Below are positions 1 through 64,000 of a stretch of DNA of 64,000 bases, one piece after another. How positions within the stretch are numbered: the stretch's first letter is position 1; the number at the start of each line of letters is the position of its first letter. The notes beneath the pieces are model-generated. The model saw nothing but the letters and a program-made list of their open reading frames with translations, had not been told where the DNA came from and did no database searches. A program made the position numbers and the translations under genes. This stretch comes from Nodosilinea sp. FACHB-131 (GTDB taxonomy: Bacteria; Cyanobacteriota; Cyanobacteriia; Phormidesmidales; Phormidesmidaceae), in NCBI RefSeq assembly GCF_014695395.1, contig NZ_JACJOF010000030.1:1-64000 (forward strand). The letters are read 5' to 3'.

Positions 1-525
<525 letters not shown>

Positions 526-561
526 TCTTGACTGACTACTCCACTGATTGATTGAGCAAAG

Positions 562-596
562 AGCGCTCCTCGTAAGAGGGGCGCTTTTTGTTTTTG
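562..596 (+). terminator. Rho-independent terminator of psbA
   Basis: A 10-bp stem (AGCGCTCCTC / GAGGGGCGCT, one wobble pair) with a GTAA loop is followed by TTTTTGTTTTT. It lies 37 bases after the psbA stop codon and is in the right orientation. Confidence 0.9.
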
Positions 597-673
597 CAAA
601 AGCGTGGAATCGTTCACGCTGCGATCGCAGGTTGATTTAAACTTTAGGGCTGTCGTTATCGAGAACTACACCT

Positions 674-1063
674 ATGTTGGAGTTTATGACCCTGCCCAAT
701 AATCTGCTGCCTCCGGTGGCTCCTTACTCCCATGCGGTGCGGGCGGGCGACTTTTTGTTTGTTACCGGTCAGCTAGCGGAAGATCCGGCTACAGGCGAAG
801 TTGTCAAAGGCCCAATTGAGGAGCAAACCCGGCGGGTGATGGATAATCTGGCCCTAGTGCTCGACCATGCGGGCAGCGGTTTTAACAAGGTGGTCATGGC
901 AAGGGTGTTTGTTACCGACTTTCGCTATTACGAAACGGTGAACGCCATTTACCAGTCGTACTTTGGCGATGCTCTCCGGCCCAGTCGCACGACTGTGGGG
1001 GTTACGGCTTTGGCAGGCTATGGGGATGTGGAGATTGATCTAATCGCCTACTGTGGGGAGTGA
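674..1063 (+). CDS. RidA family reactive intermediate (enamine/imine) deaminase
   Basis: RidA (YjgF/YER057c/UK114) proteins hydrolyse reactive 2-aminoacrylate and related enamines released by PLP enzymes, protecting them from damage; they form cytosolic trimers. The 129-residue length is normal. Family features seen are APYSHAV near the N-terminus, the FVTGQL strand, and the SRTTVGV segment carrying the conserved arginine that binds the substrate carboxylate. The start is uncertain: the ATG at 674 has no ribosome site, while a second ATG at 686 has GGAG only three bases upstream and would give a protein four residues shorter. It stands alone between the psbA terminator and a convergent operon. 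The gene symbol is left open because several paralogues of this family occur in bacteria. Confidence 0.93.
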   Translation: MLEFMTLPNNLLPPVAPYSHAVRAGDFLFVTGQLAEDPATGEVVKGPIEEQTRRVMDNLALVLDHAGSGFNKVVMARVFVTDFRYYETVNAIYQSYFGDALRPSRTTVGVTALAGYGDVEIDLIAYCGE

Positions 1064-1113
1064 ATCAGCGGGTGGATGAGTAGTGGTTCCCTGTAATAGC
1101 TCATCCACAAGTT

Positions 1114-1440
1114 CTAAACAAAGCCATACATAGAGATAAAGCACGCCCCGTTGACGAGGGCAGTCAGCACAGCGGCCATAATCACTCCTTTAGCCATGGC
1201 GGGACGCCCTCGCCGCCGCAGGGTAATCACTAACGGAATCACGTAGAGCAGCTGCCAAAAGAAGAACCCTGCTGCCCCAATGACCCAAGGAATGGCAAAC
1301 GCGTAGTCACCGATGCCAATGACGGCCAACAACAAACCCAAGAGAAATATTAGTGCCCCTGCCACGGCATGGCAGCCCAACAGCAGCAGCATACCTTTGA
1401 CAATTTCTAGACCTTCATTTTGGGAATTGGGATTGGTCAT
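1114..1440 (-). CDS. Small three-helix membrane protein, paralogue of the next gene upstream
   Basis: I do not recognise a named family. The 108-residue protein has three hydrophobic segments (about residues 15-42, 47-73 and 83-105) and a basic RRRGRPAMAKG loop between the last two. It is clearly a paralogue of the protein at 1566-1949: both begin MTNP, share GMLLLLGCHA, FFWQLLYV or LFWQLLYV, LRRRGR and AMAKGV. It is the last gene of the run lgt-like, radical SAM, membrane protein A, membrane protein B, all on the minus strand, with a gap of 125 bases before it. The invariant GCH and RRRGR motifs may mark a functional site, but no function is assigned. The context suggests a role with the lipid-related proteins upstream (inference). 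Confidence 0.75.
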   Translation of the reverse strand: MTNPNSQNEGLEIVKGMLLLLGCHAVAGALIFLLGLLLAVIGIGDYAFAIPWVIGAAGFFFWQLLYVIPLVITLRRRGRPAMAKGVIMAAVLTALVNGACFISMYGFV

Positions 1441-1565
1441 AGCGTGGGGAGGTTTAATGCCGGGCTTGTGGGCAGCGAGGCGATTCGCTAAGCGATCCGT
1501 CCCGGAATCGCAGAACCCCGCATTTTGAGCAATGCGCAGCCCGCTAGTGTAAATAATCAGGTGCC

Positions 1566-1949
1566 TTAGGGGGTGGGTTTTCTAAAGTCTAGTGCGTTTC
1601 GTATAAATTCCTGTATCAATCCCAGTATGAATGGATTAGAGACGGAGCAAAGTCCGTTGAGCAGGGCGGTAAGCACAGCCATAATAACGACGCCTTTTGC
1701 CATCGCAGTTCGGCCTCGCCGCCTGAGAATAGTGATTAACGGAACGACGTAGAGCAACTGCCAAAACAGAAACCCTACTAACCCAACCACAATAGGTGCT
1801 AGTGAGCTGTAGTTACCAAAGTGCGACTCTGTCACCATACCGATGAAAAAAATCAGCACCATTGCAAGGGCGTGACAGCCCAGCAGCAGCAGCATGCCGC
1901 TGGAGATTTCTGAGCCTTCGCGTGGGGGGGTGGGGCTAGGGTTGGTCAT
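1566..1949 (-). CDS. Small three-helix membrane protein, translationally coupled to the radical SAM gene
   Basis: The 127-residue protein has three hydrophobic segments (about residues 18-40, 46-72 and 83-104), a basic RRRGRTAMAKG loop and a C-terminal tail of about 20 residues that its paralogue at 1114-1440 lacks. Its ATG overlaps the stop codon of the radical SAM gene as ATGA, the usual sign of translational coupling, so the two proteins are probably made together. The conserved GMLLLLGCHA segment places a Cys-His pair inside the first helix. No family name is recognised. Duplication of this gene inside the operon suggests that a homo- or hetero-oligomer is useful to the system (inference). 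Confidence 0.8.
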   Translation of the reverse strand: MTNPSPTPPREGSEISSGMLLLLGCHALAMVLIFFIGMVTESHFGNYSSLAPIVVGLVGFLFWQLLYVVPLITILRRRGRTAMAKGVVIMAVLTALLNGLCSVSNPFILGLIQEFIRNALDFRKPTP

Positions 1950-3382
1950 GGCGCTGGAACCGGGTTAGCGGCTTGAACCTCGGCCAGTTTAGCGGCCCCT
2001 GCGCTGCCCTCCCGGTAAAACAGGTTGTAGGTGTCAAAGGGAATGATGCGGCCATCGGGGTGGACGATGTGAATGCACGATCGCTTCACCGATCGCACAT
2101 CGAAGTTATAGGCATCGAGAAACTGCACAATCATAATGCGAAAAATATTTTCGTAGGTGATGCCGCTGGGCACCGCTACCTGGGGCAGACAGCAGAGCAG
2201 CTGCTTTAGCGCATTGGCCGACGACTGCGGGGAGTGGCTGGTAGAAAACAGCTCGAAAATTTTTTGCTTGAGCTGGGGGTCTTGCTCGTAGAGCACCGAG
2301 TTAGGCATCATCTCCACAAAGGTGGGCGTTGAGAACATGCCTGTGAGAGGAATCACCTGACCTTTGACCTTAAGGGCGTAGGCCATTGCCAGCGAGTCGG
2401 GGTGGCAGGGCACCGGCAGAATGTCCTGCGGTTTGAAGTGGGGGCTCTGGTCGAGAATGGCGCGGCGCACCTCGGTGAGGGTGTAGCGATCGCGCCCCGC
2501 CTCAAACCCCTCTAGCCGCCCCGCCGCCTGAATGGGCTGAAACGTCACGCCTCGCACGCACCGTTGGGCCAGAGCGTAGTCAATAATTTTGCCAATTTCG
2601 TGGTCGTTGAGCCCTTTCTTGAGCGTGACCACCAGGGTGGTTGAGAGGTTGAGGTCGTTGAGGCGATCGATTGCCTGCTGCCGTGTAGCGCGCAGATCGG
2701 CCCCTCGCAGTTCGCGCAGGGCTTTTTCCTCAAAGCTGTCGAACTGGAGATAGATTTCAGTGCCGGTTTTGTATTGGGCGAGGCGATCGCAGAAGGCCGC
2801 ATCCTGTGCAATCCTCAGCCCGTTGGTATTGATCATCAAATGCTGGATCGGTCGGGCCTTAACCAGCTCCAGCACTTTAAAGAATTCAGGATGCAGGGTG
2901 GGTTCGCCACCGCTGAGCTGCACCACCTGAGGGCTGCCCTCGTTAGCGACGACTGCATCCAGCATGCGCTCGATCTCGGCGAGGGAGCGGTGGCGGCGGA
3001 GCTGGCTAGCAGCGTTGTGCTCCTCGACACCCGAGTCGGCATAGCAGATGGGGCAGCTCAGGTTGCAGCGATCGGTCAGTTCGATCAGCGTCAGGCAGCT
3101 GTGCTGCTCGTGATCGGGGCAGAGGCCGCAGTCGTAGGGGCAGCCGTAGCGGATGGGGGTGTTGAACTTGAGGGGCATATCCCCCGGTTTGATAAACACC
3201 TGGGTTTGCCGGTAATACTCTTCGTCGTCAGCAATCAGCACCGCTTCGCGCCCGTGGGTAGGGCAGTGCTTGTGCAGATACACGCCCCCGTCTTGGAAAA
3301 CAATTTTGGCCTCGACTTTGCCCAGGCAGCGGGAGCACAGGCTATTGGTGAGAGCGTAGAACAGGTAGGGGCGGGTGGGCAT
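1946..3382 (-). CDS. Radical SAM protein of the tetraether lipid synthase (Tes/MJ0619)-like type
   Basis: The 478-residue protein carries the radical SAM cluster motif CNLSCPIC (C106, C110, C113). Before it lies a second cysteine set, GCPYDCGLCP plus C96 (C81, C85, C88, C96), and an N-terminal zinc-ribbon-like part with C16, C19, C40 and H43. This order, including the DCGLCPDHEQHSCL stretch, is what I know from archaeal Tes (MJ0619 type), which joins lipid alkyl chains carbon to carbon. A GGEPTLHPEFF motif for SAM binding follows. The longest frame starts at 3436, overlapping the Lgt-like gene, but family N-termini fit the ATG at 3382, leaving a 10-base gap. It lies between an Lgt-like gene and membrane-protein genes, so a membrane lipid or lipidated substrate is plausible. 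The true reaction is unknown. Confidence 0.9.
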   Translation of the reverse strand: MPTRPYLFYALTNSLCSRCLGKVEAKIVFQDGGVYLHKHCPTHGREAVLIADDEEYYRQTQVFIKPGDMPLKFNTPIRYGCPYDCGLCPDHEQHSCLTLIELTDRCNLSCPICYADSGVEEHNAASQLRRHRSLAEIERMLDAVVANEGSPQVVQLSGGEPTLHPEFFKVLELVKARPIQHLMINTNGLRIAQDAAFCDRLAQYKTGTEIYLQFDSFEEKALRELRGADLRATRQQAIDRLNDLNLSTTLVVTLKKGLNDHEIGKIIDYALAQRCVRGVTFQPIQAAGRLEGFEAGRDRYTLTEVRRAILDQSPHFKPQDILPVPCHPDSLAMAYALKVKGQVIPLTGMFSTPTFVEMMPNSVLYEQDPQLKQKIFELFSTSHSPQSSANALKQLLCCLPQVAVPSGITYENIFRIMIVQFLDAYNFDVRSVKRSCIHIVHPDGRIIPFDTYNLFYREGSAGAAKLAEVQAANPVPAP

Positions 3383-3392
3383 GGGGACGCTG

Positions 3393-4133
3393 CTACGAAA
3401 CTGTGAGCTGCCGCCGCGAAAGCTGGCGTAACCCATAGGCCACTCCCAGCAGGCAGGCGAGTTGAATAAAGCTTAGCCCTAAGAGCGGCTGAAAGTCGGG
3501 CTTGAGAAAATCAACAGCAAAGCGAAAGCCAAGGTAGCCAACCAGATAGAGCTGAAACAGCCTGCCGCTGGGGATCTCACGTTGACGATACCAGACCAGA
3601 ACTAACCCCAAAATTATCAGGAACGCCACCTCATAGAGCTGAGTAGGGTGGCGGGGCAGGCCGTCGCCAAAGTCGATGCCCCAGGGCAGATCGGTAACGG
3701 TACCGTAGGTGCGATCGCTCAACCCGGTCAAAAAGCACCCTACCCGCCCGATCGCCGTTCCCACCAACAGCGGAAACACAAAGGCATCACCGGTCGACCG
3801 CGTCAGGCCAATCCACTTTTTGGTCAGCTCGACGCCGATTAGCCCGCCCAGTAGCGCTCCCACTACCGTTTTGCCCTGTAAGCCTAGCAGCAGCCACGAT
3901 CGCCAGTTGCTTCCCAACAAATCCACGTGCTGGAGCAGCACCAGCAGCTTTGCCCCCACCAGCGCCCCAATCAGCCCACCTACTACAACCGAACTGCGCT
4001 GGCTCAAGGGAATAGCGTCGCTGCTGACGTTGCGACGCAGCAACCCCATGGCGACCCCGTAAGCCACTACCTCAAACACAAAATGGGGGTGGAGCTTGAA
4101 CGCCCCCACCCCCACATAAACCGGAAACACCAT
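3393..4133 (-). CDS. Lgt-like (prolipoprotein diacylglyceryl transferase fold) membrane protein
   Basis: The 246-residue polytopic membrane protein resembles Lgt, which moves diacylglycerol from phosphatidylglycerol to lipoprotein cysteines. Family marks are GGLIG, GRVGCFLTG and RHPTQLYE, in the right order and spacing. However, positions important in E. coli Lgt differ: the His before GGLIG (H103) is L95, N146 is C133 and E151 is L138, while R143 is kept as R130. The enzyme may therefore use another acceptor or only bind lipid. It is the first gene of the operon leading to the Tes-like radical SAM gene. Whether the genome has a second, canonical lgt cannot be seen here. The family assignment is solid; the activity is doubtful. 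Confidence 0.85.
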   Translation of the reverse strand: MVFPVYVGVGAFKLHPHFVFEVVAYGVAMGLLRRNVSSDAIPLSQRSSVVVGGLIGALVGAKLLVLLQHVDLLGSNWRSWLLLGLQGKTVVGALLGGLIGVELTKKWIGLTRSTGDAFVFPLLVGTAIGRVGCFLTGLSDRTYGTVTDLPWGIDFGDGLPRHPTQLYEVAFLIILGLVLVWYRQREIPSGRLFQLYLVGYLGFRFAVDFLKPDFQPLLGLSFIQLACLLGVAYGLRQLSRRQLTVS

Positions 4134-4213
4134 AGATCGACCCGATTAGGTGGGGTGAACCGCAGTTTAACCCAACAAAGCTCAATTGCTGTTGGGTGCC
4201 GCTGGCGCTCTAC

Positions 4214-4316
4214 CTAGCCCTCACCCCCAGCTCCTCTCCCACGAAGGAGAGGGAGCCGGAGAACCTTTTAAAGTCCCTCTCCCAGCTTGGGAGAGGGAGT
4301 TAGGGTGCAGGCTAAA
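4214..4316. repeat. Foldable REP/MITE-like intergenic repeat
   Basis: About 100 bases form nested inverted repeats. The outer ends, tagccctcacccccagctcc and the complement of gagttagggtgcaggcta, pair imperfectly. Inside are two hairpins: CTCTCCC-acgaa-GGAGAG and CCCTCTCCCA-gct-TGGGAGAGGG. Elements with this tagccctcaccc... ccctctccc signature are scattered in many bacterial genomes. It lies between the divergently placed ends of the Lgt-like operon promoter side and the argG 3' end, so it could also end argG transcription. Confidence 0.75.
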
Positions 4317-4354
4317 TCTCGTCAGGAGAGATTATTTTTGATCTACCTAACCTA

Positions 4355-5557
4355 CTAACCGCGCATTTTCTCAGACCAGACGCGGGTGGGCAGGCCCCAC
4401 ACGTAGATAAAGCCCTCGGCTGCCTTGTGGTCAAAGGCATCGTCGGAGCTGTAGGTGGCCAGGGCATCGCTGTAGAGGGCGAGGTTAGACTCGCGGCCCA
4501 CCACCCGATTGGTGCCCTTAAACAGCTTCACCCGCACGGTCCCGCTGACTCGCTCTTGGGTCTGCTGAATGAAGGCATCGAGCGCCAGCTTCAGGGGGCT
4601 ATACCAGAGGCCGTTGTAGACCAGGCGGCTGTAGGTTTCTTCGATGCCGCGCTTGTACTGGGTGACATCGGCGGTAAGGGTCAGGCTCTCCAGGTCGCGG
4701 TGGGCGTCGATTAGCACTAGCAGGGCAGGAGCTTCGTAGATTTCCCGTGACTTGATGCCTACTAGACGGTTTTCGATCATATCGATGCGGCCGACGCCGT
4801 GGCGACCGGCGATCGCATTCAATTGAGTAATCAACTCCACCGGGCTCAGGGCTGCACCGTTGAGGCTAGTGGGCAAACCCTTGGTAAAGCCGATGTCGAT
4901 GTATTCCGGCTCGTTGGGGGTGTTTTCGATCGCCTCGGTCATCAAAAACACTTCTTCCAGGGGCTCGGTCATGGGGTTTTCGAGCGGCCCGGCCTCAATG
5001 CTGCGGCCCAGCAGGTTGCGATCGATGCTGTAGGGGCTAGATTTTTTCACCGGGAATTCGAGGCCCATTTTTTCGCCGTAGGCAATGGTGTCTTCGCGGC
5101 CCATGCCCCACTCGCGGGCGGGGGCTAGCACCTTGAGGCTGGGGTTGAGGGCAGCGATCGCCACGTCAAAGCGCACCTGGTCATTGCCTTTGCCGGTGCA
5201 GCCATGGGCGACGGCATCGGCCCCGTAGCGATCGGCGGCTTCGACCAAGGCTTTGGCGATTAGCGGGCGGGCCAGGGCGGTAGAGAGGGGGTAGCGGTTT
5301 TCGTATAGGGCGTTGGCCTGAATGGCGGGGAAGGCGTAGTCGGTAATAAATTCTTCGGTCAGGTCAGCGATTAGGGATTCTTTGACCCCGGCGTTTAGTG
5401 CCTTGAGGCGAATAGGCTCTAGCTCGTCGCCCTGGCCCAGGTCTGCCGCCAGGGTAATCACCTCTTTTACGCCCCACTCATTCATTAGGTAGGGAATACA
5501 GACGGTGGTATCGACGCCACCGGAATAGGCTAAGACAACTTTCTCTGCGCGACCCAT
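4355..5557 (-). CDS. argG: Argininosuccinate synthase
   Basis: ArgG joins citrulline and aspartate with ATP to give argininosuccinate, the penultimate step of arginine synthesis, in the cytosol. The N-terminal AYSGGVDTT is the PP-loop (N-type ATP pyrophosphatase) signature; further conserved blocks are [13 protein letters not shown], which binds citrulline and aspartate, and APAREW. The 400-residue length is standard. A TTG two codons upstream (5563) is possible, but the ATG at 5557 begins the normal [14 protein letters not shown], with AGGG ten bases before it. It is a single-gene unit: the repeat at 4214-4316 follows and mazG is divergent. Confidence 0.98.
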
Positions 5558-5800
5558 GGGCAATTCCCTACTTTCGTTAGACGATTCGTTTAATAGCTGT
5601 CCTGAGCGGACGACTCACTAAATAAGCCAAAGCCTGTGGTTCTAAATAGAACGGTGACGCTCTGGCCATGGCTATCTTATATGGAGTTGCCCGCCCTGCA
5701 CTACGGCGATTTAGCAAGATCTGATGACATCGGAAACGACCTACCCGCTGCCGCCATTTACTGCCATGCTAGGCAAAGCTGTCGTCAACGCGGTTTCGTT

Positions 5801-6661
5801 ATGGTTTCTGCGCCTTTCTCTTCCGACATCCCGTCCAATATTTCTCCTAGCCATCGCGCCGCTATTCTCGCTGCCCTGGAGCGACTGGTCGATGTGATTG
5901 CCCAGCTGCGTCATCCCGAAACCGGCTGCCCGTGGGATTTGGCCCAAACCCCCACCAGCCTGATCCCCTACGTGATCGAAGAAGCCTACGAGGTAGTCGA
6001 TGCCATTCAGGTGGGGGAAAAGGATGCGATCGCCGAAGAACTCGGCGACCTGTTGCTCCAGGTGGTGCTCCAAGCTCAGGTGGCCAGCGACAACGGCGAC
6101 TTTGACCTGGGCACCGTGGCCACTGGCATTGCCGACAAGCTGGTGCGCCGCCATCCCCACATCTTTGGCGATGCCTCAGGTGAGACTCCCGAAGAAGTCA
6201 GCCAAAACTGGGACCGCATCAAAGCCGCAGAAAAGGGCGTTGCCCATGAGCCCCACAAGCTATCGCCCAAGCTGACCAAATACAGCCGCACCCTGCCGCC
6301 GCTGATGGCCGCCAGCAAAATCTCCGTCAAAGCCGCCAAGGCTGGGTTCGAGTGGGAAACCGTTGACGATGTGTGGGCCAAATTTCACGAAGAGCTGGAC
6401 GAGTTTCACCAGGCCCTGGCCCATGAGCCCAAGGAAAATCAGCAGGCAGAGCTGGGCGATCTGCTGTTTACCCTGGTGAATTTGGCTCGCTGGTACGACC
6501 TTGACCCCGCCGAGGCGTTGCAGAGCACCAACCGTCGCTTCATTCAGCGTTTTGAGCTGGTGGAGGCAGTGGCAGAGAAGCCCCTGGGCGAGTATTCCAT
6601 TGAGGAGCTAGAAGCACTGTGGCAGCGGGCGAAGGCGCGTTTGGCTCAGCCCGAGGACTAG
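5801..6661 (+). CDS. mazG: Nucleoside triphosphate pyrophosphohydrolase MazG
   Basis: MazG hydrolyses (d)NTPs to monophosphate and pyrophosphate, a housecleaning activity that also lowers (p)ppGpp in some bacteria. The protein has two MazG all-alpha domains, the first holding the metal-binding EEAYE followed by EELGDLL, the second EELDE followed by AELGDLL. CPWD at the start of domain one is typical. The open frame extends 55 codons upstream to 5636, but that part (MVLNRTVTLW...) has no family resemblance, so I begin at the ATG at 5801, giving 286 residues. No strong ribosome site is seen there. Transcription probably ends in the perfect inverted repeat that begins next to the stop codon. Confidence 0.93.
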   Translation: MVSAPFSSDIPSNISPSHRAAILAALERLVDVIAQLRHPETGCPWDLAQTPTSLIPYVIEEAYEVVDAIQVGEKDAIAEELGDLLLQVVLQAQVASDNGDFDLGTVATGIADKLVRRHPHIFGDASGETPEEVSQNWDRIKAAEKGVAHEPHKLSPKLTKYSRTLPPLMAASKISVKAAKAGFEWETVDDVWAKFHEELDEFHQALAHEPKENQQAELGDLLFTLVNLARWYDLDPAEALQSTNRRFIQRFELVEAVAEKPLGEYSIEELEALWQRAKARLAQPED

Positions 6662-6715
6662 TGGTGGGCAGTGCCCACCCTACGGCAACTCTGGTAGGGT
6701 GGGCACTGCCCACCA
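6662..6715. repeat. Perfect 22-bp inverted repeat (GTAGGGTGGGCACTGCCCACC family)
   Basis: The two arms, tggtgggcagtgcccaccctac and its exact complement, are separated by 10 bases. Each arm is itself partly palindromic (GGGCAGTGCCC). The left arm begins one base after the mazG stop codon. The same 22-base arm occurs once more at 8686-8707, so this is a dispersed genomic repeat; here it could act as a bidirectional terminator between mazG and the convergent small gene at 6751-6969. Confidence 0.9.
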
Positions 6716-6750
6716 GTTCCGATCCATCCCCATGCAGAGCGATCGCACCT

Positions 6751-6969
6751 CTACCGCGGCGCGTCGGGTTTGTAATAATCGTTGGGGTTTACTGCCTGGC
6801 CACCGCCGTCTTTGTTGATGCAGCCAGCTTTATCGACGTAGCGGCAAACTCTAGCGTAGAGCCGGGCTCGGTTGCCGGGTGGGCCAGCCGAGAAGAGTAC
6901 GCGATCGCCCCCCACCATGCCCACCATAATTTTGACGCCACATACAGGACAGGTTTGGGGAGCAGCCAT
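6751..6969 (-). CDS. Small hypothetical protein with a zinc-ribbon-like N-terminus
   Basis: The 72-residue protein starts MAAPQTCPVCGVK, one half of a zinc knuckle (C7, C10), with C42 and C50 further on as possible second ligands. The middle is basic and glycine-rich; the C-terminus is acidic and proline-rich. The frame has normal codon use, an ATG start and its own space between two other transcription units, so it is probably real, but no family is recognised. It might bind zinc or nucleic acid (inference). It lies convergent to mazG and 78 bases downstream of the cofG start-distal end. Confidence 0.6.
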   Translation of the reverse strand: MAAPQTCPVCGVKIMVGMVGGDRVLFSAGPPGNRARLYARVCRYVDKAGCINKDGGGQAVNPNDYYKPDAPR

Positions 6970-7012
6970 AGGTAAACCCTCTGTTGAACCTGTGAGGATT
7001 TTACCTTGTTGG

Positions 7013-7044
7013 GGTGGATGGGTGGATGGGTGGATGGGTGGGTG
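7013..7044. repeat. Short tandem repeat, unit GGTGGATG
   Basis: Three exact 8-base units and a fourth with one change (GGTGGGTG) lie directly after the cofG stop codon. The same unit occurs twice at 61988-62003. Confidence 0.85.
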
Positions 7045-7047
7045 AGT

Positions 7048-8058
7048 TTAGAGATTGTTGAGTGAGTTGCGCCAGGTTTTAACTAGGGACCGCAGCGGAT
7101 CGGGCAGCCAAGGATCGTATTGGGGATAGATGGGTAGGCGGGGCTGAAGGTGCCAGCCGGAGGGGGCGATCGCATCCTCCAGCGACTCTAGAGTCGGGTG
7201 GTCATAGTCAGGGTTCACCTCATCCACTGGGCTAATGCCGCCCAGATCCCTCGCGCCTGCGGTTAAACAATCCAGCAGTCCTTGATGACTGACCAAGTTG
7301 GGCGGAATCTGAAGGTTGACGTCTGGGGGCAGATATTCCTTCGCCAGCTGCACGGCTCTCACCAGCGCGGCTTCATCGAGCGCCATTCCTGGCTGAAGCT
7401 GCTGCTGCCCAGGGCTGTGGGGTTGCAAAATGACTTCTTGAATGTGGCCATAGCGAGTTTGGATGGTGGCGATCGCCCGCAGCGACTCTACCCAGTCAGC
7501 CTCACTCTCCCCTAGCCCCAACAGCAGCCCGGTGGTAAAAGGAATCTTTAGCTCTCCGGCCCAGGCCAGCTGTTGCAGCCTCACCTCAGGTCGTTTGCTG
7601 GGGGCATGGCGGTGAACGGTGTCGAGCAGCTTCGGCGTTACCTGCTCGACCATGAGCCCCATCGACACATTGACCTGCCGCAGCTGCGCCATCTCATCGC
7701 GGCTTAGCGGACCGGCGTTGGTGTGGGGCAGCAGCCCGGCTTCTAGAGCCAGCGCACAAATTTGGTAAATGTGGCGAAACCAGTCATCGCGGCGGGGGCT
7801 GTGGGGAGCCACCTCTCCGCTGAGCACCAGCACTTCGCACACCCCCTGACGGCGCAGCGTGGGCAGCTGTTGAGCTACATCTTCTAAACTCAGCCAGGGC
7901 GAATGACCGGGGTCAACCCGAAAGTTGCAGTAGGTGCAGCGGTTGAAGCACTCGTAGGTGGGCACCAAGGTGTAGGCCCGACTGTAGGTCACCACCCGCT
8001 GCAACCCATGCTGTGTCAACAAACCGCTGCGTGAATCAACTGCCCTAGCCTGATCCAT
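7048..8058 (-). CDS. cofG: FO synthase subunit 1 (7,8-didemethyl-8-hydroxy-5-deazariboflavin synthase) CofG
   Basis: CofG is a radical SAM enzyme that, with CofH, builds the deazaflavin FO from tyrosine and 5-amino-6-ribitylaminouracil; in cyanobacteria FO or F420-type deazaflavins serve DNA photolyases as antenna. The cluster motif is CFNRCTYC (CX3CX2C) near residue 37, preceded by the YSRAYTLVPTYE lead-in typical of CofG. SGE, NAGPLS, MGLMVE and LLLGLGES follow in the family order. The 336-residue length is normal. It is a single-gene unit on the minus strand; cofH is not in this window. The start at 8058 begins MDQARAVDS, which may be a few residues too long. Confidence 0.93.
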   Translation of the reverse strand: MDQARAVDSRSGLLTQHGLQRVVTYSRAYTLVPTYECFNRCTYCNFRVDPGHSPWLSLEDVAQQLPTLRRQGVCEVLVLSGEVAPHSPRRDDWFRHIYQICALALEAGLLPHTNAGPLSRDEMAQLRQVNVSMGLMVEQVTPKLLDTVHRHAPSKRPEVRLQQLAWAGELKIPFTTGLLLGLGESEADWVESLRAIATIQTRYGHIQEVILQPHSPGQQQLQPGMALDEAALVRAVQLAKEYLPPDVNLQIPPNLVSHQGLLDCLTAGARDLGGISPVDEVNPDYDHPTLESLEDAIAPSGWHLQPRLPIYPQYDPWLPDPLRSLVKTWRNSLNNL

Positions 8059-8097
8059 ACCAACGCCATCGCTTCAACCCCGCCAGTTTAGGTGAGT

Positions 8098-8475
8098 TTA
8101 GGCCACTTCCGCCGTCACCACTTCTACCGGAAAGCCCGCCGCTTTCCAGGCCGCAACCCCGCCTCGAACGATGGCAACCTTGGAGAAGCCTGCCTCCCGC
8201 AGCTGCTCGGCCACAGCGGCGGCTTCATTGTCGGTGTTGCTATAAATATAGAGATCGCGGCTGACCTCAAAGCAGTTAGCAGCTGTGGACAGCAGCGAAT
8301 CTGCCGGCATCGAAATGGCGCCGGTAATGTGGCTCTCGTTAAAATCGACGCGATCGCGAACATCAATAATCGTTAGCGCCGGTTCTCCCCAGTCCAACCG
8401 CTCCTTGAGATCGTAAACACGAGATTCAGGCCGCAAAGGCTTAGGCTTAGGCAAGAAGCCAAAAAAACGTTTCAT
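8098..8475 (-). CDS. Rhodanese-like domain protein lacking the catalytic cysteine
   Basis: The 125-residue protein is a single rhodanese domain: IIDVRDRVDFNESHITGAISMP is split here as IIDVRDRVDF and HITGAISMP, followed by YIYSNTDNEA where active enzymes have YC-x5-R. The catalytic cysteine is replaced by serine, so sulfur transfer is unlikely; such inactive domains often bind proteins. The C-terminal VRGGVAAWKAAGFP is typical. I chose the ATG at 8475 (MKRFFGFLPK) rather than the longer frame from 8562, because the upstream residues look unlike the family. It sits upstream of cofG in the same direction with a 39-base gap, and might be co-transcribed. Confidence 0.85.
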   Translation of the reverse strand: MKRFFGFLPKPKPLRPESRVYDLKERLDWGEPALTIIDVRDRVDFNESHITGAISMPADSLLSTAANCFEVSRDLYIYSNTDNEAAAVAEQLREAGFSKVAIVRGGVAAWKAAGFPVEVVTAEVA

Positions 8476-8673
8476 GTGAGGAGGATCCTGGGAGAAGGAG
8501 TTCTCCTGCAATGTAACAAACCTTAATGGTGGGCGCAAACTTTCATTGAAAATAGTAGACAAAGTAACCTATTGTCTTGTTCTCATTGATTGAAAATTTC
8601 AATGAACTTCCTTGAGTCAAACCTCAACTCCTGAGTTGAATAGTCCGACACAAGCACCCCCGAATCGCTAAAA

Positions 8674-8716
8674 GCTTGATGTACCGTAGGGTGGGCACTG
8701 CCCACCAGCATCAAGC
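8674..8716. repeat. Second copy of the GTAGGGTGGGCACTGCCCACC repeat, in a larger hairpin
   Basis: Bases 8686-8707 match the 22-base arm of the repeat at 6662-6715 exactly. Flanking bases gcttgatg (8674-8681) and catcaagc (8709-8716) are exact complements, so the whole unit folds as one hairpin with the palindromic core at its tip. It lies in the gap upstream of mutL. The rest of the gap (8476-8797) shows nothing else clear. Confidence 0.8.
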
Positions 8717-8797
8717 AAGCGCCATTCATTCATAGGGTTAAGACCACAACTAGATCCTTTGTTCCAGTGCCCAACCTGCGCAGTAGCATAGAATCAG

Positions 8798-10543
8798 TTG
8801 CCTCGGAGCCCCATCCCTATCCCTGCTGACAGCGTTTCTAATCTAGTGCCCTGCCGTATCCAGCTGTTGCCTGGAGATGTTATTCACAGCATCGCCGCCG
8901 GAGAGGTGATCGATTCTTTGGCGGCGGTTGTGCGCGAGCTAATTGAGAACGCTCTCGATGCTCAGGCCACGCATATTACCCTCGCCCTCTGGCCCGACCA
9001 GGGCCGGGTGCAGGTAGCCGACAACGGCACTGCCATGGCACTGGAGAATTTGCACCAGGCCGCCATCCCCCACAGCACCAGCAAAATTCGCACCCAGGCA
9101 GACCTGTGGCAGGTGAGTAGTTTAGGTTTTCGCGGCGAAGCTCTGCACAGCCTGGCCCAAGTTGCCCAGTTAGAAATTTGCAGTCGCGCCCCCGGTGCAG
9201 AGTCAGGCTGGCGCGTCACCTACTCTGCCCAAGGAGAACCCCTAGACACAGCTCCAGCCGCCCTTGCCCAGGGCACCGTGGTGACAGTCACCAATCTCTT
9301 TGGCGACTGGCCTGCTCGTCGAGAGCGACTGCCGACCATACCCCGCCAGCTCAGCCAAGTGCAGCGCGTTATCCACCACTGCGCCTTGGCTCATCCAACG
9401 GTGACTTGGGCGGTGCAAGTGAGCGATCGCCCCTGGCTGGCCTGCACCCCCAGCCCCACCGCTAAAGGGCTCGTTCCTCAACTGCTGCGGGCCGTCAGCG
9501 AAAGCGATTTGCAGGAAGGCTGGCAAGTCGCCCCTTGGTCCGTAGGAGAAGACAATTTCTTAGAGAATCTTCCTTCAAAAGCAGGGATCTATGGTCTGAT
9601 TGGTCTGCCCGATCGCTGCCATCGCCCCCGACCTGATTGGGTCAAGGTCGCAGTCAACGGGCGGCTTGTAGCGGTTCCTGAGCTAGAGCAGGCTGTTGTG
9701 AACGCCTTTCGCCATACTCTACCTCGCCACCGCTATCCTTTGGCGTTTGTGCACCTCACCGTTCCGCCCAGCGACATCGACTGGAACCGCCGCCCCGACA
9801 AATCGACCCTCTACCTGCACCGGCTCGAAAACTGGACGGCACTCTGTCAAAGCCACGTGGCTACGCTTTTAGGGCAGCAGGCCGAAACTCTGACCGATGC
9901 CAGCCAGCAGCAGCGCGTTACCCAACTGCTCAAGACAGCGGAACCCAGTAGCACCTACGGCATTGCTGAATTGTCCGACGGGTTGCCCTACCGCGAGCGG
10001 CCGGGAAGTTTGCGGGCGATCGCTCAAGTCCACAACCGCTACATTTTGGCCGAACAGACCGATGGCCTTTGCCTGATCGAACAACACATTGCCCATGAGC
10101 GCGTTCTCTACGAGCGTCTGCAAACCCAATGGCAGCTGGTGCCGTTAACCACCCCCGTTGTGCTGGAAGGGCTAACTGAGAAGCAGCTAGAACAGCTCCA
10201 AAGACTGGGGCTGAACCCTGAGGAATTTGGGCCAAATCGCTGGGCTATTCGGGAAGCACCGGGGCCATTGTGCGATCGCGATGACCTCCCCGACGCCCTG
10301 CTAGAACTCAGCCTTGGCGGAAATTTGGACACGGCTCAGGTGGCGATCGCCTGTCGCACCGCCATTCGCAACGGCACGCCGCTCGCTCTCGCCACCCTGC
10401 AAACCCTGCTCGACGACTGGCAGCAGACCCGCAACCCCCGCACCTGTCCCCACGGCAGACCCATCTGCCTGACGCTGAGCGAGACTAGCCTGGCTCGCTT
10501 CTTCCGCCGCAGCTGGGTAATCGGCAAAAGCCACGGCATTTAG
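8798..10543 (+). CDS. mutL: DNA mismatch repair protein MutL
   Basis: MutL couples mismatch recognition by MutS to strand incision. The N-terminal GHKL ATPase shows IAAGEVID, ENALDA with the catalytic Glu, HSTSKI and GFRGEAL. The usual DNGxG motif reads DNGTA, losing the second glycine. The C-terminal domain has EQHIAHERVLYE, close to the endonuclease motif DQHA(X)2E(X)4E, plus IACR and CPHGRP zinc-site motifs, so it is of the nuclease-bearing type found where MutH is absent. The start is uncertain: the frame opens with TTG at 8798; a GTG at 8846 would begin just before CRIQLLPGDVIH, where the family starts, giving 565 residues. It ends 22 bases from a convergent GST gene. Confidence 0.95.
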   Translation: MPRSPIPIPADSVSNLVPCRIQLLPGDVIHSIAAGEVIDSLAAVVRELIENALDAQATHITLALWPDQGRVQVADNGTAMALENLHQAAIPHSTSKIRTQADLWQVSSLGFRGEALHSLAQVAQLEICSRAPGAESGWRVTYSAQGEPLDTAPAALAQGTVVTVTNLFGDWPARRERLPTIPRQLSQVQRVIHHCALAHPTVTWAVQVSDRPWLACTPSPTAKGLVPQLLRAVSESDLQEGWQVAPWSVGEDNFLENLPSKAGIYGLIGLPDRCHRPRPDWVKVAVNGRLVAVPELEQAVVNAFRHTLPRHRYPLAFVHLTVPPSDIDWNRRPDKSTLYLHRLENWTALCQSHVATLLGQQAETLTDASQQQRVTQLLKTAEPSSTYGIAELSDGLPYRERPGSLRAIAQVHNRYILAEQTDGLCLIEQHIAHERVLYERLQTQWQLVPLTTPVVLEGLTEKQLEQLQRLGLNPEEFGPNRWAIREAPGPLCDRDDLPDALLELSLGGNLDTAQVAIACRTAIRNGTPLALATLQTLLDDWQQTRNPRTCPHGRPICLTLSETSLARFFRRSWVIGKSHGI

Positions 10544-10565
10544 GGCGGGGTCAAGCACGGCGGGG

Positions 10566-11768
10566 TTAGGCAGCGAAATTTGTCGGGTCTTGGTCGCGGC
10601 GGTGACGAGTTGGCAACGGGTCGGGCTGGGCCTCCCCAACGAGGGCGGCGGTGGCCTCTAGGGCTTCGCGCAAGCGCTTGGCAGCATAGATCGACATATC
10701 GCGGGGGACATTGATGCGATCGCGCAGATACCGCAGCCCCAACTCAGCCCCAGCCGGAGGCTGGCAGGGCTCCCCCGTCATGAGATAAGTCAACGCACAG
10801 CGCAGGGCTGGATCAATGACATCCCTCGCAGCAGGGTTCACTTTAATAATGTTGTCTCGGTGCTTCACCATGCGAGTTAAAGCCTCAACGCGGGAGGTTT
10901 CTGGCTCTGGGTAATTTACGTCGGGCAGGCCAAACCAGGGACCGCGATCAACCTGGACCTGGTTGCGTCGGGTTTGGGGCAAATCGTTCTCGTAGCAGCC
11001 CCCCATCTGCGGCGGCAGGTCGTGCACGTGGGTGTGAAAGTCGCTCTGGGTACCGCGGTAGGTAGAGCGGCTCTCCAACCCATCAAACCAGTCCTTGAGG
11101 CGAGGGTTCTCCTCCCGCAGCGAGTAGCCTTTGTAGTAATAAAGGCTGGCATTCATGCGCTCCACATAGGGCACAAACACCACGTCAGCAGTGCTAAATT
11201 CTGGCAAAAAGAAAGGGCCAGGAGTCGCGGCCAAGGCCTGCTCCACCCGTTGCACAACTCCTACAAACTGCTCGCCCGCTCGCTGGTCTGCAGCCGGCGA
11301 TCGCGCTGGCTGACATAGCCACATGCACCAGGCCCGAAACAGCAGTCGCTCTAGCTGCCGCAGAGGCACCACCGCCGGGTCTTTCATTCCCCATTGCAGC
11401 GGCCCAAACGCCTGCTCCAGCGCCAGCAGAATATCATCGCTCTCGGTAATCATCCGCCCGTCTAACTCCAGGGCAGGCAGCATGCCCGAAGGTACCTTGC
11501 GTTTGTACCAGGTTTCCTTCTCGCCATAGCAAAACATGGTGACCTTTTCGATGCGGTAGGGCACCTGCTTCTCTTCAAGCCACAGCCATACTTTTTGGCA
11601 ATAGGGGCACCAGGCGTGATTGTCGCGGTAGAGGGTGACCCGCACTGCCGACTCAGGCTGGCCAAACAGGCGTAGCCGAGACTGGGCATTGGTAGGGCCA
11701 TTCACGTAGTCAACAGAAAAATCGGCCATTTCTTCCAGGGCCGACCAGCTGAGGGGAGCAGTTGTCAT
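10566..11768 (-). CDS. Glutathione S-transferase family protein
   Basis: The N-terminal part (about residues 42-125) is a thioredoxin-fold GST domain with a glutaredoxin-like WCPYCQKV motif, followed by [13 protein letters not shown], the cis-proline region that binds glutathione, and ITESDDIL. An all-alpha GST C-terminal domain follows (about residues 140-230), and then about 170 residues not found in standard GSTs. At 400 residues it is about twice a usual GST and resembles long cyanobacterial and plant-plastid GST-like proteins. Substrate unknown; a redox or detoxification role is likely. It is convergent with mutL, with only 22 bases between the two stops. Confidence 0.88.
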
Positions 11769-11835
11769 AAATCAGGGCATGCGATTAGGTCACTACCCTG
11801 ATTGTGCCAGGTTCAAAGGAGGGTTTAGGGTTCAT

Positions 11836-11947
11836 GGTTTAAGGTTCAGGGCAATTCCTTTAACCTCACACCCTGTACCTTGAACCCTTGGATGGTTTAG
11901 GGTTCAAGGCAAATTCCTTAAACCTCACACCCTGTACCTTGAACCCC
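11836..11947. repeat. Two-copy tandem repeat, period 58 bases, each copy with inverted arms
   Basis: Copies start at 11836 and 11894 (GGTTTAAGGTTCAGGGC and GGTTTAGGGTTCAAGGC) and share the identical block aacctcacaccctgtacctt. Within each copy, ggttcaagg and ccttgaacc are complementary, so each can fold into a hairpin. A half copy (gggtttagggttcat) precedes them at about 11821. The array lies directly after the stop codon of the response regulator gene. Confidence 0.85.
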
Positions 11948-11950
11948 TTT

Positions 11951-12595
11951 CTAGGCCTTGTTATTCTCTATGGCCCAGCGGGCTAACTCTGTGCGGTTGT
12001 TTAGGCCGGTCTTGCCCAGCATGTTGCTGACGTGGCTTTCAATGGTGCGCTGGCTGACCTGAAGCTCGTTGGCAATCTCGCGATTAGCCATGCCTCGGGC
12101 GACAAACTGCACTACCCGCAGCTCGGTAGGCGTCAACTCTACATCAAAGGGAACTTGAATCGCTGGGCTGCCGCCACCTTTAATCTGCTGTTTGATCAGC
12201 CGAGAGGCCTGTTTGAGGGAAGACTCTACCTGAGCGACTAGCTCCTCAGGCTCGAAGGGCTTGACCATATAGACGTCGGCCCCGGTGTTGAGCCCCTTGA
12301 CGCGATCCTGGCTTTGGCCTTTGGCGGAGAGAAACAAAATCGGAATCCACTCGGTGGAAGGATTTTCTCGCACGTGGCGCACAAAGGCGTGGCCATCCAT
12401 CTCGGGCATCATCACGTCGCAGATGATCATGTCTGGGGTGGTGTTCTCCAGCATATCCAGGGCTTCTCGACCGTTGCCCGCTGTCTTCACCTCATAGCCA
12501 CGGAACTCAAGATAGTCCTTGACTAACAAGATCAGGTTTGGGTCATCGTCAATTAGCAGAAGCTGCTTCTGATCGCCTGGGGTTGAATCCTTCAT
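11951..12595 (-). CDS. LuxR/NarL-type response regulator (Rre1/Ycf29-like)
   Basis: A 214-residue two-domain regulator. The receiver (residues 11-125) has the acidic DDD pocket, the phospho-acceptor Asp in IICDVMMPEMDG, and LSAKG and KPFEPEEL with the conserved Lys. The C-terminal LuxR helix-turn-helix reads ELQVSQRTIESHVSNML. Length and architecture match the cyanobacterial Rre1 / plastid Ycf29 group, which works with stress kinases, but I cannot separate it from other NarL-type regulators without alignment. It is a single-gene unit followed by the 58-base tandem repeat; no kinase is adjacent. Confidence 0.88.
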   Translation of the reverse strand: MKDSTPGDQKQLLLIDDDPNLILLVKDYLEFRGYEVKTAGNGREALDMLENTTPDMIICDVMMPEMDGHAFVRHVRENPSTEWIPILFLSAKGQSQDRVKGLNTGADVYMVKPFEPEELVAQVESSLKQASRLIKQQIKGGGSPAIQVPFDVELTPTELRVVQFVARGMANREIANELQVSQRTIESHVSNMLGKTGLNNRTELARWAIENNKA

Positions 12596-12829
12596 GCTTT
12601 GACAGTCACTGCGATTAGCTCATCGTTAAAACTAAGTATGCCCCCAAAAGCCCGGTGCCCTTACATTGAATAGCGCAGCACCGCGAGCTCTGAGCCCCAC
12701 CCCTCTAATCGTGGTTAAAGGGCTAGCGCTTATTGCTGATGATACTTCAACAAATTGATATCAGCGTGCGATCGCCCTCCAAGGACCACTGTCGTAGCTC
12801 AGGGCTATCGTGAATCTCAGCAATTGCCC
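12596..12829. other. Intergenic region upstream of the response regulator gene
   Basis: This is the first part of the 370-base gap between the response regulator (start at 12595) and the FAS1 gene (end at 12966). It should hold the regulator promoter, but I see no convincing box. The perfect hairpin at 12830-12875 is listed separately; beyond it nothing coding is visible. Confidence 0.5.
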
Positions 12830-12875
12830 CTATAGCAAGCGGTCGCCCTAACACTAGGGCGACCGCTTGCTATAG
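12830..12875. repeat. Perfect 21-bp inverted repeat with a 4-base loop
   Basis: The arms are ctatagcaagcggtcgccct-a and its exact complement, around the loop acac. There is no T-tract on either side, so it is not a standard terminator, though it lies 90 bases after the FAS1 stop codon in the transcript direction and could still stabilise or end that transcript. The perfect pairing suggests recent origin or selection. Confidence 0.85.
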
Positions 12876-12965
12876 ATTAAGCTTCTGTGTTGCAATGCGG
12901 CGACATTGACTATTTCCGCAACATCTACACCTCAAAGCGTGCCACAGAAGGTTGTCCCTTGGACA

Positions 12966-13685
12966 TTACGGCAGCAGCACTGTGTCAATAACGTGGATGA
13001 CGCCATTGCTGGCTTCAATATCAGCCGTCACCACATTTGCTTCGTTGATGGTGACAGACTCTTCACCCACGGTGACGGTCACGGGAGCACCGGTTAGAGT
13101 ATCCACCTCGCCAGAGGTCAAATCTGTGGAGCGAACTTCGCCATCCACCACGTGATAGGTCAGAAGCTGCGCCAGCTGATCACGGTTTTCGGGCAGTAGC
13201 AGCTCATCTAAAGTTCCCTCGGGCAGGGCTTCAAAAGCTTCGTCAGTGGGGGCAAACACAGTGATAGATAGTTCGCTATTGCTCAGGGCTTCAGTGAGAC
13301 CAGCGGCTTCAATAGCAGCGGTCAGAATTTCAAAGTTTTCATCACCAGCGGCAATCTCAGCAATAGACTGCTCGGTGCTAGCGGTAGGCTGCTCAGCGTC
13401 AGTAGGTTCTTCAGCGGTGGGCTGCTCAGCACCAGTAGGTTCTTCGGCAGTAGGCTGCTCAGCGTCAGTGGGTCCTTCAGCGGTAGGCTGCTCAGCATCA
13501 GCGGGTTTTTCCGCAGCGCTGGGTTGCTCAGTGTCAGTGGGTTCCTCTAGATCCACAGCGGCAGGCTGCTCAGCCTGAGGCTTGTAGGTATCAGAGATAG
13601 CCTGCTGAGGAAACGCAGTGATAGCAGCAGGAGCGGCACCAAAAAGCACTAGACCCAAGGCAATGCGAAGAGTGTTCGGAGTCAT
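12966..13685 (-). CDS. Secreted fasciclin (FAS1) domain protein with a Pro/Glu/Thr repeat linker
   Basis: The 239-residue protein begins with a signal-peptide-like segment (ALGLVLFGAAPAAITA). Residues 37-106 are an acidic low-complexity linker built from an 11-residue unit, DAEQPTAEEPT. Residues 108-238 form one FAS1 domain with the classic ITVFAPTDEAFEALP and LLTYHVVDG blocks and a final GVIHVIDTVLLP. FAS1 domains mediate adhesion at cell surfaces or in matrix. The linker probably spans the periplasm or wall (inference). Upstream DNA has no strong ribosome site. It is a single-gene unit. Confidence 0.93.
   Translation of the reverse strand: MTPNTLRIALGLVLFGAAPAAITAFPQQAISDTYKPQAEQPAAVDLEEPTDTEQPSAAEKPADAEQPTAEGPTDAEQPTAEEPTGAEQPTAEEPTDAEQPTASTEQSIAEIAAGDENFEILTAAIEAAGLTEALSNSELSITVFAPTDEAFEALPEGTLDELLLPENRDQLAQLLTYHVVDGEVRSTDLTSGEVDTLTGAPVTVTVGEESVTINEANVVTADIEASNGVIHVIDTVLLP
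13368..13499 (-). repeat. Coding tandem repeat, 33-base unit in the FAS1 gene
   Basis: Four units encode residues 63-106: DAEQPTAEGPT, DAEQPTAEEPT, GAEQPTAEEPT and DAEQPTASTEQ. The near-identity of the units at DNA level suggests that copy number may vary by slippage. Confidence 0.85.
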
Positions 13686-14238
13686 AGAAAGTTACGTCCT
13701 AACAAGTGTTACAAATGCCTGGCTAACAGCGTTACATAGCTTAACCAGACTCGATGAGTTGTAACACGGTCTCGAAAGGCAACTATCCCTCCTCCGATAG
13801 AGTTATTTCGTTCCCCAAAAAAACAAAAAAATGGCATTGTCCCTTGTGCTGACCGATAGCGTATATTTGGGCTAGCTGAGAAAACAGCAGTAGGATTGCT
13901 AATTTATACCCTGAAACGCAGGTTATACGCGGATTGAGCCCGATGAGCTAGAACAATACCTGCTCGCTTTTCCCTGATTTCAAAAATTTGGTCATGACTG
14001 CAACTCGACAGAGCGCGAGGATGATGCGGTGGTCAACCTTCTTCAAGAGCCTATGTCGCTAGGGGGGTAAGTTGAGGGCGATCGGGCAATACAGGGGGTC
14101 GAGCTAGAGCCAAATTGCTGAGTAAATAACCGAAGATGCGTTGAGATGGTGACCTATCCAGAGCCGTCAACACCAAACAGCAACCAACGATTTGCGCTTA
14201 TCCCAACCCGGGGCAGCTCTATCGAGCTTCAAGGAGAT
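13686..14238. other. Gene-free region, 553 bases
   Basis: No coding frame with normal codon use is visible. Close to the FAS1 start there are three TGTTACA-like words (about 13707, 13730 and 13757), which might be operator half-sites for that gene (weak inference). The remainder, towards ccmP, shows no repeat, RNA or terminator that I can support. Confidence 0.4.
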
Positions 14239-14880
14239 TTACTCGTGACGCTGACCATTGCTTTGGACTCGCCCAGGCACAGCCTCCATAGCGGCCATAA
14301 CGGCTCTTTGGGCAGCTAGAATATCGCGTTCTTCGCCACCTAGGTAAAGACGACCAAAGCTACCTACCGAGCTAATCTGGAGAATATTGATCAGTGCTGC
14401 TTTTTCGGCCTCGTTGGCGGCTAAAGAGGCGTAGGCAGCAGGTTCTACTTCAAACACGTAGAGGGTTTGCCCTGCCACAATCATGTTGCCACGGCGGCTG
14501 CGGTTAATTAGCTGAACGTGGTGAGGGTCAAGGTTGCGAATCACCTGACTGGAAATGATTCGGGGTTTGAGCCGCTCTCGGTAGGTGAGCCCTAGGGCGT
14601 CGAGCATAGCCCCCCCGGCAGCATGCACTTCGCCTTGGTTGCTAGCGTGGATCTCAAGCAGACCGTAGAGACGTTCGACGATGAGTGTGCCAGGGCGCAC
14701 CACGGCGGCTTTGAGGCCAATGTCGAGGATGCGGTTAATCTCAATGCCGGGGGAGATTTCTATCCATAGGGAAGCATCGCCGGGCAACGGCAAAAACCCC
14801 AGCGAGACAGTACCCATGTAGGCTGCATGCTGGGGTTGAAGATTGTCAATATAAACGTAGCTACGAAGATCGACGCCCAA
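14239..14880 (-). CDS. ccmP: Carboxysome shell protein CcmP (tandem BMC domain)
   Basis: CcmP is a minor beta-carboxysome shell protein; its trimers, with two BMC domains per chain, stack in pairs to form a gated pore. The sequence has both domains: [17 protein letters not shown] with [18 protein letters not shown] in the first, [20 protein letters not shown] with [14 protein letters not shown] in the second. Known CcmP proteins begin MG-V-x-LRSYVY; here that is TTG-GGC-GTC at 14880, giving 213 residues, the normal length. The open frame continues up to 14973, directly after the in-frame stop of the preceding gene, but the extra 31 residues do not fit the family. No other ccm gene is near, as is common for ccmP. 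Confidence 0.92.
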
Positions 14881-14973
14881 GGCCCGGTGTTCCAATTTCT
14901 TTCCTTGGTAGTATACCGGGCTAGGGCGACAAGTCAGGCTCTTGCCCAAAGCATAAGCTGCCTTGGGCGCCAA

Positions 14974-15318
14974 CTAAAACTTAGAACCAAAGCCGACAGA
15001 GGTTGTGCCCATGGCATCGTAAACGGTGAGACCTAGGGGTAGGTTTACCTCTCCAGACTCGTCTACCAGGTCATTGAGTATGGGTAAGTTTAAAGACTCA
15101 GCTAGATCAGTGATACCACTGCTTTCTTGGCGACCTACTCGTTGATCCAGTTGATTAGCTACGCGGTTGAGGCTGTCTTGGTCACGCTGTTCGACAGCAA
15201 GGGCGTCAGCCATGGTTTGAGGTGTTGTTTCCAGGTCTTGGGGGGCTGCCAGAGCTTGACCTGGGAGAACGCAAAGGCCTAGAACGGCTGCTGCTGTAAG
15301 CCAGTATGAATGGTACAT
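14974..15318 (-). CDS. Small secreted protein of unknown function
   Basis: The 114-residue protein has a clear signal peptide (WLTAAAVLGLCVLPGQALAAP, cleavage likely after ALA). The mature part is acidic, predicted mostly helical (residues 30-75), ending LTVYDAMGTTSVGFGSKF. I recognise no family. It shares direction and frame with the ccmP open frame downstream, separated by its own TAG stop, so the two are probably one transcript. A periplasmic protein next to a cytosolic shell protein is unlikely to share a function, so the link may be accidental. Confidence 0.65.
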   Translation of the reverse strand: MYHSYWLTAAAVLGLCVLPGQALAAPQDLETTPQTMADALAVEQRDQDSLNRVANQLDQRVGRQESSGITDLAESLNLPILNDLVDESGEVNLPLGLTVYDAMGTTSVGFGSKF

Positions 15319-15620
15319 AGGTCTTTTGTGTGTGAGGGGTTTTGACGGCTGACGGCCAGGAACTCAAACCCTTGCCCTGACAAAAAGGCGACGAGCTGTT
15401 TCATGTATAGCCCGCCAAATTGGATTGGCAAAGCAAACTTATTCTGAGTTCATGAAGCTGCGATGTTGCGAAGTGCCTGAGACAAATTTCTCAAAACACA
15501 ACGGGAGTAGGCATCGGCCCACGGGGGTAGCTTGCCCAGTCTGTGCAAAAAACCACCGCTATTTCAGTCGAATGAAATAGTTCTGGAGTAGGAACAGGAT
15601 CTGAATTTTTAGATATGGAT
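15319..15620. other. Gene-free region, about 300 bases
   Basis: This separates the oxidoreductase 3' end from the start of the small secreted protein. Bases 15560-15582 hold a short direct or inverted word (ttcagtcgaatgaaatag) with no clear stem. Nothing else can be supported. Confidence 0.35.
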
Positions 15621-16655
15621 CTAGATATCCACTTGCCGACCTGTTTCGGCAGCGATCGCGATTGCTTCCATCAGCTTCACAAAGTCGGTAGCCATGGGTC
15701 CCGCCGATACTGGTGAAGGCCTATTGTTGGCAACGCACTCTAAAAAGTGAGCGCACATCTGTTGAAGTGGCTCTAGGCGGGCGATCGCCACCGCTTCAAC
15801 CGCGAGACCACTGGGTACAAAAGGGGGCTCCTGGGGCTGAAAGTGCCCAGAGTATAGGGTAAGGGGCTGAGCCTGAGGGCTTTCGTCAAAGACCAGGGTG
15901 CCGCGATCGCCTACTAAAGCCAACCGCCGCTGTCGGTCGGGGTTGGCCCAGCTCACGTGCACCATTACTTCTAGCGGGGCATAGCCAACTGGGTTGGGGT
16001 ACATCAGCCGTAGCCAACCCACATCTCGCAACTTGGCCTCCGCCTCGGTTTGCAGCCACACTGGCCCCCAAGCGGCGACAGCCAGCGGGCTCTGCCCCAG
16101 CCAGTAATTCAAAATGGAAATGTCATGGATGGCTAGATCCCAGAACACGTCGGCATCGGAGCGTACTGGCCCCAGGTTGGTGCGGGCGGCATAGCCGTAA
16201 CGCAGGGGCCCAATTTGACGGCACAGCTCGCGACCCCGTTGCACTGCCGGGTGAAACAGATAGGTGTGATCGACCATGAGCTGTCGCTGCTGGGTAGTGG
16301 CTAGCTGACAAAGAGCAGCACTGCGGTTGCTGTCTAGCGTGAGGGGCTTTTCGCTCAGCACGTGCAGGCCGGCTTTTAAGGCCGCCTGAATTATGGGGTA
16401 GTGAGTGCTGGCCGGGGTAGCAATTACTACGGCCTCTAGGCCTGAATGGGTCATGGCCTGAGGCCAGTCGTCGTAGCAGGCCACGGTGTCGCCCAGGGCA
16501 AAGCGATCGCGCAACTCGTCTAACCGCTGTCGATTAGGATCGACCACCGCCACTACTCGCGCCGTGGGCAGAGCCAAAAAGTTTCGCATCAGGTGACTGC
16601 CCCAGCGGCCCAAACCAAAAATAGCGAGGTTAAGGGGACGGGGAGGAGGACTCAT
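15621..16655 (-). CDS. Gfo/Idh/MocA family NAD(P)-dependent oxidoreductase
   Basis: The N-terminal Rossmann domain has the dinucleotide motif IFGLGRWGSHL, followed by VVDPNRQRLDEL, and the family motif EKPLTLD, whose Lys is catalytic in most members. The C-terminal alpha/beta domain contains DLAIHDISIL. These enzymes act on sugars, inositols or imines; the substrate here is unknown. The frame extends up to 16793, but the extra residues are proline-rich and lie inside rnc, so I start at the ATG at 16655 (MSPPPRPLNLAIFG), giving 344 residues. This start still overlaps the last 26 bases of rnc in another frame, indicating an operon rnpB-rnc-oxidoreductase. Confidence 0.88.
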   Translation of the reverse strand: MSPPPRPLNLAIFGLGRWGSHLMRNFLALPTARVVAVVDPNRQRLDELRDRFALGDTVACYDDWPQAMTHSGLEAVVIATPASTHYPIIQAALKAGLHVLSEKPLTLDSNRSAALCQLATTQQRQLMVDHTYLFHPAVQRGRELCRQIGPLRYGYAARTNLGPVRSDADVFWDLAIHDISILNYWLGQSPLAVAAWGPVWLQTEAEAKLRDVGWLRLMYPNPVGYAPLEVMVHVSWANPDRQRRLALVGDRGTLVFDESPQAQPLTLYSGHFQPQEPPFVPSGLAVEAVAIARLEPLQQMCAHFLECVANNRPSPVSAGPMATDFVKLMEAIAIAAETGRQVDI

Positions 16656-17367
16656 AGGTAAGGGCTTGACGAAGGCGATCGTAGGCGACGGCGGCGGCGG
16701 CCTGCTCGGCCTGTTTTTTGGTGGGGCCGTGACCGCTTCCCCAACAGGTTTCCCTAAACCAGACGGTAGATGCATAGCGCTGGGGGTCGCCATCTACCGA
16801 TCGCTGCTCTTCGGTGCGGTACTGAGGTAGGGTTTTGCTGTGAGCCTGGGTGAGTTCTTGCAGGGCTACCTTGTAGTTTTGTCGGGTTGGGTCTTGGCGC
16901 ACGACAGCCGTCAGCCGCAGCAGTGAGTCGTCTAGCCAGACGCGCACTGACCCTAGGGCATGGGTTTCTAAATAGAGCACGGCCACTACCGCCTCTAGGG
17001 CGTCGGCTAGGTGGGTGGGGCCAACCGTCATCCCACGGGCAATGGTGAGGTAGGGGGCTAGATCTAGCTCTTGGGCTAGCTGGGCGAGGGTGCGATCGCT
17101 AATCAGTACCGATCGCACCGCCGACAGTTCCCCCACTGAAGCGTTGGGAAAATTTTCTTGCAAACATTCTGTTGCCGCCAGTCGCAGCACCGCATCTCCC
17201 AGCAGCTCAAGCTGTTCGTAGTTGTTGGCTGCGTCTACCGACTTGTGGGTCAAAGCCTGGTTGAGGCGCACCCAGTTGAGAGTACCAGCGGTGGGTAAGG
17301 CAGACTTTTGCACCCACTGCTCCAGCTGTCGCTGTCGAGATGGGGGGAGATCGGTCACGGTCAACAA
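16630..17367 (-). CDS. rnc: Ribonuclease III
   Basis: RNase III cleaves double-stranded RNA, maturing 16S/23S rRNA precursors and regulating mRNAs. The nuclease domain (residues 15-150) has the signature EQLELLGDAVL with the metal-binding Glu and Asp, and a second acidic pair in DALEAVVAVLYLE. The C-terminal double-stranded RNA binding domain (about 165-235) ends with KKQAEQAAAAVAYDRL. The start is TTG at 17367, with a second TTG next and a GTG at 17358 as alternatives; no ribosome site is seen because rnpB ends about 20 bases upstream. The 3' end overlaps the oxidoreductase start by 26 bases. Cyanobacteria often carry two or more RNase III genes, so this may not be the only one. Confidence 0.93.
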   Translation of the reverse strand: MLTVTDLPPSRQRQLEQWVQKSALPTAGTLNWVRLNQALTHKSVDAANNYEQLELLGDAVLRLAATECLQENFPNASVGELSAVRSVLISDRTLAQLAQELDLAPYLTIARGMTVGPTHLADALEAVVAVLYLETHALGSVRVWLDDSLLRLTAVVRQDPTRQNYKVALQELTQAHSKTLPQYRTEEQRSVDGDPQRYASTVWFRETCWGSGHGPTKKQAEQAAAAVAYDRLRQALTYESSSPSP

Positions 17368-17389
17368 ATCGTCAGTAGGAAGAAGATGG

Positions 17390-17772
17390 AGGGAAGGAGG
17401 TAGACATAAGCCGGGTTCTGTTCCCCTGTTGCCAGGGGGGCGGTTATCTATCTGGGACGCTTGTTGCCAAACGCCTCTTGCGGTACGTAACAGCGGGGCT
17501 GGAAAAAGACCAACCTTGCCCCTCGACCTTGCACCCGACCGGGGTTTACCGAGCCAGCACCTCTCGATGCTGCTGGTGCGCTCTTACCGCACCCTTGCAC
17601 CCTTACCTGTGCCCCTGGAAAAATTCCCGAAGCCATCGGCGGTATGTTTCTGTGGCACTTTCCTCACGGTTGCCCGCACTGGGCGTTACCCAGCAGGTCT
17701 GGTCTTTCGGGAGCCCGGACTTTCCTCAGATTGGCAAAACCAATCCGCAACCACCTGCGCTACCTCCCTCTT
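17390..17772 (-). ncRNA. rnpB: RNase P RNA (class A)
   Basis: RNase P RNA is the catalytic part of the enzyme that matures tRNA 5' ends. Read on the minus strand, GAGGGAGGTAG near the 5' end pairs with CTACCTCC near the 3' end (helix P1). Universal blocks follow in order: AGGAAAGTCCGGGCTCC (CR I, 17711-17727), GGGTAAGGGTGCAAGGGTGC (17588-17607 region), GGTAAGAGCGCACCAGC (17570-17590) and ACAGAACCCGGCTTA (CR V, 17407-17421). The AGAGGTGCTGGCTCGGTAAA stretch is typical of cyanobacteria. Ends are estimated to within about 10 bases. It lies directly upstream of rnc in the same direction. Confidence 0.95.
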
Positions 17773-18008
17773 GTTAATAGTTTAAGCCCCAGGGTAGAAA
17801 CGCTGCGTATAAAACAGCAGCGGTGGATGGCCCTTTTTGTCTATCACCGCCCGTACTTGGCTCCAGCGGACAACCCTGCTTTTCTACTCTTCAAGGCAAA
17901 GTGGGCTGCTGCTGAAAGCGGGCTTGGAACTGAGAAGAATAACAATAGGTGGGGGCGATCGCAACAACAGCAGCCGCTACCGCCAGTGTCCTACAACCAA
18001 ACCGATAC

Positions 18009-18046
18009 AAAACACCCCGGCTAACTTAGGTCAGCCGGGGTGTTTT
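18009..18046 (-). terminator. Terminator of the rpo operon
   Basis: A perfect 14-bp stem (AAAACACCCCGGCT / AGCCGGGGTGTTTT) with a 10-base loop begins 12 bases after the rpoC2 stop codon; on the minus strand it ends in TTTT. The symmetrical A/T ends would let it work in both directions. The stretch from here to rnpB (17773-18008) shows no gene. Confidence 0.88.
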
Positions 18047-18057
18047 GGTCAATCGTT

Positions 18058-21000
18058 CTAGAGGGCTTCGGTTTGGTCGTCGATTAAGAGATCATCGTCG
18101 ACATCAATTCCGCTCCCCAGTCCGGGGAAGTCACCGTTGCCGCGCGGCGTGCCATCTTCCAACGACATACCGCCGATCATTTCATCGTCATTGAGCATAC
18201 TGAGGTTGCCCTCAAGGTCATAGCTGCGAGCGGTGAAATCATCCAGCACCACGTCCTGGAGCACCATGTCGTCGTCCAAAATGGCCGACTCATAAGCCGG
18301 ATCAAGTTCTGGCGCTGGAGACTCTTCATAGGCGTTATAGCCCGTCCCGGCCGGAATCAAACGACCGATGATGACGTTCTCCTTCAGGCCGCGCAGCCAG
18401 TCCGACTTGCCTTCGATCGCCGCTTCTGTCAGCACTCGGGTGGTTTCCTGGAAGCTAGCGGCGGAGATGAAGCTATCGGTGTTCAGCGAAGCTTTCGTGA
18501 TCCCCAGCAGCACCGGCGTGTATTCCGCCGGAGCACCGCCCGTGATCGCCATGGCCTCGTTCACCTGCTCCACCTGGTAGATTTCCACCAGCTCACCGGG
18601 CAGCATGGTGGTATCACCGCCGTCGTCAATGCGGCACTTCGACGACATCTGCCGCACGATCACCTCGGTGTGCTTGTCGGAGATGTCGATGCCCTGGGAC
18701 TGGTACACCGACTGCACCTCGTTTACCAGGAACGACTGCACCTCCTGCAAGGCCCCAAGCGCCGCATCGTGAATGCCCATGCCCAGGCTGAGGTTGTACT
18801 TAAAGAACACCTCCAGAATCTGGTGGGGGTTGGCGGGACCGTCGGTGAGGTGCTCAGCGGTGCTCACCCGCTGGCCATCGGAGACAATTACATTCTGGCC
18901 GGGGCTAATCGGATATTCCGTCACCACGCCATCGTCTTCGATGATTTTGACCTCGACAGTCTCGTCATCGCTATAGACCACCTGAGCGTTGCCGGGGCGC
19001 TCAGACAGCACACAGGCCTCCTTGGGTTTACGGGCCTCCAGTAGTTCCTCAATCCGGGGTAGACCCTGGATGATGTCGCCGGTTTTAGCCCGCTCAAACA
19101 CCAGGAGTACCAGGTTGTCACCCCGCTGTACCAGGTCACCGTCTTCAATATGCAGCACGGCACCGGTAGACACCCGGTAGGGACGAGCCAGCCGCAGAGC
19201 AATTTGGCCGCCTTCGATGGCGGTTACCTGGCCTGACTCTTCGTGGGTCAGACCAGGGGCTAGCTCAGTATCGGCTACCACCAGATCGCCCACCTTTACC
19301 GTCGGCTCTTTGCCTTGGAGATCGACCTTCATGCGGTCGGACTCGCGCACGACCAGCACTCGGCGAACAGCCTCTTGCCCTTCGCGAATACCGCGCACCT
19401 CGCCTGCTTCTTTACAGCGAATTTCGGTGCGGGCCACTACGGCTCCTGGCTCAATCTGCTGGCCATCTTCCACCAGCAGTCGGGTGACGGTGCTGCCCTG
19501 GGTTTGGTCAGCCACTACGTCACGGCGAATTACCTGGGTTTCGAGCACCACCATTTGCAGGCGCATCAGGTCGGCATCGCTGTCGTCGGGTACCAGCTCA
19601 ATGTCGGCCACTACGTGGGGGGATTCGTCTTCGATGTCGAGCACCAGCTGAGTGCGCAGCAGCTCAACGCCAACCACTGATTTCACCCGCTCCCCATCTT
19701 TGAAGGGAATCCGCTGGATGGCGCGCAGCTTGATCGAACCAGCGGCATCGGCGGCGCTGTCCTGGCTGGGTACAGCGGGCTCGTTGGGCACGACGTATTC
19801 TTCCACCGGGCGCAGCAGCAGGGCGGGGCCATCGGGGGTTTCGACATACTCGATGTAGCGCAGGGCATCGGCCACTAGACCTGGCATGACCTCTTCCCCA
19901 GCGTTGACCAGAGTGCCATCGCGATCCATCACATCCTCGGGGGCATCCACCATGTGAATGTCACCAGGCTTGACCAAGATCTCGCGCAGAATGTCATTCT
20001 TTTGGGTAACTTCGACCACACCGCTGTTTTGGCAGAAGATGTCTTTAACGACTTCAGTGCCCGCTTCCAGGTACTGGCCGTCTTCCACCATCAGCAGAGA
20101 AATGTCTTTGTTGACCTCGTGAGCCTCCTCAGGAATCCACAGCAGGGTGCCGCCCTGAACGACTTCGTAGCCCTGCTTGCCCTTGCCTTTTTTGGCCACA
20201 TCGACCCCGGCGAACTTGACGATACCGCCCGTTTGGGTGTGGAAGCGATCGTCTTCGAGTTCAGCAATTACCTGGCCGCTGGTGACCTTGGCCCCCGGCG
20301 TGGCGATCAGAGAGAACCGCTGACCGTGGGCGGTCTCAATGAAGTAGTGCTCCCGACCCTGACCCTGCTCCTTACGTACATGGGCTTGGTCAAGCATGAC
20401 GGAGGCGGTGATGATTTCAACCTCGCGAGTGCCTTTTTCATCGTCGGCTTCGGGCAACCGCACCAAACCACCCCGTTCAGTGGTGAGTTTGGTTTCGGCC
20501 AGCGTGTCATCGGCGTTGACGTAGTCACCGTTGCGCACCACCGGCTCGGCACTGGGAGGCAGGTTGTAAACGTCACCGGCTAGCACCCACAGCAGACCGC
20601 CCCGCTGGGCTAAGCGGGTGGTGTTGCCCTGACGGTCAGTTTTCTCTTCCTGCACTAGGCCGGCAAATTTTACTTCCCCAGCTAGGTCAGAGGTCACGTC
20701 TTTGGTAGCCTTCTCGGTCACCTTGCGCGTGCGCCCTGCTGAGGGAAGCTCAGCCAGGAGCTGATCCTTTTGTACGGTCTCACCGTCATCGACAAACAGA
20801 ATCGTGCCCTGGGGCAGCGATTCAGATTTATTCTTGCCGCTGCCCTCGATCACCACGTCAGCGTTCGACTCGATCATCAACGCATCTTCGCCGTAGCGAG
20901 TGCGGAAGGCACGGGTCTTCAAATTTTTAGGCAGCTTCACGGTGCCATCCTTGCTGGCCCGGATGCGGGGTGCCACTTCGCCGGTAAAGGTACCGCCAGT

Positions 21001-22038
21001 GTGGAAGGTGCGCATGGTCATCTGAGTGCCAGGTTCACCGATGGACTGGGCCGCAATGATGCCCACGGCTTCGCCTAGGTCAACCATTTCAGAGTGGGCC
21101 AAGCTCCAGCCGTAGCAAAGGCGGCACACGGAGCGGGTGGCTTCGCAGGTGAGGGGCGATCGCACCACCACGCCTTCAACCCCAGCCTCAGCCAGCATTT
21201 CTGCCGTCTCTGGAGACACGGGATGGTCTTTCTCCAACAGCACTTCGCCGGTTTTAGGATGCGGCACATCTTCGGCGACCACCCGGCCCAGCAGACGGTT
21301 CTCCAAAGGAATCAGCACCCGCTCACCATCGGTCATGCTGCGCAGGGGAATGCCGCGGGTCGTACCGCAGTCATGCTCCCGGATGATTACATCCTGGGAG
21401 ACGTCCACTAGACGGCGGGTGAGATAGCCTGAGTCGGCAGTTCGCAGCGCCGTATCCACCAGACCCTTGCGGGCCCCGTAGGAAGAGATCACGTACTCGG
21501 TAACGGTCAGCCCTTCGCGAAAGTTGGTCTTAATGGGCAGGTCGATGATTTCCCCTTGAGGGTTCGCCATCAGACCCCGCATACCCACTAGCTGGCGCAC
21601 CTGGGAGATGTTTCCCCGGGCCCCCGAGAAGGCCATCATGTATACCGAGTTAAGGGGGTTGTTTTCCTTGAAGTTCTTCACCACCTGGTCTTTCAGCTCT
21701 TCACTGGTGTCGTTCCAGGTGTCAATTACCTTAGTGAGACGCTCTACTTCAGTGATTTCGCCCCGCGTGTACCGCTCTTCGGTAATGCGAATGTCTTCTT
21801 CGGCAGCAGCCAGCATGCCCTTCTTCTCCTGGGGTACCTGGAGGTCTTCCACGCTAATGGAGACCCCAGCCCGGGTGGCGTACTTAAAGCCCAAGTCTTT
21901 GATGCGATCGGCCATCTGGGACGTGCGGGCGGTGCCGTAGTGGGTAAACGACCAGGAGATCAGCTTTTTGAGCTGCTTCTTATCGATAATCCGGTTCCGA
22001 AAGGTCAGAGAGGTTTGAGGTGCCCCTTGCTCAGCCAT
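18058..22038 (-). CDS. rpoC2: RNA polymerase beta' subunit, C-terminal part (beta'')
   Basis: In cyanobacteria and plastids beta' is split, and rpoC2 encodes the C-terminal half. The 1326-residue length is typical and includes the long insertion of beta-barrel-like repeats (about residues 340-960) characteristic of this lineage. Conserved landmarks are [21 protein letters not shown] (here [12 protein letters not shown]), the trigger-loop region [31 protein letters not shown], seen in part as [20 protein letters not shown], and RSPLTCE with zinc-site cysteines in CRLCYGW. The acidic C-terminus ends DDQTEAL. It is the last gene of the operon, 55 bases after rpoC1, and is followed by a strong terminator. 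Confidence 0.98.
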
Positions 22039-22093
22039 AGGTTTCGCCCTTGTGTAGTGATGTTCGTGCTGTGTCGGTGTTGTGGTGTGGCCC

Positions 22094-23968
22094 CTAGCCT
22101 GCGATCGCGTCGAGCACCGCCTTGTTGTAGATAATGCGGCCGGCAGTCGTCTTGATGTACTGGGAGATTAATTTGCCTTCGCTGTCTACGCGCACTCGGC
22201 GATCGGGATAGATTTCGGTGATGCTGCCATCCTCAGATTCCATCCGCTCTGGGGCAAGGTTCTTAGGCTGGTCAGACTCCACCTCGCCGTCAAATCGTAG
22301 CCAGACCTTAGCGTGCAGATCCACCAGGCCCTGCTCGAAGGCCATAATGGCGTCTTCCATGCTGCCGAAATAGTGGCCCTCGCCTTTAGTTGCATCGGGG
22401 TTTTCCGCCGTTAGGTAGTAGCAGCCCAACACCATGTCCTGGGATGGGGTAATAATGGGCTGGCCAGTGGCAGGCGACAGCACGTTGTTCGATGCCAGCA
22501 TCAGCAGACGGGCCTCCGACTGCGCCTCAAGGGACAGCGGCACGTGCACGGCCATCTGGTCACCGTCAAAGTCAGCGTTAAAAGCCGGACACACTAGCGG
22601 GTGCAGCTGAATTGCCCGCCCTTCCACCAGGATGGGTTCAAACGCTTGAATTCCCAAACGGTGTAGAGTCGGAGCCCGGTTGAGCATGACCGGATGGCTC
22701 TCAATCACCTCTTCCAGCACGTCCCACACGCTGGGGTCGTTGTGCTGAATCAGCTTCTTTGCCGCCTTGATGTTGTTGACCAGACCCTGGCGAATCAGCC
22801 GATGGATCACAAAGGGCTGAAATAGCTCGATCGCCATCTCCCGAGGCAGACCGCACTGGTGAATCTGCAGCTTCGGCCCCACCACAATTACAGAACGGCC
22901 GGAGTAATCAACTCGCTTGCCCAACAGGTTCTGTCGGAAGCGCCCCTGCTTACCTTCGATAATGTCGGAGAGTGACTTCAGCGGGCGATTGTTAGCCCCC
23001 ACCACGGTTCGACCCCGGCGACCGTTGTCAATCAGGGCATCTACCGCCTCCTGCAACATCCGCTTTTCGTTGCGGACGATGATTTCAGGAGCCAGAATCT
23101 CCTGAAGGCGAGCCAACCGGTTGTTGCGGTTGATCACCCGGCGGTACAGGTCGTTCAGGTCAGAGGTCGCAAAACGGCCGCCGTCCAACTGCACCATCGG
23201 CCGCAGATCGGGCGGAATTACCGGAATCACGTCCAGCACCATCCACTCAGTCTTAGAACCTGTGGCAATAAAGTTGTCGATTACCCGCAGACGCTTGATC
23301 AACTTGGCCCGCTTCTGGCCCTTAGAATTGGCGATGTCTTCCCGCAGCTTTTCCGCTGTGGTTTCCAATTCCAGATCCTCTAGCAGCCGCTGAAGAGCTT
23401 CAGCGCCAATGCCAACCTCTACCCCAGCCAGCTCAGTCTCTTCGTCGTAGAGCTGGTCTTCAATTTCAATCCACTGATCTTCTGTCAGCAGCTGCTTATA
23501 GCTGAGATTCTCAGCGTTACCCGGATCAAGCACTACGTAGGCGTTGAAGTAGACAATCTGCTCCACGTCCCGCAGCGGCATATCGAGCAGAATGGCGATG
23601 TAGCTGGGAATGCCTTTGAGGTACCACACGTGGGCTACCGGAGCAGCCAGCTTGATATAGCCCATGCGGTGACGACGCACCCGCGATTCAGTCACCTCTA
23701 CACCGCAGCGCTCACAGACAATGCCGCGATGGCGCACACGCTTGTACTTACCACAGTGGCACTCCCAGTCCTTGGCGGGGCCAAAGATGCGCTCACAGAA
23801 CAGCCCGTCCATTTCGGGTTTAAGAGTGCGGTAGTTAATGGTTTCAGGCTTGGTCACCTCACCCACAATTTGCCCGTTGGGCAGGGTGCGTTCCCCCCAC
23901 TGGCGAATGCGTTCTGGGGAGGCTAATCCAATTTTGACGTAGTCAAACCGCTGTTCTAGCTTGGCCAT
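22094..23968 (-). CDS. rpoC1: RNA polymerase beta' subunit, N-terminal part (gamma)
   Basis: RpoC1 is the N-terminal piece of the split beta' subunit. The zinc-binding site is [20 protein letters not shown], near residue 70. The catalytic loop NADFDGDQM, whose three Asp residues hold the active-site Mg ions, lies near residue 455, preceded by [13 protein letters not shown]. The longest frame starts at 24007, but the family N-terminus is [18 protein letters not shown], so the ATG at 23968 is the start, giving 624 residues. It lies 102 bases after rpoB and 55 before rpoC2. Confidence 0.98.
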
Positions 23969-24070
23969 GCTGGGTATTTTCCTTGTAAGCGCGCTCGGTC
24001 TGATCAATGCAGGTTAGGCCGACCTCCGGAACTGGGTCAGATACAATTCCGGGGTCGGATCAGGGATAGG

Positions 24071-27000
24071 CTAGTCTTCTACTTCCTCTAGCTCTTCATC
24101 CCGGGCGATGGACTCATAGGTGGGGCGAGAAGGGGTACGGCGACTGTTGACGTCGGCCATGAGATCCACTTCGGTATCGCGGCTAGTGCCGTCTTCCCGA
24201 GTTTCTACCTTGTGCACCGCAATGTCTAAACAGAGGGACTGAAGCTCTCGCATCAGCACCTTGAAGGACTCAGGGGTACCCGGCCGAGGAATCGACTTAC
24301 CCTTGACGATCGCATTGAGCGCCTCATTACGGCCTTGCATATCGTCCGACTTCACCGTCAGCAACTCCTGAAGGGTGTAGGCTGCCCCAAAGGCTTCCAG
24401 GGCCCAAACTTCCATTTCTCCAAAGCGCTGACCACCCTGCTGGGCCTTACCACCCAGAGGCTGCTGAGTCACCAGAGAGTAGGGGCCTGTAGAACGAGCG
24501 TGGATCTTGTCGTCAACTAGGTGCACCAGCTTCAGCATGTAGGCTCTACCGACGGTAATTGCCTTGTCAAAAGCTTCCCCGGTACGGCCGTCCCGCAGCA
24601 CAATTTTGCCGGGGTCGTCAGGATTGAAGATCCAGTCTTTGCCGCTGGTTTCTCGCGCTTCCATCAACTTGCCGTGGGTAGAGTTTCGAGAGGCCTCCTC
24701 TCCGTACATCTCGTCGAAGGGAATCACCTTGAAGCGACAATCAAGGTTGTCGGCAGCCCAGCCCAGCAGACACTCAAACACCTGCCCCACGTTCATGCGG
24801 GAAGGTACTCCAAGCGGGTTGAGGGCAATGTCGATGGGAGTGCCATCGGGCAGGTAGGGCATATCTTCAATGGGCAAAATGCGGGAAATAATTCCCTTGT
24901 TGCCGTGGCGACCAGCCATCTTGTCGCCCACCTGAATCTTGCGCTTTTGGGCCACATAGACCCGCACCACCATGTTGGCGCCGGGGGGCAGCTCGTCGCC
25001 CTGCTCTCGGGTAAACACCCGCACATCCACAACCCGACCTTTCTCTCCGTTGGGCACTCGCAGAGAGTTATCGCGCACGTCTCGAGCTTTTTCACCAAAG
25101 ATGGCCCGCAGCAGCTTTTCTTCAGGGGGCTGGTCAGACTCGCCCTTAGGCGTGACCTTACCCACCAGAATGTCACCTGACTCTACCCAGGCCCCAATGC
25201 GAATGATCCCAGTTTCGTCAAGCTGACGCAGGGCATCTTCACCAACGTTGGGAATCTCCCGAGTGATTTCCTCGGGGCCAAGCTTTGTCTGGCGCGCCTC
25301 GATCTCAAACTTCTCCACGTGAATGGAGGTGTAGACGTCGTCGTATACCAGACGCTCGCTGAGCAGGATAGCGTCCTCGTAGTTATAGCCCTCCCAAGGC
25401 ATGTAGGCGACCAAAACGTTTTGCCCTAGCGCCAATTCACCGCCCTCGGTAGCAGAGCCGTCAGCCAACACCTGGCCCGACTGCACCTTTTCCCCAGGGA
25501 ATACGATGGGGCGCTGGTTCAGACAGGTGTCTTGGTTAGAGCGCTGGTACTTTTGCAGCTCGTACTCGTGGACGTTGCCTTCGGGATCGCGAACCTTGAT
25601 CAGATCGGCATCCAGGTAGACAATTTCCCCGTCGGTGCGGCTGATGATCACCATGCCCGAGTCACGGGCGGCCTGGGCTTCTAAGCCAGTCCCCACCAAA
25701 GGGCGTTCAGGCTGAAGCAGAGGCACGGCCTGGCGCTGCATGTTAGAACCCATCAGCGCCCGGTTGGCGTCGTCGTGCTCTAGGAAAGGAATCAGCGAGG
25801 TAGCCACAGAGATAATCTGTACGGGTGACACCGCGACGTAGTCCACCTCAGTGGAGTCAGTGGTGGTGAAATCTTGGCGATAGCGCACCGGAATTGTGCT
25901 GCCAATGATGTAGCCGTTTTCGTCGGTGGCAATGTCTCCAGGGGCGACCCGCAGATCGTCTTCCTCATCGGCAGTCATATAGATGGGCTCGACGTCCTTG
26001 AAGACCCGACCGTTCTCAGCTTTGAAGAAGGGGGTCTCAATGAAGCCGAACTCATTGACACGGGCGTGGGTAGCTAGAGAGCCAATCAGGCCGGCATTAG
26101 GACCTTCCGGAGTTTCAATGGGACAGATACGTCCGTAGTGGGAGGGGTGAATATCCCGCACGGCAAAACCAGCCCGCTCCCGGGTGAGGCCGCCTGGGCC
26201 GAGGGCGCTAATGCGTCGCTTGTGGGTCAACTCCGCCAGAGGGTTGGTTTGATCCATAAACTGGGAGAGCTGGCTAGAGCCAAAGAACTCCTTGATAGCA
26301 GCCACCAGAGGCTTCGGGTTGACCAGAGATGCTGGGGTGAGTGAGTCTGAGTCAGAAACGGTCATGCGTTCCCGAATGATGCGCTCTAGGCGGTTGAGAC
26401 CTACTCGCACCTGGTTTTGCAGCAGCTCACCCACGGAACGCACCCGGCGGTTACCTAGGTGGTCGATGTCGTCGATGGAACCGATATCAAATTCGAGATT
26501 GATCAGGTAGTCAATCGCCGACAGAATGTCGGTGGGGGTCAGCACCCGAGTGGCATCAGGCACGTTGAGGCGCAGCTTGCGGTTGAGCTTATAGCGACCT
26601 ACCCGGCCTAGGTCATAGCGCTTGGGGTCAGAGAATCGCGAGTGTAGCAGCTGCTCACCGCCCGCCACGGTGGGCGGTTCGCCGGGACGCAGCTTGCGGT
26701 ACAGCTCTAGCAGAGCCTCCTCTTCGCTGAACTGGCCCTCCTTCTCAATGGTTTTTTGGAAGTAGTCGGGGTGACGCAGAGAGTCAAAGATCTCGTTGTC
26801 GGTTAGCCCCAACGCCTTGAGCAGCACCTGAGCCGATAGCTTGCGGGTCTTGTCAATGCGAACCCAAACCAGGTCGTTTTTGTCGGTCTCAAACTTGAGC
26901 CAAGCACCCCGGTTGGGGATCAGGTTAGCGTTGTAGGTGCGGCGACCGTTTTTGTCGGTCTCGGCCTTATAGTAGACCCCAGGGCTGCGCACAATCTGGT

Positions 27001-27379
27001 TAACGATGACTCGCTCTGCACCGTTGATGATGAAGGTGCCGCGATCGGTCATCAAAGGCAGGTCACCAATAAAGACTTCCTGCTCCTTAATCTCCCCAGT
27101 CTCCTTGTTGATTAGCCGGGTAGGCACATACATTTGCACGGCGTAGGTGGCATCCCGCCGCTTGGCTTCATCGACGTCATACTTAGGGCTTTTGAGCTTG
27201 TACTGTTTGCCGAGGAAATGCAGTTCAAGTTTGCCGGTATAGTCGGTAATAGGAGAAAAGCTTTCCAGCTCTTCGATTAATCCCTCTTCTAGGAACCAGC
27301 GAAAACTAGACCGCTGGATTTCTACCAGGTCGGGCAGGACAAAGTTGGGGGGAGCTTGGTAAACGGTAGTTTCAGTCAT
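24071..27379 (-). CDS. rpoB: RNA polymerase beta subunit
   Basis: The beta subunit forms one jaw of the polymerase and carries the rifampicin pocket. Seen are the rifampicin-region blocks [20 protein letters not shown] and [11 protein letters not shown], then [11 protein letters not shown]-type [15 protein letters not shown], and near the end [20 protein letters not shown]. The ATG at 27379 ([11 protein letters not shown]) has AGGAG eight bases upstream and gives 1102 residues, the usual cyanobacterial length; the extra 15 codons of the open frame are rejected. It is the third gene of the rpsT-tatD-rpoB-rpoC1-rpoC2 run. Confidence 0.98.
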
Positions 27380-27484
27380 GGGTCTCCTAGTGCAGGTTGG
27401 CCAGGTGCAGGTGGCCAAGATCAACGACGCGTCTGGAACAATAGGCAGCAGCGAACAAATCGCCTCGCCTGATTAAGCTAACTG

Positions 27485-28327
27485 CTAACCGCCCGCCGGG
27501 GTTGGAAGACGAGATGTATCGGCATCAGCGGAGGAAAATACAAGGGACTTGGGTAGGTTAAACAACGTCACAGCGTTATGAGTGGTGGTCTGGGCTAAAG
27601 CCTCAAATTCAACCTGGCGCAGCTCGGCTAGGTGAGCTGCCACATGGTACACAAAGGCTGGCTGGTTGCGTCGCTCCTTGCGGCGAGGCTCAGGGGTAAG
27701 AAAGGGACAGTCGGTTTCGACTAGCAGGCGATCGCTGGGCACCATTTGGGCTGAAGCCTTGACTTGATGAGCATTCTTAAAGGTAACGATGCCGCTAAAG
27801 CTGATGTAGAAGCCCAGATCTAAAAATGTTTGGGTCTCCTCTGGGGTGCCTGCCCAGCAGTGCATTACACCCGTGACAGAACCAACGGTGAGCTGAAACT
27901 CTCGAATGACTTCGGCAGTGGCTGAGGCTGCATCTCGACAGTGAACGATAACCGGCAGATTTTGGCGATGGGCAATGGTCAACTGTTGCCAGAAGGCTTC
28001 GCGCTGTACGGCTTCATCATCGGCTTTGAAAAAGTCGAGGCCAGTCTCGCCGATGGCGACGACTCGACTGTCAGAAGTCGCTAGCTGAGCAATCTGATCC
28101 GCTGTAGCACTACTCCACTTGTCCATATCGAGAGGATGGAGCCCTACGGCTAGAAACAGCTCCGGGATGCGATCGGCGATGCGCTGCATGGCCAAAAACT
28201 CCCCTGGCTCTACGCAGGAATGCACCAAAGCCAAAACCCCGGCCTGTCGCCAGGCCTGGGTTAGTTCGTCGAGATCCCCAGCGAACGATTCAAAGTTGAG
28301 ATGTACGTGGGTATCAACCAGAGGCAT
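27485..28327 (-). CDS. tatD: TatD family metal-dependent DNase
   Basis: TatD proteins are amidohydrolase-fold, metal-dependent 3'-5' DNases. Metal ligands are visible as DTHVHLNF at the N-terminus, IGETGLDFF with the central Glu, IVHCRDA, MHCWAG and the late VETDCPFL with the conserved Asp. The 280-residue protein is near the family norm of about 260. Its position between rpsT and rpoB is a common cyanobacterial arrangement. Gaps are 51 bases from rpsT and 105 to rpoB, consistent with one transcript. Confidence 0.93.
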
Positions 28328-28378
28328 AGGGAATGCAGCGACAAAAACGGCAGGCAGCGTAGGTCAACCCAAAGGTGC

Positions 28379-28681
28379 CTAAGACGCAACCCCTGCCGCC
28401 TCCTGAGCCTTGAGCACTCGCGCTATACGGGATTTTTTGCGAGCCCCTGTGTTGGGGTGAAGTACACCACGCTTAACGGCCTTATCGATCTTGCTGTAGG
28501 CGGCAGCCATAGTAGATTCGACCTGCTTGAGAGAGTCGGGGCTAGGGTTAGCCTGATGAGCCTCGACCGCAGCGAGGTAATTTTTGGTTAGGGTTTTAAC
28601 CGCCGATTTATAGGACCGGTTATGGAGCCGATTGCGCTCGGCAACTTCAATTCGTTTCAGTGCAGACTTAATGTTTGCCAC
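28379..28681 (-). CDS. rpsT: 30S ribosomal protein S20
   Basis: S20 binds 16S rRNA at the bottom of the small subunit. The 100-residue, lysine- and arginine-rich protein has the family N-terminus [19 protein letters not shown] and the C-terminal block [17 protein letters not shown]. The start codon is GTG. It heads the operon that leads to RNA polymerase. A TATAAT promoter hexamer lies 22 bases upstream of the start codon. Confidence 0.97.
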
Positions 28682-28702
28682 AGTTCGCCCTAGCTTAACA
28701 AG

Positions 28703-28708
28703 ATTATA
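28703..28708 (-). promoter_or_regulatory. -10 promoter hexamer TATAAT upstream of rpsT
   Basis: On the minus strand TATAAT matches the sigma-70-type consensus exactly, 22 bases before the GTG start. No good TTGACA is found 16-18 bases further up, so the -35 part is weak. It would drive the whole rpsT-tatD-rpo series. hisD diverges from the same 224-base gap. Confidence 0.55.
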
Positions 28709-28905
28709 TTGACTGGATAAAACATGTTAGCACCTAATAGCGCTATTGACGTGATTGAATGCGTTGGTTTCGTGCCAAATTGGTCTTTAGATCGACTAGG
28801 ATGTTAGAACGCTGGCGTTGACTGCTTTTCAGGGACACTCCATCTCCCTTTGAGGGGCAACCTGGCCAACTGTACCTTGCTGGCTTATCGGGATTCCTAG
28901 CTGTA

Positions 28906-30228
28906 ATGCTCCGCATCACTCATCAGCTAACTGAGGCAAGAACAGAGCTGCAACGCATCTGTGCCCGCACCCACGACGACCAAGTCGTTCACAAGGAAGC
29001 AACAGTTCGAGAGATTTTGCATGCGGTTCGGCGCCAGGGAGATCAGGCGCTGTTGCAGTACACAGCGGATTTTGACGGCGTTACTTTGGCTGCTGAGGGG
29101 TTACGATTTTCGGGGGCGGAGCTGGATACTGCCTACCAACAGGTCAGCAAGGGCCTGCTGGATGCAATTCGCTTGGCCTGTAAAAATGTGGAGTCCTTTC
29201 ATCGTGAGCGAGTGCCCCAAAGCTGGGTGCGGTTTGAGGACAATGGGGTAGTACTCGGTAAGCGCTATACCCCTGTCGACCGAGCTGGGCTCTACGTGCC
29301 TGGTGGGCGCGCTTCCTATCCGAGCACCGTGATTATGAACGCTATTCCGGCTCGGGTAGCTGGGGTACCCAAAATAGTTATGGTGACTCCGCCTAGCAAA
29401 ACCGGCACGGTCAACCCGGCCGTATTGGTCGCGGCTCAGGAGGCTGGGATCACGGAGATCTATCGGGTTGGAGGAGCTCAGGCGATCGCAGCTCTAGCCT
29501 ACGGTACCGAAACGATCCCGGCGGTGGATGTGATTACTGGCCCCGGCAATATCTACGTGACTCTGGCTAAAAAGCTGGTGTTTGGGACAGTGGGCATTGA
29601 CTCCTTGGCGGGACCTTCAGAAGTATTGGTGATTGCTGACCATACCGCTAATCCAGCCCACGTGGCAGCCGACCTGCTGGCTCAGGCCGAACATGACCCG
29701 ATCGCCGCTGCGATTTTGATTACCACCAGTGCCTCCCTAGCTGAGGCGGTCGCAGCTGAGGTAGATCGGCAGCTCCTGGGCCATCCGCGCCAGACGCTAA
29801 CCGAGAAGGCGATCGCAAACTATGGTTTGGCAGTTGTTGTTGATAGCCTGGAGCTAGCCGCCGACCTTTCCAATGGCTTTGCGCCCGAACACCTTCAGCT
29901 AGAGGTAGCCGAACCCTGGGACTTGCTGGAGCATGTTCGCCACGCTGGAGCGATCTTTTTAGGGCACTCGACCCCGGAAGCGGTGGGTGACTACTTGGCT
30001 GGGCCTAACCACACCCTGCCCACCTCTGGGGCTGCCCGCTATGCCTCGCCCCTATCCACCGAAACGTTCATGAAGCACTCTAGCCTGATGCAGTATTCGC
30101 CGGAGGCGCTGCGGGGAGTAGCTGAGGCGATCGCCGTGCTGACTGAAACCGAAGGGCTACCCTCCCATGGCGACTCAGTGCAGCGGCGAGTGCAGCCTGA
30201 CAGCAGCGACGGTGCCCCTAGCCTTTAA
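28906..30228 (+). CDS. hisD: Histidinol dehydrogenase
   Basis: HisD oxidises histidinol to histidine in two NAD-dependent steps, the end of histidine synthesis. The PROSITE-like signature region is present: GPSEVLVIADHTANPAHVAADLLAQAEHD (seen as GPSEVLVIAD and AADLLAQAEHDP) with zinc and catalytic residues; VPGGRASYPSTVIMN and GPGNIYVTLAKK are further family blocks, as is GPNHTLPT near the end. The 440-residue length is normal, with a slightly extended C-terminal tail (about 15 residues). ATG at 28906. It is divergent from rpsT and 96 bases upstream of pyrG. Confidence 0.97.
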   Translation: MLRITHQLTEARTELQRICARTHDDQVVHKEATVREILHAVRRQGDQALLQYTADFDGVTLAAEGLRFSGAELDTAYQQVSKGLLDAIRLACKNVESFHRERVPQSWVRFEDNGVVLGKRYTPVDRAGLYVPGGRASYPSTVIMNAIPARVAGVPKIVMVTPPSKTGTVNPAVLVAAQEAGITEIYRVGGAQAIAALAYGTETIPAVDVITGPGNIYVTLAKKLVFGTVGIDSLAGPSEVLVIADHTANPAHVAADLLAQAEHDPIAAAILITTSASLAEAVAAEVDRQLLGHPRQTLTEKAIANYGLAVVVDSLELAADLSNGFAPEHLQLEVAEPWDLLEHVRHAGAIFLGHSTPEAVGDYLAGPNHTLPTSGAARYASPLSTETFMKHSSLMQYSPEALRGVAEAIAVLTETEGLPSHGDSVQRRVQPDSSDGAPSL

Positions 30229-30318
30229 CAACGCACCCGATTCCAGCATTAAAGATGGGCGGGGTGCCTGGTGCCTGTGGCACAATTAACGGGTTCACGC
30301 TTCTGGGGTCTGGGTTGA

Positions 30319-31971
<1,653 letters not shown>

Positions 31972-32176
31972 GTCTGTTCTTTAGCTAGCGCGATCGGCCC
32001 CTTGCTGTCGCCAGGGGTATTCATACGGTTTTGTGTGAATGCCCCCAAGAAGGGCGTTATGGTTTTCAATTCAGGGCGTTTGAATAGCGGATAGCTAGTT
32101 GCCCGCACCCGTTCTGCCGCAAAGCTCGCTGTTGGGCGTTAGGGATACCAGAGTGAGTGTGGGAGCGGGGCAGTCC

Positions 32177-33361
32177 CTAGCCGCAGCAGAGGGCTTGGCT
32201 TGCGGGATATTCTAGGGCAACAATTGGGGAACAGCAGGAGCTGTTCTGGTCTTGTCCAGCCAGCCAGTAGGTGGTCATGCTATCGCCGCTTTTCAAGCGG
32301 ATTGGGCCGCGGGGCTCTAGGGCGAAGTGGTCTTTAAGGTGAGTATGGGTTAGCTCCGACACCTGAATTTTGCCCGCTTCGCCGGTGGTTTCCATGAAAC
32401 TAGCAATATTGACGGTGTCGCCCCAGAGGTCGTAGATAAACTTGCGAATACCGATTACGCCGGCCACCACGCTGCCTGAGTTGATGCCGATGCGCAGCTC
32501 AAAGGGACGGCCGTCGGGTCGGCAAAAGTCGCGGATCGTCGTCTGCATCTCGAGGGCCATGCAGGCGATCGCCTGGGCATGATCAGGGCGTGGCGTGGGT
32601 ACCCCTGCTGCCACCATGTAAGCATCGCCGATGGTTTTGATTTTTTCGAGCTTGTAGGTAGCGGCCAATTCATCAAACCGAGAAAACATGCGATTGAGCA
32701 GCTGCACCAGCTCACAGGGAGCGAGTTTGGCGGCCACAGTGCTAAAGTCCACGATGTCCGCGAACAGAATGGTAACGCCGTCGAATTGATCGGCGATCGC
32801 CTGCTCCCGTTCCTTTAGGCGCTGGGCAATTTGAAAGGGCAGCACGTTGGTCAGTAGTTCTTCGGAGCGCTGGCGCTGGCGACGCAGTTCAGCTTCGGCC
32901 AGCAGGCGCTCTTTGATTTCGGCCTGAAGCTGCTGATTTTGAGCCTCTAGCTGCAGCTGCTGGCGACGCAGGGCCAGCTGATGCTTGACCCGCAGCAGTA
33001 CCTCATAGGCCATAAAAGGCTTGACGATATAATCCGCCGCCCCCAGTTGAAAGGCCTTTTCTTTTTCGGCTTCCGCATCGCGAGCCGTGAGAAAAATCAC
33101 CGGAATGCTCTGGGTGGCTGGGTCGGCTTTGAGCTGGTGACACACGGCAAAGCCATCCATGGTGGGCATGGTAATGTCGAGCAAAATGAGATCGGGAGGA
33201 GCTAGGGCGATGGCGTTGAGAGCCAAAGCCCCACTGATGGCCTTGCGACAGCGGTAGCCTTCGATCTCAAGAATGGCTGACAACACCCGCAGATTGTCAG
33301 GGATATCGTCTACCAACAGAATGTCTACATCCTCGTTGACGTGGGGTTTGGCGATAATCAT
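32177..33361 (-). CDS. Response regulator with class III adenylate cyclase domain
   Basis: Residues 10-130 are a receiver domain with phospho-acceptor D62 in LILLDITMP and K114. A coiled coil rich in Gln, Glu and Arg (about 130-170) leads to a class III nucleotidyl cyclase domain (about 190-370). Metal-binding Asp residues are D202 (FADIVDF) and D246 (TIGDAYM); K242 and D311 are the pair that selects adenine, so the product should be cAMP. N318 is present, but the transition-state Arg expected four residues later is F322. Activity is therefore uncertain. The C-terminus is Cys/Ser-rich. It lies nine bases after an MHYT hybrid kinase gene, which is its likely phosphate donor. Confidence 0.92.
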   Translation of the reverse strand: MIIAKPHVNEDVDILLVDDIPDNLRVLSAILEIEGYRCRKAISGALALNAIALAPPDLILLDITMPTMDGFAVCHQLKADPATQSIPVIFLTARDAEAEKEKAFQLGAADYIVKPFMAYEVLLRVKHQLALRRQQLQLEAQNQQLQAEIKERLLAEAELRRQRQRSEELLTNVLPFQIAQRLKEREQAIADQFDGVTILFADIVDFSTVAAKLAPCELVQLLNRMFSRFDELAATYKLEKIKTIGDAYMVAAGVPTPRPDHAQAIACMALEMQTTIRDFCRPDGRPFELRIGINSGSVVAGVIGIRKFIYDLWGDTVNIASFMETTGEAGKIQVSELTHTHLKDHFALEPRGPIRLKSGDSMTTYWLAGQDQNSSCCSPIVALEYPASQALCCG

Positions 33362-33370
33362 AGGTTGAAG

Positions 33371-36300
33371 CTACAGGGAAACGGGTGCGGTGGAAACAGC
33401 CGTCAGGTCGATAATGACATCAAGGCGAAAATCGTTAACCAGGCGGTCTAGCCGCTGAGCTAGAACCTTCTGCTCAGCGGGAAGTTGAGCGATCAGCTGA
33501 CGAACCTGCCGATCGTTGGCAGCCTGAGCCGCCTGATGAATTTGAGCTAACCAGTCGGGAGCCAGCGAGCTGAAGTCGGCTTGGGTAAGGGGGCGCTGAT
33601 CTCTGCCTGAGCCTTGTCCATTAACGCTGAGGGGGCCAACTACAGCTGTTTTGGCGTCGGTCTGTACGACCTCGGCATACTGGTAGATTAGGCCAAGGCT
33701 ACAACCAATTTGTTCTAACAGTTGATCGCGCTTGAGGGGCTTGGGCAACACAGCATCACAGCCCGCCACGATGCAGTCTGACTGCTGCTCTTCAAACACG
33801 CTAGCGGTAACGGCGACAATTACAGTGGCACTGCCACCGGGCAGCTGGCGCAACTGGCGGGCTACACCATAGCCGTCAAGTACGGGCATACGCATGTCGA
33901 GGCAAATCAGATGGGGCTGCCAGTTTGTCCACAACTCGATCGCTTCTTCCCCTTGGCTGGCTTCGCGGACCTCAAAGCCAACCCCCTCTAACCAATGGCG
34001 CATGAGTAGGCGGCTTTCGGCTACATCGTCGGCGACCAAAATGCGGTAGTGGGGCTGTTCGGGGGCTAGGTGCACAATTGTCCGTTCTGCCTCGGCGGGT
34101 TCGAGCAGGGCAGTGGTAATCGCCCCAACGGGAATGCTCAGGGTAAACGTCGAGCCTTTGCCGGGCAGACTGGTTACCGCAATGGTGCCCCCCATGAGCT
34201 GGGCAAAGTTGTTGCTGAGGGATAGACCTAGCCCTGTGCCCTCGGCGGAGCGCCGACCCGATTTAGTTTGCTCAAAGGGCTGAAACAGGTAGGAAAGCTC
34301 GTCGGAGTCGATGCCAACTCCGGTGTCCTGCACCGTGATCTCAAGCCAGTGGGTTTTACTGCCGCCGCTATCCAGCATTAAGGCGCTGCCCCGCAGCCGC
34401 GATCGCACGGTGACGCAGCCCAAGGCCGTAAATTTAATGGCGTTGCTGATCAAGTTGATCAGAATTTGCCGCAGTTTGCCCTCATCAGCCCACAGCCGAT
34501 GGGCCAGCGGCGGCGGTTGAACCACTTCCAAACGAATGCCTTTGGCCTCGGCCTTGAGCTGCAGCATGTCGTCTACGGACTGGAGAAGATAGTGCAGATC
34601 GAAGGCCGCTTCATCGAGGCTGATTTTGTTGGCCTCAATTTTTGCTAGGGACAGCACATTGTTGATTAACCCCAGCAGATGGTTGCCACTGCGATTCACG
34701 ATGGCAATTAAGTCGCGGTGGTCGTTGCTGAGGCTGTTGTCGTCATGCAAGATTTGGGTAAAGCCTAAAATGGCGTTGAGGGGCGTGCGCAGCTCATGGC
34801 TCATGCTGGCCAGGAAGTCACCCTTGGCCTGGCTCGCGGCATCGGCGGCGCGCTTGGCAATTTCTAGAGCCTGGGCCTGCTGCTGGGTTTTGCGCAGCAG
34901 GTTGGCCTGTTGTACGGCGGTACCCAGCTGCGCCCCCACCTGGAGCACCATTTTGACCTCGTGGCGAGTCCAGGTGCGGGCCTGGTGGTGGGCGTAAACC
35001 CCCAGCAACCCCCAGAGCTGACTGCCAGCAAAAATCGGCACGATGACGTAGGCGCGAATCTGCCAGCGCTCTAAAAACTCCAGATAGCAGCTGTCAAACC
35101 CTTCGCCATAGATGTCGTTAACGCGGTGATAGGTGCGGTCTTGGCGGTAGGTTTCGGCCTGGGTTTCTTGGAGGTAGGTGTCTTCTAACAGCAAATAACC
35201 CTCGTCAAAGCCGCTATTTTGCATCTGGCGAGCACCACAGTCATCGCGATCGATGAGCGAATGCCCCGTCGTTGGATCGGCCACAGTCGAGGGGGCCATG
35301 GGGTCAGCGAGGGCTTCAGCCACGACAGAACCGCTCCAGTTTTCGTTGAAACGGTAGATCCAGGCGCGATCGCAGCCGATGGCCTGCTGAAGTTCTTGGG
35401 TAGTGGCGGCAAAAATGGTTTCTAAATCGAGGGTTTGGCGCATGCGTTGCACAATGCGCATGATCGCCTGTTCACGGTTGGCTACCGCCCGCACAGCGTC
35501 CTCGGCCTGCTTTTGAATAGTGATGTCGCTACAGGTGCAGACCACCCGTTCGATGTCGCCGACCTCGTTGAGTTGGGGGTCAACGTTGACCAACAGCCAG
35601 CGCGGTGGGTCGGCGATCGCCGCACTGACCCCCATGATCACGTCTCCGATCGGGGTCTTGTGGGCAATGGCCTGCTGCACCGGCAGGTCGGCGGGTGCAA
35701 AGGGGGTACCATCTTCGCGGTAAATTATCCCCGCTTGACCAAACACCAGCGGAGCACCATTGGCTGCGGGCAAAAGCAAAAACTGCTGAGCCGCTCGATT
35801 GCTAACCAGAATTTCGGCCTTGGAATTGAGCAGCAGCGCCCCTACCCCCATCTCGCGAATTAGGGTGCGAAAACGGTGTTCACTGTGAGATAACGCCTCT
35901 TTTTGCAGGCGCTGTCGAGTGAGGCGCTGGTTAATTCTTAGGGTAATGAGGATGCCCAGCAAAATTAGCCCAACCCCAAATCCGACCGCCACCGCCAGCC
36001 AGCGTCCCTCTAAATTTGGCAAAACTCCAGCCGCTTCTAGGCGGTTGGGGCTAGTCAAAAACACCGTTCCCGCCATGCCGGTGTAGTGCAGACCGCCAAT
36101 CCCCGACCCCAGAGAGAGCACAGCTAGGTGGGCAGGCCAGCGATCGCCCCGCGTGGGGTAGCGGCGAGACCAGAGGCTAAAGCTCAAGGCAACAGTTGAA
36201 GCGGTGACGGCGACGATGACCGAAAGTCCCACCAGAGGCCACCGATAGCTAATGTGGGCGGGCATGGCCATGGCGGACATTCCGGTGTAATGCATCCAGG

Positions 36301-36664
36301 CGATCGCCAGCCCCATCACAATGCCCGACGCACTCAAGCTCAACCAGCTAAAGCCCGCGCGGCTGACCAACCACAGGGCCATTCCTGCCGCCAGCACCGC
36401 ATATACCAACGAGAGTGCGGTAATGAGCGGATCGTAGTTGACTGGCAGCGGCAGCTCTAAAGCCAGCATGGCCACAAAGTGGGTAGCCCAAATGCCGGTG
36501 CCCATTGCCAGGGCACCACCTGTCAGCCAAAGCCACTGCCGCCATCCCGTTGCGGCCAAGATTTGCTGCCCTAAACTTAGCGTGGTGTACGAGGCCAGAA
36601 TTGCAATCCCAAAAGATAAGCAGACTAAACCAGCGTTGTAATGACCAACAACCGCATAGGCCAT
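33371..36664 (-). CDS. MHYT-sensor hybrid histidine kinase
   Basis: The 1097-residue protein starts with a seven-helix MHYT membrane sensor (about residues 1-245) with the motifs GTGIWATHFVAM, AWMHYTGMSAM and GLHYTGMAG, thought to bind copper and sense O2, CO or NO. A PAS domain (about 260-380) and a GAF domain (about 405-570) follow, the GAF being of the cyanobacterial phytochrome-related type but without an obvious bilin cysteine. HisKA has H623 in SHELRTPLNA; the ATPase domain has DEGKLRQILINLISNAIKF in part and GTGLGLSLS. A receiver with D923 (CLDMRMPVLDG) and an all-helical tail follow. The next gene, nine bases on, is a receiver-cyclase, so this is a signalling operon for second-messenger control. 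Confidence 0.95.
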   Translation of the reverse strand: MAYAVVGHYNAGLVCLSFGIAILASYTTLSLGQQILAATGWRQWLWLTGGALAMGTGIWATHFVAMLALELPLPVNYDPLITALSLVYAVLAAGMALWLVSRAGFSWLSLSASGIVMGLAIAWMHYTGMSAMAMPAHISYRWPLVGLSVIVAVTASTVALSFSLWSRRYPTRGDRWPAHLAVLSLGSGIGGLHYTGMAGTVFLTSPNRLEAAGVLPNLEGRWLAVAVGFGVGLILLGILITLRINQRLTRQRLQKEALSHSEHRFRTLIREMGVGALLLNSKAEILVSNRAAQQFLLLPAANGAPLVFGQAGIIYREDGTPFAPADLPVQQAIAHKTPIGDVIMGVSAAIADPPRWLLVNVDPQLNEVGDIERVVCTCSDITIQKQAEDAVRAVANREQAIMRIVQRMRQTLDLETIFAATTQELQQAIGCDRAWIYRFNENWSGSVVAEALADPMAPSTVADPTTGHSLIDRDDCGARQMQNSGFDEGYLLLEDTYLQETQAETYRQDRTYHRVNDIYGEGFDSCYLEFLERWQIRAYVIVPIFAGSQLWGLLGVYAHHQARTWTRHEVKMVLQVGAQLGTAVQQANLLRKTQQQAQALEIAKRAADAASQAKGDFLASMSHELRTPLNAILGFTQILHDDNSLSNDHRDLIAIVNRSGNHLLGLINNVLSLAKIEANKISLDEAAFDLHYLLQSVDDMLQLKAEAKGIRLEVVQPPPLAHRLWADEGKLRQILINLISNAIKFTALGCVTVRSRLRGSALMLDSGGSKTHWLEITVQDTGVGIDSDELSYLFQPFEQTKSGRRSAEGTGLGLSLSNNFAQLMGGTIAVTSLPGKGSTFTLSIPVGAITTALLEPAEAERTIVHLAPEQPHYRILVADDVAESRLLMRHWLEGVGFEVREASQGEEAIELWTNWQPHLICLDMRMPVLDGYGVARQLRQLPGGSATVIVAVTASVFEEQQSDCIVAGCDAVLPKPLKRDQLLEQIGCSLGLIYQYAEVVQTDAKTAVVGPLSVNGQGSGRDQRPLTQADFSSLAPDWLAQIHQAAQAANDRQVRQLIAQLPAEQKVLAQRLDRLVNDFRLDVIIDLTAVSTAPVSL

Positions 36665-37031
36665 CGTGGTAGTTTCAACCGAAGACTAAATATGAAATTG
36701 CCTTAGATGCACCTCTAGCTTTCCCGAACTCACTGTGCTTTCACCAGCTGTTTGTGTCGAAGATCACAATTTCTTCGGGATTGCAAAATCTCGCTAGTTC
36801 GAGCCTCAGCTAAGTAGGTAAACGCATTAAAACTCCCTTATCTAAGGGTTGTAATGCCTTTTTCAAAGAAAAACAACGGTTGACTTATAGAGAATTAAAT
36901 TACGTTTTAACCTGAGGTGTATCAGGATAAATGCCCCATTTTTTTCATTGTGCCGCCCTTATCCTGAGGAAAACACTTTCTAGAGTGTTTGTCCCCTCTC
37001 TTTGGAAAGATGCCACCAGTACCAGCTTCAG
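36665..37031. other. Gene-free region, 367 bases, with a small hairpin after argS
   Basis: No credible gene. Bases 36971-36990 (AAACACT-ttctag-AGTGTTT) form a 7-bp hairpin 40 bases after the argS stop; on the minus strand it ends in TTT and could be a weak terminator. The part near 36664 should hold the promoter of the kinase operon; it is AT-rich (around 36830-36910) but shows no clear boxes. Confidence 0.45.
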
Positions 37032-38789
37032 CTACATGCGCTCTAGTACCCGAATGCCTAGCAGAGATAGGCCCAGTTTTAGAGTTTTGGCCGTCAGATC
37101 GCAAAGCAGCAGGCGAGAGGTGCGCTGCGGTTCTGCGGCCTGGAGCACTGAGCAGCGATCGTAGAACTGGTTGAACTTTTGGCTCAGCTCAAATAGGTAT
37201 TGGCAAAGGCGGTTGGGGTATAAATCCTGCGCCACCTCTCCCAGCACCTCATCAAGCTGGAGCAGATGCCGGGCTAAGGCAAACTCGCTGTCATCTTCTA
37301 GGTGAATGCAGGCTTCGGCGGGCAGGTGGTCGAAGTCGATGTCGCCCTTGCGGCTAATGCCCTGCACCCGCACATAGGCGTAAAGCATGTAGGGAGCCGT
37401 GTTGCCCGCCAGCGCCAGCATTTTGTCAAAGCTAAAGATGTAATTGCTGGTGCGGTTTTGGCTCAGATCGGCGTACTTAACGGCCCCAAGACCCACGGCC
37501 TCGGCCACATCTTGAATAAAGTCCTCCGTTTCCTGCCGATCTTCGGCTTGAATGCGAGCCTCTAGGTCGGCGCGAGCCCGGCTGACGGCTTCATCCAGCA
37601 AATCCTTGAGCTTCACCGTATCGCCAGAGCGGGTTTTAAACTTTTTGCCGTCTTCGCCCTGCACCACGCCAAAGGGCACGTGGGTCAGCTCAACGCCCGC
37701 CGGAATCCACCCCGCTTTGGCGGCGACCTGAAAGACCTGAGCGAAGTGGTTGCCCTGGCCCGCATCCACTACGTAGAGCACCCGCTCGGCCCCGTCCTGC
37801 TGGGTGCGATAGCGGATGGCGGCTAAGTCGGTGGTGGCATAGTTGTAGCCGCCGTCGGTTTTCTGGATGATCAGCGGCAGTGGGTCGCCGTCTTTGTTGG
37901 TAAAACCATCGGCAAAGACCACCTTAGCCCCCCGGTCTTCCACCAGCAGGCCGAGGGATTCGAGATCCTTCACCACATCCGCCAACAGAGGATTGTAAAA
38001 GGATTCGCCGCGCTCTTGGATTTGGACGTTGAGGCGATCGTAGAGTTTTTGAAATTCCTGGCGGGATTGGTCACAGAGGGCTTGCCAAGCTTTGGTAGAG
38101 GTTTCATCCCCTGACTGCAACCCCACCACGGCTTCGCGGGAGCGGGTTTTAAAGTCGTCCTCATCATCGAAGCGCTTTTTGGCCTGCTTATAGAAGGTTA
38201 CCAGATCGCCAATATCGACTTTGGCACCCGCTTCCAGCGCCTCGGGACAAGCTTCTTTCAGGTGGGTGATCAGCATGCCGAACTGGGTGCCCCAATCGCC
38301 CACGTGGTTGAGCCGCAGCACGTCGTTGCCCATAAACTCCTGCACCCGGGCAATGGAGTCGCCGATGATGGTCGATCGCAAATGCCCGACGTGCATCTCT
38401 TTAGCAATATTGGGGCTAGAGAAATCGACAATTACTTTTTGGGGCGTCTTTACCGGTTCCACTCCCAGACGTGGGTCGGCCTGCATCGCCCGCAGTTGAT
38501 CTTCTAAATAAGCGGTTTTGAAGCGCAGGTTGATAAAGCCGGGGCCAGCAATTTCGGGCGGTTCGCAGAGGTCGCTGACATCAAGCTTTTCGACAATCTG
38601 CATAGCAATGTCGCGGGGCTTTTGCTTCAGCGGCTTGGCCAGCGACATGGCCAAATTGGCTTGATAATCGCCAAACTTGGGGTTGCTGGTGGGCACAAGC
38701 ATTGGGTCGGTGCCAGCCAAATCTGCACCAAAGGCGGTGACCAAAGCCTGGTCAAACCGGGCGGTAAGTTGTGCAAGTGTAGACTTCAT
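37032..38789 (-). CDS. argS: Arginyl-tRNA synthetase
   Basis: Class I synthetase that charges tRNA-Arg. The N-terminal additional domain (residues 1-100) is followed by the HIGH signature as [13 protein letters not shown], then [16 protein letters not shown]-like loop is weak, as in many ArgRS proteins ([12 protein letters not shown] region). The C-terminal anticodon-binding domain of the DALR type begins near residue 455 and ends LGIRVLERM. The 585-residue length is standard. It is a single-gene unit, divergent from the cupin gene. Confidence 0.97.
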
Positions 38790-38842
38790 GGTGTGTTCTA
38801 ACCCCGTTGCGCTCCAAATAGTCCCTAAATGTTGATTGGCCT

Positions 38843-39295
38843 ATGCACCGTCACCCGTTACTGACCGCTGCTGCGATCGCTGCCCTGCCCGAATCCACCT
38901 TTGTCCATCCCCTCAATCCTAGAGCAATCCGCCACGGCAGGTCGCTGGGCGATGCCGTCGGGTTTGAGCACATCGGCGTTCACCTGGTGCGGGTCGAACC
39001 CGGCCACGACTCAACCCAATACCACGTCCACCAGGCCGAGGAGGAATTTATCTACATTCTCTCGGGGCGAGGGCTGGCGGAAATTGGTGACGAGACCGTG
39101 GAGGTCAGCCCCGGTGATTTTATGGGGTTTGCTGCTGGCGGGCTGGCTCATAGCCTGAGCAATCCCTTTACGGAAGACCTAGTGTACCTGGTTGGGGGCA
39201 TGCGGCTGGAGTTTGACATTTGCGATTATTCCAGGGTCAACACCCGTATGTATCGGCGAGGCGATCAGCGCGAGTATGTGGATTTGGCAGAATGA
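38843..39295 (+). CDS. Cupin domain protein
   Basis: The 150-residue protein is a single cupin barrel. Motif 1 reads STQYHVHQAEEEFIYILSGRG with two His and a Glu as metal ligands; motif 2 has PGDFMGFAAGGLAHSLSN, whose His is the fourth ligand. LVYLVGGMRLEFDICDY at the end resembles proteins annotated as cupin, sugar-phosphate or mannose-6-phosphate isomerase-like, but no substrate can be assigned. Its stop codon overlaps the ATG of the following DUF429 gene (ATGA), so the two are translationally coupled. Confidence 0.88.
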   Translation: MHRHPLLTAAAIAALPESTFVHPLNPRAIRHGRSLGDAVGFEHIGVHLVRVEPGHDSTQYHVHQAEEEFIYILSGRGLAEIGDETVEVSPGDFMGFAAGGLAHSLSNPFTEDLVYLVGGMRLEFDICDYSRVNTRMYRRGDQREYVDLAE

Positions 39296-40098
39296 ATGAC
39301 TTATCTAGCATTGAGAACCTAACTTCAAACGAGTATCCGCCCCAGTATCGCCCTCCCTACCACCGCTTCATTGGAGTTGATCTAGGCTGGCAGAGCGGGC
39401 CTACTGGGCTCTGCTGTCTGCACCTGGATGAGGGCAAGCTGCGGCTAGTGGCGCTCGATCGCCTGCAAGCGGTAGACGACATTCTGGCTTGGATCTCCCG
39501 CTGGGCTGAAGGCTCGGCCAACGCAGTGGTAGCTGTAGATGCCCCGACGCTGATTCCCAACGAAGCAGGAATGCGCCTCCCCGATCGCCAGGCTCACAAG
39601 CACTTTGGCCGCTACGACGCGGGCTGCTACCCCGCTAACCTAGGCCGCCCCTTCGCCGCAAAATTGCTCGCCTTTGGTCTAGCGCTCGAATCCCTTGGCT
39701 TTCGGCACCAACCCCACAGCCAACCCCGGCCAGAGGGACGATTTCAGCTAGAGGTATTTCCCCACCCGGCGACAGTTCACCTATTTGGTCTGAGCAAAAT
39801 TCTTAAGTACAAAAAGGGCACCTTGGCCCAGCGCCGCCCTGAGCTAGAGAAACTGCGGCAGTATCAGCTCTCAGTGCTGCCCACCCTAGAGCCTGCCCTA
39901 GAGCTACAAGAAGCCGATTTGCCAAAAATTCCCTTCGCTGGAGCCGCCCTGAAAGCGGTAGAAGACCAGCTCGATAGCCTCACCTGCGCCTATGTGGCCG
40001 CTCACTGGTGGACCTGGGGCATGGAGCGGAATTGGGTGCTGGGCGATCGCACTGAGGGTTATATCGTCGTCCCTGCTCCAGTCCAGATGCCAAGTTAG
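39292..40098 (+). CDS. DUF429 domain protein
   Basis: The 268-residue protein belongs to the DUF429 family, a RNase H-like fold with a first strand ending in an acidic residue: here FIGVDLGWQSGPTG, followed by VVAVDAPTLIPN and the late EDQLDSLTCAYVA, three acidic positions as expected for a metal site. A nuclease-like function is suspected for the family but not shown. The frame extends upstream to 39220 inside the cupin gene; I use the ATG at 39292, which overlaps the cupin stop codon. Confidence 0.85.
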   Translation: MNDLSSIENLTSNEYPPQYRPPYHRFIGVDLGWQSGPTGLCCLHLDEGKLRLVALDRLQAVDDILAWISRWAEGSANAVVAVDAPTLIPNEAGMRLPDRQAHKHFGRYDAGCYPANLGRPFAAKLLAFGLALESLGFRHQPHSQPRPEGRFQLEVFPHPATVHLFGLSKILKYKKGTLAQRRPELEKLRQYQLSVLPTLEPALELQEADLPKIPFAGAALKAVEDQLDSLTCAYVAAHWWTWGMERNWVLGDRTEGYIVVPAPVQMPS

Positions 40099-40132
40099 GC
40101 GATCAAAAGCTGCCTAACCAAATTGTCAGAAA

Positions 40133-40183
40133 GTACAATGAATTGTACAAAGGCGCAAAAAATTGTCTTTTTGTACAATTTTT
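40133..40183. promoter_or_regulatory. Cluster of TTGTAC palindromes, candidate operator
   Basis: gtacaat-ga-attgtac (40133-40148) is a perfect palindrome with 2-base centre. Ten bases on, aaaaattgt and acaattttt (40158-40183) are another inverted pair, with TTGTACAA inside. The repeated TTGTAC word just before the DUF4160/DUF2442 pair suggests an autoregulatory operator (inference). Confidence 0.5.
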
Positions 40184-40197
40184 GTGCCCTTCCTAGG

Positions 40198-40471
40198 ATG
40201 CCGCCTGTATCTCACCCGTTTCAAAAAGGCTTGTTGGTCGTGCTAATGAACTACAACGACCATGCGCCGCCCCATAATTCATGTCAAATATCAGAACGAT
40301 TACGGCAGCTATCGCCTTGAAATCAAATCCCGGCGATGGATGCAGTCTAGTAAACAGTTACCCCCAAAGCTAAAGCAGTTAATCGAAGCCTGGGTAGAAG
40401 CCCATGAAGAGGCCCTACTGGAGCAGTGGCAACGAGCAAGGCAAAACGAGACAGTTGAAATTGTGGGTTAA
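40198..40471 (+). pseudogene. DUF4160 family gene with a +1 frameshift
   Basis: DUF4160 proteins are about 85-95 residues and usually precede a DUF2442 gene. The first part, MPPVSHPFQKGLLVVLMNYNDHAPPH, split here as FQKGLLVVL and MNYNDHAPPH, is in one frame; the second, IHVKYQNDYGSYRLEIKS, is in the next. Dropping one A at 40276-40277 (cataattcat to catattcat) restores the family sequence HAPPH-I-HVKYQ. The rest, including LPPKLKQLIEAWVEAHEEALLEQW (seen as LPPKLKQLIEAWVEAHEE), is intact to the stop at 40471. This is either a true mutation or a single-base sequence error. The internal ATG at 40262 would give only a fragment. Confidence 0.75.
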
Positions 40472-40475
40472 AGCA

Positions 40476-40853
40476 ATGAAGTGGCAAGCTTGGCAAGCTC
40501 TGGCTAATGACGAAACCTACTGGCAAAACACCCAAGAGAAAGGCCTGTTAAAGGCTGAATGGCTGGGTGAATACTGTCTAAGGCTGTGGTTTGAAGTGTT
40601 GCTGGATGTAGAGATCTATGAGCTAGATTTCTTTCCCCTGTTGATTGAAGAAAACCCTGGCCCAGCGTTGTTGCCTCTGCAAGACCAATCACGATTCCAG
40701 TTTGTCAAAGGAGACTACGCCCTAGTTTGGCCCAATCCAGAGACAGGGGCCTACGATGAAGCTGCGATCGACCTAGCGCCCGAATGCGTACGGTTCTTCT
40801 GCGAGCGGTACGGTAAGTTGATAAAACCAGCAAAGTCTGTGGCCGTTGCCTGA
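40476..40853 (+). CDS. DUF2442 family protein
   Basis: The 125-residue protein has the DUF2442 layout: a strand pair (GEYCLRLWFEVLLDVEIYELDFFPLL, seen in part as CLRLWFEVLL), a middle RFQFVKGDYALVWPN, and DEAAIDLAPECVRFF at the end, matching the family's D-L-x-P-E-x-L. It directly follows the DUF4160 gene by four bases, the typical pairing, sometimes described as toxin-antitoxin-like, although no activity has been proven. The frame opens at 40404, but the ATG at 40476 (MKWQAWQAL) fits better. With the partner frame-shifted, the pair may be non-functional. Confidence 0.78.
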   Translation: MKWQAWQALANDETYWQNTQEKGLLKAEWLGEYCLRLWFEVLLDVEIYELDFFPLLIEENPGPALLPLQDQSRFQFVKGDYALVWPNPETGAYDEAAIDLAPECVRFFCERYGKLIKPAKSVAVA

Positions 40854-40904
40854 AGCAATTGTGCCGTAACCCGTTCTGTAGCTAAGAGATTACCTGCCTT
40901 ACCC

Positions 40905-41978
40905 ATGCCAAAGCCTTTAGATATCAATGACTTTTTGCAAGGCTCTGGCCCGATTCTCGACGTGCGCAGCCCAGGGGAATTTCAGCAGGGGCACATCCCT
41001 GGCGCGATCAGCTTTCCCTTGTTCACCGATGCAGAGCGCGCCCAGGTGGGCACCTGCTACAAGCAGGTGGGGCGAGAGTCGGCGGTAGAATTGGGCTTCG
41101 ACATCGCCGGCCCTAAATGTGGTGAATTTGTGCGCGTGGCCAAGGCGCTGGCCCCTGATCGCCACCTGCGAATTCACTGCTGGCGGGGGGGCATGCGCAG
41201 CGGCGGCATGGGCTGGATTTTGGAAATGGCGGGGTTTGCCGTTCACCTCCTCGATGGTGGCTATAAGGCCTATCGGCACTGGGTGCGGCAGACCCTGGCG
41301 ACGCCCAAGCCAACCGTGATTTTGGGCGGGATGACGGGCAGCGGCAAGACGCTGATTCTTGAGGAGCTAGCGGCTTTGGGAGAGTCAGTATTGGATCTAG
41401 AAGGTTTGGCAAACCACCGAGGCAGCAGCTTTGGAGCGCTACTGCTGCCGCCCCAGCCCTCTGTGGAGCACTACGAGAACTTGTTGGCGAACCAGTGGGC
41501 AAGATTTCCGAGCGATAGTCAAGGACTGGCTTCAAAGGGCCAACGCCCTATTTGGCTAGAGGCCGAAAGTCGCCGGGTGGGCACCTGCCGGATTCCCGAC
41601 GAGCTGTTTGTGCAGATGGATGCGGCTCCGGCGGTAGAGGTAGTGCGATCGCTCGATGAACGCCTTGACCTGCTGGTAGAGATTTATGGCGAAGCATCCC
41701 CGGAGAGTTTGGTAGAAGCGACGGAGCGAATTCGGAAGCGGTTGGGGGGCGATCGCGCCCAAGCCGCAGTACAGCACATTCGCTCGGGGAACCTGCGCGC
41801 TGCTTGCGCCATCATTCTGGACTACTACGATCGCGCCTATCGCCACGATCTAGAGCGCCGTCGCCGGGTTATTCCCCAGGTTGACATCAGTGGTTTGTCT
41901 CCCGCCGCCAGCGCTCGGCTGCTAGCCGAAAAGTTGCCGCAACTGGGTTTGCAACCGACCCCGTTGAGCCAGCACTAG
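40905..41978 (+). CDS. mnmH: tRNA 2-selenouridine synthase
   Basis: MnmH (SelU/YbbB) replaces sulfur by selenium in 2-thiouridine at tRNA wobble position 34, via a geranylated intermediate. The N-terminal rhodanese domain has ILDVRSPGEFQQGHIPGA and the catalytic Cys in HCWRGGMRSGG; the C-terminal P-loop domain has GGMTGSGKT, typical of the family. The 357-residue length is normal. It is a single-gene unit ending near a terminator that belongs to the convergent gene. Selenium supply genes are not in the window. Confidence 0.95.
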   Translation: MPKPLDINDFLQGSGPILDVRSPGEFQQGHIPGAISFPLFTDAERAQVGTCYKQVGRESAVELGFDIAGPKCGEFVRVAKALAPDRHLRIHCWRGGMRSGGMGWILEMAGFAVHLLDGGYKAYRHWVRQTLATPKPTVILGGMTGSGKTLILEELAALGESVLDLEGLANHRGSSFGALLLPPQPSVEHYENLLANQWARFPSDSQGLASKGQRPIWLEAESRRVGTCRIPDELFVQMDAAPAVEVVRSLDERLDLLVEIYGEASPESLVEATERIRKRLGGDRAQAAVQHIRSGNLRAACAIILDYYDRAYRHDLERRRRVIPQVDISGLSPAASARLLAEKLPQLGLQPTPLSQH

Positions 41979-42001
41979 GCTGAACATCGTCCTAGACATC
42001 C

Positions 42002-42034
42002 AAAAACGCCAGCGCCAAGGAGTTAGCGCTGGCG
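42002..42034 (-). terminator. Rho-independent terminator after the BON-like gene
   Basis: On the minus strand CGCCAGCGC and GCGCTGGCG form a perfect 9-bp stem with a 10-base loop, followed by TTTTT. It is 50 bases after the stop of the gene at 42087-42422 and also lies 23 bases after the mnmH stop on the other strand. Confidence 0.85.
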
Positions 42035-42086
42035 CTGACGTTGATTGTCAAACCAGTAACGGTTGACGGTTTTATTAAAGATAGCT

Positions 42087-42422
42087 CTACGAGTTGGGTT
42101 CAGCGGTGACGTTGGTAGCGCCATCTACGCCCCGGGCAATTTTCTTAGCTTGCTCTAGCACACCCTCAGCATCGGGGTTGTACTTCAGCACCACAGTGGA
42201 GCCGGTTTGAGCCACCCAGAGGCCAACAGTGTCAGAGATATTGGCTTGGTCGAGGGCCAGAGCTACACGTTTGGCCAAACCACTCTCGTCGAACTGACCA
42301 TCGATGCCCACCTTGGCGGGTTCGATGGAGGCTTGAGTCGCTGCTTGCTTCACGTTGACTCTAGGGGAGGACTTAGCCTTTTCTTCTTCTTTTTTACCGA
42401 ACAATTTGCCTAGAAAACCCAT
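42087..42422 (-). CDS. Small BON-like domain protein with amphipathic N-terminus
   Basis: The 111-residue protein starts MGFLGKLFGKKEEEKAKS, an amphipathic, basic segment that may touch membranes, followed by a linker and a BON-like domain (about residues 38-108): GIDGQFDESGLAKRVALAL, GLWVAQTGSTVVLKY and KKIARGVDGATNVTAE. BON domains bind phospholipids and occur in osmotic-shock and channel proteins; LysM-type partners are absent here. I infer the family from the pattern, so it is moderate. It is a single-gene unit with a good terminator. Confidence 0.75.
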   Translation of the reverse strand: MGFLGKLFGKKEEEKAKSSPRVNVKQAATQASIEPAKVGIDGQFDESGLAKRVALALDQANISDTVGLWVAQTGSTVVLKYNPDAEGVLEQAKKIARGVDGATNVTAEPNS

Positions 42423-42714
42423 AACATATCTCCTGAATGAATTGGACCCGTTCCTTTGGTTGTAGACCAGCTCTGGTTAAAGCTTTTTGTGCTTTGCTAA
42501 AAGCTGGGGCTGCACCAAGATGGAACCTACCAGCAAATCGTAAAGAATCGATAAAGAGCCGACAAGGCCCACCGGATACAGTTGTCAACTCAGTCTTCAG
42601 GAATATTTCGCTGAAGTCTGGGGCAGAGGCTTTGGGCTAAGATAGAAAGCTGGCAACGCATTCGCCATCGTTTTCATCACTACTGCTTTACCGTATATCG
42701 CCCACAGGTCTGCC
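42423..42714. other. Divergent intergenic region, 292 bases
   Basis: It separates the BON-like gene from leuC. The words aaagctttttgtgctttg and gctaaaagctgggg (about 42478-42508) form an imperfect stem. No leader peptide rich in leucine codons, which would suggest attenuation of leuC, is visible. Confidence 0.35.
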
Positions 42715-44127
42715 ATGAGTAAGGGTACGCTGTTCGACAAGGTTTGGGATTTACACACCGTAGGTACCCTGCCCTCGGGGCAGACTCAGCTGTTTATTGG
42801 GCTGCACCTGGTGCATGAAGTTACCAGCCCCCAGGCCTTTGCCATGGTGCGCGAACGCCAGCTCACGGTGATGTATCCCCAGCGCACCGTCGCCACCGTC
42901 GACCACATCGTGCCCACCGAAAGCCAGGCCCGCCCCTTCGCTGACCCCCTGGCCGAGGCGATGATGCAGGCCCTCGATCAAAACTGTCAGGATCACGGCA
43001 TCCGCTTTTACAACATTGGCTCAGGCAGTCAGGGCATTGTGCATGTGATTGCCCCCGAGCAGGGGTTGACCCAGCCCGGCATGACCATTGCCTGCGGCGA
43101 TAGCCACACCTCGACCCACGGGGCTTTTGGGGCGATCGCCTTCGGCATTGGCACCAGCCAGGTGCGCGACGTGCTGGCCTCCCAAACCCTGGCCCTTGGC
43201 AAACTCAAGGTGCGCCGCGTGGAGGTCAATGGCGACTTACTGCCTGGGGTGTACGCCAAAGATGTGGTGCTGCACATTATTCGCAAGCTTGGGGTGAAAG
43301 GTGGCGTGGGCTATGCCTACGAGTTTGCCGGCAGTGCGATCGAGGCCATGTCAATGGAAGAGCGCATGACCCTCTGCAATATGGCGATCGAAGGGGGCGC
43401 GCGCTGCGGCTACGTCAACCCGGACCAAATCACCTACGACTATTTAAACGGGCGCGACTTTGCCCCCAAGGGTGAAGCTTGGGATGAGGCCGTGTCCTGG
43501 TGGAACACCCTGCGCAGCGACGCCAACGCCGAGTATGACGATGTGGCTGTGTTCGACGCCGCCGACATTGCCCCCACCGTGACCTGGGGCATTACTCCTG
43601 GCCAGGGTATTGCCATCAACGAAACCTTGCCCTGGCCCGACAGCCTGCCCGACGAAGAGCAGGTGCTGGCCCAAGACGCCTTTGCCTATATGGATTTCAC
43701 CCCCGGCCAAAGCCTGAAGGGCACCGCCATTGACGTGTGCTTCATCGGCAGCTGCACAAACGGGCGCATCAGCGACCTGAGGGAAGCGGCAAAAGTAGTC
43801 CAGGGTCGAACGGTAGCCGAGGGAATAAAAGCCTTTGTGGTACCTGGTTCTGAGCGGGTGAAGCAGCAGGCCGAAGCCGAAGGGCTAGACCAAGTATTCA
43901 CCGCTGCGGGCTTTGAGTGGCGCGAAGCAGGCTGCTCGATGTGTCTGGCCATGAACCCCGACAAGCTCCAGGGTCGACAGATTAGCGCCTCATCCTCTAA
44001 CCGCAACTTTAAGGGTCGTCAGGGGTCGGCCTCGGGCCGCACTTTGCTCATGAGCCCAGCGATGGTAGCGGCGGCAGCTTTGGCTGGGCAAGTGACGGAT
44101 GTGCGCGACTACCTACCCACCCACTAG
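42715..44127 (+). CDS. leuC: 3-isopropylmalate dehydratase large subunit
   Basis: LeuC with LeuD isomerises 2- to 3-isopropylmalate in leucine synthesis. It is an aconitase-family protein whose [4Fe-4S] cysteines are visible in [13 protein letters not shown] and [25 protein letters not shown] and [11 protein letters not shown] are further signatures. The 470-residue length is standard. ATG at 42715. leuD is not the next gene, so the subunits are encoded apart or further away. Confidence 0.97.
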
Positions 44128-44420
44128 AGCTAGCCTCATCTCAGTGGGGTACAGCGGCTACAAGGTATTGCAGATAGCCAAATTCGTCTTGGTTAGTGCG
44201 GTAAATCACAAACGTTAATAAACTATTTCCCTGGACTTAACCTCGTCTGGGGGATTCCTTAATTTAGGCCGCTGAAGATGGGGCTGGGCAGGTTGATAGC
44301 GTTGGCCAGGACCAGCCATTTGGGATGATTGGTCCTTGGGATACTGCGATCGCCCCTTAGGGCTGTTCTAACCCTCTTACCCTCGCTAACGGCCTACCCG
44401 GGCGAACTCTAGGTACCCCC
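44128..44420. other. Intergenic region between leuC and the Crp-family gene, 293 bases
   Basis: No gene is seen. An AT-rich stretch (cacaaacgttaataaac, 44208-44224) might include the promoter of the regulator. There is no TGTGA-N6-TCACA or GTA-N8-TAC site that I can support, and no strong terminator for leuC. Confidence 0.35.
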
Positions 44421-45107
44421 GTGTCTGCAAGCGCAACCTCCACTGCCCCCACTGCCGCCATTGATTTCCGCAGCCATCAAACCTTTATCCAACTGCTAGA
44501 GCAGCTCTATCGCGAGCGGGCCCTCGTCCCCTTTGCGGCAGGGCGACCCATTCCCCTCCGCAACGATGAGGTGCTGATCATCTGTCGAGGCATTGTGCAG
44601 CTGTTCACCATTCAACACGACGGCAGCGAAACGCTGCTTGGCCTGGCTGGGCCATCGATGCCGATCGGCCTACCCCTAACCACCGTTGACCCCTACTGGG
44701 CTACTGCCCTCACCGATGCCGATGTGCTGTCGCTGCCCATGGTTGAAATCGAGGGCTCATCGGTACTGATGGCAGGCATGTTTCGCAATTTGACCCTGAG
44801 AATGCAGCAGGCCGAGGCCTGGCTGGCGCTCTCGGGCAAGCGCCTGGTAGCCGATCGCCTCAAGCACTTTTTGCTGATGCTGGCCAAAGATTTTGGCCAT
44901 GTCGAGCCCAGCGGCATTCGCATTCCCATGCGGCTGACGCACCACCAGTTGGCCACGGCCATCGGCACCACCCGCGTCACCGTAACTCGCCTGCTAAAAG
45001 AATTTAAAGTCGAAGGCTGGCTGACTATTGACCAGCGCCAGCTCGTGCTCCAGCTTGACCCTCGGTTTCCGGCAAATCAACTGCTAAACCCGATGGCTCA
45101 GCGCTGA
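44421..45107 (+). CDS. Crp/Fnr family transcriptional regulator
   Basis: The 228-residue protein has a degenerate cyclic-nucleotide-binding-like beta-roll (about residues 30-130) lacking the Glu-Arg pair that holds cAMP, a dimerisation helix, and a C-terminal winged helix (165-220) with LTHHQLATAIGTTRVTVTRLL, very close to the recognition helix of NtcA. It is nevertheless not NtcA, because the N-terminal half and the tail differ. A different effector is likely. The start is GTG at 44421. Its last 83 bases overlap the end of the convergent DUF1350 gene. Confidence 0.9.
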   Translation: MSASATSTAPTAAIDFRSHQTFIQLLEQLYRERALVPFAAGRPIPLRNDEVLIICRGIVQLFTIQHDGSETLLGLAGPSMPIGLPLTTVDPYWATALTDADVLSLPMVEIEGSSVLMAGMFRNLTLRMQQAEAWLALSGKRLVADRLKHFLLMLAKDFGHVEPSGIRIPMRLTHHQLATAIGTTRVTVTRLLKEFKVEGWLTIDQRQLVLQLDPRFPANQLLNPMAQR

Positions 45108-46125
45108 ACAGTCCTGGTTCCGACCTGGTTCCGATTAAGGCTCTGACTTCAGCTAGGGCTGGCTTCAGATCTTCTAGAACTGTCTCTGACTCAGTTTCGC
45201 GATGCTGGAGCTGGTGAAAAAACGTCAGCACGGTTTTTCTGGTCGCCCAGTCGGTCAGGGGCTTAGCAAATTTGTCTAGCGGGTTGAGATCTACCAGCCA
45301 GTGCCCAACTTTTACCCCCAGAGGTTCGAGGTGTTTGCCTTCTAGTTCGGCATGGATTAGCTGTTTGGCTTGCAAATGCTGGTAAAGCCAGAGGACATCG
45401 CTGGTGGCGGGGCAAGGGTCTTGAATGCTTCCCGCTACAGTGTCGTGGGTGAAGGAAACCATGGCCGTCAGATTAAAGAGGCGGCTGCGATCGATCAGAG
45501 CGAGGGTTTGTTGGCGGGTGGGCCGTACTCCCAGGCCTAACTTATCGAGCAGGTGCGCCAATGATTTGAGCGGTACTGCGCTAGTGGTATCGCTAATGTC
45601 GGGAGCTAAGAGCTGAGTGGGCTGGTTCCAGATGCTAGGGGAAGCCGCTAGGCGATCGCGCAGCCACTGGGCATTCCTGATGCCGATCACCTCATCGAGG
45701 GTAGTATCCATTGGGTCTAGCTCAACGCCGCACAGTAGTTCCAGCAGGGCAATGTATTTGCAGCCTAGGCTGTGGCCCAGCCAGGCGTAGCGATCGCTCT
45801 GGTGATATACCTCAGTGTCGTACCCAACTTCGGCAGCAAGCTGCGGTAGATAAGTTTGCAGTCGTCGCTGCTCCTCTAGCAGGCTTAGGGCAATGCCCCA
45901 GTGGCGAAAGCTGAAGCGGAAGGGCATGGCCACCACGGTGTAGCCAGCGTCATACAGCTCGCGCAGCAGGTGGCGATAGCACAGGGTCGGCAACGAGCCA
46001 AAAAATGCTCCACCAATAAACTGAATTATCCCTTTAGGCTGGGGATGCAGCGCCACCCAGCTAAAGGAAACCGGCTGAAAGGTAAAAGGTTTCATTAAAT
46101 ACTCAGCGTTACGGCGGTTTTCCAT
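45025..46125 (-). CDS. DUF1350 family alpha/beta-hydrolase-like protein
   Basis: DUF1350 proteins are conserved in cyanobacteria and plastids, with an alpha/beta hydrolase fold. Seen are the oxyanion region IIQFIGGAFFGSLPT, the nucleophile elbow GHSLGCKY, VSFTHDTVAGS and a late GKHLEPLG with the possible catalytic His. The frame opens at 46185; the ATG at 46125 (MENRRNAEYLMKP) has AGGAA nine bases upstream and is chosen, while ATG 46095 is the shortest option. The C-terminal 28 residues are Gly/Ala/Glu-rich and overlap the Crp-family gene on the other strand. It follows the unknown gene at 46186-47019 by 60 bases. Substrate unknown, lipid or ester likely. Confidence 0.85.
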   Translation of the reverse strand: MENRRNAEYLMKPFTFQPVSFSWVALHPQPKGIIQFIGGAFFGSLPTLCYRHLLRELYDAGYTVVAMPFRFSFRHWGIALSLLEEQRRLQTYLPQLAAEVGYDTEVYHQSDRYAWLGHSLGCKYIALLELLCGVELDPMDTTLDEVIGIRNAQWLRDRLAASPSIWNQPTQLLAPDISDTTSAVPLKSLAHLLDKLGLGVRPTRQQTLALIDRSRLFNLTAMVSFTHDTVAGSIQDPCPATSDVLWLYQHLQAKQLIHAELEGKHLEPLGVKVGHWLVDLNPLDKFAKPLTDWATRKTVLTFFHQLQHRETESETVLEDLKPALAEVRALIGTRSEPGLFSAEPSGLAVDLPETEGQAGARAGAGQ

Positions 46126-46185
46126 AGCGTTCCTCAGCCGCAGGTAGACACTACCAGGGCTGAGGGCATTAGAATTACGTGGCAC

Positions 46186-47019
46186 CTACCGGTTGGTCGG
46201 CTCCATGCGAATAGGAATTTCCAGCTTGGAGAGCAGGTCACTGACGGTGCTCAGGTTTTCGGCGCTGGGGTCTACTTGAGCCAGGGTTTCGGCCAAAACC
46301 TCGGCCCGAGCCGTGGGGCTGAGCAGCGATAGGTCAATCATGGGGGGATTGATCAGGTCGGGCAGCACCGGGCGATCGCCAGCCACCTCAGCCACGATGA
46401 CGGGATCGATAGGGAAGAAGCCGCGATCGGGCTCTACTTCATTGAGGCCCTTACCGCTGGCGAGTTCTAGCGGATAGTTGATCTGGTCAAAGTCGCCGCC
46501 GCGAGCCGTGAGGTCGTTGGGCAAAAAGGTGCCGCGGACCTCGGGGTTGAGCAGCACCTTGACTGGGCGATCGCTCTGGGGTCTGAGGACCACCCCCCGG
46601 CGCAGGGCGGGCAGGCGCAGGCGCACAAAGCCGCGAATCTCAACATCGGGGTTGGCCTCATCGAGCAGGCCGGGCCGAGTCAGGTCAGGCAGCAGTTGCA
46701 CCGAGGCGGTCTGCTTTGCCGGCAGCCTAAACCGGGTGGTAAACACCGGAGTCACTGGGCTGGGCATCACCTCGGTCAGTGCCAGCTTGGTGTTTTCGCC
46801 AGCGATGTCAATTGCTACAAAAGCATTGCCAGTCAAGGTGCGATCGGGGTCAACGGGGTTGGGGCGGCTGACGTGAAACTCAAGCTGATAGGTAAAGTCG
46901 CGGTCTTCTAGATTGGCAATGGTCAGAAAATATCCCTGCACCACGCGGCGGGCCACGGAGGGGTCGGCTGGGGGTGGGGCGATACGCTTGACCAGCAGCT
47001 CAAAGGTAGTAATTTCCAT
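46186..47019 (-). CDS. Conserved hypothetical protein, beta-rich
   Basis: The 277-residue protein has no signal peptide or membrane helix. It appears beta-rich, with an alternating pattern (YFLTIANLEDRDFTYQLEF, then FVAIDIAGENTKLALTEV) and a C-terminal helix pair (TARAEVLAETLAQVDPSAENLSTV, seen as TARAEVLAETLAQV). It contains many proline turns. I recognise no named family. It precedes the DUF1350 hydrolase in the same direction, so they may form one transcript. The ATG at 47019 is the only reasonable start. Confidence 0.7.
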   Translation of the reverse strand: MEITTFELLVKRIAPPPADPSVARRVVQGYFLTIANLEDRDFTYQLEFHVSRPNPVDPDRTLTGNAFVAIDIAGENTKLALTEVMPSPVTPVFTTRFRLPAKQTASVQLLPDLTRPGLLDEANPDVEIRGFVRLRLPALRRGVVLRPQSDRPVKVLLNPEVRGTFLPNDLTARGGDFDQINYPLELASGKGLNEVEPDRGFFPIDPVIVAEVAGDRPVLPDLINPPMIDLSLLSPTARAEVLAETLAQVDPSAENLSTVSDLLSKLEIPIRMEPTNR

Positions 47020-47166
47020 AGCTTGATTTCACCAAAAAATACGGCTTGCCCCAGCGGCCTTGACTAGTTAATGGAAGCGGAGGCTTCTGGCTGTCGGGGT
47101 TGAGCCCATTGTGGAATTTACGCTCTGGGGTCGCCGTCACCCGAGCGGGTACTTTTGGCTGCGGTA

Positions 47167-47850
47167 TCAGGGCCGGTCGTGATCCTCGCATCCTAGGGCC
47201 GCCAAGGCGATCGCCGCTGGGTAGATGCGGTGCTCTTGCTGCTGAACGCGGGACTGGAGCATATCGGGGGTATCGCCGGGCTGTACCGGCACTACCGCCT
47301 GCATAATGATCGGGCCGCTGTCTACCGCTAGCTCGACATGGTGAACTGTGCAGCCCGCCACCTTGACCCCTGCCGCCAGCGCCTGCTCTACCGCATGTAG
47401 CCCCGGAAAGCTGGGCAGCAGGCTGGGGTGAATGTTTAGCACTCGTTGGGGAAATGCGTCAATTAATACCGATGTCACGCAGCGCATCCAGCCCGCCATA
47501 ATTACCCAATCAGCGTCGCGGGCGCGGAGCGTTTCCACAATATCTTTGTCCAAGGCTTCGCGGCTGGAGTACTGGCGGTGGTTGAGCAGCACGGTGGCCA
47601 GTCCAAGGCGCGCCGATCGCTCGGCCACCCCAGCCTTGGGGTTGTTGTACACCACTACCTGAATTTGAGCGTGCAGTTGGCCCCGACCGATAGCCTGGGC
47701 GATCGCCTCCAGGTTGCTGCCGTTGCCTGAGGCCATCACCCCCAATTTTAGAGGCTGCTCAAACTGGGGCCAGGGGTCAGGCAGCGGCGGTGAAATCAGG
47801 GCGGAGGCATCTGGCATAGCGTCGAGAAACGGGGAAATGAGGTCTATCAT
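47167..47850 (-). CDS. purN: Phosphoribosylglycinamide formyltransferase
   Basis: PurN transfers a formyl group from 10-formyl-THF to GAR, the third step of purine synthesis. Family blocks: LGVMASGNGSNLEAI (phosphate binding), MAGWMRCV, the catalytic Asn-His in LNIHPSLLPSFPG, and GCTVHHVELAVDSGPII with the catalytic Asp. The 227-residue protein has about 30 extra N-terminal residues (MIDLISPFLDAMPDAS), so translation might start at the Met at 47817. It is divergent from the metalloprotease gene and 147 bases from the next gene downstream. Confidence 0.95.
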   Translation of the reverse strand: MIDLISPFLDAMPDASALISPPLPDPWPQFEQPLKLGVMASGNGSNLEAIAQAIGRGQLHAQIQVVVYNNPKAGVAERSARLGLATVLLNHRQYSSREALDKDIVETLRARDADWVIMAGWMRCVTSVLIDAFPQRVLNIHPSLLPSFPGLHAVEQALAAGVKVAGCTVHHVELAVDSGPIIMQAVVPVQPGDTPDMLQSRVQQQEHRIYPAAIALAALGCEDHDRP

Positions 47851-47897
47851 ATGACAACATAAAAACCCCCTATCTTAGGGGCGAAGGAGCGCGGTTG

Positions 47898-50756
47898 GTG
47901 AAGCAGAGCATGCGGCTGGGACTGATCTTTCTTTTGGGCCTGGCGATCGCGGTGACCCTCTCCCTCAGCCCCAGCAGTCAAGGGGCCACTCCCCAACGTT
48001 CTTTAGTGGTTGGGCCGACCCCTGGCGTTTTTTCGGCCCAGGGTAGCGAGCCACCCGCCGATGAGTCAGCTCCTAGTGATGGGTCAGAACCCACTAGCCT
48101 CAAGTCTTTTGAGGAGACAGTCAAGGGACTGACCGTTTCTCAAGGGTTGTTCACGGTCTACCACGATCTCCAGCGCAATCGAGCCTTTTTAGGGCTAAAG
48201 CCTACCCAGCTCAACCAAAATCTGCTGTTTATCGCCACCCTAGAATCGGGGGTGGGCGAGGCCGGGCTGTTTCGAGGCTGGCCCGTCAACGATTTTATGG
48301 TTCAGTTTCGTCAGATTCCTGACAACCGCTTGCAGGTGGCCATTCCCAACGCGTTTTTTCGCGATCCACAGCCTCAGGCCCAGCAGCTGCTGCGAGAATC
48401 CTTCAGCGATTCGGTGCTGACAACGCTACCGATTCAGGCCATCGATGGCGAAACCGGCGAACTGCTCATTGACCTGAAAGACTGGCTTATCACCCGCGAT
48501 CCTGCCAATCTGGCCAACCAGTTTCCCTGGGTGCTGGGCAGCTACGCCCTCAACGCTGATGCCTCCTATCTGGGGCCGGTCAAAGCCTTTCCCGAAAACG
48601 TTGAGCTGGAGACAGTGCTAGGGTTTTCAGGCGGCAGCAGCGGTGCAAACCCCTTTGCCCTGGCCCTCAGCAGCATTCCCGACAGTCGGGGGTTTAACCT
48701 GCGGGTGCGTTATAGTCTGTCAGCCATTCCCGCTCATCCTGCCTTTCAGCCCCGCCTGGCCGACGAGCGGGTAGGTTATTTTATTACCGCCTACCGCGCC
48801 CCAACCCGACCCGGTAGTTCAGACCCCTTCGTCCGCTACATTCAGCGCTGGCAGTTAGAAAAACAAGACCCCACCGCCGCCCTCTCGCCGCCCAAAACGC
48901 CCCTGGTCTTCTGGATTGAGAACACGACACCCGAGGAATATCGCGCGGCCATTCGCGACGGCATCGAGTGGTGGAATGCCGCCTTCGAGCAGGCTGGCTT
49001 TACCCAGGCAATCGAAGTGCGCCAGATGCCCGCCGATGCCGATTGGGACCCCGCCGATGTGCGCTACAACGTGATTCGCTGGTCAGACTCACTCTACCCT
49101 TGGGCTAGCGGGCTTGGGCCCTCACGGGTCAACCCTCTGACCGGCGAAATTCTCGATGCTGACGTTGTCCTTGACGCCAGCGTTGTGCGCGACCTAGCTC
49201 TGGAGTACGACACGTTCGCCGGTCAGAGGGCGATTCCAGGACGGATTGCTTCGCCAATTGCCAGTGGCGAAATGGCGCTCTGTGGTCACCCCCTGGGCGA
49301 TCGCCTGCTCGCTCGACTCGCTGCCCAGACAACTGAACGCCCGACCTCGCCCCAGCTCGACACCCTACACTACTGCGCTGGGGTAAGAGCCTCGCAGACC
49401 AACGCCTTTGGCCCCCTGGCGATCGCTACCCTCGCGCCACCGTTTTCAACCCGTGAAGCCAAGGCAGCTTACCTAGAGCAAGCTCTACGAGCGCTGACCG
49501 CCCACGAAGTGGGCCACGTGCTGGGGCTGCGGCACAATTTCTTGGGCAGCACTCTGCTAGCTCCCGCCGACCTCAACAACCCGGCTATCACCCAGGCCCA
49601 GGGCATGACCAGCTCCGTCATGGACTATTTGCCTCCTAACCTAGCCCCCATCGGCCAGTCCCAGGGTGACTACTTCCCGACCCGGCTCGGCCCCTACGAT
49701 CGCTGGGCGATCGAGTATGGCTATCGCCCGGTCACCAGCCGAGCGACCGCCCAGCGCGAGCTTCAGTCCATTGCCGATCGCGCGACAGACCCGGCTCTGG
49801 CCTACGCCACCGACGAAGATGCCTACACCATGGTCGACCCCAAGGCCAACGCCTGGGATATGAGCAATGACCCTTTGGGCTACGCTGAGGGGCAGCTAGC
49901 GATCGCCAAAGCCATTTGGGATCGCCTCGACTGGTTTTCGGTGAACCCGGGCGAGGGCTACGGCCAGCTGCGCCAGCGAGTGGATTTGGTGTTTTTCTAC
50001 TACGGCAGCCAGGCCGATACCATGGCCAACTACATCGGCGGCCAGCGCTTTGCCCGCACTGACCCCTGGAGTTCGCGGGGGCAATCCCCGTTCGAGCCCG
50101 TGGCGGCGGCGGAGCAGCGGCGTGCCCTGACCACCCTTAGCCAGCAGGTCTTTGCCCCCAACGCCCTCAGCCTGTCGCCTGAGTTGGTCAACCGCCTGGC
50201 TCCCGATCGCTGGTGGCACTGGGGAGAAGATCCGTTTAGCGATCGCCTCGACTACCCGATTTACGATCGCATCGTATCGACCCAGGGCTTTTCCCTCAGC
50301 AATCTGCTGGAGGGCGAGCGGCTGCTGCGCCTGCGCGACAGCGAATTTAAACAGACAGAGCCAGATCCCTTTACCCTGGCTGAGCTGTTTGACACCTTAA
50401 ACCAGGCGGTTTGGGCCGAAGTGCTAAATCCACCCGCTGAGGCAACGCCCATTTCTAGCCTGCGGCAGGGGCTCCAGCGTCACCACCTCAACACCCTCAC
50501 CAGCCTAGTGCTGCGCAACCACGGCTCCGGCGAGGGCGTCACCGACTTTCTGGGCTTTGTCGCCCAGGAGGCCACCTTTGGTGCCCCTGAAGAAGCTCGA
50601 GTGCTAGCCCGCTACCAGCTGCGGCAGCTTCAGGAGGCGATCGCCCATCACCTCGACCGCCAGGGTCAGCAGCTCGACCTGGCGACCCTGGCCTACCTCG
50701 AAGATGTGAGCGATCGCATCGTTAAGGTGTTAGACGCCCCCTTACGTGGCCAATAA
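47898..50756 (+). CDS. Large secreted zinc metalloprotease (DUF5117/DUF5118 type)
   Basis: The 952-residue protein begins with a signal peptide (LGLIFLLGLAIAVTLSLS), then a short disordered acidic stretch. The zinc site is HEVGHVLGLRHNF, fitting the extended HEXXHXXGXXH motif of metzincin-like enzymes, with SSVMDYLPPNL as the Met-turn about 30 residues later. The N-terminal half (TVYHDLQRNRAFLGL to LKDWLITRD) corresponds to the DUF5118/DUF5117 parts of this family. It is probably periplasmic or outer-membrane associated. The GTG at 47898 has GGAG eight bases upstream; a TTG one codon earlier is possible. It is divergent from purN. Confidence 0.9.
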   Translation: MKQSMRLGLIFLLGLAIAVTLSLSPSSQGATPQRSLVVGPTPGVFSAQGSEPPADESAPSDGSEPTSLKSFEETVKGLTVSQGLFTVYHDLQRNRAFLGLKPTQLNQNLLFIATLESGVGEAGLFRGWPVNDFMVQFRQIPDNRLQVAIPNAFFRDPQPQAQQLLRESFSDSVLTTLPIQAIDGETGELLIDLKDWLITRDPANLANQFPWVLGSYALNADASYLGPVKAFPENVELETVLGFSGGSSGANPFALALSSIPDSRGFNLRVRYSLSAIPAHPAFQPRLADERVGYFITAYRAPTRPGSSDPFVRYIQRWQLEKQDPTAALSPPKTPLVFWIENTTPEEYRAAIRDGIEWWNAAFEQAGFTQAIEVRQMPADADWDPADVRYNVIRWSDSLYPWASGLGPSRVNPLTGEILDADVVLDASVVRDLALEYDTFAGQRAIPGRIASPIASGEMALCGHPLGDRLLARLAAQTTERPTSPQLDTLHYCAGVRASQTNAFGPLAIATLAPPFSTREAKAAYLEQALRALTAHEVGHVLGLRHNFLGSTLLAPADLNNPAITQAQGMTSSVMDYLPPNLAPIGQSQGDYFPTRLGPYDRWAIEYGYRPVTSRATAQRELQSIADRATDPALAYATDEDAYTMVDPKANAWDMSNDPLGYAEGQLAIAKAIWDRLDWFSVNPGEGYGQLRQRVDLVFFYYGSQADTMANYIGGQRFARTDPWSSRGQSPFEPVAAAEQRRALTTLSQQVFAPNALSLSPELVNRLAPDRWWHWGEDPFSDRLDYPIYDRIVSTQGFSLSNLLEGERLLRLRDSEFKQTEPDPFTLAELFDTLNQAVWAEVLNPPAEATPISSLRQGLQRHHLNTLTSLVLRNHGSGEGVTDFLGFVAQEATFGAPEEARVLARYQLRQLQEAIAHHLDRQGQQLDLATLAYLEDVSDRIVKVLDAPLRGQ

Positions 50757-51034
50757 CCAAATCCGATCTATAAAGATTCAATGATTTTCCCGAAAACATG
50801 GCTAAATACCCCGTCCCCCAAGGTGCTATTGTTGATCGGGTCAATCTAGTCACTGTCACCGTTGCCTCTAGATCGTTGTCATTTGCTTACGCTTCCGGCA
50901 ACTTCAACGCTGGTTACACCGCCCTCCACCCTAACCAATGTTGACCATTGCCAGGGTCGCCGTCTACTGCTTCAGGCTTGTTTTACCTGGGCACACTGAA
51001 TTCACTAGTATTTTGGTCGTTCCACGGGTTATCC

Positions 51035-52660
51035 ATGCTGAGTGCGTTAGTCGCTTTCACTCTTTCCCCGCTGTTTGCTCAACTACCGCCGGGTGAAACT
51101 ACCCCAGCCCCCGAGGCTAAAACCGTTGTCATTCCGCGCGATGGCAGCTACGCCGAGGTTATTCGTTACCAGGAAGTGCGCCCCCTCCCCGGCAGCCTGG
51201 ACGAAACCCCTGTGTTTAACAGCAACAGCCCCGAAGTCGTGCAGCAGAACGGCATTCTGCTGTCCACCTTTCCCAAGGACGGCATGGCATCCCCCGATGC
51301 GCACCTCAACTATGCCTTTAACGGCCGCTTCGATCTCTTTGCCCACCACATCGCCCGGGGGGTAAATGCTGACGATCGCCGCACCCTATTCATGGGCGTT
51401 GTGGTGTACAACCCCGGCGACGAGCCGATCGATATCACCATCCACCAGGGAGTCAGCTACCTCAGCCAAGAGGCCCCCTTCATCAACCTGCCCGATGCCC
51501 GGCTCAGCTCGAACGGCAGTGTCTATGCTGGCCCCGGCAGTCGCACCACCACCGACATTTTGCGCGGCGCTAACCAGTCCCACTGGCCCGATCGCATCAC
51601 GGTGCCACCGGGCCATGTGCAACTGCTGATGAACACCCCCATTCCGCTGCGATCGCTCACCGTCCCAGTCAACGGCAGCTATCCCCAGGGTGGCGTCATT
51701 CCCAAGCCGCCCATACGCCCTATTACCCTGACTGCCGCCGATGCTCAAATCAACCCTGAAACCGGCGGCGACACCGCCGCACTGCCGCGTCCCCTAGCCC
51801 CGCGCCCCATTCCTAGCAATGGTCGCACGTCAATGATGTATCTCTCCAGCAGCGGCCCTGTGCATGTGGCCAGCCTGGCCCGCTATGCCGACGTGATGCC
51901 CAACGGCAACGAGCGCGTGCCCACCCTGCAAGACTGGCTTCAGGTGCTGAAGCAGGGCAACCTGGCTGGCCCCCGCGATATTCCCCCCTCTGACCCCTCA
52001 ACCTATCGGTTTGGGCGGTTTTACTACGGTCGAGTGGCCGGGGTCGCCAAGGGTGCTAGCTGGAAAGCCACTCTCACTGACTCCCCCGACACCGATGTGT
52101 TGACAATTCCGGCACCTGGCAATGCCTTCTCCTACGTGATTAGCTCCGTCGATCGCAACACCTTTGGCACCGGACAAATTCAGAGCGCTCCCATGGTGGC
52201 TCGCTACCCCGATACTGCTTACCGTGCCCACGGCAACTACGGCGTGCGCTACAGCCTCAAACTTCCCTTCTATAACAATCGGGGCGTCGAGCAGGCCATT
52301 ACCCTCAAGTTCCAAACCCCTATGCGCGACGAGGAGCTGGTTCAAGGGCTACGCTTTCGTCGTCCTCCCGAAGACCGAGTATTCTTTCGGGGGACTGTGC
52401 GGCTCAAGTTTAAAAATCAGATGGGGCTAGAGCGCACCCACTACGTTCACCTAGTCCAGCGTCGAGGGCAGGAGGCTGAAGCTCTGCTAAAGCTCAATAT
52501 TCCCGCCGAAGCCCGCCAAGACCTCGAGGTCGATCTGGTCTATCCTCCCGATGCTACTCCACCCCAGGTGCTCACAGTACTCAATGACGGCGTGCCCGCA
52601 GTGTTTGAGGCGGAGACCATTGAGGCTCCTGCTACCCCTGCCCTCAGCCGCGATCTCTAA
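51035..52660 (+). CDS. DUF3370 family secreted protein
   Basis: DUF3370 proteins occur in cyanobacteria; function is unknown. The 541-residue form starts with a signal peptide (MLSALVAFTLSPLFAQ). Landmarks are LPGSLDETPVFNSNSP, NYAFNGRFDLFAHHI and RTLFMGVVVYNPG, then YGVRYSLKLPFYNN, with an overall beta-rich, periplasmic character. The frame runs back to a TTG at 50948, but the ATG at 51035 places the signal peptide at the N-terminus. Before it, 50757-51034 holds no supported gene; a 48-codon frame at 50798-50944 is not convincing. It follows the metalloprotease in the same direction with a 278-base gap. Confidence 0.88.
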   Translation: MLSALVAFTLSPLFAQLPPGETTPAPEAKTVVIPRDGSYAEVIRYQEVRPLPGSLDETPVFNSNSPEVVQQNGILLSTFPKDGMASPDAHLNYAFNGRFDLFAHHIARGVNADDRRTLFMGVVVYNPGDEPIDITIHQGVSYLSQEAPFINLPDARLSSNGSVYAGPGSRTTTDILRGANQSHWPDRITVPPGHVQLLMNTPIPLRSLTVPVNGSYPQGGVIPKPPIRPITLTAADAQINPETGGDTAALPRPLAPRPIPSNGRTSMMYLSSSGPVHVASLARYADVMPNGNERVPTLQDWLQVLKQGNLAGPRDIPPSDPSTYRFGRFYYGRVAGVAKGASWKATLTDSPDTDVLTIPAPGNAFSYVISSVDRNTFGTGQIQSAPMVARYPDTAYRAHGNYGVRYSLKLPFYNNRGVEQAITLKFQTPMRDEELVQGLRFRRPPEDRVFFRGTVRLKFKNQMGLERTHYVHLVQRRGQEAEALLKLNIPAEARQDLEVDLVYPPDATPPQVLTVLNDGVPAVFEAETIEAPATPALSRDL

Positions 52661-52739
52661 AATTCAAGCCGCGTTCTTTTCAGGCTTCTTGTAGGGGCCA
52701 ACGGCGGCAGGTCAGTTAGAGCACTGCCCTGGCTTGGGC

Positions 52740-53069
52740 TTACTCAACGGACTTCCACAGCTCTTCAGGCATAGTGCGAGGCTGGCGTGAAACCAGATTG
52801 GGTTTAAACACGGCGGGGTCAGCATCGTCGTGGAGGATTAAAAAACCCGCAGCCGTGAGATTGTTCAGCATGCCTTGGATGGCGGCAGGCTCTGCCTGGG
52901 TATGGGCCATGATATCGGCCAGGGATGCACCTCTCTGACGCAAAAGCCAATTTAATAGAGTGCGCTCTGGCTCGGCTAAAGTCAGCAGGTCGGTCATGGT
53001 CTTAGGCCCAGCCGCAGCGACGGGCCGGAGTTGGGGGTGGAGAGCCTCCCCCTCGGCGGGGCTAGTCAT
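52740..53069 (-). CDS. Small winged-helix-like protein paired with a ParA-type ATPase
   Basis: The 109-residue protein contains a winged-helix-like domain: AEPERTLLNWLLRQRG, SLADIMAHTQAEPAAIQGML (recognition helix region) and AAGFLILHDDADPAVFKPNL as the wing, ending in a short tail, EELWKSVE. The frame opens at 53150, but the ATG at 53069 is chosen because the longer form overlaps the upstream gene. It starts five bases after the MinD/ParA-like gene ends, so they form an operon. It could bind DNA or act as partner or adaptor of the ATPase (inference). I do not recognise a named family. Confidence 0.75.
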   Translation of the reverse strand: MTSPAEGEALHPQLRPVAAAGPKTMTDLLTLAEPERTLLNWLLRQRGASLADIMAHTQAEPAAIQGMLNNLTAAGFLILHDDADPAVFKPNLVSRQPRTMPEELWKSVE

Positions 53070-53074
53070 GGAGG

Positions 53075-53851
53075 CTACTCCGCAGCAATGAGTTGGCGGG
53101 CTACGGCATGTACCTCCTGGCTGAAGGCATGGTCGGGGTGATGTAGCCAAAAAATGCCGCCGCTGGCCAACTGTAACATTTCATCGTTTTCGTAAAACAG
53201 TCCGGCTACCGGTACACCGTATTGGGCCTGCACCTTGCCAATTAGGGCTTCGCGAGGGTAAATATCGGGGGCCTTATTGATTAGTAGGGTAATGTTGGGC
53301 ACGTCAAGCTTTTGGGCCACTTCAAGGGTGACGGCGGTGCCCAAGAAGTCTTGGCGATCAGGGCGCAAGATGATCACCATCCGGTCAGAAATGGCGATGG
53401 AGAGCAGAGTTTCTTCGTTGAGGCCTGGGTGGGTATCGATGAATAGGTAGTCGAGGCCGAGCTTATTAATCAGGTCGTGAAAGCAGTCGTTGAGCAGCCC
53501 TACGTCGTAGCCCTCCCGCAAAATCTTGGCAATTTCGCCAGCCTTGAGGCTAGAGGGCATCAGGTAAACAGCACCGCTGATATCGGCGAGGGTCCCGTTG
53601 GCAGTAGCCAGAGCCGTTACATCGTAGGCCGCATCTTTGGCGCTGCACTTATCCCATAGGTAGTCATTGAGGGAATGGGTAAAGTCTTCGTCGTCCAGCC
53701 CAAAGAGGACGTGAATGCCAGGGGACTGAATATCGGTGTCGACAATGGCGACGCGCTTGCCCTGGCTAGCTACCGCTGTAGCAATGTTAGCCGTCAGGTT
53801 CGATTTGCCTGTGCCGCCGCGAAAGGAGTGAATCGAAATAACCTGCGCCAT
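53075..53851 (-). CDS. MinD/ParA family P-loop ATPase
   Basis: The 258-residue protein has the deviant Walker A motif RGGTGKSNLTAN with the family's signature Gly-Gly start; A' and B motifs are VDTDIQSPGIHV and LDYLFIDTHPGLNEE. These ATPases form ATP-dependent dimers that position cargo or regulate other proteins. Typical MinD ends in an amphipathic membrane helix, which is not visible here, and McdA-type carboxysome proteins differ in Walker A. So the cargo is unknown. The ATG at 53851 (MAQVISIHSFRGG) is chosen over 53878. It is followed directly by the winged-helix gene. Confidence 0.9.
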   Translation of the reverse strand: MAQVISIHSFRGGTGKSNLTANIATAVASQGKRVAIVDTDIQSPGIHVLFGLDDEDFTHSLNDYLWDKCSAKDAAYDVTALATANGTLADISGAVYLMPSSLKAGEIAKILREGYDVGLLNDCFHDLINKLGLDYLFIDTHPGLNEETLLSIAISDRMVIILRPDRQDFLGTAVTLEVAQKLDVPNITLLINKAPDIYPREALIGKVQAQYGVPVAGLFYENDEMLQLASGGIFWLHHPDHAFSQEVHAVARQLIAAE

Positions 53852-53978
53852 AGACGTCTGCCCCCGCCGGATAAACAATAAAAGTTTTGCTGCAGACTGC
53901 CCAGTTTTGGAGGCCGACAGAACTGAGCTTAGTATTGGAATAATTGCTGCGAGACTAACGCGCTGAAAGCAGTCACAC

Positions 53979-54299
53979 CTACTTTGGAAAAAAAATCAAG
54001 CGCGAGGGAAACGTTGCAAGCCAAGTTTTAGAGAGTGGCAGGGTCGGTGTACAAGCTGCTGGTTGATAGTCGGTGCAACAGAGGGCAGCCTCTGAACCAG
54101 CATCGAGGGGCCGGACAGGGCATTTGAGGTATGGACTATTGGTGTAGTACTGGCAGCGGAAACAAGGTACTTGGTGTAAGCGCCGCAGCCGTTGCACACC
54201 ATCGCTAACGGCCAGCAAAATCGCCAGCACAAAGACCAGCACCATAAACCAGATGCCAAGGGGCACTACGATCGCCAGCAAAACGTCGGCAGAAAGCAT
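53979..54299 (-). CDS. Cys-rich small membrane protein at the end of the isi cluster
   Basis: The 106-residue protein has one strong N-terminal membrane helix (about residues 7-32, LLAIVVPLGIWFMVLVFVLA) followed by a basic stretch and a cysteine motif CFRCQYYTNSPYLKC, then CC and a final Cys. The five or six cysteines could hold zinc or an iron-sulfur cluster. The last 25 residues are poorly conserved in appearance and might reflect a longer than normal tail. It follows the alpha/beta hydrolase gene by 28 bases and has the same direction as isiA-isiB, so it may be part of the iron-stress transcript. No named family. Confidence 0.7.
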   Translation of the reverse strand: MLSADVLLAIVVPLGIWFMVLVFVLAILLAVSDGVQRLRRLHQVPCFRCQYYTNSPYLKCPVRPLDAGSEAALCCTDYQPAACTPTLPLSKTWLATFPSRLIFFPK

Positions 54300-54327
54300 A
54301 GAACCTCGCTAAAAGCAGTGGCAGAGA

Positions 54328-55074
54328 TTAGGGAACTGTTCTGAGACTCTGAGGTGCGACTAGCAAGTTTTCCGTCGTTCCCCAAAAGCTCAAAATCTGG
54401 CTGGCTACGGGATGGGGATGCACCGCATGGAAAAAATGGCGGCCCGGAAATGAAGCTATGCGATCGCTCCCCTTAAGCCAGGGCTGCCATCCCTGAATTT
54501 GGGTGGGGTCAACGATAGAATCTGATTCGCCACCGCAGACGAGTAGGGGCACCGCTACGCTGCCGGGACAGAGGCTAGCCCGCTTTAGCAGCGAGTGGGG
54601 CGATACCGAGTGCAGCAAATCCTGCTCTAACAGGTTGATCCAGCCACGTAACAAAGGCCGTGATTGGTGCCCAAATAGGCTAAAGACCATTTGGGTGAGC
54701 ACCTGCCGCCGCTTGCAGGGCAATTGTTCGAGTTGAGCGTAGTAGTGGGCTTGCCAATCGACCATGGGGTTAACCCCCACCGAGAGTAGCGTCAGCGACT
54801 TGACCCGATGGGGATTTTGGCGGCTGTAGAGCAGCCCCACCAGCCCGCCTAGGCCATGACCCATCAAGTGCACCGGCCGATTATGACCTTTGAGGTAATC
54901 GTGCAGTAGGGTGACAGCAATATCGAGGGAGCTGGGCTCATCGGGGGTTTGTCGGTAGGCCCACTGGGCAACTTCAACATGGCGGGTTAGGCAGCCCAGC
55001 AACTTTTGGTCAAATCGCTCAAAGCTGGGACTGACGTTGAGCCACAGGGCATCGGGGCAGGTGGATACAGTCAT
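54328..55074 (-). CDS. Alpha/beta hydrolase-like protein of the isi operon, nucleophile missing
   Basis: The 248-residue protein resembles the alpha/beta hydrolase encoded third in isiABC-type iron-stress operons of some cyanobacteria. The fold is evident in VHLMGHGLGGLVGLLYS, SLTLLSVGVNP, PLLVCGGESDSIVDP (acid) and a final FPGRHFFHAVHP (His). The nucleophile elbow should be GHSxGG, but is GHGLGG: Ser is replaced by G74. So either the chain is a non-catalytic binding protein or its reaction does not need Ser. The ATG at 55074 (MTVSTCPDALW) is preferred to 55137. It is 97 bases after flavodoxin and 28 before the Cys-rich membrane protein. Confidence 0.82.
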   Translation of the reverse strand: MTVSTCPDALWLNVSPSFERFDQKLLGCLTRHVEVAQWAYRQTPDEPSSLDIAVTLLHDYLKGHNRPVHLMGHGLGGLVGLLYSRQNPHRVKSLTLLSVGVNPMVDWQAHYYAQLEQLPCKRRQVLTQMVFSLFGHQSRPLLRGWINLLEQDLLHSVSPHSLLKRASLCPGSVAVPLLVCGGESDSIVDPTQIQGWQPWLKGSDRIASFPGRHFFHAVHPHPVASQILSFWGTTENLLVAPQSLRTVP

Positions 55075-55171
55075 TGGATACACAATTTCTGAACAATGTT
55101 TGAAGCAGGCAGGGAGTAGGAGGTGCACCTTGAGCAATGGGCCAGCGATGCCCTACAGCCGAAAAGGCAGG

Positions 55172-55684
55172 CTAGACGCCAAAGGCTGACTTTAGCTGGG
55201 TGACCCAGGTTTTGATGCGATCGCTGGTCAGCTCGGCCTGATTGTCTTCATCGATCGCCAGACCCACAAATTTGCCATCTTGAACGGCCTTAGACTCGTT
55301 AAAGTCATAGCCATCAGTAGGCCAATGGCCCACGGTAGCAGCCCCCAATGCGGTGATTTTCTCAGCCAAAATGCCCATGGCATCCTGAAAATTGTCGGCA
55401 TAGCCCACCTGATCACCAGCGCCAAAGTAAGCCACCTGCTTGCCGCTAAAATCGATGGCATCGAGTTCGTCGTAGAAGCCTTCCCAATCCGATTGCAGTT
55501 CGCCAATATTCCAGGTGGGACAGCCAATGACAATGCAGCTATAGTCAGCAAAGTCGTCGGGGCTGGCGTCGGCAATGTCGTGCAGGGTGACCACGCTTTC
55601 ACCCCCAAACTCAGTCTGAATTGCCTTTGCTAGGGTTTCGGTATTGCCGGTCTGGGTGCCAAAAAATAGGCCAATTTTAGTCAT
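55172..55684 (-). CDS. isiB: Flavodoxin (iron-stress)
   Basis: A long-chain flavodoxin of 170 residues that replaces ferredoxin as electron carrier after photosystem I when iron is short. The FMN phosphate loop is FGTQTGNTE; the aromatic residues sandwiching the flavin are in PTWNIGELQSDW and YFGAGDQVGYADNFQDA. It is acidic and begins MTKIGLFFG. It lies 102 bases downstream of isiA in the same direction, the classic isiAB order, and should be induced together with it through Fur. Confidence 0.97.
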   Translation of the reverse strand: MTKIGLFFGTQTGNTETLAKAIQTEFGGESVVTLHDIADASPDDFADYSCIVIGCPTWNIGELQSDWEGFYDELDAIDFSGKQVAYFGAGDQVGYADNFQDAMGILAEKITALGAATVGHWPTDGYDFNESKAVQDGKFVGLAIDEDNQAELTSDRIKTWVTQLKSAFGV

Positions 55685-55786
55685 GGAAAATCCTGTCCTG
55701 GTTTAATGTGAGTAGCGACATGAGGAAAGGGGGGCAGGATGTTGGAGCCCTATGTGCCCCCCAAGAGAGGAGAAGTTAACCCAACG

Positions 55787-56812
55787 CTACGATTCGACGG
55801 TGCTCAGAGCCTTTTCTACTCGGCGAAAGTCGAACCCAATGGCGCGCAGGGCATGCCACAAGTGGCCCTGCAAGCAGAAGAACGCCAAAATAAAGTGGGC
55901 ATTGGCTAACCAGCAGCGCGAGGTGTGGGCATTCAGCGGTAGCACCACAGTGTCGACGAAGTAGGGCATAATGCCGAGCTTGACGGCCAAGGGCGGGCCA
56001 TAGAACTCTACCGGGTAGGCCAGGGTGTTCACCGCGCAGAAGTAGGCCGCCACAAACCCTGCCAGGGCAATGCCGCCCAGGGAGTAGGACAAAATTGCTT
56101 CACCCGAAAACAGCAGCACGTTCTTAGCCCACTTCAGTGGCGGCACCAGAATGTGCCAGATGCCTCCAGCAATCAGCAGCACTCCGACAAATAGGTGGCC
56201 GCCCACCAGATCCTCGAGATTGTTCACGCTGGCAAAGTGGGTTTGATAACCGTAGATCACCAGCGGGTCGAGGGTCGGCTGTACCAGCCGCACGGTCTGA
56301 GTCGTGGCGTCGTAGAGACCGCCCCAGGTGGTGGCTTTGGCCACGAGCAGTAGCGCCCCAGCCCCTAGAAACAGCAGGTGGTGGCCTAAAATCAGCCCTA
56401 GCTGAGCCGGGTCATCCCACTCGAAGTGAAACCTGCGGGCCTGCCCCTTGGTTTCCTTCAAATTTGCAGGGGCTTTGAAGGTGTGAAACAGTGCCCCGGC
56501 CCCTAATACTGCCGAGGCAATTAGGTGAACTGCCCCCACCACAAAGTAGGGATAGACATCAATAACGTCACCACCATCGCCAACGCCTAGGCCGAGGGTG
56601 GCCAGGTGGGGCAGCAAAATTAGCCCCTGCTCACCCATCGGCACAGTCGGGTCAAACCAGGACAGCTCGAACAGGGTGAAGGCTCCAGCCCACAGGGCAA
56701 TGAGCGCTACCTGGCCCACATGGGCCGCAATAAAGAATCCCGACAGGTTGGCAAAGCGGGCATTACCGGCCCACCAGTCGTAGCTCACTTCGGGGTTGCC
56801 ATAGGTTTGCAT
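55787..56812 (-). CDS. isiA: Iron-stress chlorophyll-binding protein IsiA (CP43')
   Basis: IsiA is a six-helix chlorophyll antenna of the CP43 family that rings photosystem I under iron limitation. The start is set by the family N-terminus [17 protein letters not shown] at 56812, with AAGGA upstream; a 13-codon longer frame with GTG is rejected. The 341-residue length lacks the large lumenal loop of true CP43, as expected. Chlorophyll-binding histidines occur in each helix, for example [35 protein letters not shown] and [11 protein letters not shown]. It is the first gene of the iron-stress operon, preceded by a Fur-box-like site and a palindrome. Confidence 0.97.
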
Positions 56813-56850
56813 AGCTAATGAATCCTTACTAAAGTCAGAATCAGCACGCA

Positions 56851-56875
56851 CTTATTGAGAAGAAAACTCAATAAG
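56851..56875 (-). promoter_or_regulatory. Perfect 9-bp palindrome in the isiA leader
   Basis: CTTATTGAG and CTCAATAAG flank seven bases (AAGAAAA on the plus strand). It lies 38 bases before the isiA start codon and 16 bases from the Fur-box-like site, with which it shares the word TATTGAG. It may be a second protein-binding site or an mRNA hairpin in the leader. Confidence 0.6.
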
Positions 56876-56891
56876 GAGATTTGACCACAGA

Positions 56892-56906
56892 TCGGAATCA
56901 TTCTCA
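56892..56906 (-). promoter_or_regulatory. Fur-box-like operator upstream of isiA
   Basis: On the minus strand TGAGAATGATTCCGA matches the 7-1-7 Fur consensus TGATAATNATTATCA at 10-11 of 14 positions. The place, about 80 bases upstream of isiA, agrees with Fur control of isiAB known in cyanobacteria. Confidence 0.65.
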
Positions 56907-56926
56907 ATAGGTGGAGGTTAAGTTTT

Positions 56927-57120
56927 GTTGCATCCGCACAGGGCCCTACGTCCTAGGGCGCAGTGCAACAAGCGGTACAGGATGTTTTCGTGGTTTATCC
57001 AAGTCCCTAAGCAGGCTGTGACGGCCAGAAAGGAAGCAGCTATTGACTTATGGTTTCAACAGGGCTAGCTGAAGCGATCGCCCCCGTCCCGTTCACAAAG
57101 ACCAAGACAGGGGCGATCGC
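56927..57120. other. Two hairpins in the gap between the isi operon and the gene at 57146
   Basis: Bases 56927-56970 form an imperfect stem closed by TGTTGCA and TGCAACA, with CCCTA-cgtcc-TAGGG at its tip. Bases 57074-57088 and 57106-57120 form a 15-bp stem with one mismatch, each arm holding the HIP1 octamer GCGATCGC; it lies 25 bases after the stop of the gene at 57146-57922 and could end its transcript, though without a T-tract. No gene is seen in 56907-57145. Confidence 0.6.
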
Positions 57121-57145
57121 CTCCTACTCTCACTATCGAGACTAG

Positions 57146-57922
57146 CTATTTAGAAAAGTCGTATTCCCGAATCTCTAAGCGACAGTCATTCTGAAGGTTG
57201 AGGGCCCGCTTAATTGGGTTAATGTCTCTAAATCCTTCGGCCCCCTGCTGCCTCAAACTAGCCTCAAATCGTTCGGCAAACTGTGAAGCACAGGGGCTGC
57301 GGCTGGCTTGCAGACGCTCTAGATGGATCAATGTTGTGTCCATATCCCAGACTTCTACGGAGCTGTGCAGCTGTTCCCACAGGCGGTTTTCTCGGCTACT
57401 AGTAGCCGTTCGGAGCTGGTAGCGATCCAAGATGCGGTAGGCCAGCCAAAAGCTAGCGCTCAAAATGACCGCCATGCCCAGGGAAATTAAGCAGCCAGCC
57501 AGTGGGTTGCGCCGAGTCAATCGCCCTGAAGGCTGGGGCAGCGGCTCGGCGTTGAGCTGCCGGTAGTAATCCACAAACTGAGGCATTTGATCGAGGAACC
57601 AAATCTCAATGCCCTTGGGCTGAATTTGCTCAGCAATGGCCTGGGCAGACTCCCAGTCCTCCTCGGGCGTGAGTCCAGCAATCACCGATCGCTGGTCAGG
57701 GAAATGCGGCTGGTGGAGCTGAATTTTGTCAACTGTCGCCCACAGGTCGGCTGGTGTGAGGGTCGGGGGGCAATAGATAGCGTAGGCCGGTGTGAGCAGG
57801 TCTACGACCCCCTCCTCGGGGCAGGGTACCTGCCGATAAACGCTGTGGCCATAGTCTTCCAACCAGCGCCCTAGCGCGGTTCGAAGGTCTTCTGCATTGG
57901 CAAGTTCTATGGCAACGGTCAC
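57146..57922 (-). CDS. Hypothetical protein with one membrane helix
   Basis: The 258-residue protein has a cytosolic N-terminal domain (residues 1-135; short alternating strands and helices with AYAIYCPPTLTPADLW), one membrane helix (about 147-170, LISLGMAVILSASFWLAYRIL), and an extracytosolic helical C-terminal domain containing two Cys. No family is recognised. Start codon GTG at 57922. It is a single-gene unit; a hairpin follows its stop codon. The first part might be related to restriction-like or response-regulator folds, but I cannot support either. Confidence 0.7.
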   Translation of the reverse strand: MTVAIELANAEDLRTALGRWLEDYGHSVYRQVPCPEEGVVDLLTPAYAIYCPPTLTPADLWATVDKIQLHQPHFPDQRSVIAGLTPEEDWESAQAIAEQIQPKGIEIWFLDQMPQFVDYYRQLNAEPLPQPSGRLTRRNPLAGCLISLGMAVILSASFWLAYRILDRYQLRTATSSRENRLWEQLHSSVEVWDMDTTLIHLERLQASRSPCASQFAERFEASLRQQGAEGFRDINPIKRALNLQNDCRLEIREYDFSK

Positions 57923-58425
57923 GGTCGGCCCAGGGAGATATAGTTCTTATGTACTAATACTAAAGCGAGATCTAAGATTGGGATCGAAAATCGCTAGAAC
58001 GCTTAGCCGTTAACAGGTTTGTTCCGCAACGGTTCTGCAATGATAGAGCGATTTTTTTAAAGCGGTTGCGTCATTTTGCTGGTTGACCCCAGCAATTTGC
58101 CGAACTAGGCCCTAGGCTATAAGATAAGATTAAGTAATGTAAATAATCTCTAAGGAAAAACTATTGTCTGTGATTTTTGCTGCTGGTGGTTCATGCATTC
58201 TTAAAGCCGAGCTAGCGGACAAACGCTAAACCCGACCCGTTTCCTACGGTTCTCCTCACTGCGGAGTATGCGTGCATCTACGTAAAGTATTACTAACTCA
58301 GTAGGCCCATATATTCATGCTTTGGGGGTCCATGGCCCCAACATCGCCACAGTCGCAGCCCGTTCTTGCTCAGTCAATTTCGGCTCTCTGTCACTCCTCA
58401 CGCCATTGGTACTGACTTAACTGCC
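57923..58425. other. Long leader and promoter region of clpC, 503 bases
   Basis: The gap separates the divergent gene at 57146-57922 from clpC. Bases 58097-58123 (TTGCCG, 15 bases, TATAAG) are a weak promoter candidate, followed by an AT-rich run. That would give a leader of about 300 bases, long enough for regulation. No riboswitch or small RNA pattern that I know is visible. Confidence 0.4.
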
Positions 58426-60903
58426 ATGTTTGAACATTTTACTAATACCGCGATCGCCGTCATCATGAAGGCCCAGGAAGAGGCCCGTCGGCTGCGCCAC
58501 AACTTTGTCGGCACCGAGCAACTGCTGCTGGGCCTGATTAAAGAAGAATCGACTCTATCGGCTAAAGTGCTGGGCGAGTTTGGCGTCAACATCAACGATG
58601 CCCGCGCCGAAGTCGAGGCCATCATTGGCCGCGGCAGCGGCAGCGTACCGCCCGAAATTCCCTTCACGCCCAAGGTGAAGCAGGTGTTTGAGCAGGCCTT
58701 TCAAGAGGCCCGCAAGATGGACTCACCCTACATTGAGCCCGAACATTTGCTGCTCAGCCTTTGCCAGAACACGGAGAGCGTCGCCTATCGGGTACTGACC
58801 AACCTTGGGGTTGACCCGGCTAAGGTGCGCACCCGCATCATTCAAGATATCGGTGAAGTAGCCGCCATGCCCGCTGGCAGCCGTCGCGAGAGCGATCGCG
58901 ACAGCTCCCGCAAGCCCGGCAAAATTCTCGCCGAGTTCGGCCATGACCTGACGGCCCTAGCTGCCGCCGGCAAAATTGACCCTGTAGTGGGCCGCGCCAA
59001 GGAAATTGAGCGCGTCGTGCAAATTCTTGGTCGTCGCACCAAAAACAATCCCATTTTGGTGGGTGAGCCAGGGGTAGGCAAAACGGCGATCGCCGAGGGC
59101 CTAGCCCAGCGCATTGTCAACCAAGACGTGCCCGAAGCGCTGATTACTAAGCGCGTCATCAGCCTCGACATGGGCTCCCTGGTCTCGGGCACCCGCTTTC
59201 GAGGTGATTTTGAAGAGCGCCTCACTCAGCTCGTGCAGGAGGTGCGCGAAGACCCCGATGTGGTGCTGGTAATTGACGAAATTCACACCCTAATTGGGGC
59301 TGGTTCCCTCGAAGGCGGGCTCGACGCCGCCAACATGCTCAAGCCCGCCTTGGCACGAGGCGAGATGCAGTGCATTGGAGCCACCACCCTCGATGAGTTC
59401 CGCAAACACATTGAGCGCGATGCTGCCCTAGAGCGCCGCTTTCAGCCCGTTACCGTGAGCCCGCCCTCGGTGAGCGAGACCATTGAGATTCTCCAGGGGG
59501 TGCGCAGTCGCTATGAGCAGTTCCACCAGGTGAACTTTACCGATGCGGCGCTAGAGGCGGCCGCCAAGCTGTCGGATCGCTATATCAGCGATCGCCACCT
59601 GCCCGACAAAGCCATTGACCTAATTGATGAAGCGGGTTCCCAGGTGAAGCTGCGGTTCATGCCCAAGTATCCCTCCAAGGAACTCAAGCAGCAGCTGCGC
59701 CAGGTCAATAAAGAGCTAGATGAAGCCATTCAGCTGCAAGAGTTCCCCAAGGCCAAAACCCTGCGAGAGCAGCGGCAGGCGCTGATTCAGCAGCTTCAGG
59801 CCGACATTCCCGAGTACGGCGAGGCGGTGACCGACAGTTCACCAGCCCTGCCCAATGTTGATGAAGACAACATTGCCGACATCGTGGCCGCTTGGACAGG
59901 CATTCCGGTGAACCGGATGACCGAAACCGAGGCCGTGCGTCTGCTGCACCTTGAAGATGTGCTCCACGAGCGGGTGATTGGTCAGAACGAAGCCGTAGTC
60001 GCTGCCGCTAAAGCAATTCGTCGGGCGCGTTCGGGCTTGGCCAGCGGCGATCGCCCCATTGCCAGCTTGGTGTTCTCTGGCCCTACAGGGGTGGGTAAAA
60101 CTGAGCTGTCCAAGGCTCTGGCCGTGGCGCTGTTTGGCTCCGAAGAGGCAATGATTCGCCTCGACATGTCCGAGTTTATGGAGAGCCACACGGTGTCGAA
60201 GCTGATTGGCTCGCCGCCGGGCTTTGTGGGCTACGACGAAGGCGGTCAGCTCACCGAAGCGGTGCGTCGCCAGCCCTACAGCGTCATCCTGATGGATGAG
60301 ATCGAGAAGGCTCACCCCGAGGTCTTTAACGTACTCTTGCAGGTGCTTGACGACGGGCGACTGACCGACGCCAAGGGGCGGGTGGTGAGCTTTAAGAACA
60401 CCCTGATCATCATGACCTCAAACATCGGTTCTCAGGTGATTGAGAAGGGCGGTGCTGGTCTGGGCTTTGACTTTGCCACCACCGATGCGGCCACCAGCCA
60501 GTACAACAACATCCGCAACCTGGTCAACGAAGAGATGAAGCAGTACTTCCGTCCGGAAATGCTGAACCGGATCGATGAAATCATCGTCTTCCGTCAGCTC
60601 ACCCGCGACGAGGTCAACCAGATTGCTGATCTGATGCTCGACCAGGTCAATCAACGCATTGCCGATCGCCAAATGGCGGTCACCTTGTCCGACGCCTTTC
60701 GGACGCGGCTGGCGGGCGAGGGCTATGACCAGCGCTATGGGGCACGCCCCATGCGTCGGGCGATCGCTCGTCTGGTAGAAGACACCCTAGCTGAGGCTAT
60801 TTTGTCTGGCACTCTGGAGGAGGGCGATCGCGCCCACCTCGACATTGACGAGGCTGGTAACCCCATTGTTACCCCCCAGCGAGAGCCGGCTCTGGTAGGA
60901 TAA
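58426..60903 (+). CDS. clpC: ATP-dependent Clp protease ATP-binding subunit ClpC
   Basis: ClpC is an Hsp100 unfoldase that feeds ClpP/ClpR; it is essential in cyanobacteria. The start [22 protein letters not shown] is the family N-terminus (seen as [10 protein letters not shown]), so the ATG at 58426 is used rather than 58366; length 825. Two N-terminal repeats, AAA-1 with [13 protein letters not shown], a UVR-like motif in the middle domain (about residues 415-450, [17 protein letters not shown]), AAA-2 with [13 protein letters not shown], and a C-terminal part that recognises ClpP. The next gene begins 30 bases after its stop. Confidence 0.97.
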
Positions 60904-60933
60904 CCCTGGACGTTGCTGCCAGCTTGCCGAACC

Positions 60934-61971
60934 ATGGTGAATCTCCCTCCCGACCCGCCTAACCCGTCTGACGCTAGTCGTCGCGTTGTTAGCGAAACCG
61001 CGCCCCGAGCGCGTCGCACCCTTGAGCCTGACGAGCTGTTGGCGGTAGTGCTGGCCTTCTTGGGTATAGGCTCCATCCTGTGGTGGGGCCTGACCCGCGG
61101 CCAGGGGCCATTGGCTGACCCGGAGCTGCTGTCGCGTCGGGTCGAGGAGCCGTCTTCCCTTACCCAGGTAGAACCGGAGGGGACGGAGGAAGATTTTGAA
61201 CCACGCACCTTTGAACGGGGCGATCGCCCTCAGCAGGAGATCCCTGCTGAGCCGAGTTCTGACCTAGAAGATCGGCGCTCTTCGGTAGTTCCTAGGGAAG
61301 CCCCATCCGGTGTCGTGTTGCCGGTTAATCCTGATGAGGCGCCGAACGACCCCTCAACCGGGGTCATCGAGTCCACTCAACCCATTGATATTGCTGACGT
61401 ACCAACTACCCACTGGGCCTATCCCTTCATCAAACCCATGTTTGATGCCGGATATCTGCCCGACTTTCCTGAGAGCAGCTTTCAGCCCGATCAACCCCTA
61501 ACCCGGGCTGAGCTAGCGGCTTTCCTCAATCAAGCTTTTGGCGATGTCCCTCGGGAGGGCTCGGTGCGTGCCTTTGTTGACGTGCCCAGCAACTACTGGG
61601 CTGCTCCAGCGATCGACAGCGCCGTCTCCCAGGGCTTTATGAACGGCTACCCCGAAGGCGACTTTCGCCCCGACCAGGCCGTGCCCCGCTACGAGGTGCT
61701 AGTCTCTCTCGCCTCAGGACTGGGCCTGACCGACTCGTCCACTCCAGACCAAACGCTGCAAGCCTTTGTTGACCTCAATCCGCTGCCTGCCTGGGCCCGG
61801 CCCAAGGTAGCTGCCGCTGCCGAAAACGCCCTAGTAGTGAACTACCCCAACCGCGATCAGCTCAAGCCAGCCCAGGCGGCTACTCGTGCCGAGATTGTCG
61901 CGATGATTCACCAAGCTCTAGTGCAGCAGGGTGAGCTGCCGGCGGTGGAGTCGGAGTATGCGGTGCCGTAG
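60934..61971 (+). CDS. SLH-domain protein with one membrane helix
   Basis: The 345-residue protein has a cytosolic N-terminus, one membrane helix (about residues 36-55, ELLAVVLAFLGIGSILWWGL), an acidic disordered stretch, and three S-layer homology repeats from about residue 155: VPTTHWAYPFIKPMFDAG, VPSNYWAAPAIDSAVSQG and LPAWARPKVAAAAENA. SLH domains bind cell-wall polymers, so the protein probably links the inner membrane to peptidoglycan. Start ATG at 60934 (MVNLPPDPP); the frame also opens seven codons earlier. It follows clpC closely, and they may be co-transcribed. Confidence 0.88.
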   Translation: MVNLPPDPPNPSDASRRVVSETAPRARRTLEPDELLAVVLAFLGIGSILWWGLTRGQGPLADPELLSRRVEEPSSLTQVEPEGTEEDFEPRTFERGDRPQQEIPAEPSSDLEDRRSSVVPREAPSGVVLPVNPDEAPNDPSTGVIESTQPIDIADVPTTHWAYPFIKPMFDAGYLPDFPESSFQPDQPLTRAELAAFLNQAFGDVPREGSVRAFVDVPSNYWAAPAIDSAVSQGFMNGYPEGDFRPDQAVPRYEVLVSLASGLGLTDSSTPDQTLQAFVDLNPLPAWARPKVAAAAENALVVNYPNRDQLKPAQAATRAEIVAMIHQALVQQGELPAVESEYAVP

Positions 61972-61987
61972 GGAGTGAGGGGTGAAG

Positions 61988-62003
61988 GGTGGATGGGTGG
62001 ATG
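61988..62003. repeat. Short tandem repeat, two GGTGGATG units
   Basis: Two exact units of the 8-base word also found at 7013-7044, again directly after a stop codon. The following bases (62004-62222) hold no gene and lead to the glpX ribosome site GGAGG at 62209-62213. Confidence 0.75.
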
Positions 62004-62222
62004 GGTGAGGGGTTACTACTCAGTTACCCAGCAAGGTTGCTTGAGGCAGACTCTTGAGTCTGCTTCTAAACCCGCTACTCGCTACCCCTTACCCTCTTCA
62101 CACCTCCTTCATCCTCCGCCCCACATTATTTCTATGCCTTGATCCCACCGTCTGATAGACTGGGAAATCGAGATGGGGAACGCGAAACCCACTAAATATA
62201 GGCAGTTTGGAGGATTGATCCC

Positions 62223-63260
62223 GTGGAAAGTACCCTCGGTCTTGAGATTATTGAGGTTGTCGAACAGGCTGCGATCGCATCGGCTCGCTGGATGGGCAAA
62301 GGCGAAAAAAACATTGCTGACCAGGTGGCGGTAGAAGCCATGCGGGAGCGCATGAACAAGATCCACATGCGCGGTCGCATTGTGATCGGCGAGGGCGAGC
62401 GGGACGATGCTCCGATGCTCTACATCGGTGAAGAAGTGGGCATTTGCACCCAGCCCAATGCGACTGATTTCTGCAATCCCGACGAACTGCTCGAAATTGA
62501 CATTGCCGTTGACCCTTGCGAAGGGACCAACTTGGTGGCCTACGGCCAGAATGGTTCTATGGCCGTGCTAGCGATTTCTGAGAAGGGTGGTCTGTTCGCT
62601 GCGCCCGATTTCTACATGAAGAAGCTGGCGGCTCCGGCCCAGGCCAAGGGCAAGGTTGACATCAACAAGTCGGCCACCGAAAACCTGAAAATTTTGGGCG
62701 AGTGCCTCGATCGCGGTATTGATGAGCTGGTGGTCGTGGTAATGAAGCGCGATCGCCACAACGACCTGATCAAAGAGATCCGCGATGCCGGCGCCCGCGT
62801 CAAGCTAATTGCCGATGGCGACGTCGGTGCGGCTATCTCCTGCGCCTTCTCCGGCACCAACACCCACGCGCTGATGGGCATCGGTGCGGCTCCTGAAGGG
62901 GTGATTAGTGCTGCGGCCATGCGCTGCCTGGGTGGCCACTTCCAAGGTCAGCTGATCTACGACCCCGCCGTGGTTAAAACCGGCCTGATTGGCGAAAGCA
63001 AGGAAGCCAACATCGCTCGCCTTAACGAAATGGGCATCACCGACATTGATAAGGTCTACGACGCTCACGAGCTAGCTTCGGGCGAAACCGTGCTGTTTGC
63101 TGCTACCGGCATCACCCCCGGCGAGTTGATGGAAGGGGTGCGCTTCTTCCACGGCGGCGTGCGAACCCAGTCGCTGGTAATCTCTAGCCAGTCTAAGACC
63201 GCTCGCTTTGTGGACACCATCCACATGGTTGACCAGCCCAAGGCTCTCCAACTTCACTAG
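62223..63260 (+). CDS. glpX: Class II fructose-1,6-/sedoheptulose-1,7-bisphosphatase
   Basis: In cyanobacteria this bifunctional enzyme removes the 1-phosphate from both Calvin-cycle bisphosphates. Metal and substrate motifs are [27 protein letters not shown] and [28 protein letters not shown] is also typical. The 345-residue length is normal. The start is GTG at 62223 with GGAGG nine bases upstream. hemA follows in the same direction 386 bases later, a common cyanobacterial neighbourhood, but a strong terminator lies between them. Confidence 0.97.
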
Positions 63261-63423
63261 GCGCTCTTAGACCTAGCGAATGCTCGATTTGATCCCCCCT
63301 ACCTCCTTTGAGGAGGGTAAAGACGCTGCCTTAGACAGCATGGCTCTGGGGGGTTCTACCCTGGCAAATAAACACCGACGGGCGCAAAAAACGTCCTGGA
63401 GTACGGGTTAAATTCGTTAGCCT
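63261..63423. other. Spacer between glpX and its terminator
   Basis: The gap to hemA is 386 bases (63261-63646). This part includes a short palindrome ACCTCC-ttt-GAGGAGGGT (about 63301-63318), which may be a mobile-repeat remnant. The part after the terminator (63455-63646) should hold the hemA promoter, but no boxes are clear. Confidence 0.4.
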
Positions 63424-63454
63424 AGAGATGCGGGATCCTCGCATCTCTTTTTTT
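63424..63454 (+). terminator. Rho-independent terminator downstream of glpX
   Basis: A perfect 9-bp stem (AGAGATGCG / CGCATCTCT) with a 7-base loop is followed by a run of seven T. It lies 163 bases after the glpX stop codon, so the glpX mRNA has a long 3' tail. Confidence 0.88.
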
Positions 63455-63646
63455 AGGCCTTGTTCACAGTTTTTGATGGACTTTTGTTGAGTTTCCTTGA
63501 GTCGGGCCCTGTTTATCTCTAAGTTCAAACATATTGGCAATTGTGTATGCAGCAACCTTTGGGCGACCATTTATAGGCGACCAAGCTCCCCCGAAGGATC
63601 TGTCAACACCATAAAATTAGGTGACTACTAAACGCGTGGAGGAAGA

Positions 63647-64000
63647 ATGAATATCGCCGTAATTGGCCTGAGCCACAAAACCGCCCCGGTGCAAATTCGC
63701 GAAAAACTTAGCATTCCGACGGCTCAGACAGGTGACGCGATCGCCCATCTCACCCATTGTCCCCACATCGACGAAGTCTCCATCCTCAGCACCTGCAACC
63801 GTCTCGAAATTCACATCGTGACCGAGGAAACCGAGCAGGGCATTCGTGAAGTAACTCAGTTTCTCTCCGAGCACAGCGGCCTGCCCCTCCACGAGCTGCG
63901 CCAGCATCTGTTCATCCTGCTGCACCAAGATGCCGTCAACCACTTAATGCGGGTGGCCGCGGGCCTCGACAGCCTGGTGCTGGGCGAAGGGCAAATCCTT
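63647..64000 (+). CDS. hemA: Glutamyl-tRNA reductase, N-terminal part (3' end outside window)
   Basis: GluTR reduces glutamyl-tRNA to glutamate-1-semialdehyde, the first committed step of chlorophyll, haem and bilin synthesis. The 118 residues seen include the N-terminal [15 protein letters not shown], the catalytic Cys50 in [10 protein letters not shown], and [16 protein letters not shown] at the window edge. The ATG at 63647 has GGAGG six to ten bases upstream, so the start is sure. Confidence 0.97.

Follow-up and report, generated by a model that had tools for sequence, protein, structure and literature searches.

Why should a cyanobacterium keep, side by side, a gene for an Lgt-like membrane protein, a gene for a radical SAM enzyme that resembles archaeal Tes, and genes for two small membrane proteins? 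The question is raised by positions 1,114 to 4,133 of the window, by which we mean the whole stretch of 64,000 nucleotides that was analysed from Nodosilinea sp. FACHB-131. A preliminary description had read this region as a four-gene operon, with four co-directional open reading frames, a 10-base gap and an ATGA overlap, whose products may modify membrane lipids or a lipidated carrier in a thylakoid-bearing bacterium. All four frames are present on the minus strand and are transcribed in the order Lgt-like integral membrane protein (246 aa; 3393..4133), Tes-like radical SAM enzyme (478 aa; 1946..3382), small membrane protein A (127 aa; 1566..1949) and small membrane protein B (108 aa; 1114..1440). 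The 10-base gap is likewise there when the radical SAM gene begins at the ATG at 3382, 10 bases past the end of the Lgt-like gene; an alternative in-frame ATG lies upstream at 3436 and would overlap the Lgt-like gene, and we have taken 3382 as the start because the alignment of relatives begins there. The ATGA overlap, found at 1949/1946, joins the radical SAM stop to the start of membrane protein A. Gene B is not contiguous with gene A and is set off by 125 bases.

The space between genes A and B holds two further features. One is what remains of a second, now degenerate copy of the radical SAM gene (1507..1559, minus strand); it is 75% identical to the radical SAM gene over 53 bp in blastn (E 6e-5; HLIIYTSGLRIAQNAGFCD versus HLMINTNGLRIAQDAAFCD) and gives 45% over 51 aa in tblastn. 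The other is a dispersed genomic repeat (1480..1512, no strand assigned), short copies of which, 91-97% identical, lie at several other sites in the genome. Since proteins A and B are paralogues with 58% identity and the remnant of a radical SAM gene lies between their genes, a tandem duplication of the unit of radical SAM gene and small gene probably took place, after which the second radical SAM copy decayed. Searches for promoters and terminators returned none above chance expectation, and an Rfam search gave no matches.

Is this arrangement peculiar to one organism? Among 292 sampled genomes of the cyanobacterial phylum, nine contain a close homologue of the radical SAM gene. Eight of these nine also contain the Lgt-like gene, of which close versions occur in no other of the 292 genomes; there is a weak match in G016, and G004 is the sole radical SAM carrier without an Lgt-like gene. 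The co-occurrence corresponds to a Fisher value of 8e-15, calculated with relatedness ignored. A scan of 84,980 species yielded at least 558 relatives of the radical SAM protein, and the best 80 loci of these (57-84% identity) belong to Cyanobacteriota, Bacillota, Bacteroidota, Acidobacteriota (Granulicella and Paracidobacterium), Planctomycetota, Pseudomonadota, Verrucomicrobiota and others, which places the cassette in at least seven bacterial phyla. The proposed link with thylakoids falls away here, as most carriers do not photosynthesise and the genes are missing from about 97% of the sampled cyanobacterial-phylum genomes.

Throughout these phyla the Lgt-like and radical SAM genes travel together. 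It had been stated beforehand that the idea would suffer if the genes did not co-occur elsewhere; 75 of the 80 best loci (out of at least 558) contain the Lgt-like gene, and of the five loci without it two end within 800 bases upstream. This linkage is not chance, given that 75 of 80 loci keep the Lgt-like gene. In an earlier count of 63 Lgt-like/radical SAM pairs, every pair shared a strand and 45 were separated by 30 bases or fewer. The distance matrices of the two families are correlated (r 0.85; highest value under permutation, 0.23), in part through shared species history. In a quick tree, one supported clade unites the photosynthetic cyanobacterial sequences and another the Bacteroidota, which argues that recent transfer is not the whole explanation. 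Beyond the three families (radical SAM, Lgt-like and small proteins), no other conserved neighbour stands out.

What the Lgt-like protein may do can be approached through its residues. The claimed relationship to Lgt is borne out by a Pfam LGT match of 103.7 bits (cut-off 24.9), with a score below every NCBIfam Lgt equivalog cut-off, and an ordinary Lgt is encoded separately in the same genome (C18, 272.8 bits). Residues were mapped on 65 Lgt-like relatives with E. coli Lgt (MG1655) as the reference. The equivalents of R143, E202, Y235 and R239 (R130, E168, Y200 and R204 here) are kept in 65/65, and R246 is Lys in 63 of the 65. The signature-motif residue N146 is Cys in all 65 (C133 here), the H103 position is V, M, L or I, and the E151 position is mostly L, I or V, so that neither H103 nor E151 has a counterpart; Y26 is also replaced. 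In E. coli Lgt, variants of R143, H103 and E151 are inactive (Mao et al., PMC4728403). Judged by these residues, the protein is not another Lgt but a transferase-like fold whose recognition site has changed, since the R143/E202/Y235/R239 core is kept but H103, E151 and N146 are replaced. We count the replacement of H103, E151 and Y26 against the model that is preferred below, and likewise the fact that the Cys at the N146 position, C133 here, also occurs in the unlinked Lgt-like protein of locus L059 and is hence not specific to the cassette. No fusions of the Lgt-like protein with other domains were found, the long open reading frames being N-terminal over-extensions.

The radical SAM protein, in turn, has Radical_SAM and Zn_ribbon_HMPTM domains. 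The full cysteine pattern of archaeal Tes had been claimed for it, and every named motif is present and invariant in 62 relatives. The rubredoxin-type site C16-X2-C19-X20-C40-X2-H43 has the spacing of Tes C9-X2-C12-X20-C33-X2-H36; the [Fe4S4]N ligands C81/C85/C88 and H91 match Tes C73/C77/C80 and a His; and the CX3CX2C motif expected of a radical SAM protein is C106/C110/C113. The zinc ribbon PF23545 of the family occurs in 3 of 14 control genomes, all three archaea. Contacts of Tes to 5'-dAH include Arg210, Gln268, Ser271, Tyr195, Asp199 and Arg275 (PMC9433317). Q282, R289, Y211, D215 and R226 here align with residues of the Tes 5'-dAH/SAM site and are invariant in the family; Ser271, replaced by Q285, is the sole listed 5'-dAH contact without a counterpart. 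The best solved relatives are the Tes structures 7TOL/7TOM. An AF2 model built from 62 relatives (mean pLDDT 84.5) superposes on 7tom with Z 45.5 over 424 residues at 2.6 A, the next fold being MoaA with Z 19.6.

The resemblance is therefore one of fold and of nearly all cofactor ligands, and it stops short of identity as Tes: the protein scores 283 bits against the curated Tes equivalog (cut-off 450), and its best curated NCBIfam score, in a near full-length alignment, is 322 bits to TrsS (NF045646; cut-off 490). Four other family members also score higher for TrsS than for Tes, for which they reach 248-298 bits. By the curators' rule the protein is neither Tes nor TrsS. The labile [Fe4S4]C ligand of Tes, Met439, is V419 here, and C326, C397-C398 and C436 are invariant cysteines specific to the family. 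Residues 350-405 of the AF2 model, probably around the second lipid pocket of Tes, are unreliable (pLDDT <50). The Met439 replacement and this low-confidence segment are further points that we count against the preferred model; Tes M439A is still active, the Met ligand being dispensable in vitro (PMC9433317). Two older labels can be put aside. The annotation as a pterin methylase (MJ0619/HMPTM) is uncorroborated even for MJ0619 (PMC9433317), and a PADLOC match to the anti-phage viperin pVip reaches only 51 bits, through the common radical SAM core.

The third component consists of small multi-helix membrane proteins, which are present in about 66 of the 80 loci (counted by inspection). Their genes directly follow the radical SAM gene; in Acidobacteriota they stand between it and the Lgt-like gene. 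A locus often has two tandem copies, as is the case for substrates, and we count the duplication in favour of the preferred model. No Pfam or NCBIfam family matches the small proteins convincingly, and a fold search with one of them returned no match at E <1. In its AF2 model (mean pLDDT 90.2), protein B is made of all-helical hairpins. Across 28 sequences of the family from cyanobacteria, Bacillota and Planctomycetota, mean column identity is 24%, and P69 and C100 are the sole invariant columns; this cysteine is Cys101 in protein A (codon 1647-1649) and Cys100 in protein B (codon 1141-1143). The small proteins of Bacteroidota and Acidobacteriota are dissimilar, yet in them, too, a basic loop is followed by a hydrophobic stretch and then a Cys.

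With the positive-inside rule, the Cys, which comes after the basic loop, is predicted to lie where a hydrophobic helix reaches the outer face. The small proteins thus have the basic region, hydrophobic region and Cys of a lipobox; at -1 they often have I, T, M, V or L in place of Gly, Ala or Ser, and a Cys that mostly lies towards the C-terminus does not fit a cleavable N-terminal signal peptide. A lipobox-like Cys was found in 56/70 small proteins of the cassette and in 15/70 control small membrane open reading frames of the same loci (Fisher p 2e-12, a guide only, as the loci are related and the fixed motif rule was written after the pattern had been seen). The family profile matches six of the 292 cyanobacterial-phylum genomes, and five of these are cassette carriers. 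The sixth, G038, has two small-protein homologues, both without the Cys, and no close radical SAM or Lgt-like match in a genome that is 73% complete; the absence of both cassette and Cys from G038 is also counted in favour of the preferred model. No adjacent small membrane protein was found in seven Paenibacillus/Saccharibacillus loci (L058, L062, L064-L067 and L074), and G010, G004 and G018 have no small protein that matches the family profile. The earlier idea of a lipidated carrier gains support from the conserved lipobox-like Cys.

How could these parts work together? We regard the cassette, with its observed linkage, folds and conserved residues, as what may be an old bacterial membrane-modification module, and we tentatively prefer, as a possible rather than a probable answer, a model in which the Lgt-like protein lipidates the Cys of the small protein while the radical SAM enzyme works on the chains of lipids. 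The core of the Lgt-like protein would bind and activate phosphatidylglycerol, its acceptor and selection site being altered, and the transferase would move a diacylglyceryl (or similar) lipid onto the Cys at the outer end of the helix. The basic loop, hydrophobic helix and Cys of the small proteins would imitate a lipobox, and the predicted outer face is the side where Lgt works; no signal-peptide cleavage is expected, because this Cys is mostly found close to the C-terminus. The Tes-like enzyme would dock at the inner face and pull the ends of lipid chains, either of the anchored lipid or of an adjacent phospholipid, into a putative hydrophobic pocket. There, 5'-deoxyadenosyl-radical chemistry may take place on an unactivated carbon, the simplest form being C-C coupling by way of the C-terminal cluster. 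This would yield either a small membrane protein whose lipid anchor is cross-linked or spans the membrane, or a modified lipid that the small protein has helped to make. Two more points weigh against the model. The active site of Lgt is on the outer side and the radical SAM enzyme in the cytoplasm, so that lipid chains would be their only point of contact. And in the seven Paenibacillus/Saccharibacillus loci, which have no adjacent small protein, and in G010, G004 and G018, which have none that matches the family, the acceptor would have to be encoded elsewhere or not be needed. It is known that Tes binds bacterial phospholipids (PMC9433317), which we also count for this model.

A more specific version would make the small polytopic proteins a new class of bacterial lipoproteins, lipidated by a dedicated Lgt paralogue, usually on the Cys of the last helix, with chains then cross-linked or coupled by the Tes-like enzyme to give protein-anchored membrane-spanning lipids in ordinary bacteria, cyanobacteria included. 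We consider this version decidedly doubtful.

A pathway that concerns lipids only is somewhat unlikely, and it is almost as likely as the preferred model because several loci have no small protein and Tes takes free phospholipids. The radical SAM enzyme would here couple or modify ordinary phospholipid tails to give branched lipids or lipids that span the membrane, the Lgt-like protein would present phosphatidylglycerol or swap the head group, and the small proteins would be subunits for scaffolding or lipid transfer in which the Cys has a structural role. The Tes fold and ligands are consistent with such a pathway, as are the non-specificity of Tes for the phospholipid head group (PMC9433317), the proposal of bacterial Tes homologues for brGDGTs (PMC8941075) and the occurrence of the cassette in the Acidobacteriota Granulicella and Paracidobacterium. 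However, it leaves unexplained both the tandem duplication of the small proteins and the Cys in lipobox geometry, the best-conserved feature of these very divergent proteins. In addition, we know of no membrane-spanning lipid in cyanobacteria or Bacteroidota.

A RiPP-like system is improbable. In such a system the radical SAM enzyme would modify the small proteins themselves, for example with a Cys-to-carbon link, and the Lgt-like protein would lipidate or anchor the product; the enzyme does adjoin duplicated small proteins with an invariant Cys, and its distant homologues include many radical SAM/SPASM peptide maturases, but Pfam and NCBIfam searches found no SPASM domain, the C-terminal domain is Tes-like, and the Cys is predicted to lie outside, away from a cytoplasmic enzyme. 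Slighter still is the chance of a soluble or cofactor substrate, as for the uncharacterised TrsS group (for which we know of no substrate), with membrane partners that only localise or export the product: TrsS does outscore Tes here and in the four other members, but both scores fall below their cut-offs, and the strict coupling to an enzyme of the Lgt fold argues for a lipid.

Bacterial Tes homologues of unknown role have already been noted (PMC9433317, PMC8941075), and Mss is a bacterial membrane-spanning lipid synthase of the Tes superfamily (PMC13274423). In the open-access literature, represented in part by titles and abstracts, we found no description of a cassette of Lgt-like, radical SAM and small-protein genes. 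The cassette seems to represent an undescribed route by which membrane lipids or lipid-anchored proteins are modified. It gives one group of bacterial Tes homologues a strict genetic partner and a candidate acceptor protein, and its culturable carriers, among them Paenibacillus, Hymenobacter, Chitinophaga and Cylindrospermum, make the chemistry directly testable. If the proposal is true, radical coupling of lipid tails would extend to ordinary bacteria, Lgt-type enzymes would gain a second type of reaction, and the finding would bear on where the membrane-spanning lipids that serve as climate proxies come from.

Compared with known systems, the cassette stands apart from TrsS in that its radical SAM members read here translate without selenocysteine and, to our knowledge, in that its partners differ from any described for TrsS. 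The MYXO-CTERM/myxosortase system (PMC11980579) similarly has, at a C-terminal transmembrane helix, a conserved Cys that an Lgt-like enzyme is proposed to lipidate; its topology is opposite, with the Cys before the helix and a basic tail after it, and it includes a protease but lacks a radical SAM enzyme. With E. coli Lgt (5AZB/5AZC; PMC4728403) the Lgt-like protein shares the LGT fold and the invariant equivalents of R143, E202, Y235 and R239, whereas its periplasmic head is shortened, H103, E151 and Y26 are replaced, and N146 is Cys. Mss (PMC13274423) and the cassette enzyme are both proposed Tes-like radical SAM lipid enzymes. The closest counterpart is Tes (GDGT-MAS, MJ0619), which shares the fold over the whole length, the rubredoxin, [Fe4S4]N and radical SAM ligands with identical spacing, the SAM-site residues and the C-terminal DAYNFD...C-I-H...RIIPF motif. 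The cassette enzyme differs from it in sequence (28-34% identity), in an invariant CC pair (C397-C398) that aligns with no Tes Cys, in the linkage of its gene to an Lgt-like gene, and in its carriers, which include many aerobically grown bacteria.

A short, degenerate remnant of the cassette's radical SAM gene (1507-1559, minus strand) lies between the paralogous small genes A and B. It suggests a past tandem duplication that was followed by decay. Dispersed repeats occupy positions 1480-1512 and 4147-4200 of the window, each with copies at several further sites of the genome. Orphan copies of the small membrane protein, partly frameshifted, are also found outside the cassette, in one locus at 1528-1725 (L110) and in another on contig C128 of genome G185 (L113); both retain the conserved cysteine.

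Among the nine phylum genomes with a close radical SAM homologue, G004 is the sole exception in which the radical SAM gene is present (locus L111) and an Lgt-like gene was not detected. In two loci from G004 and G018 (L018 and L019, 1-1441 in each), a gene labeled by eye from its sequence as homocysteine methyltransferase/methylenetetrahydrofolate-reductase-like follows the radical SAM gene about 30 bases downstream on the same strand. The Lgt-like gene of genome G030 occurs as two pieces on separate contigs (C58:45316-45837 and C102:8792-9007), one of which contains a stop, and the split reflects either a gene break or an assembly break.

The window also encodes a second radical SAM protein (7048-8058, minus strand), which is unrelated to the cassette enzyme and which, judging from its sequence, we take to be probably CofG-like.
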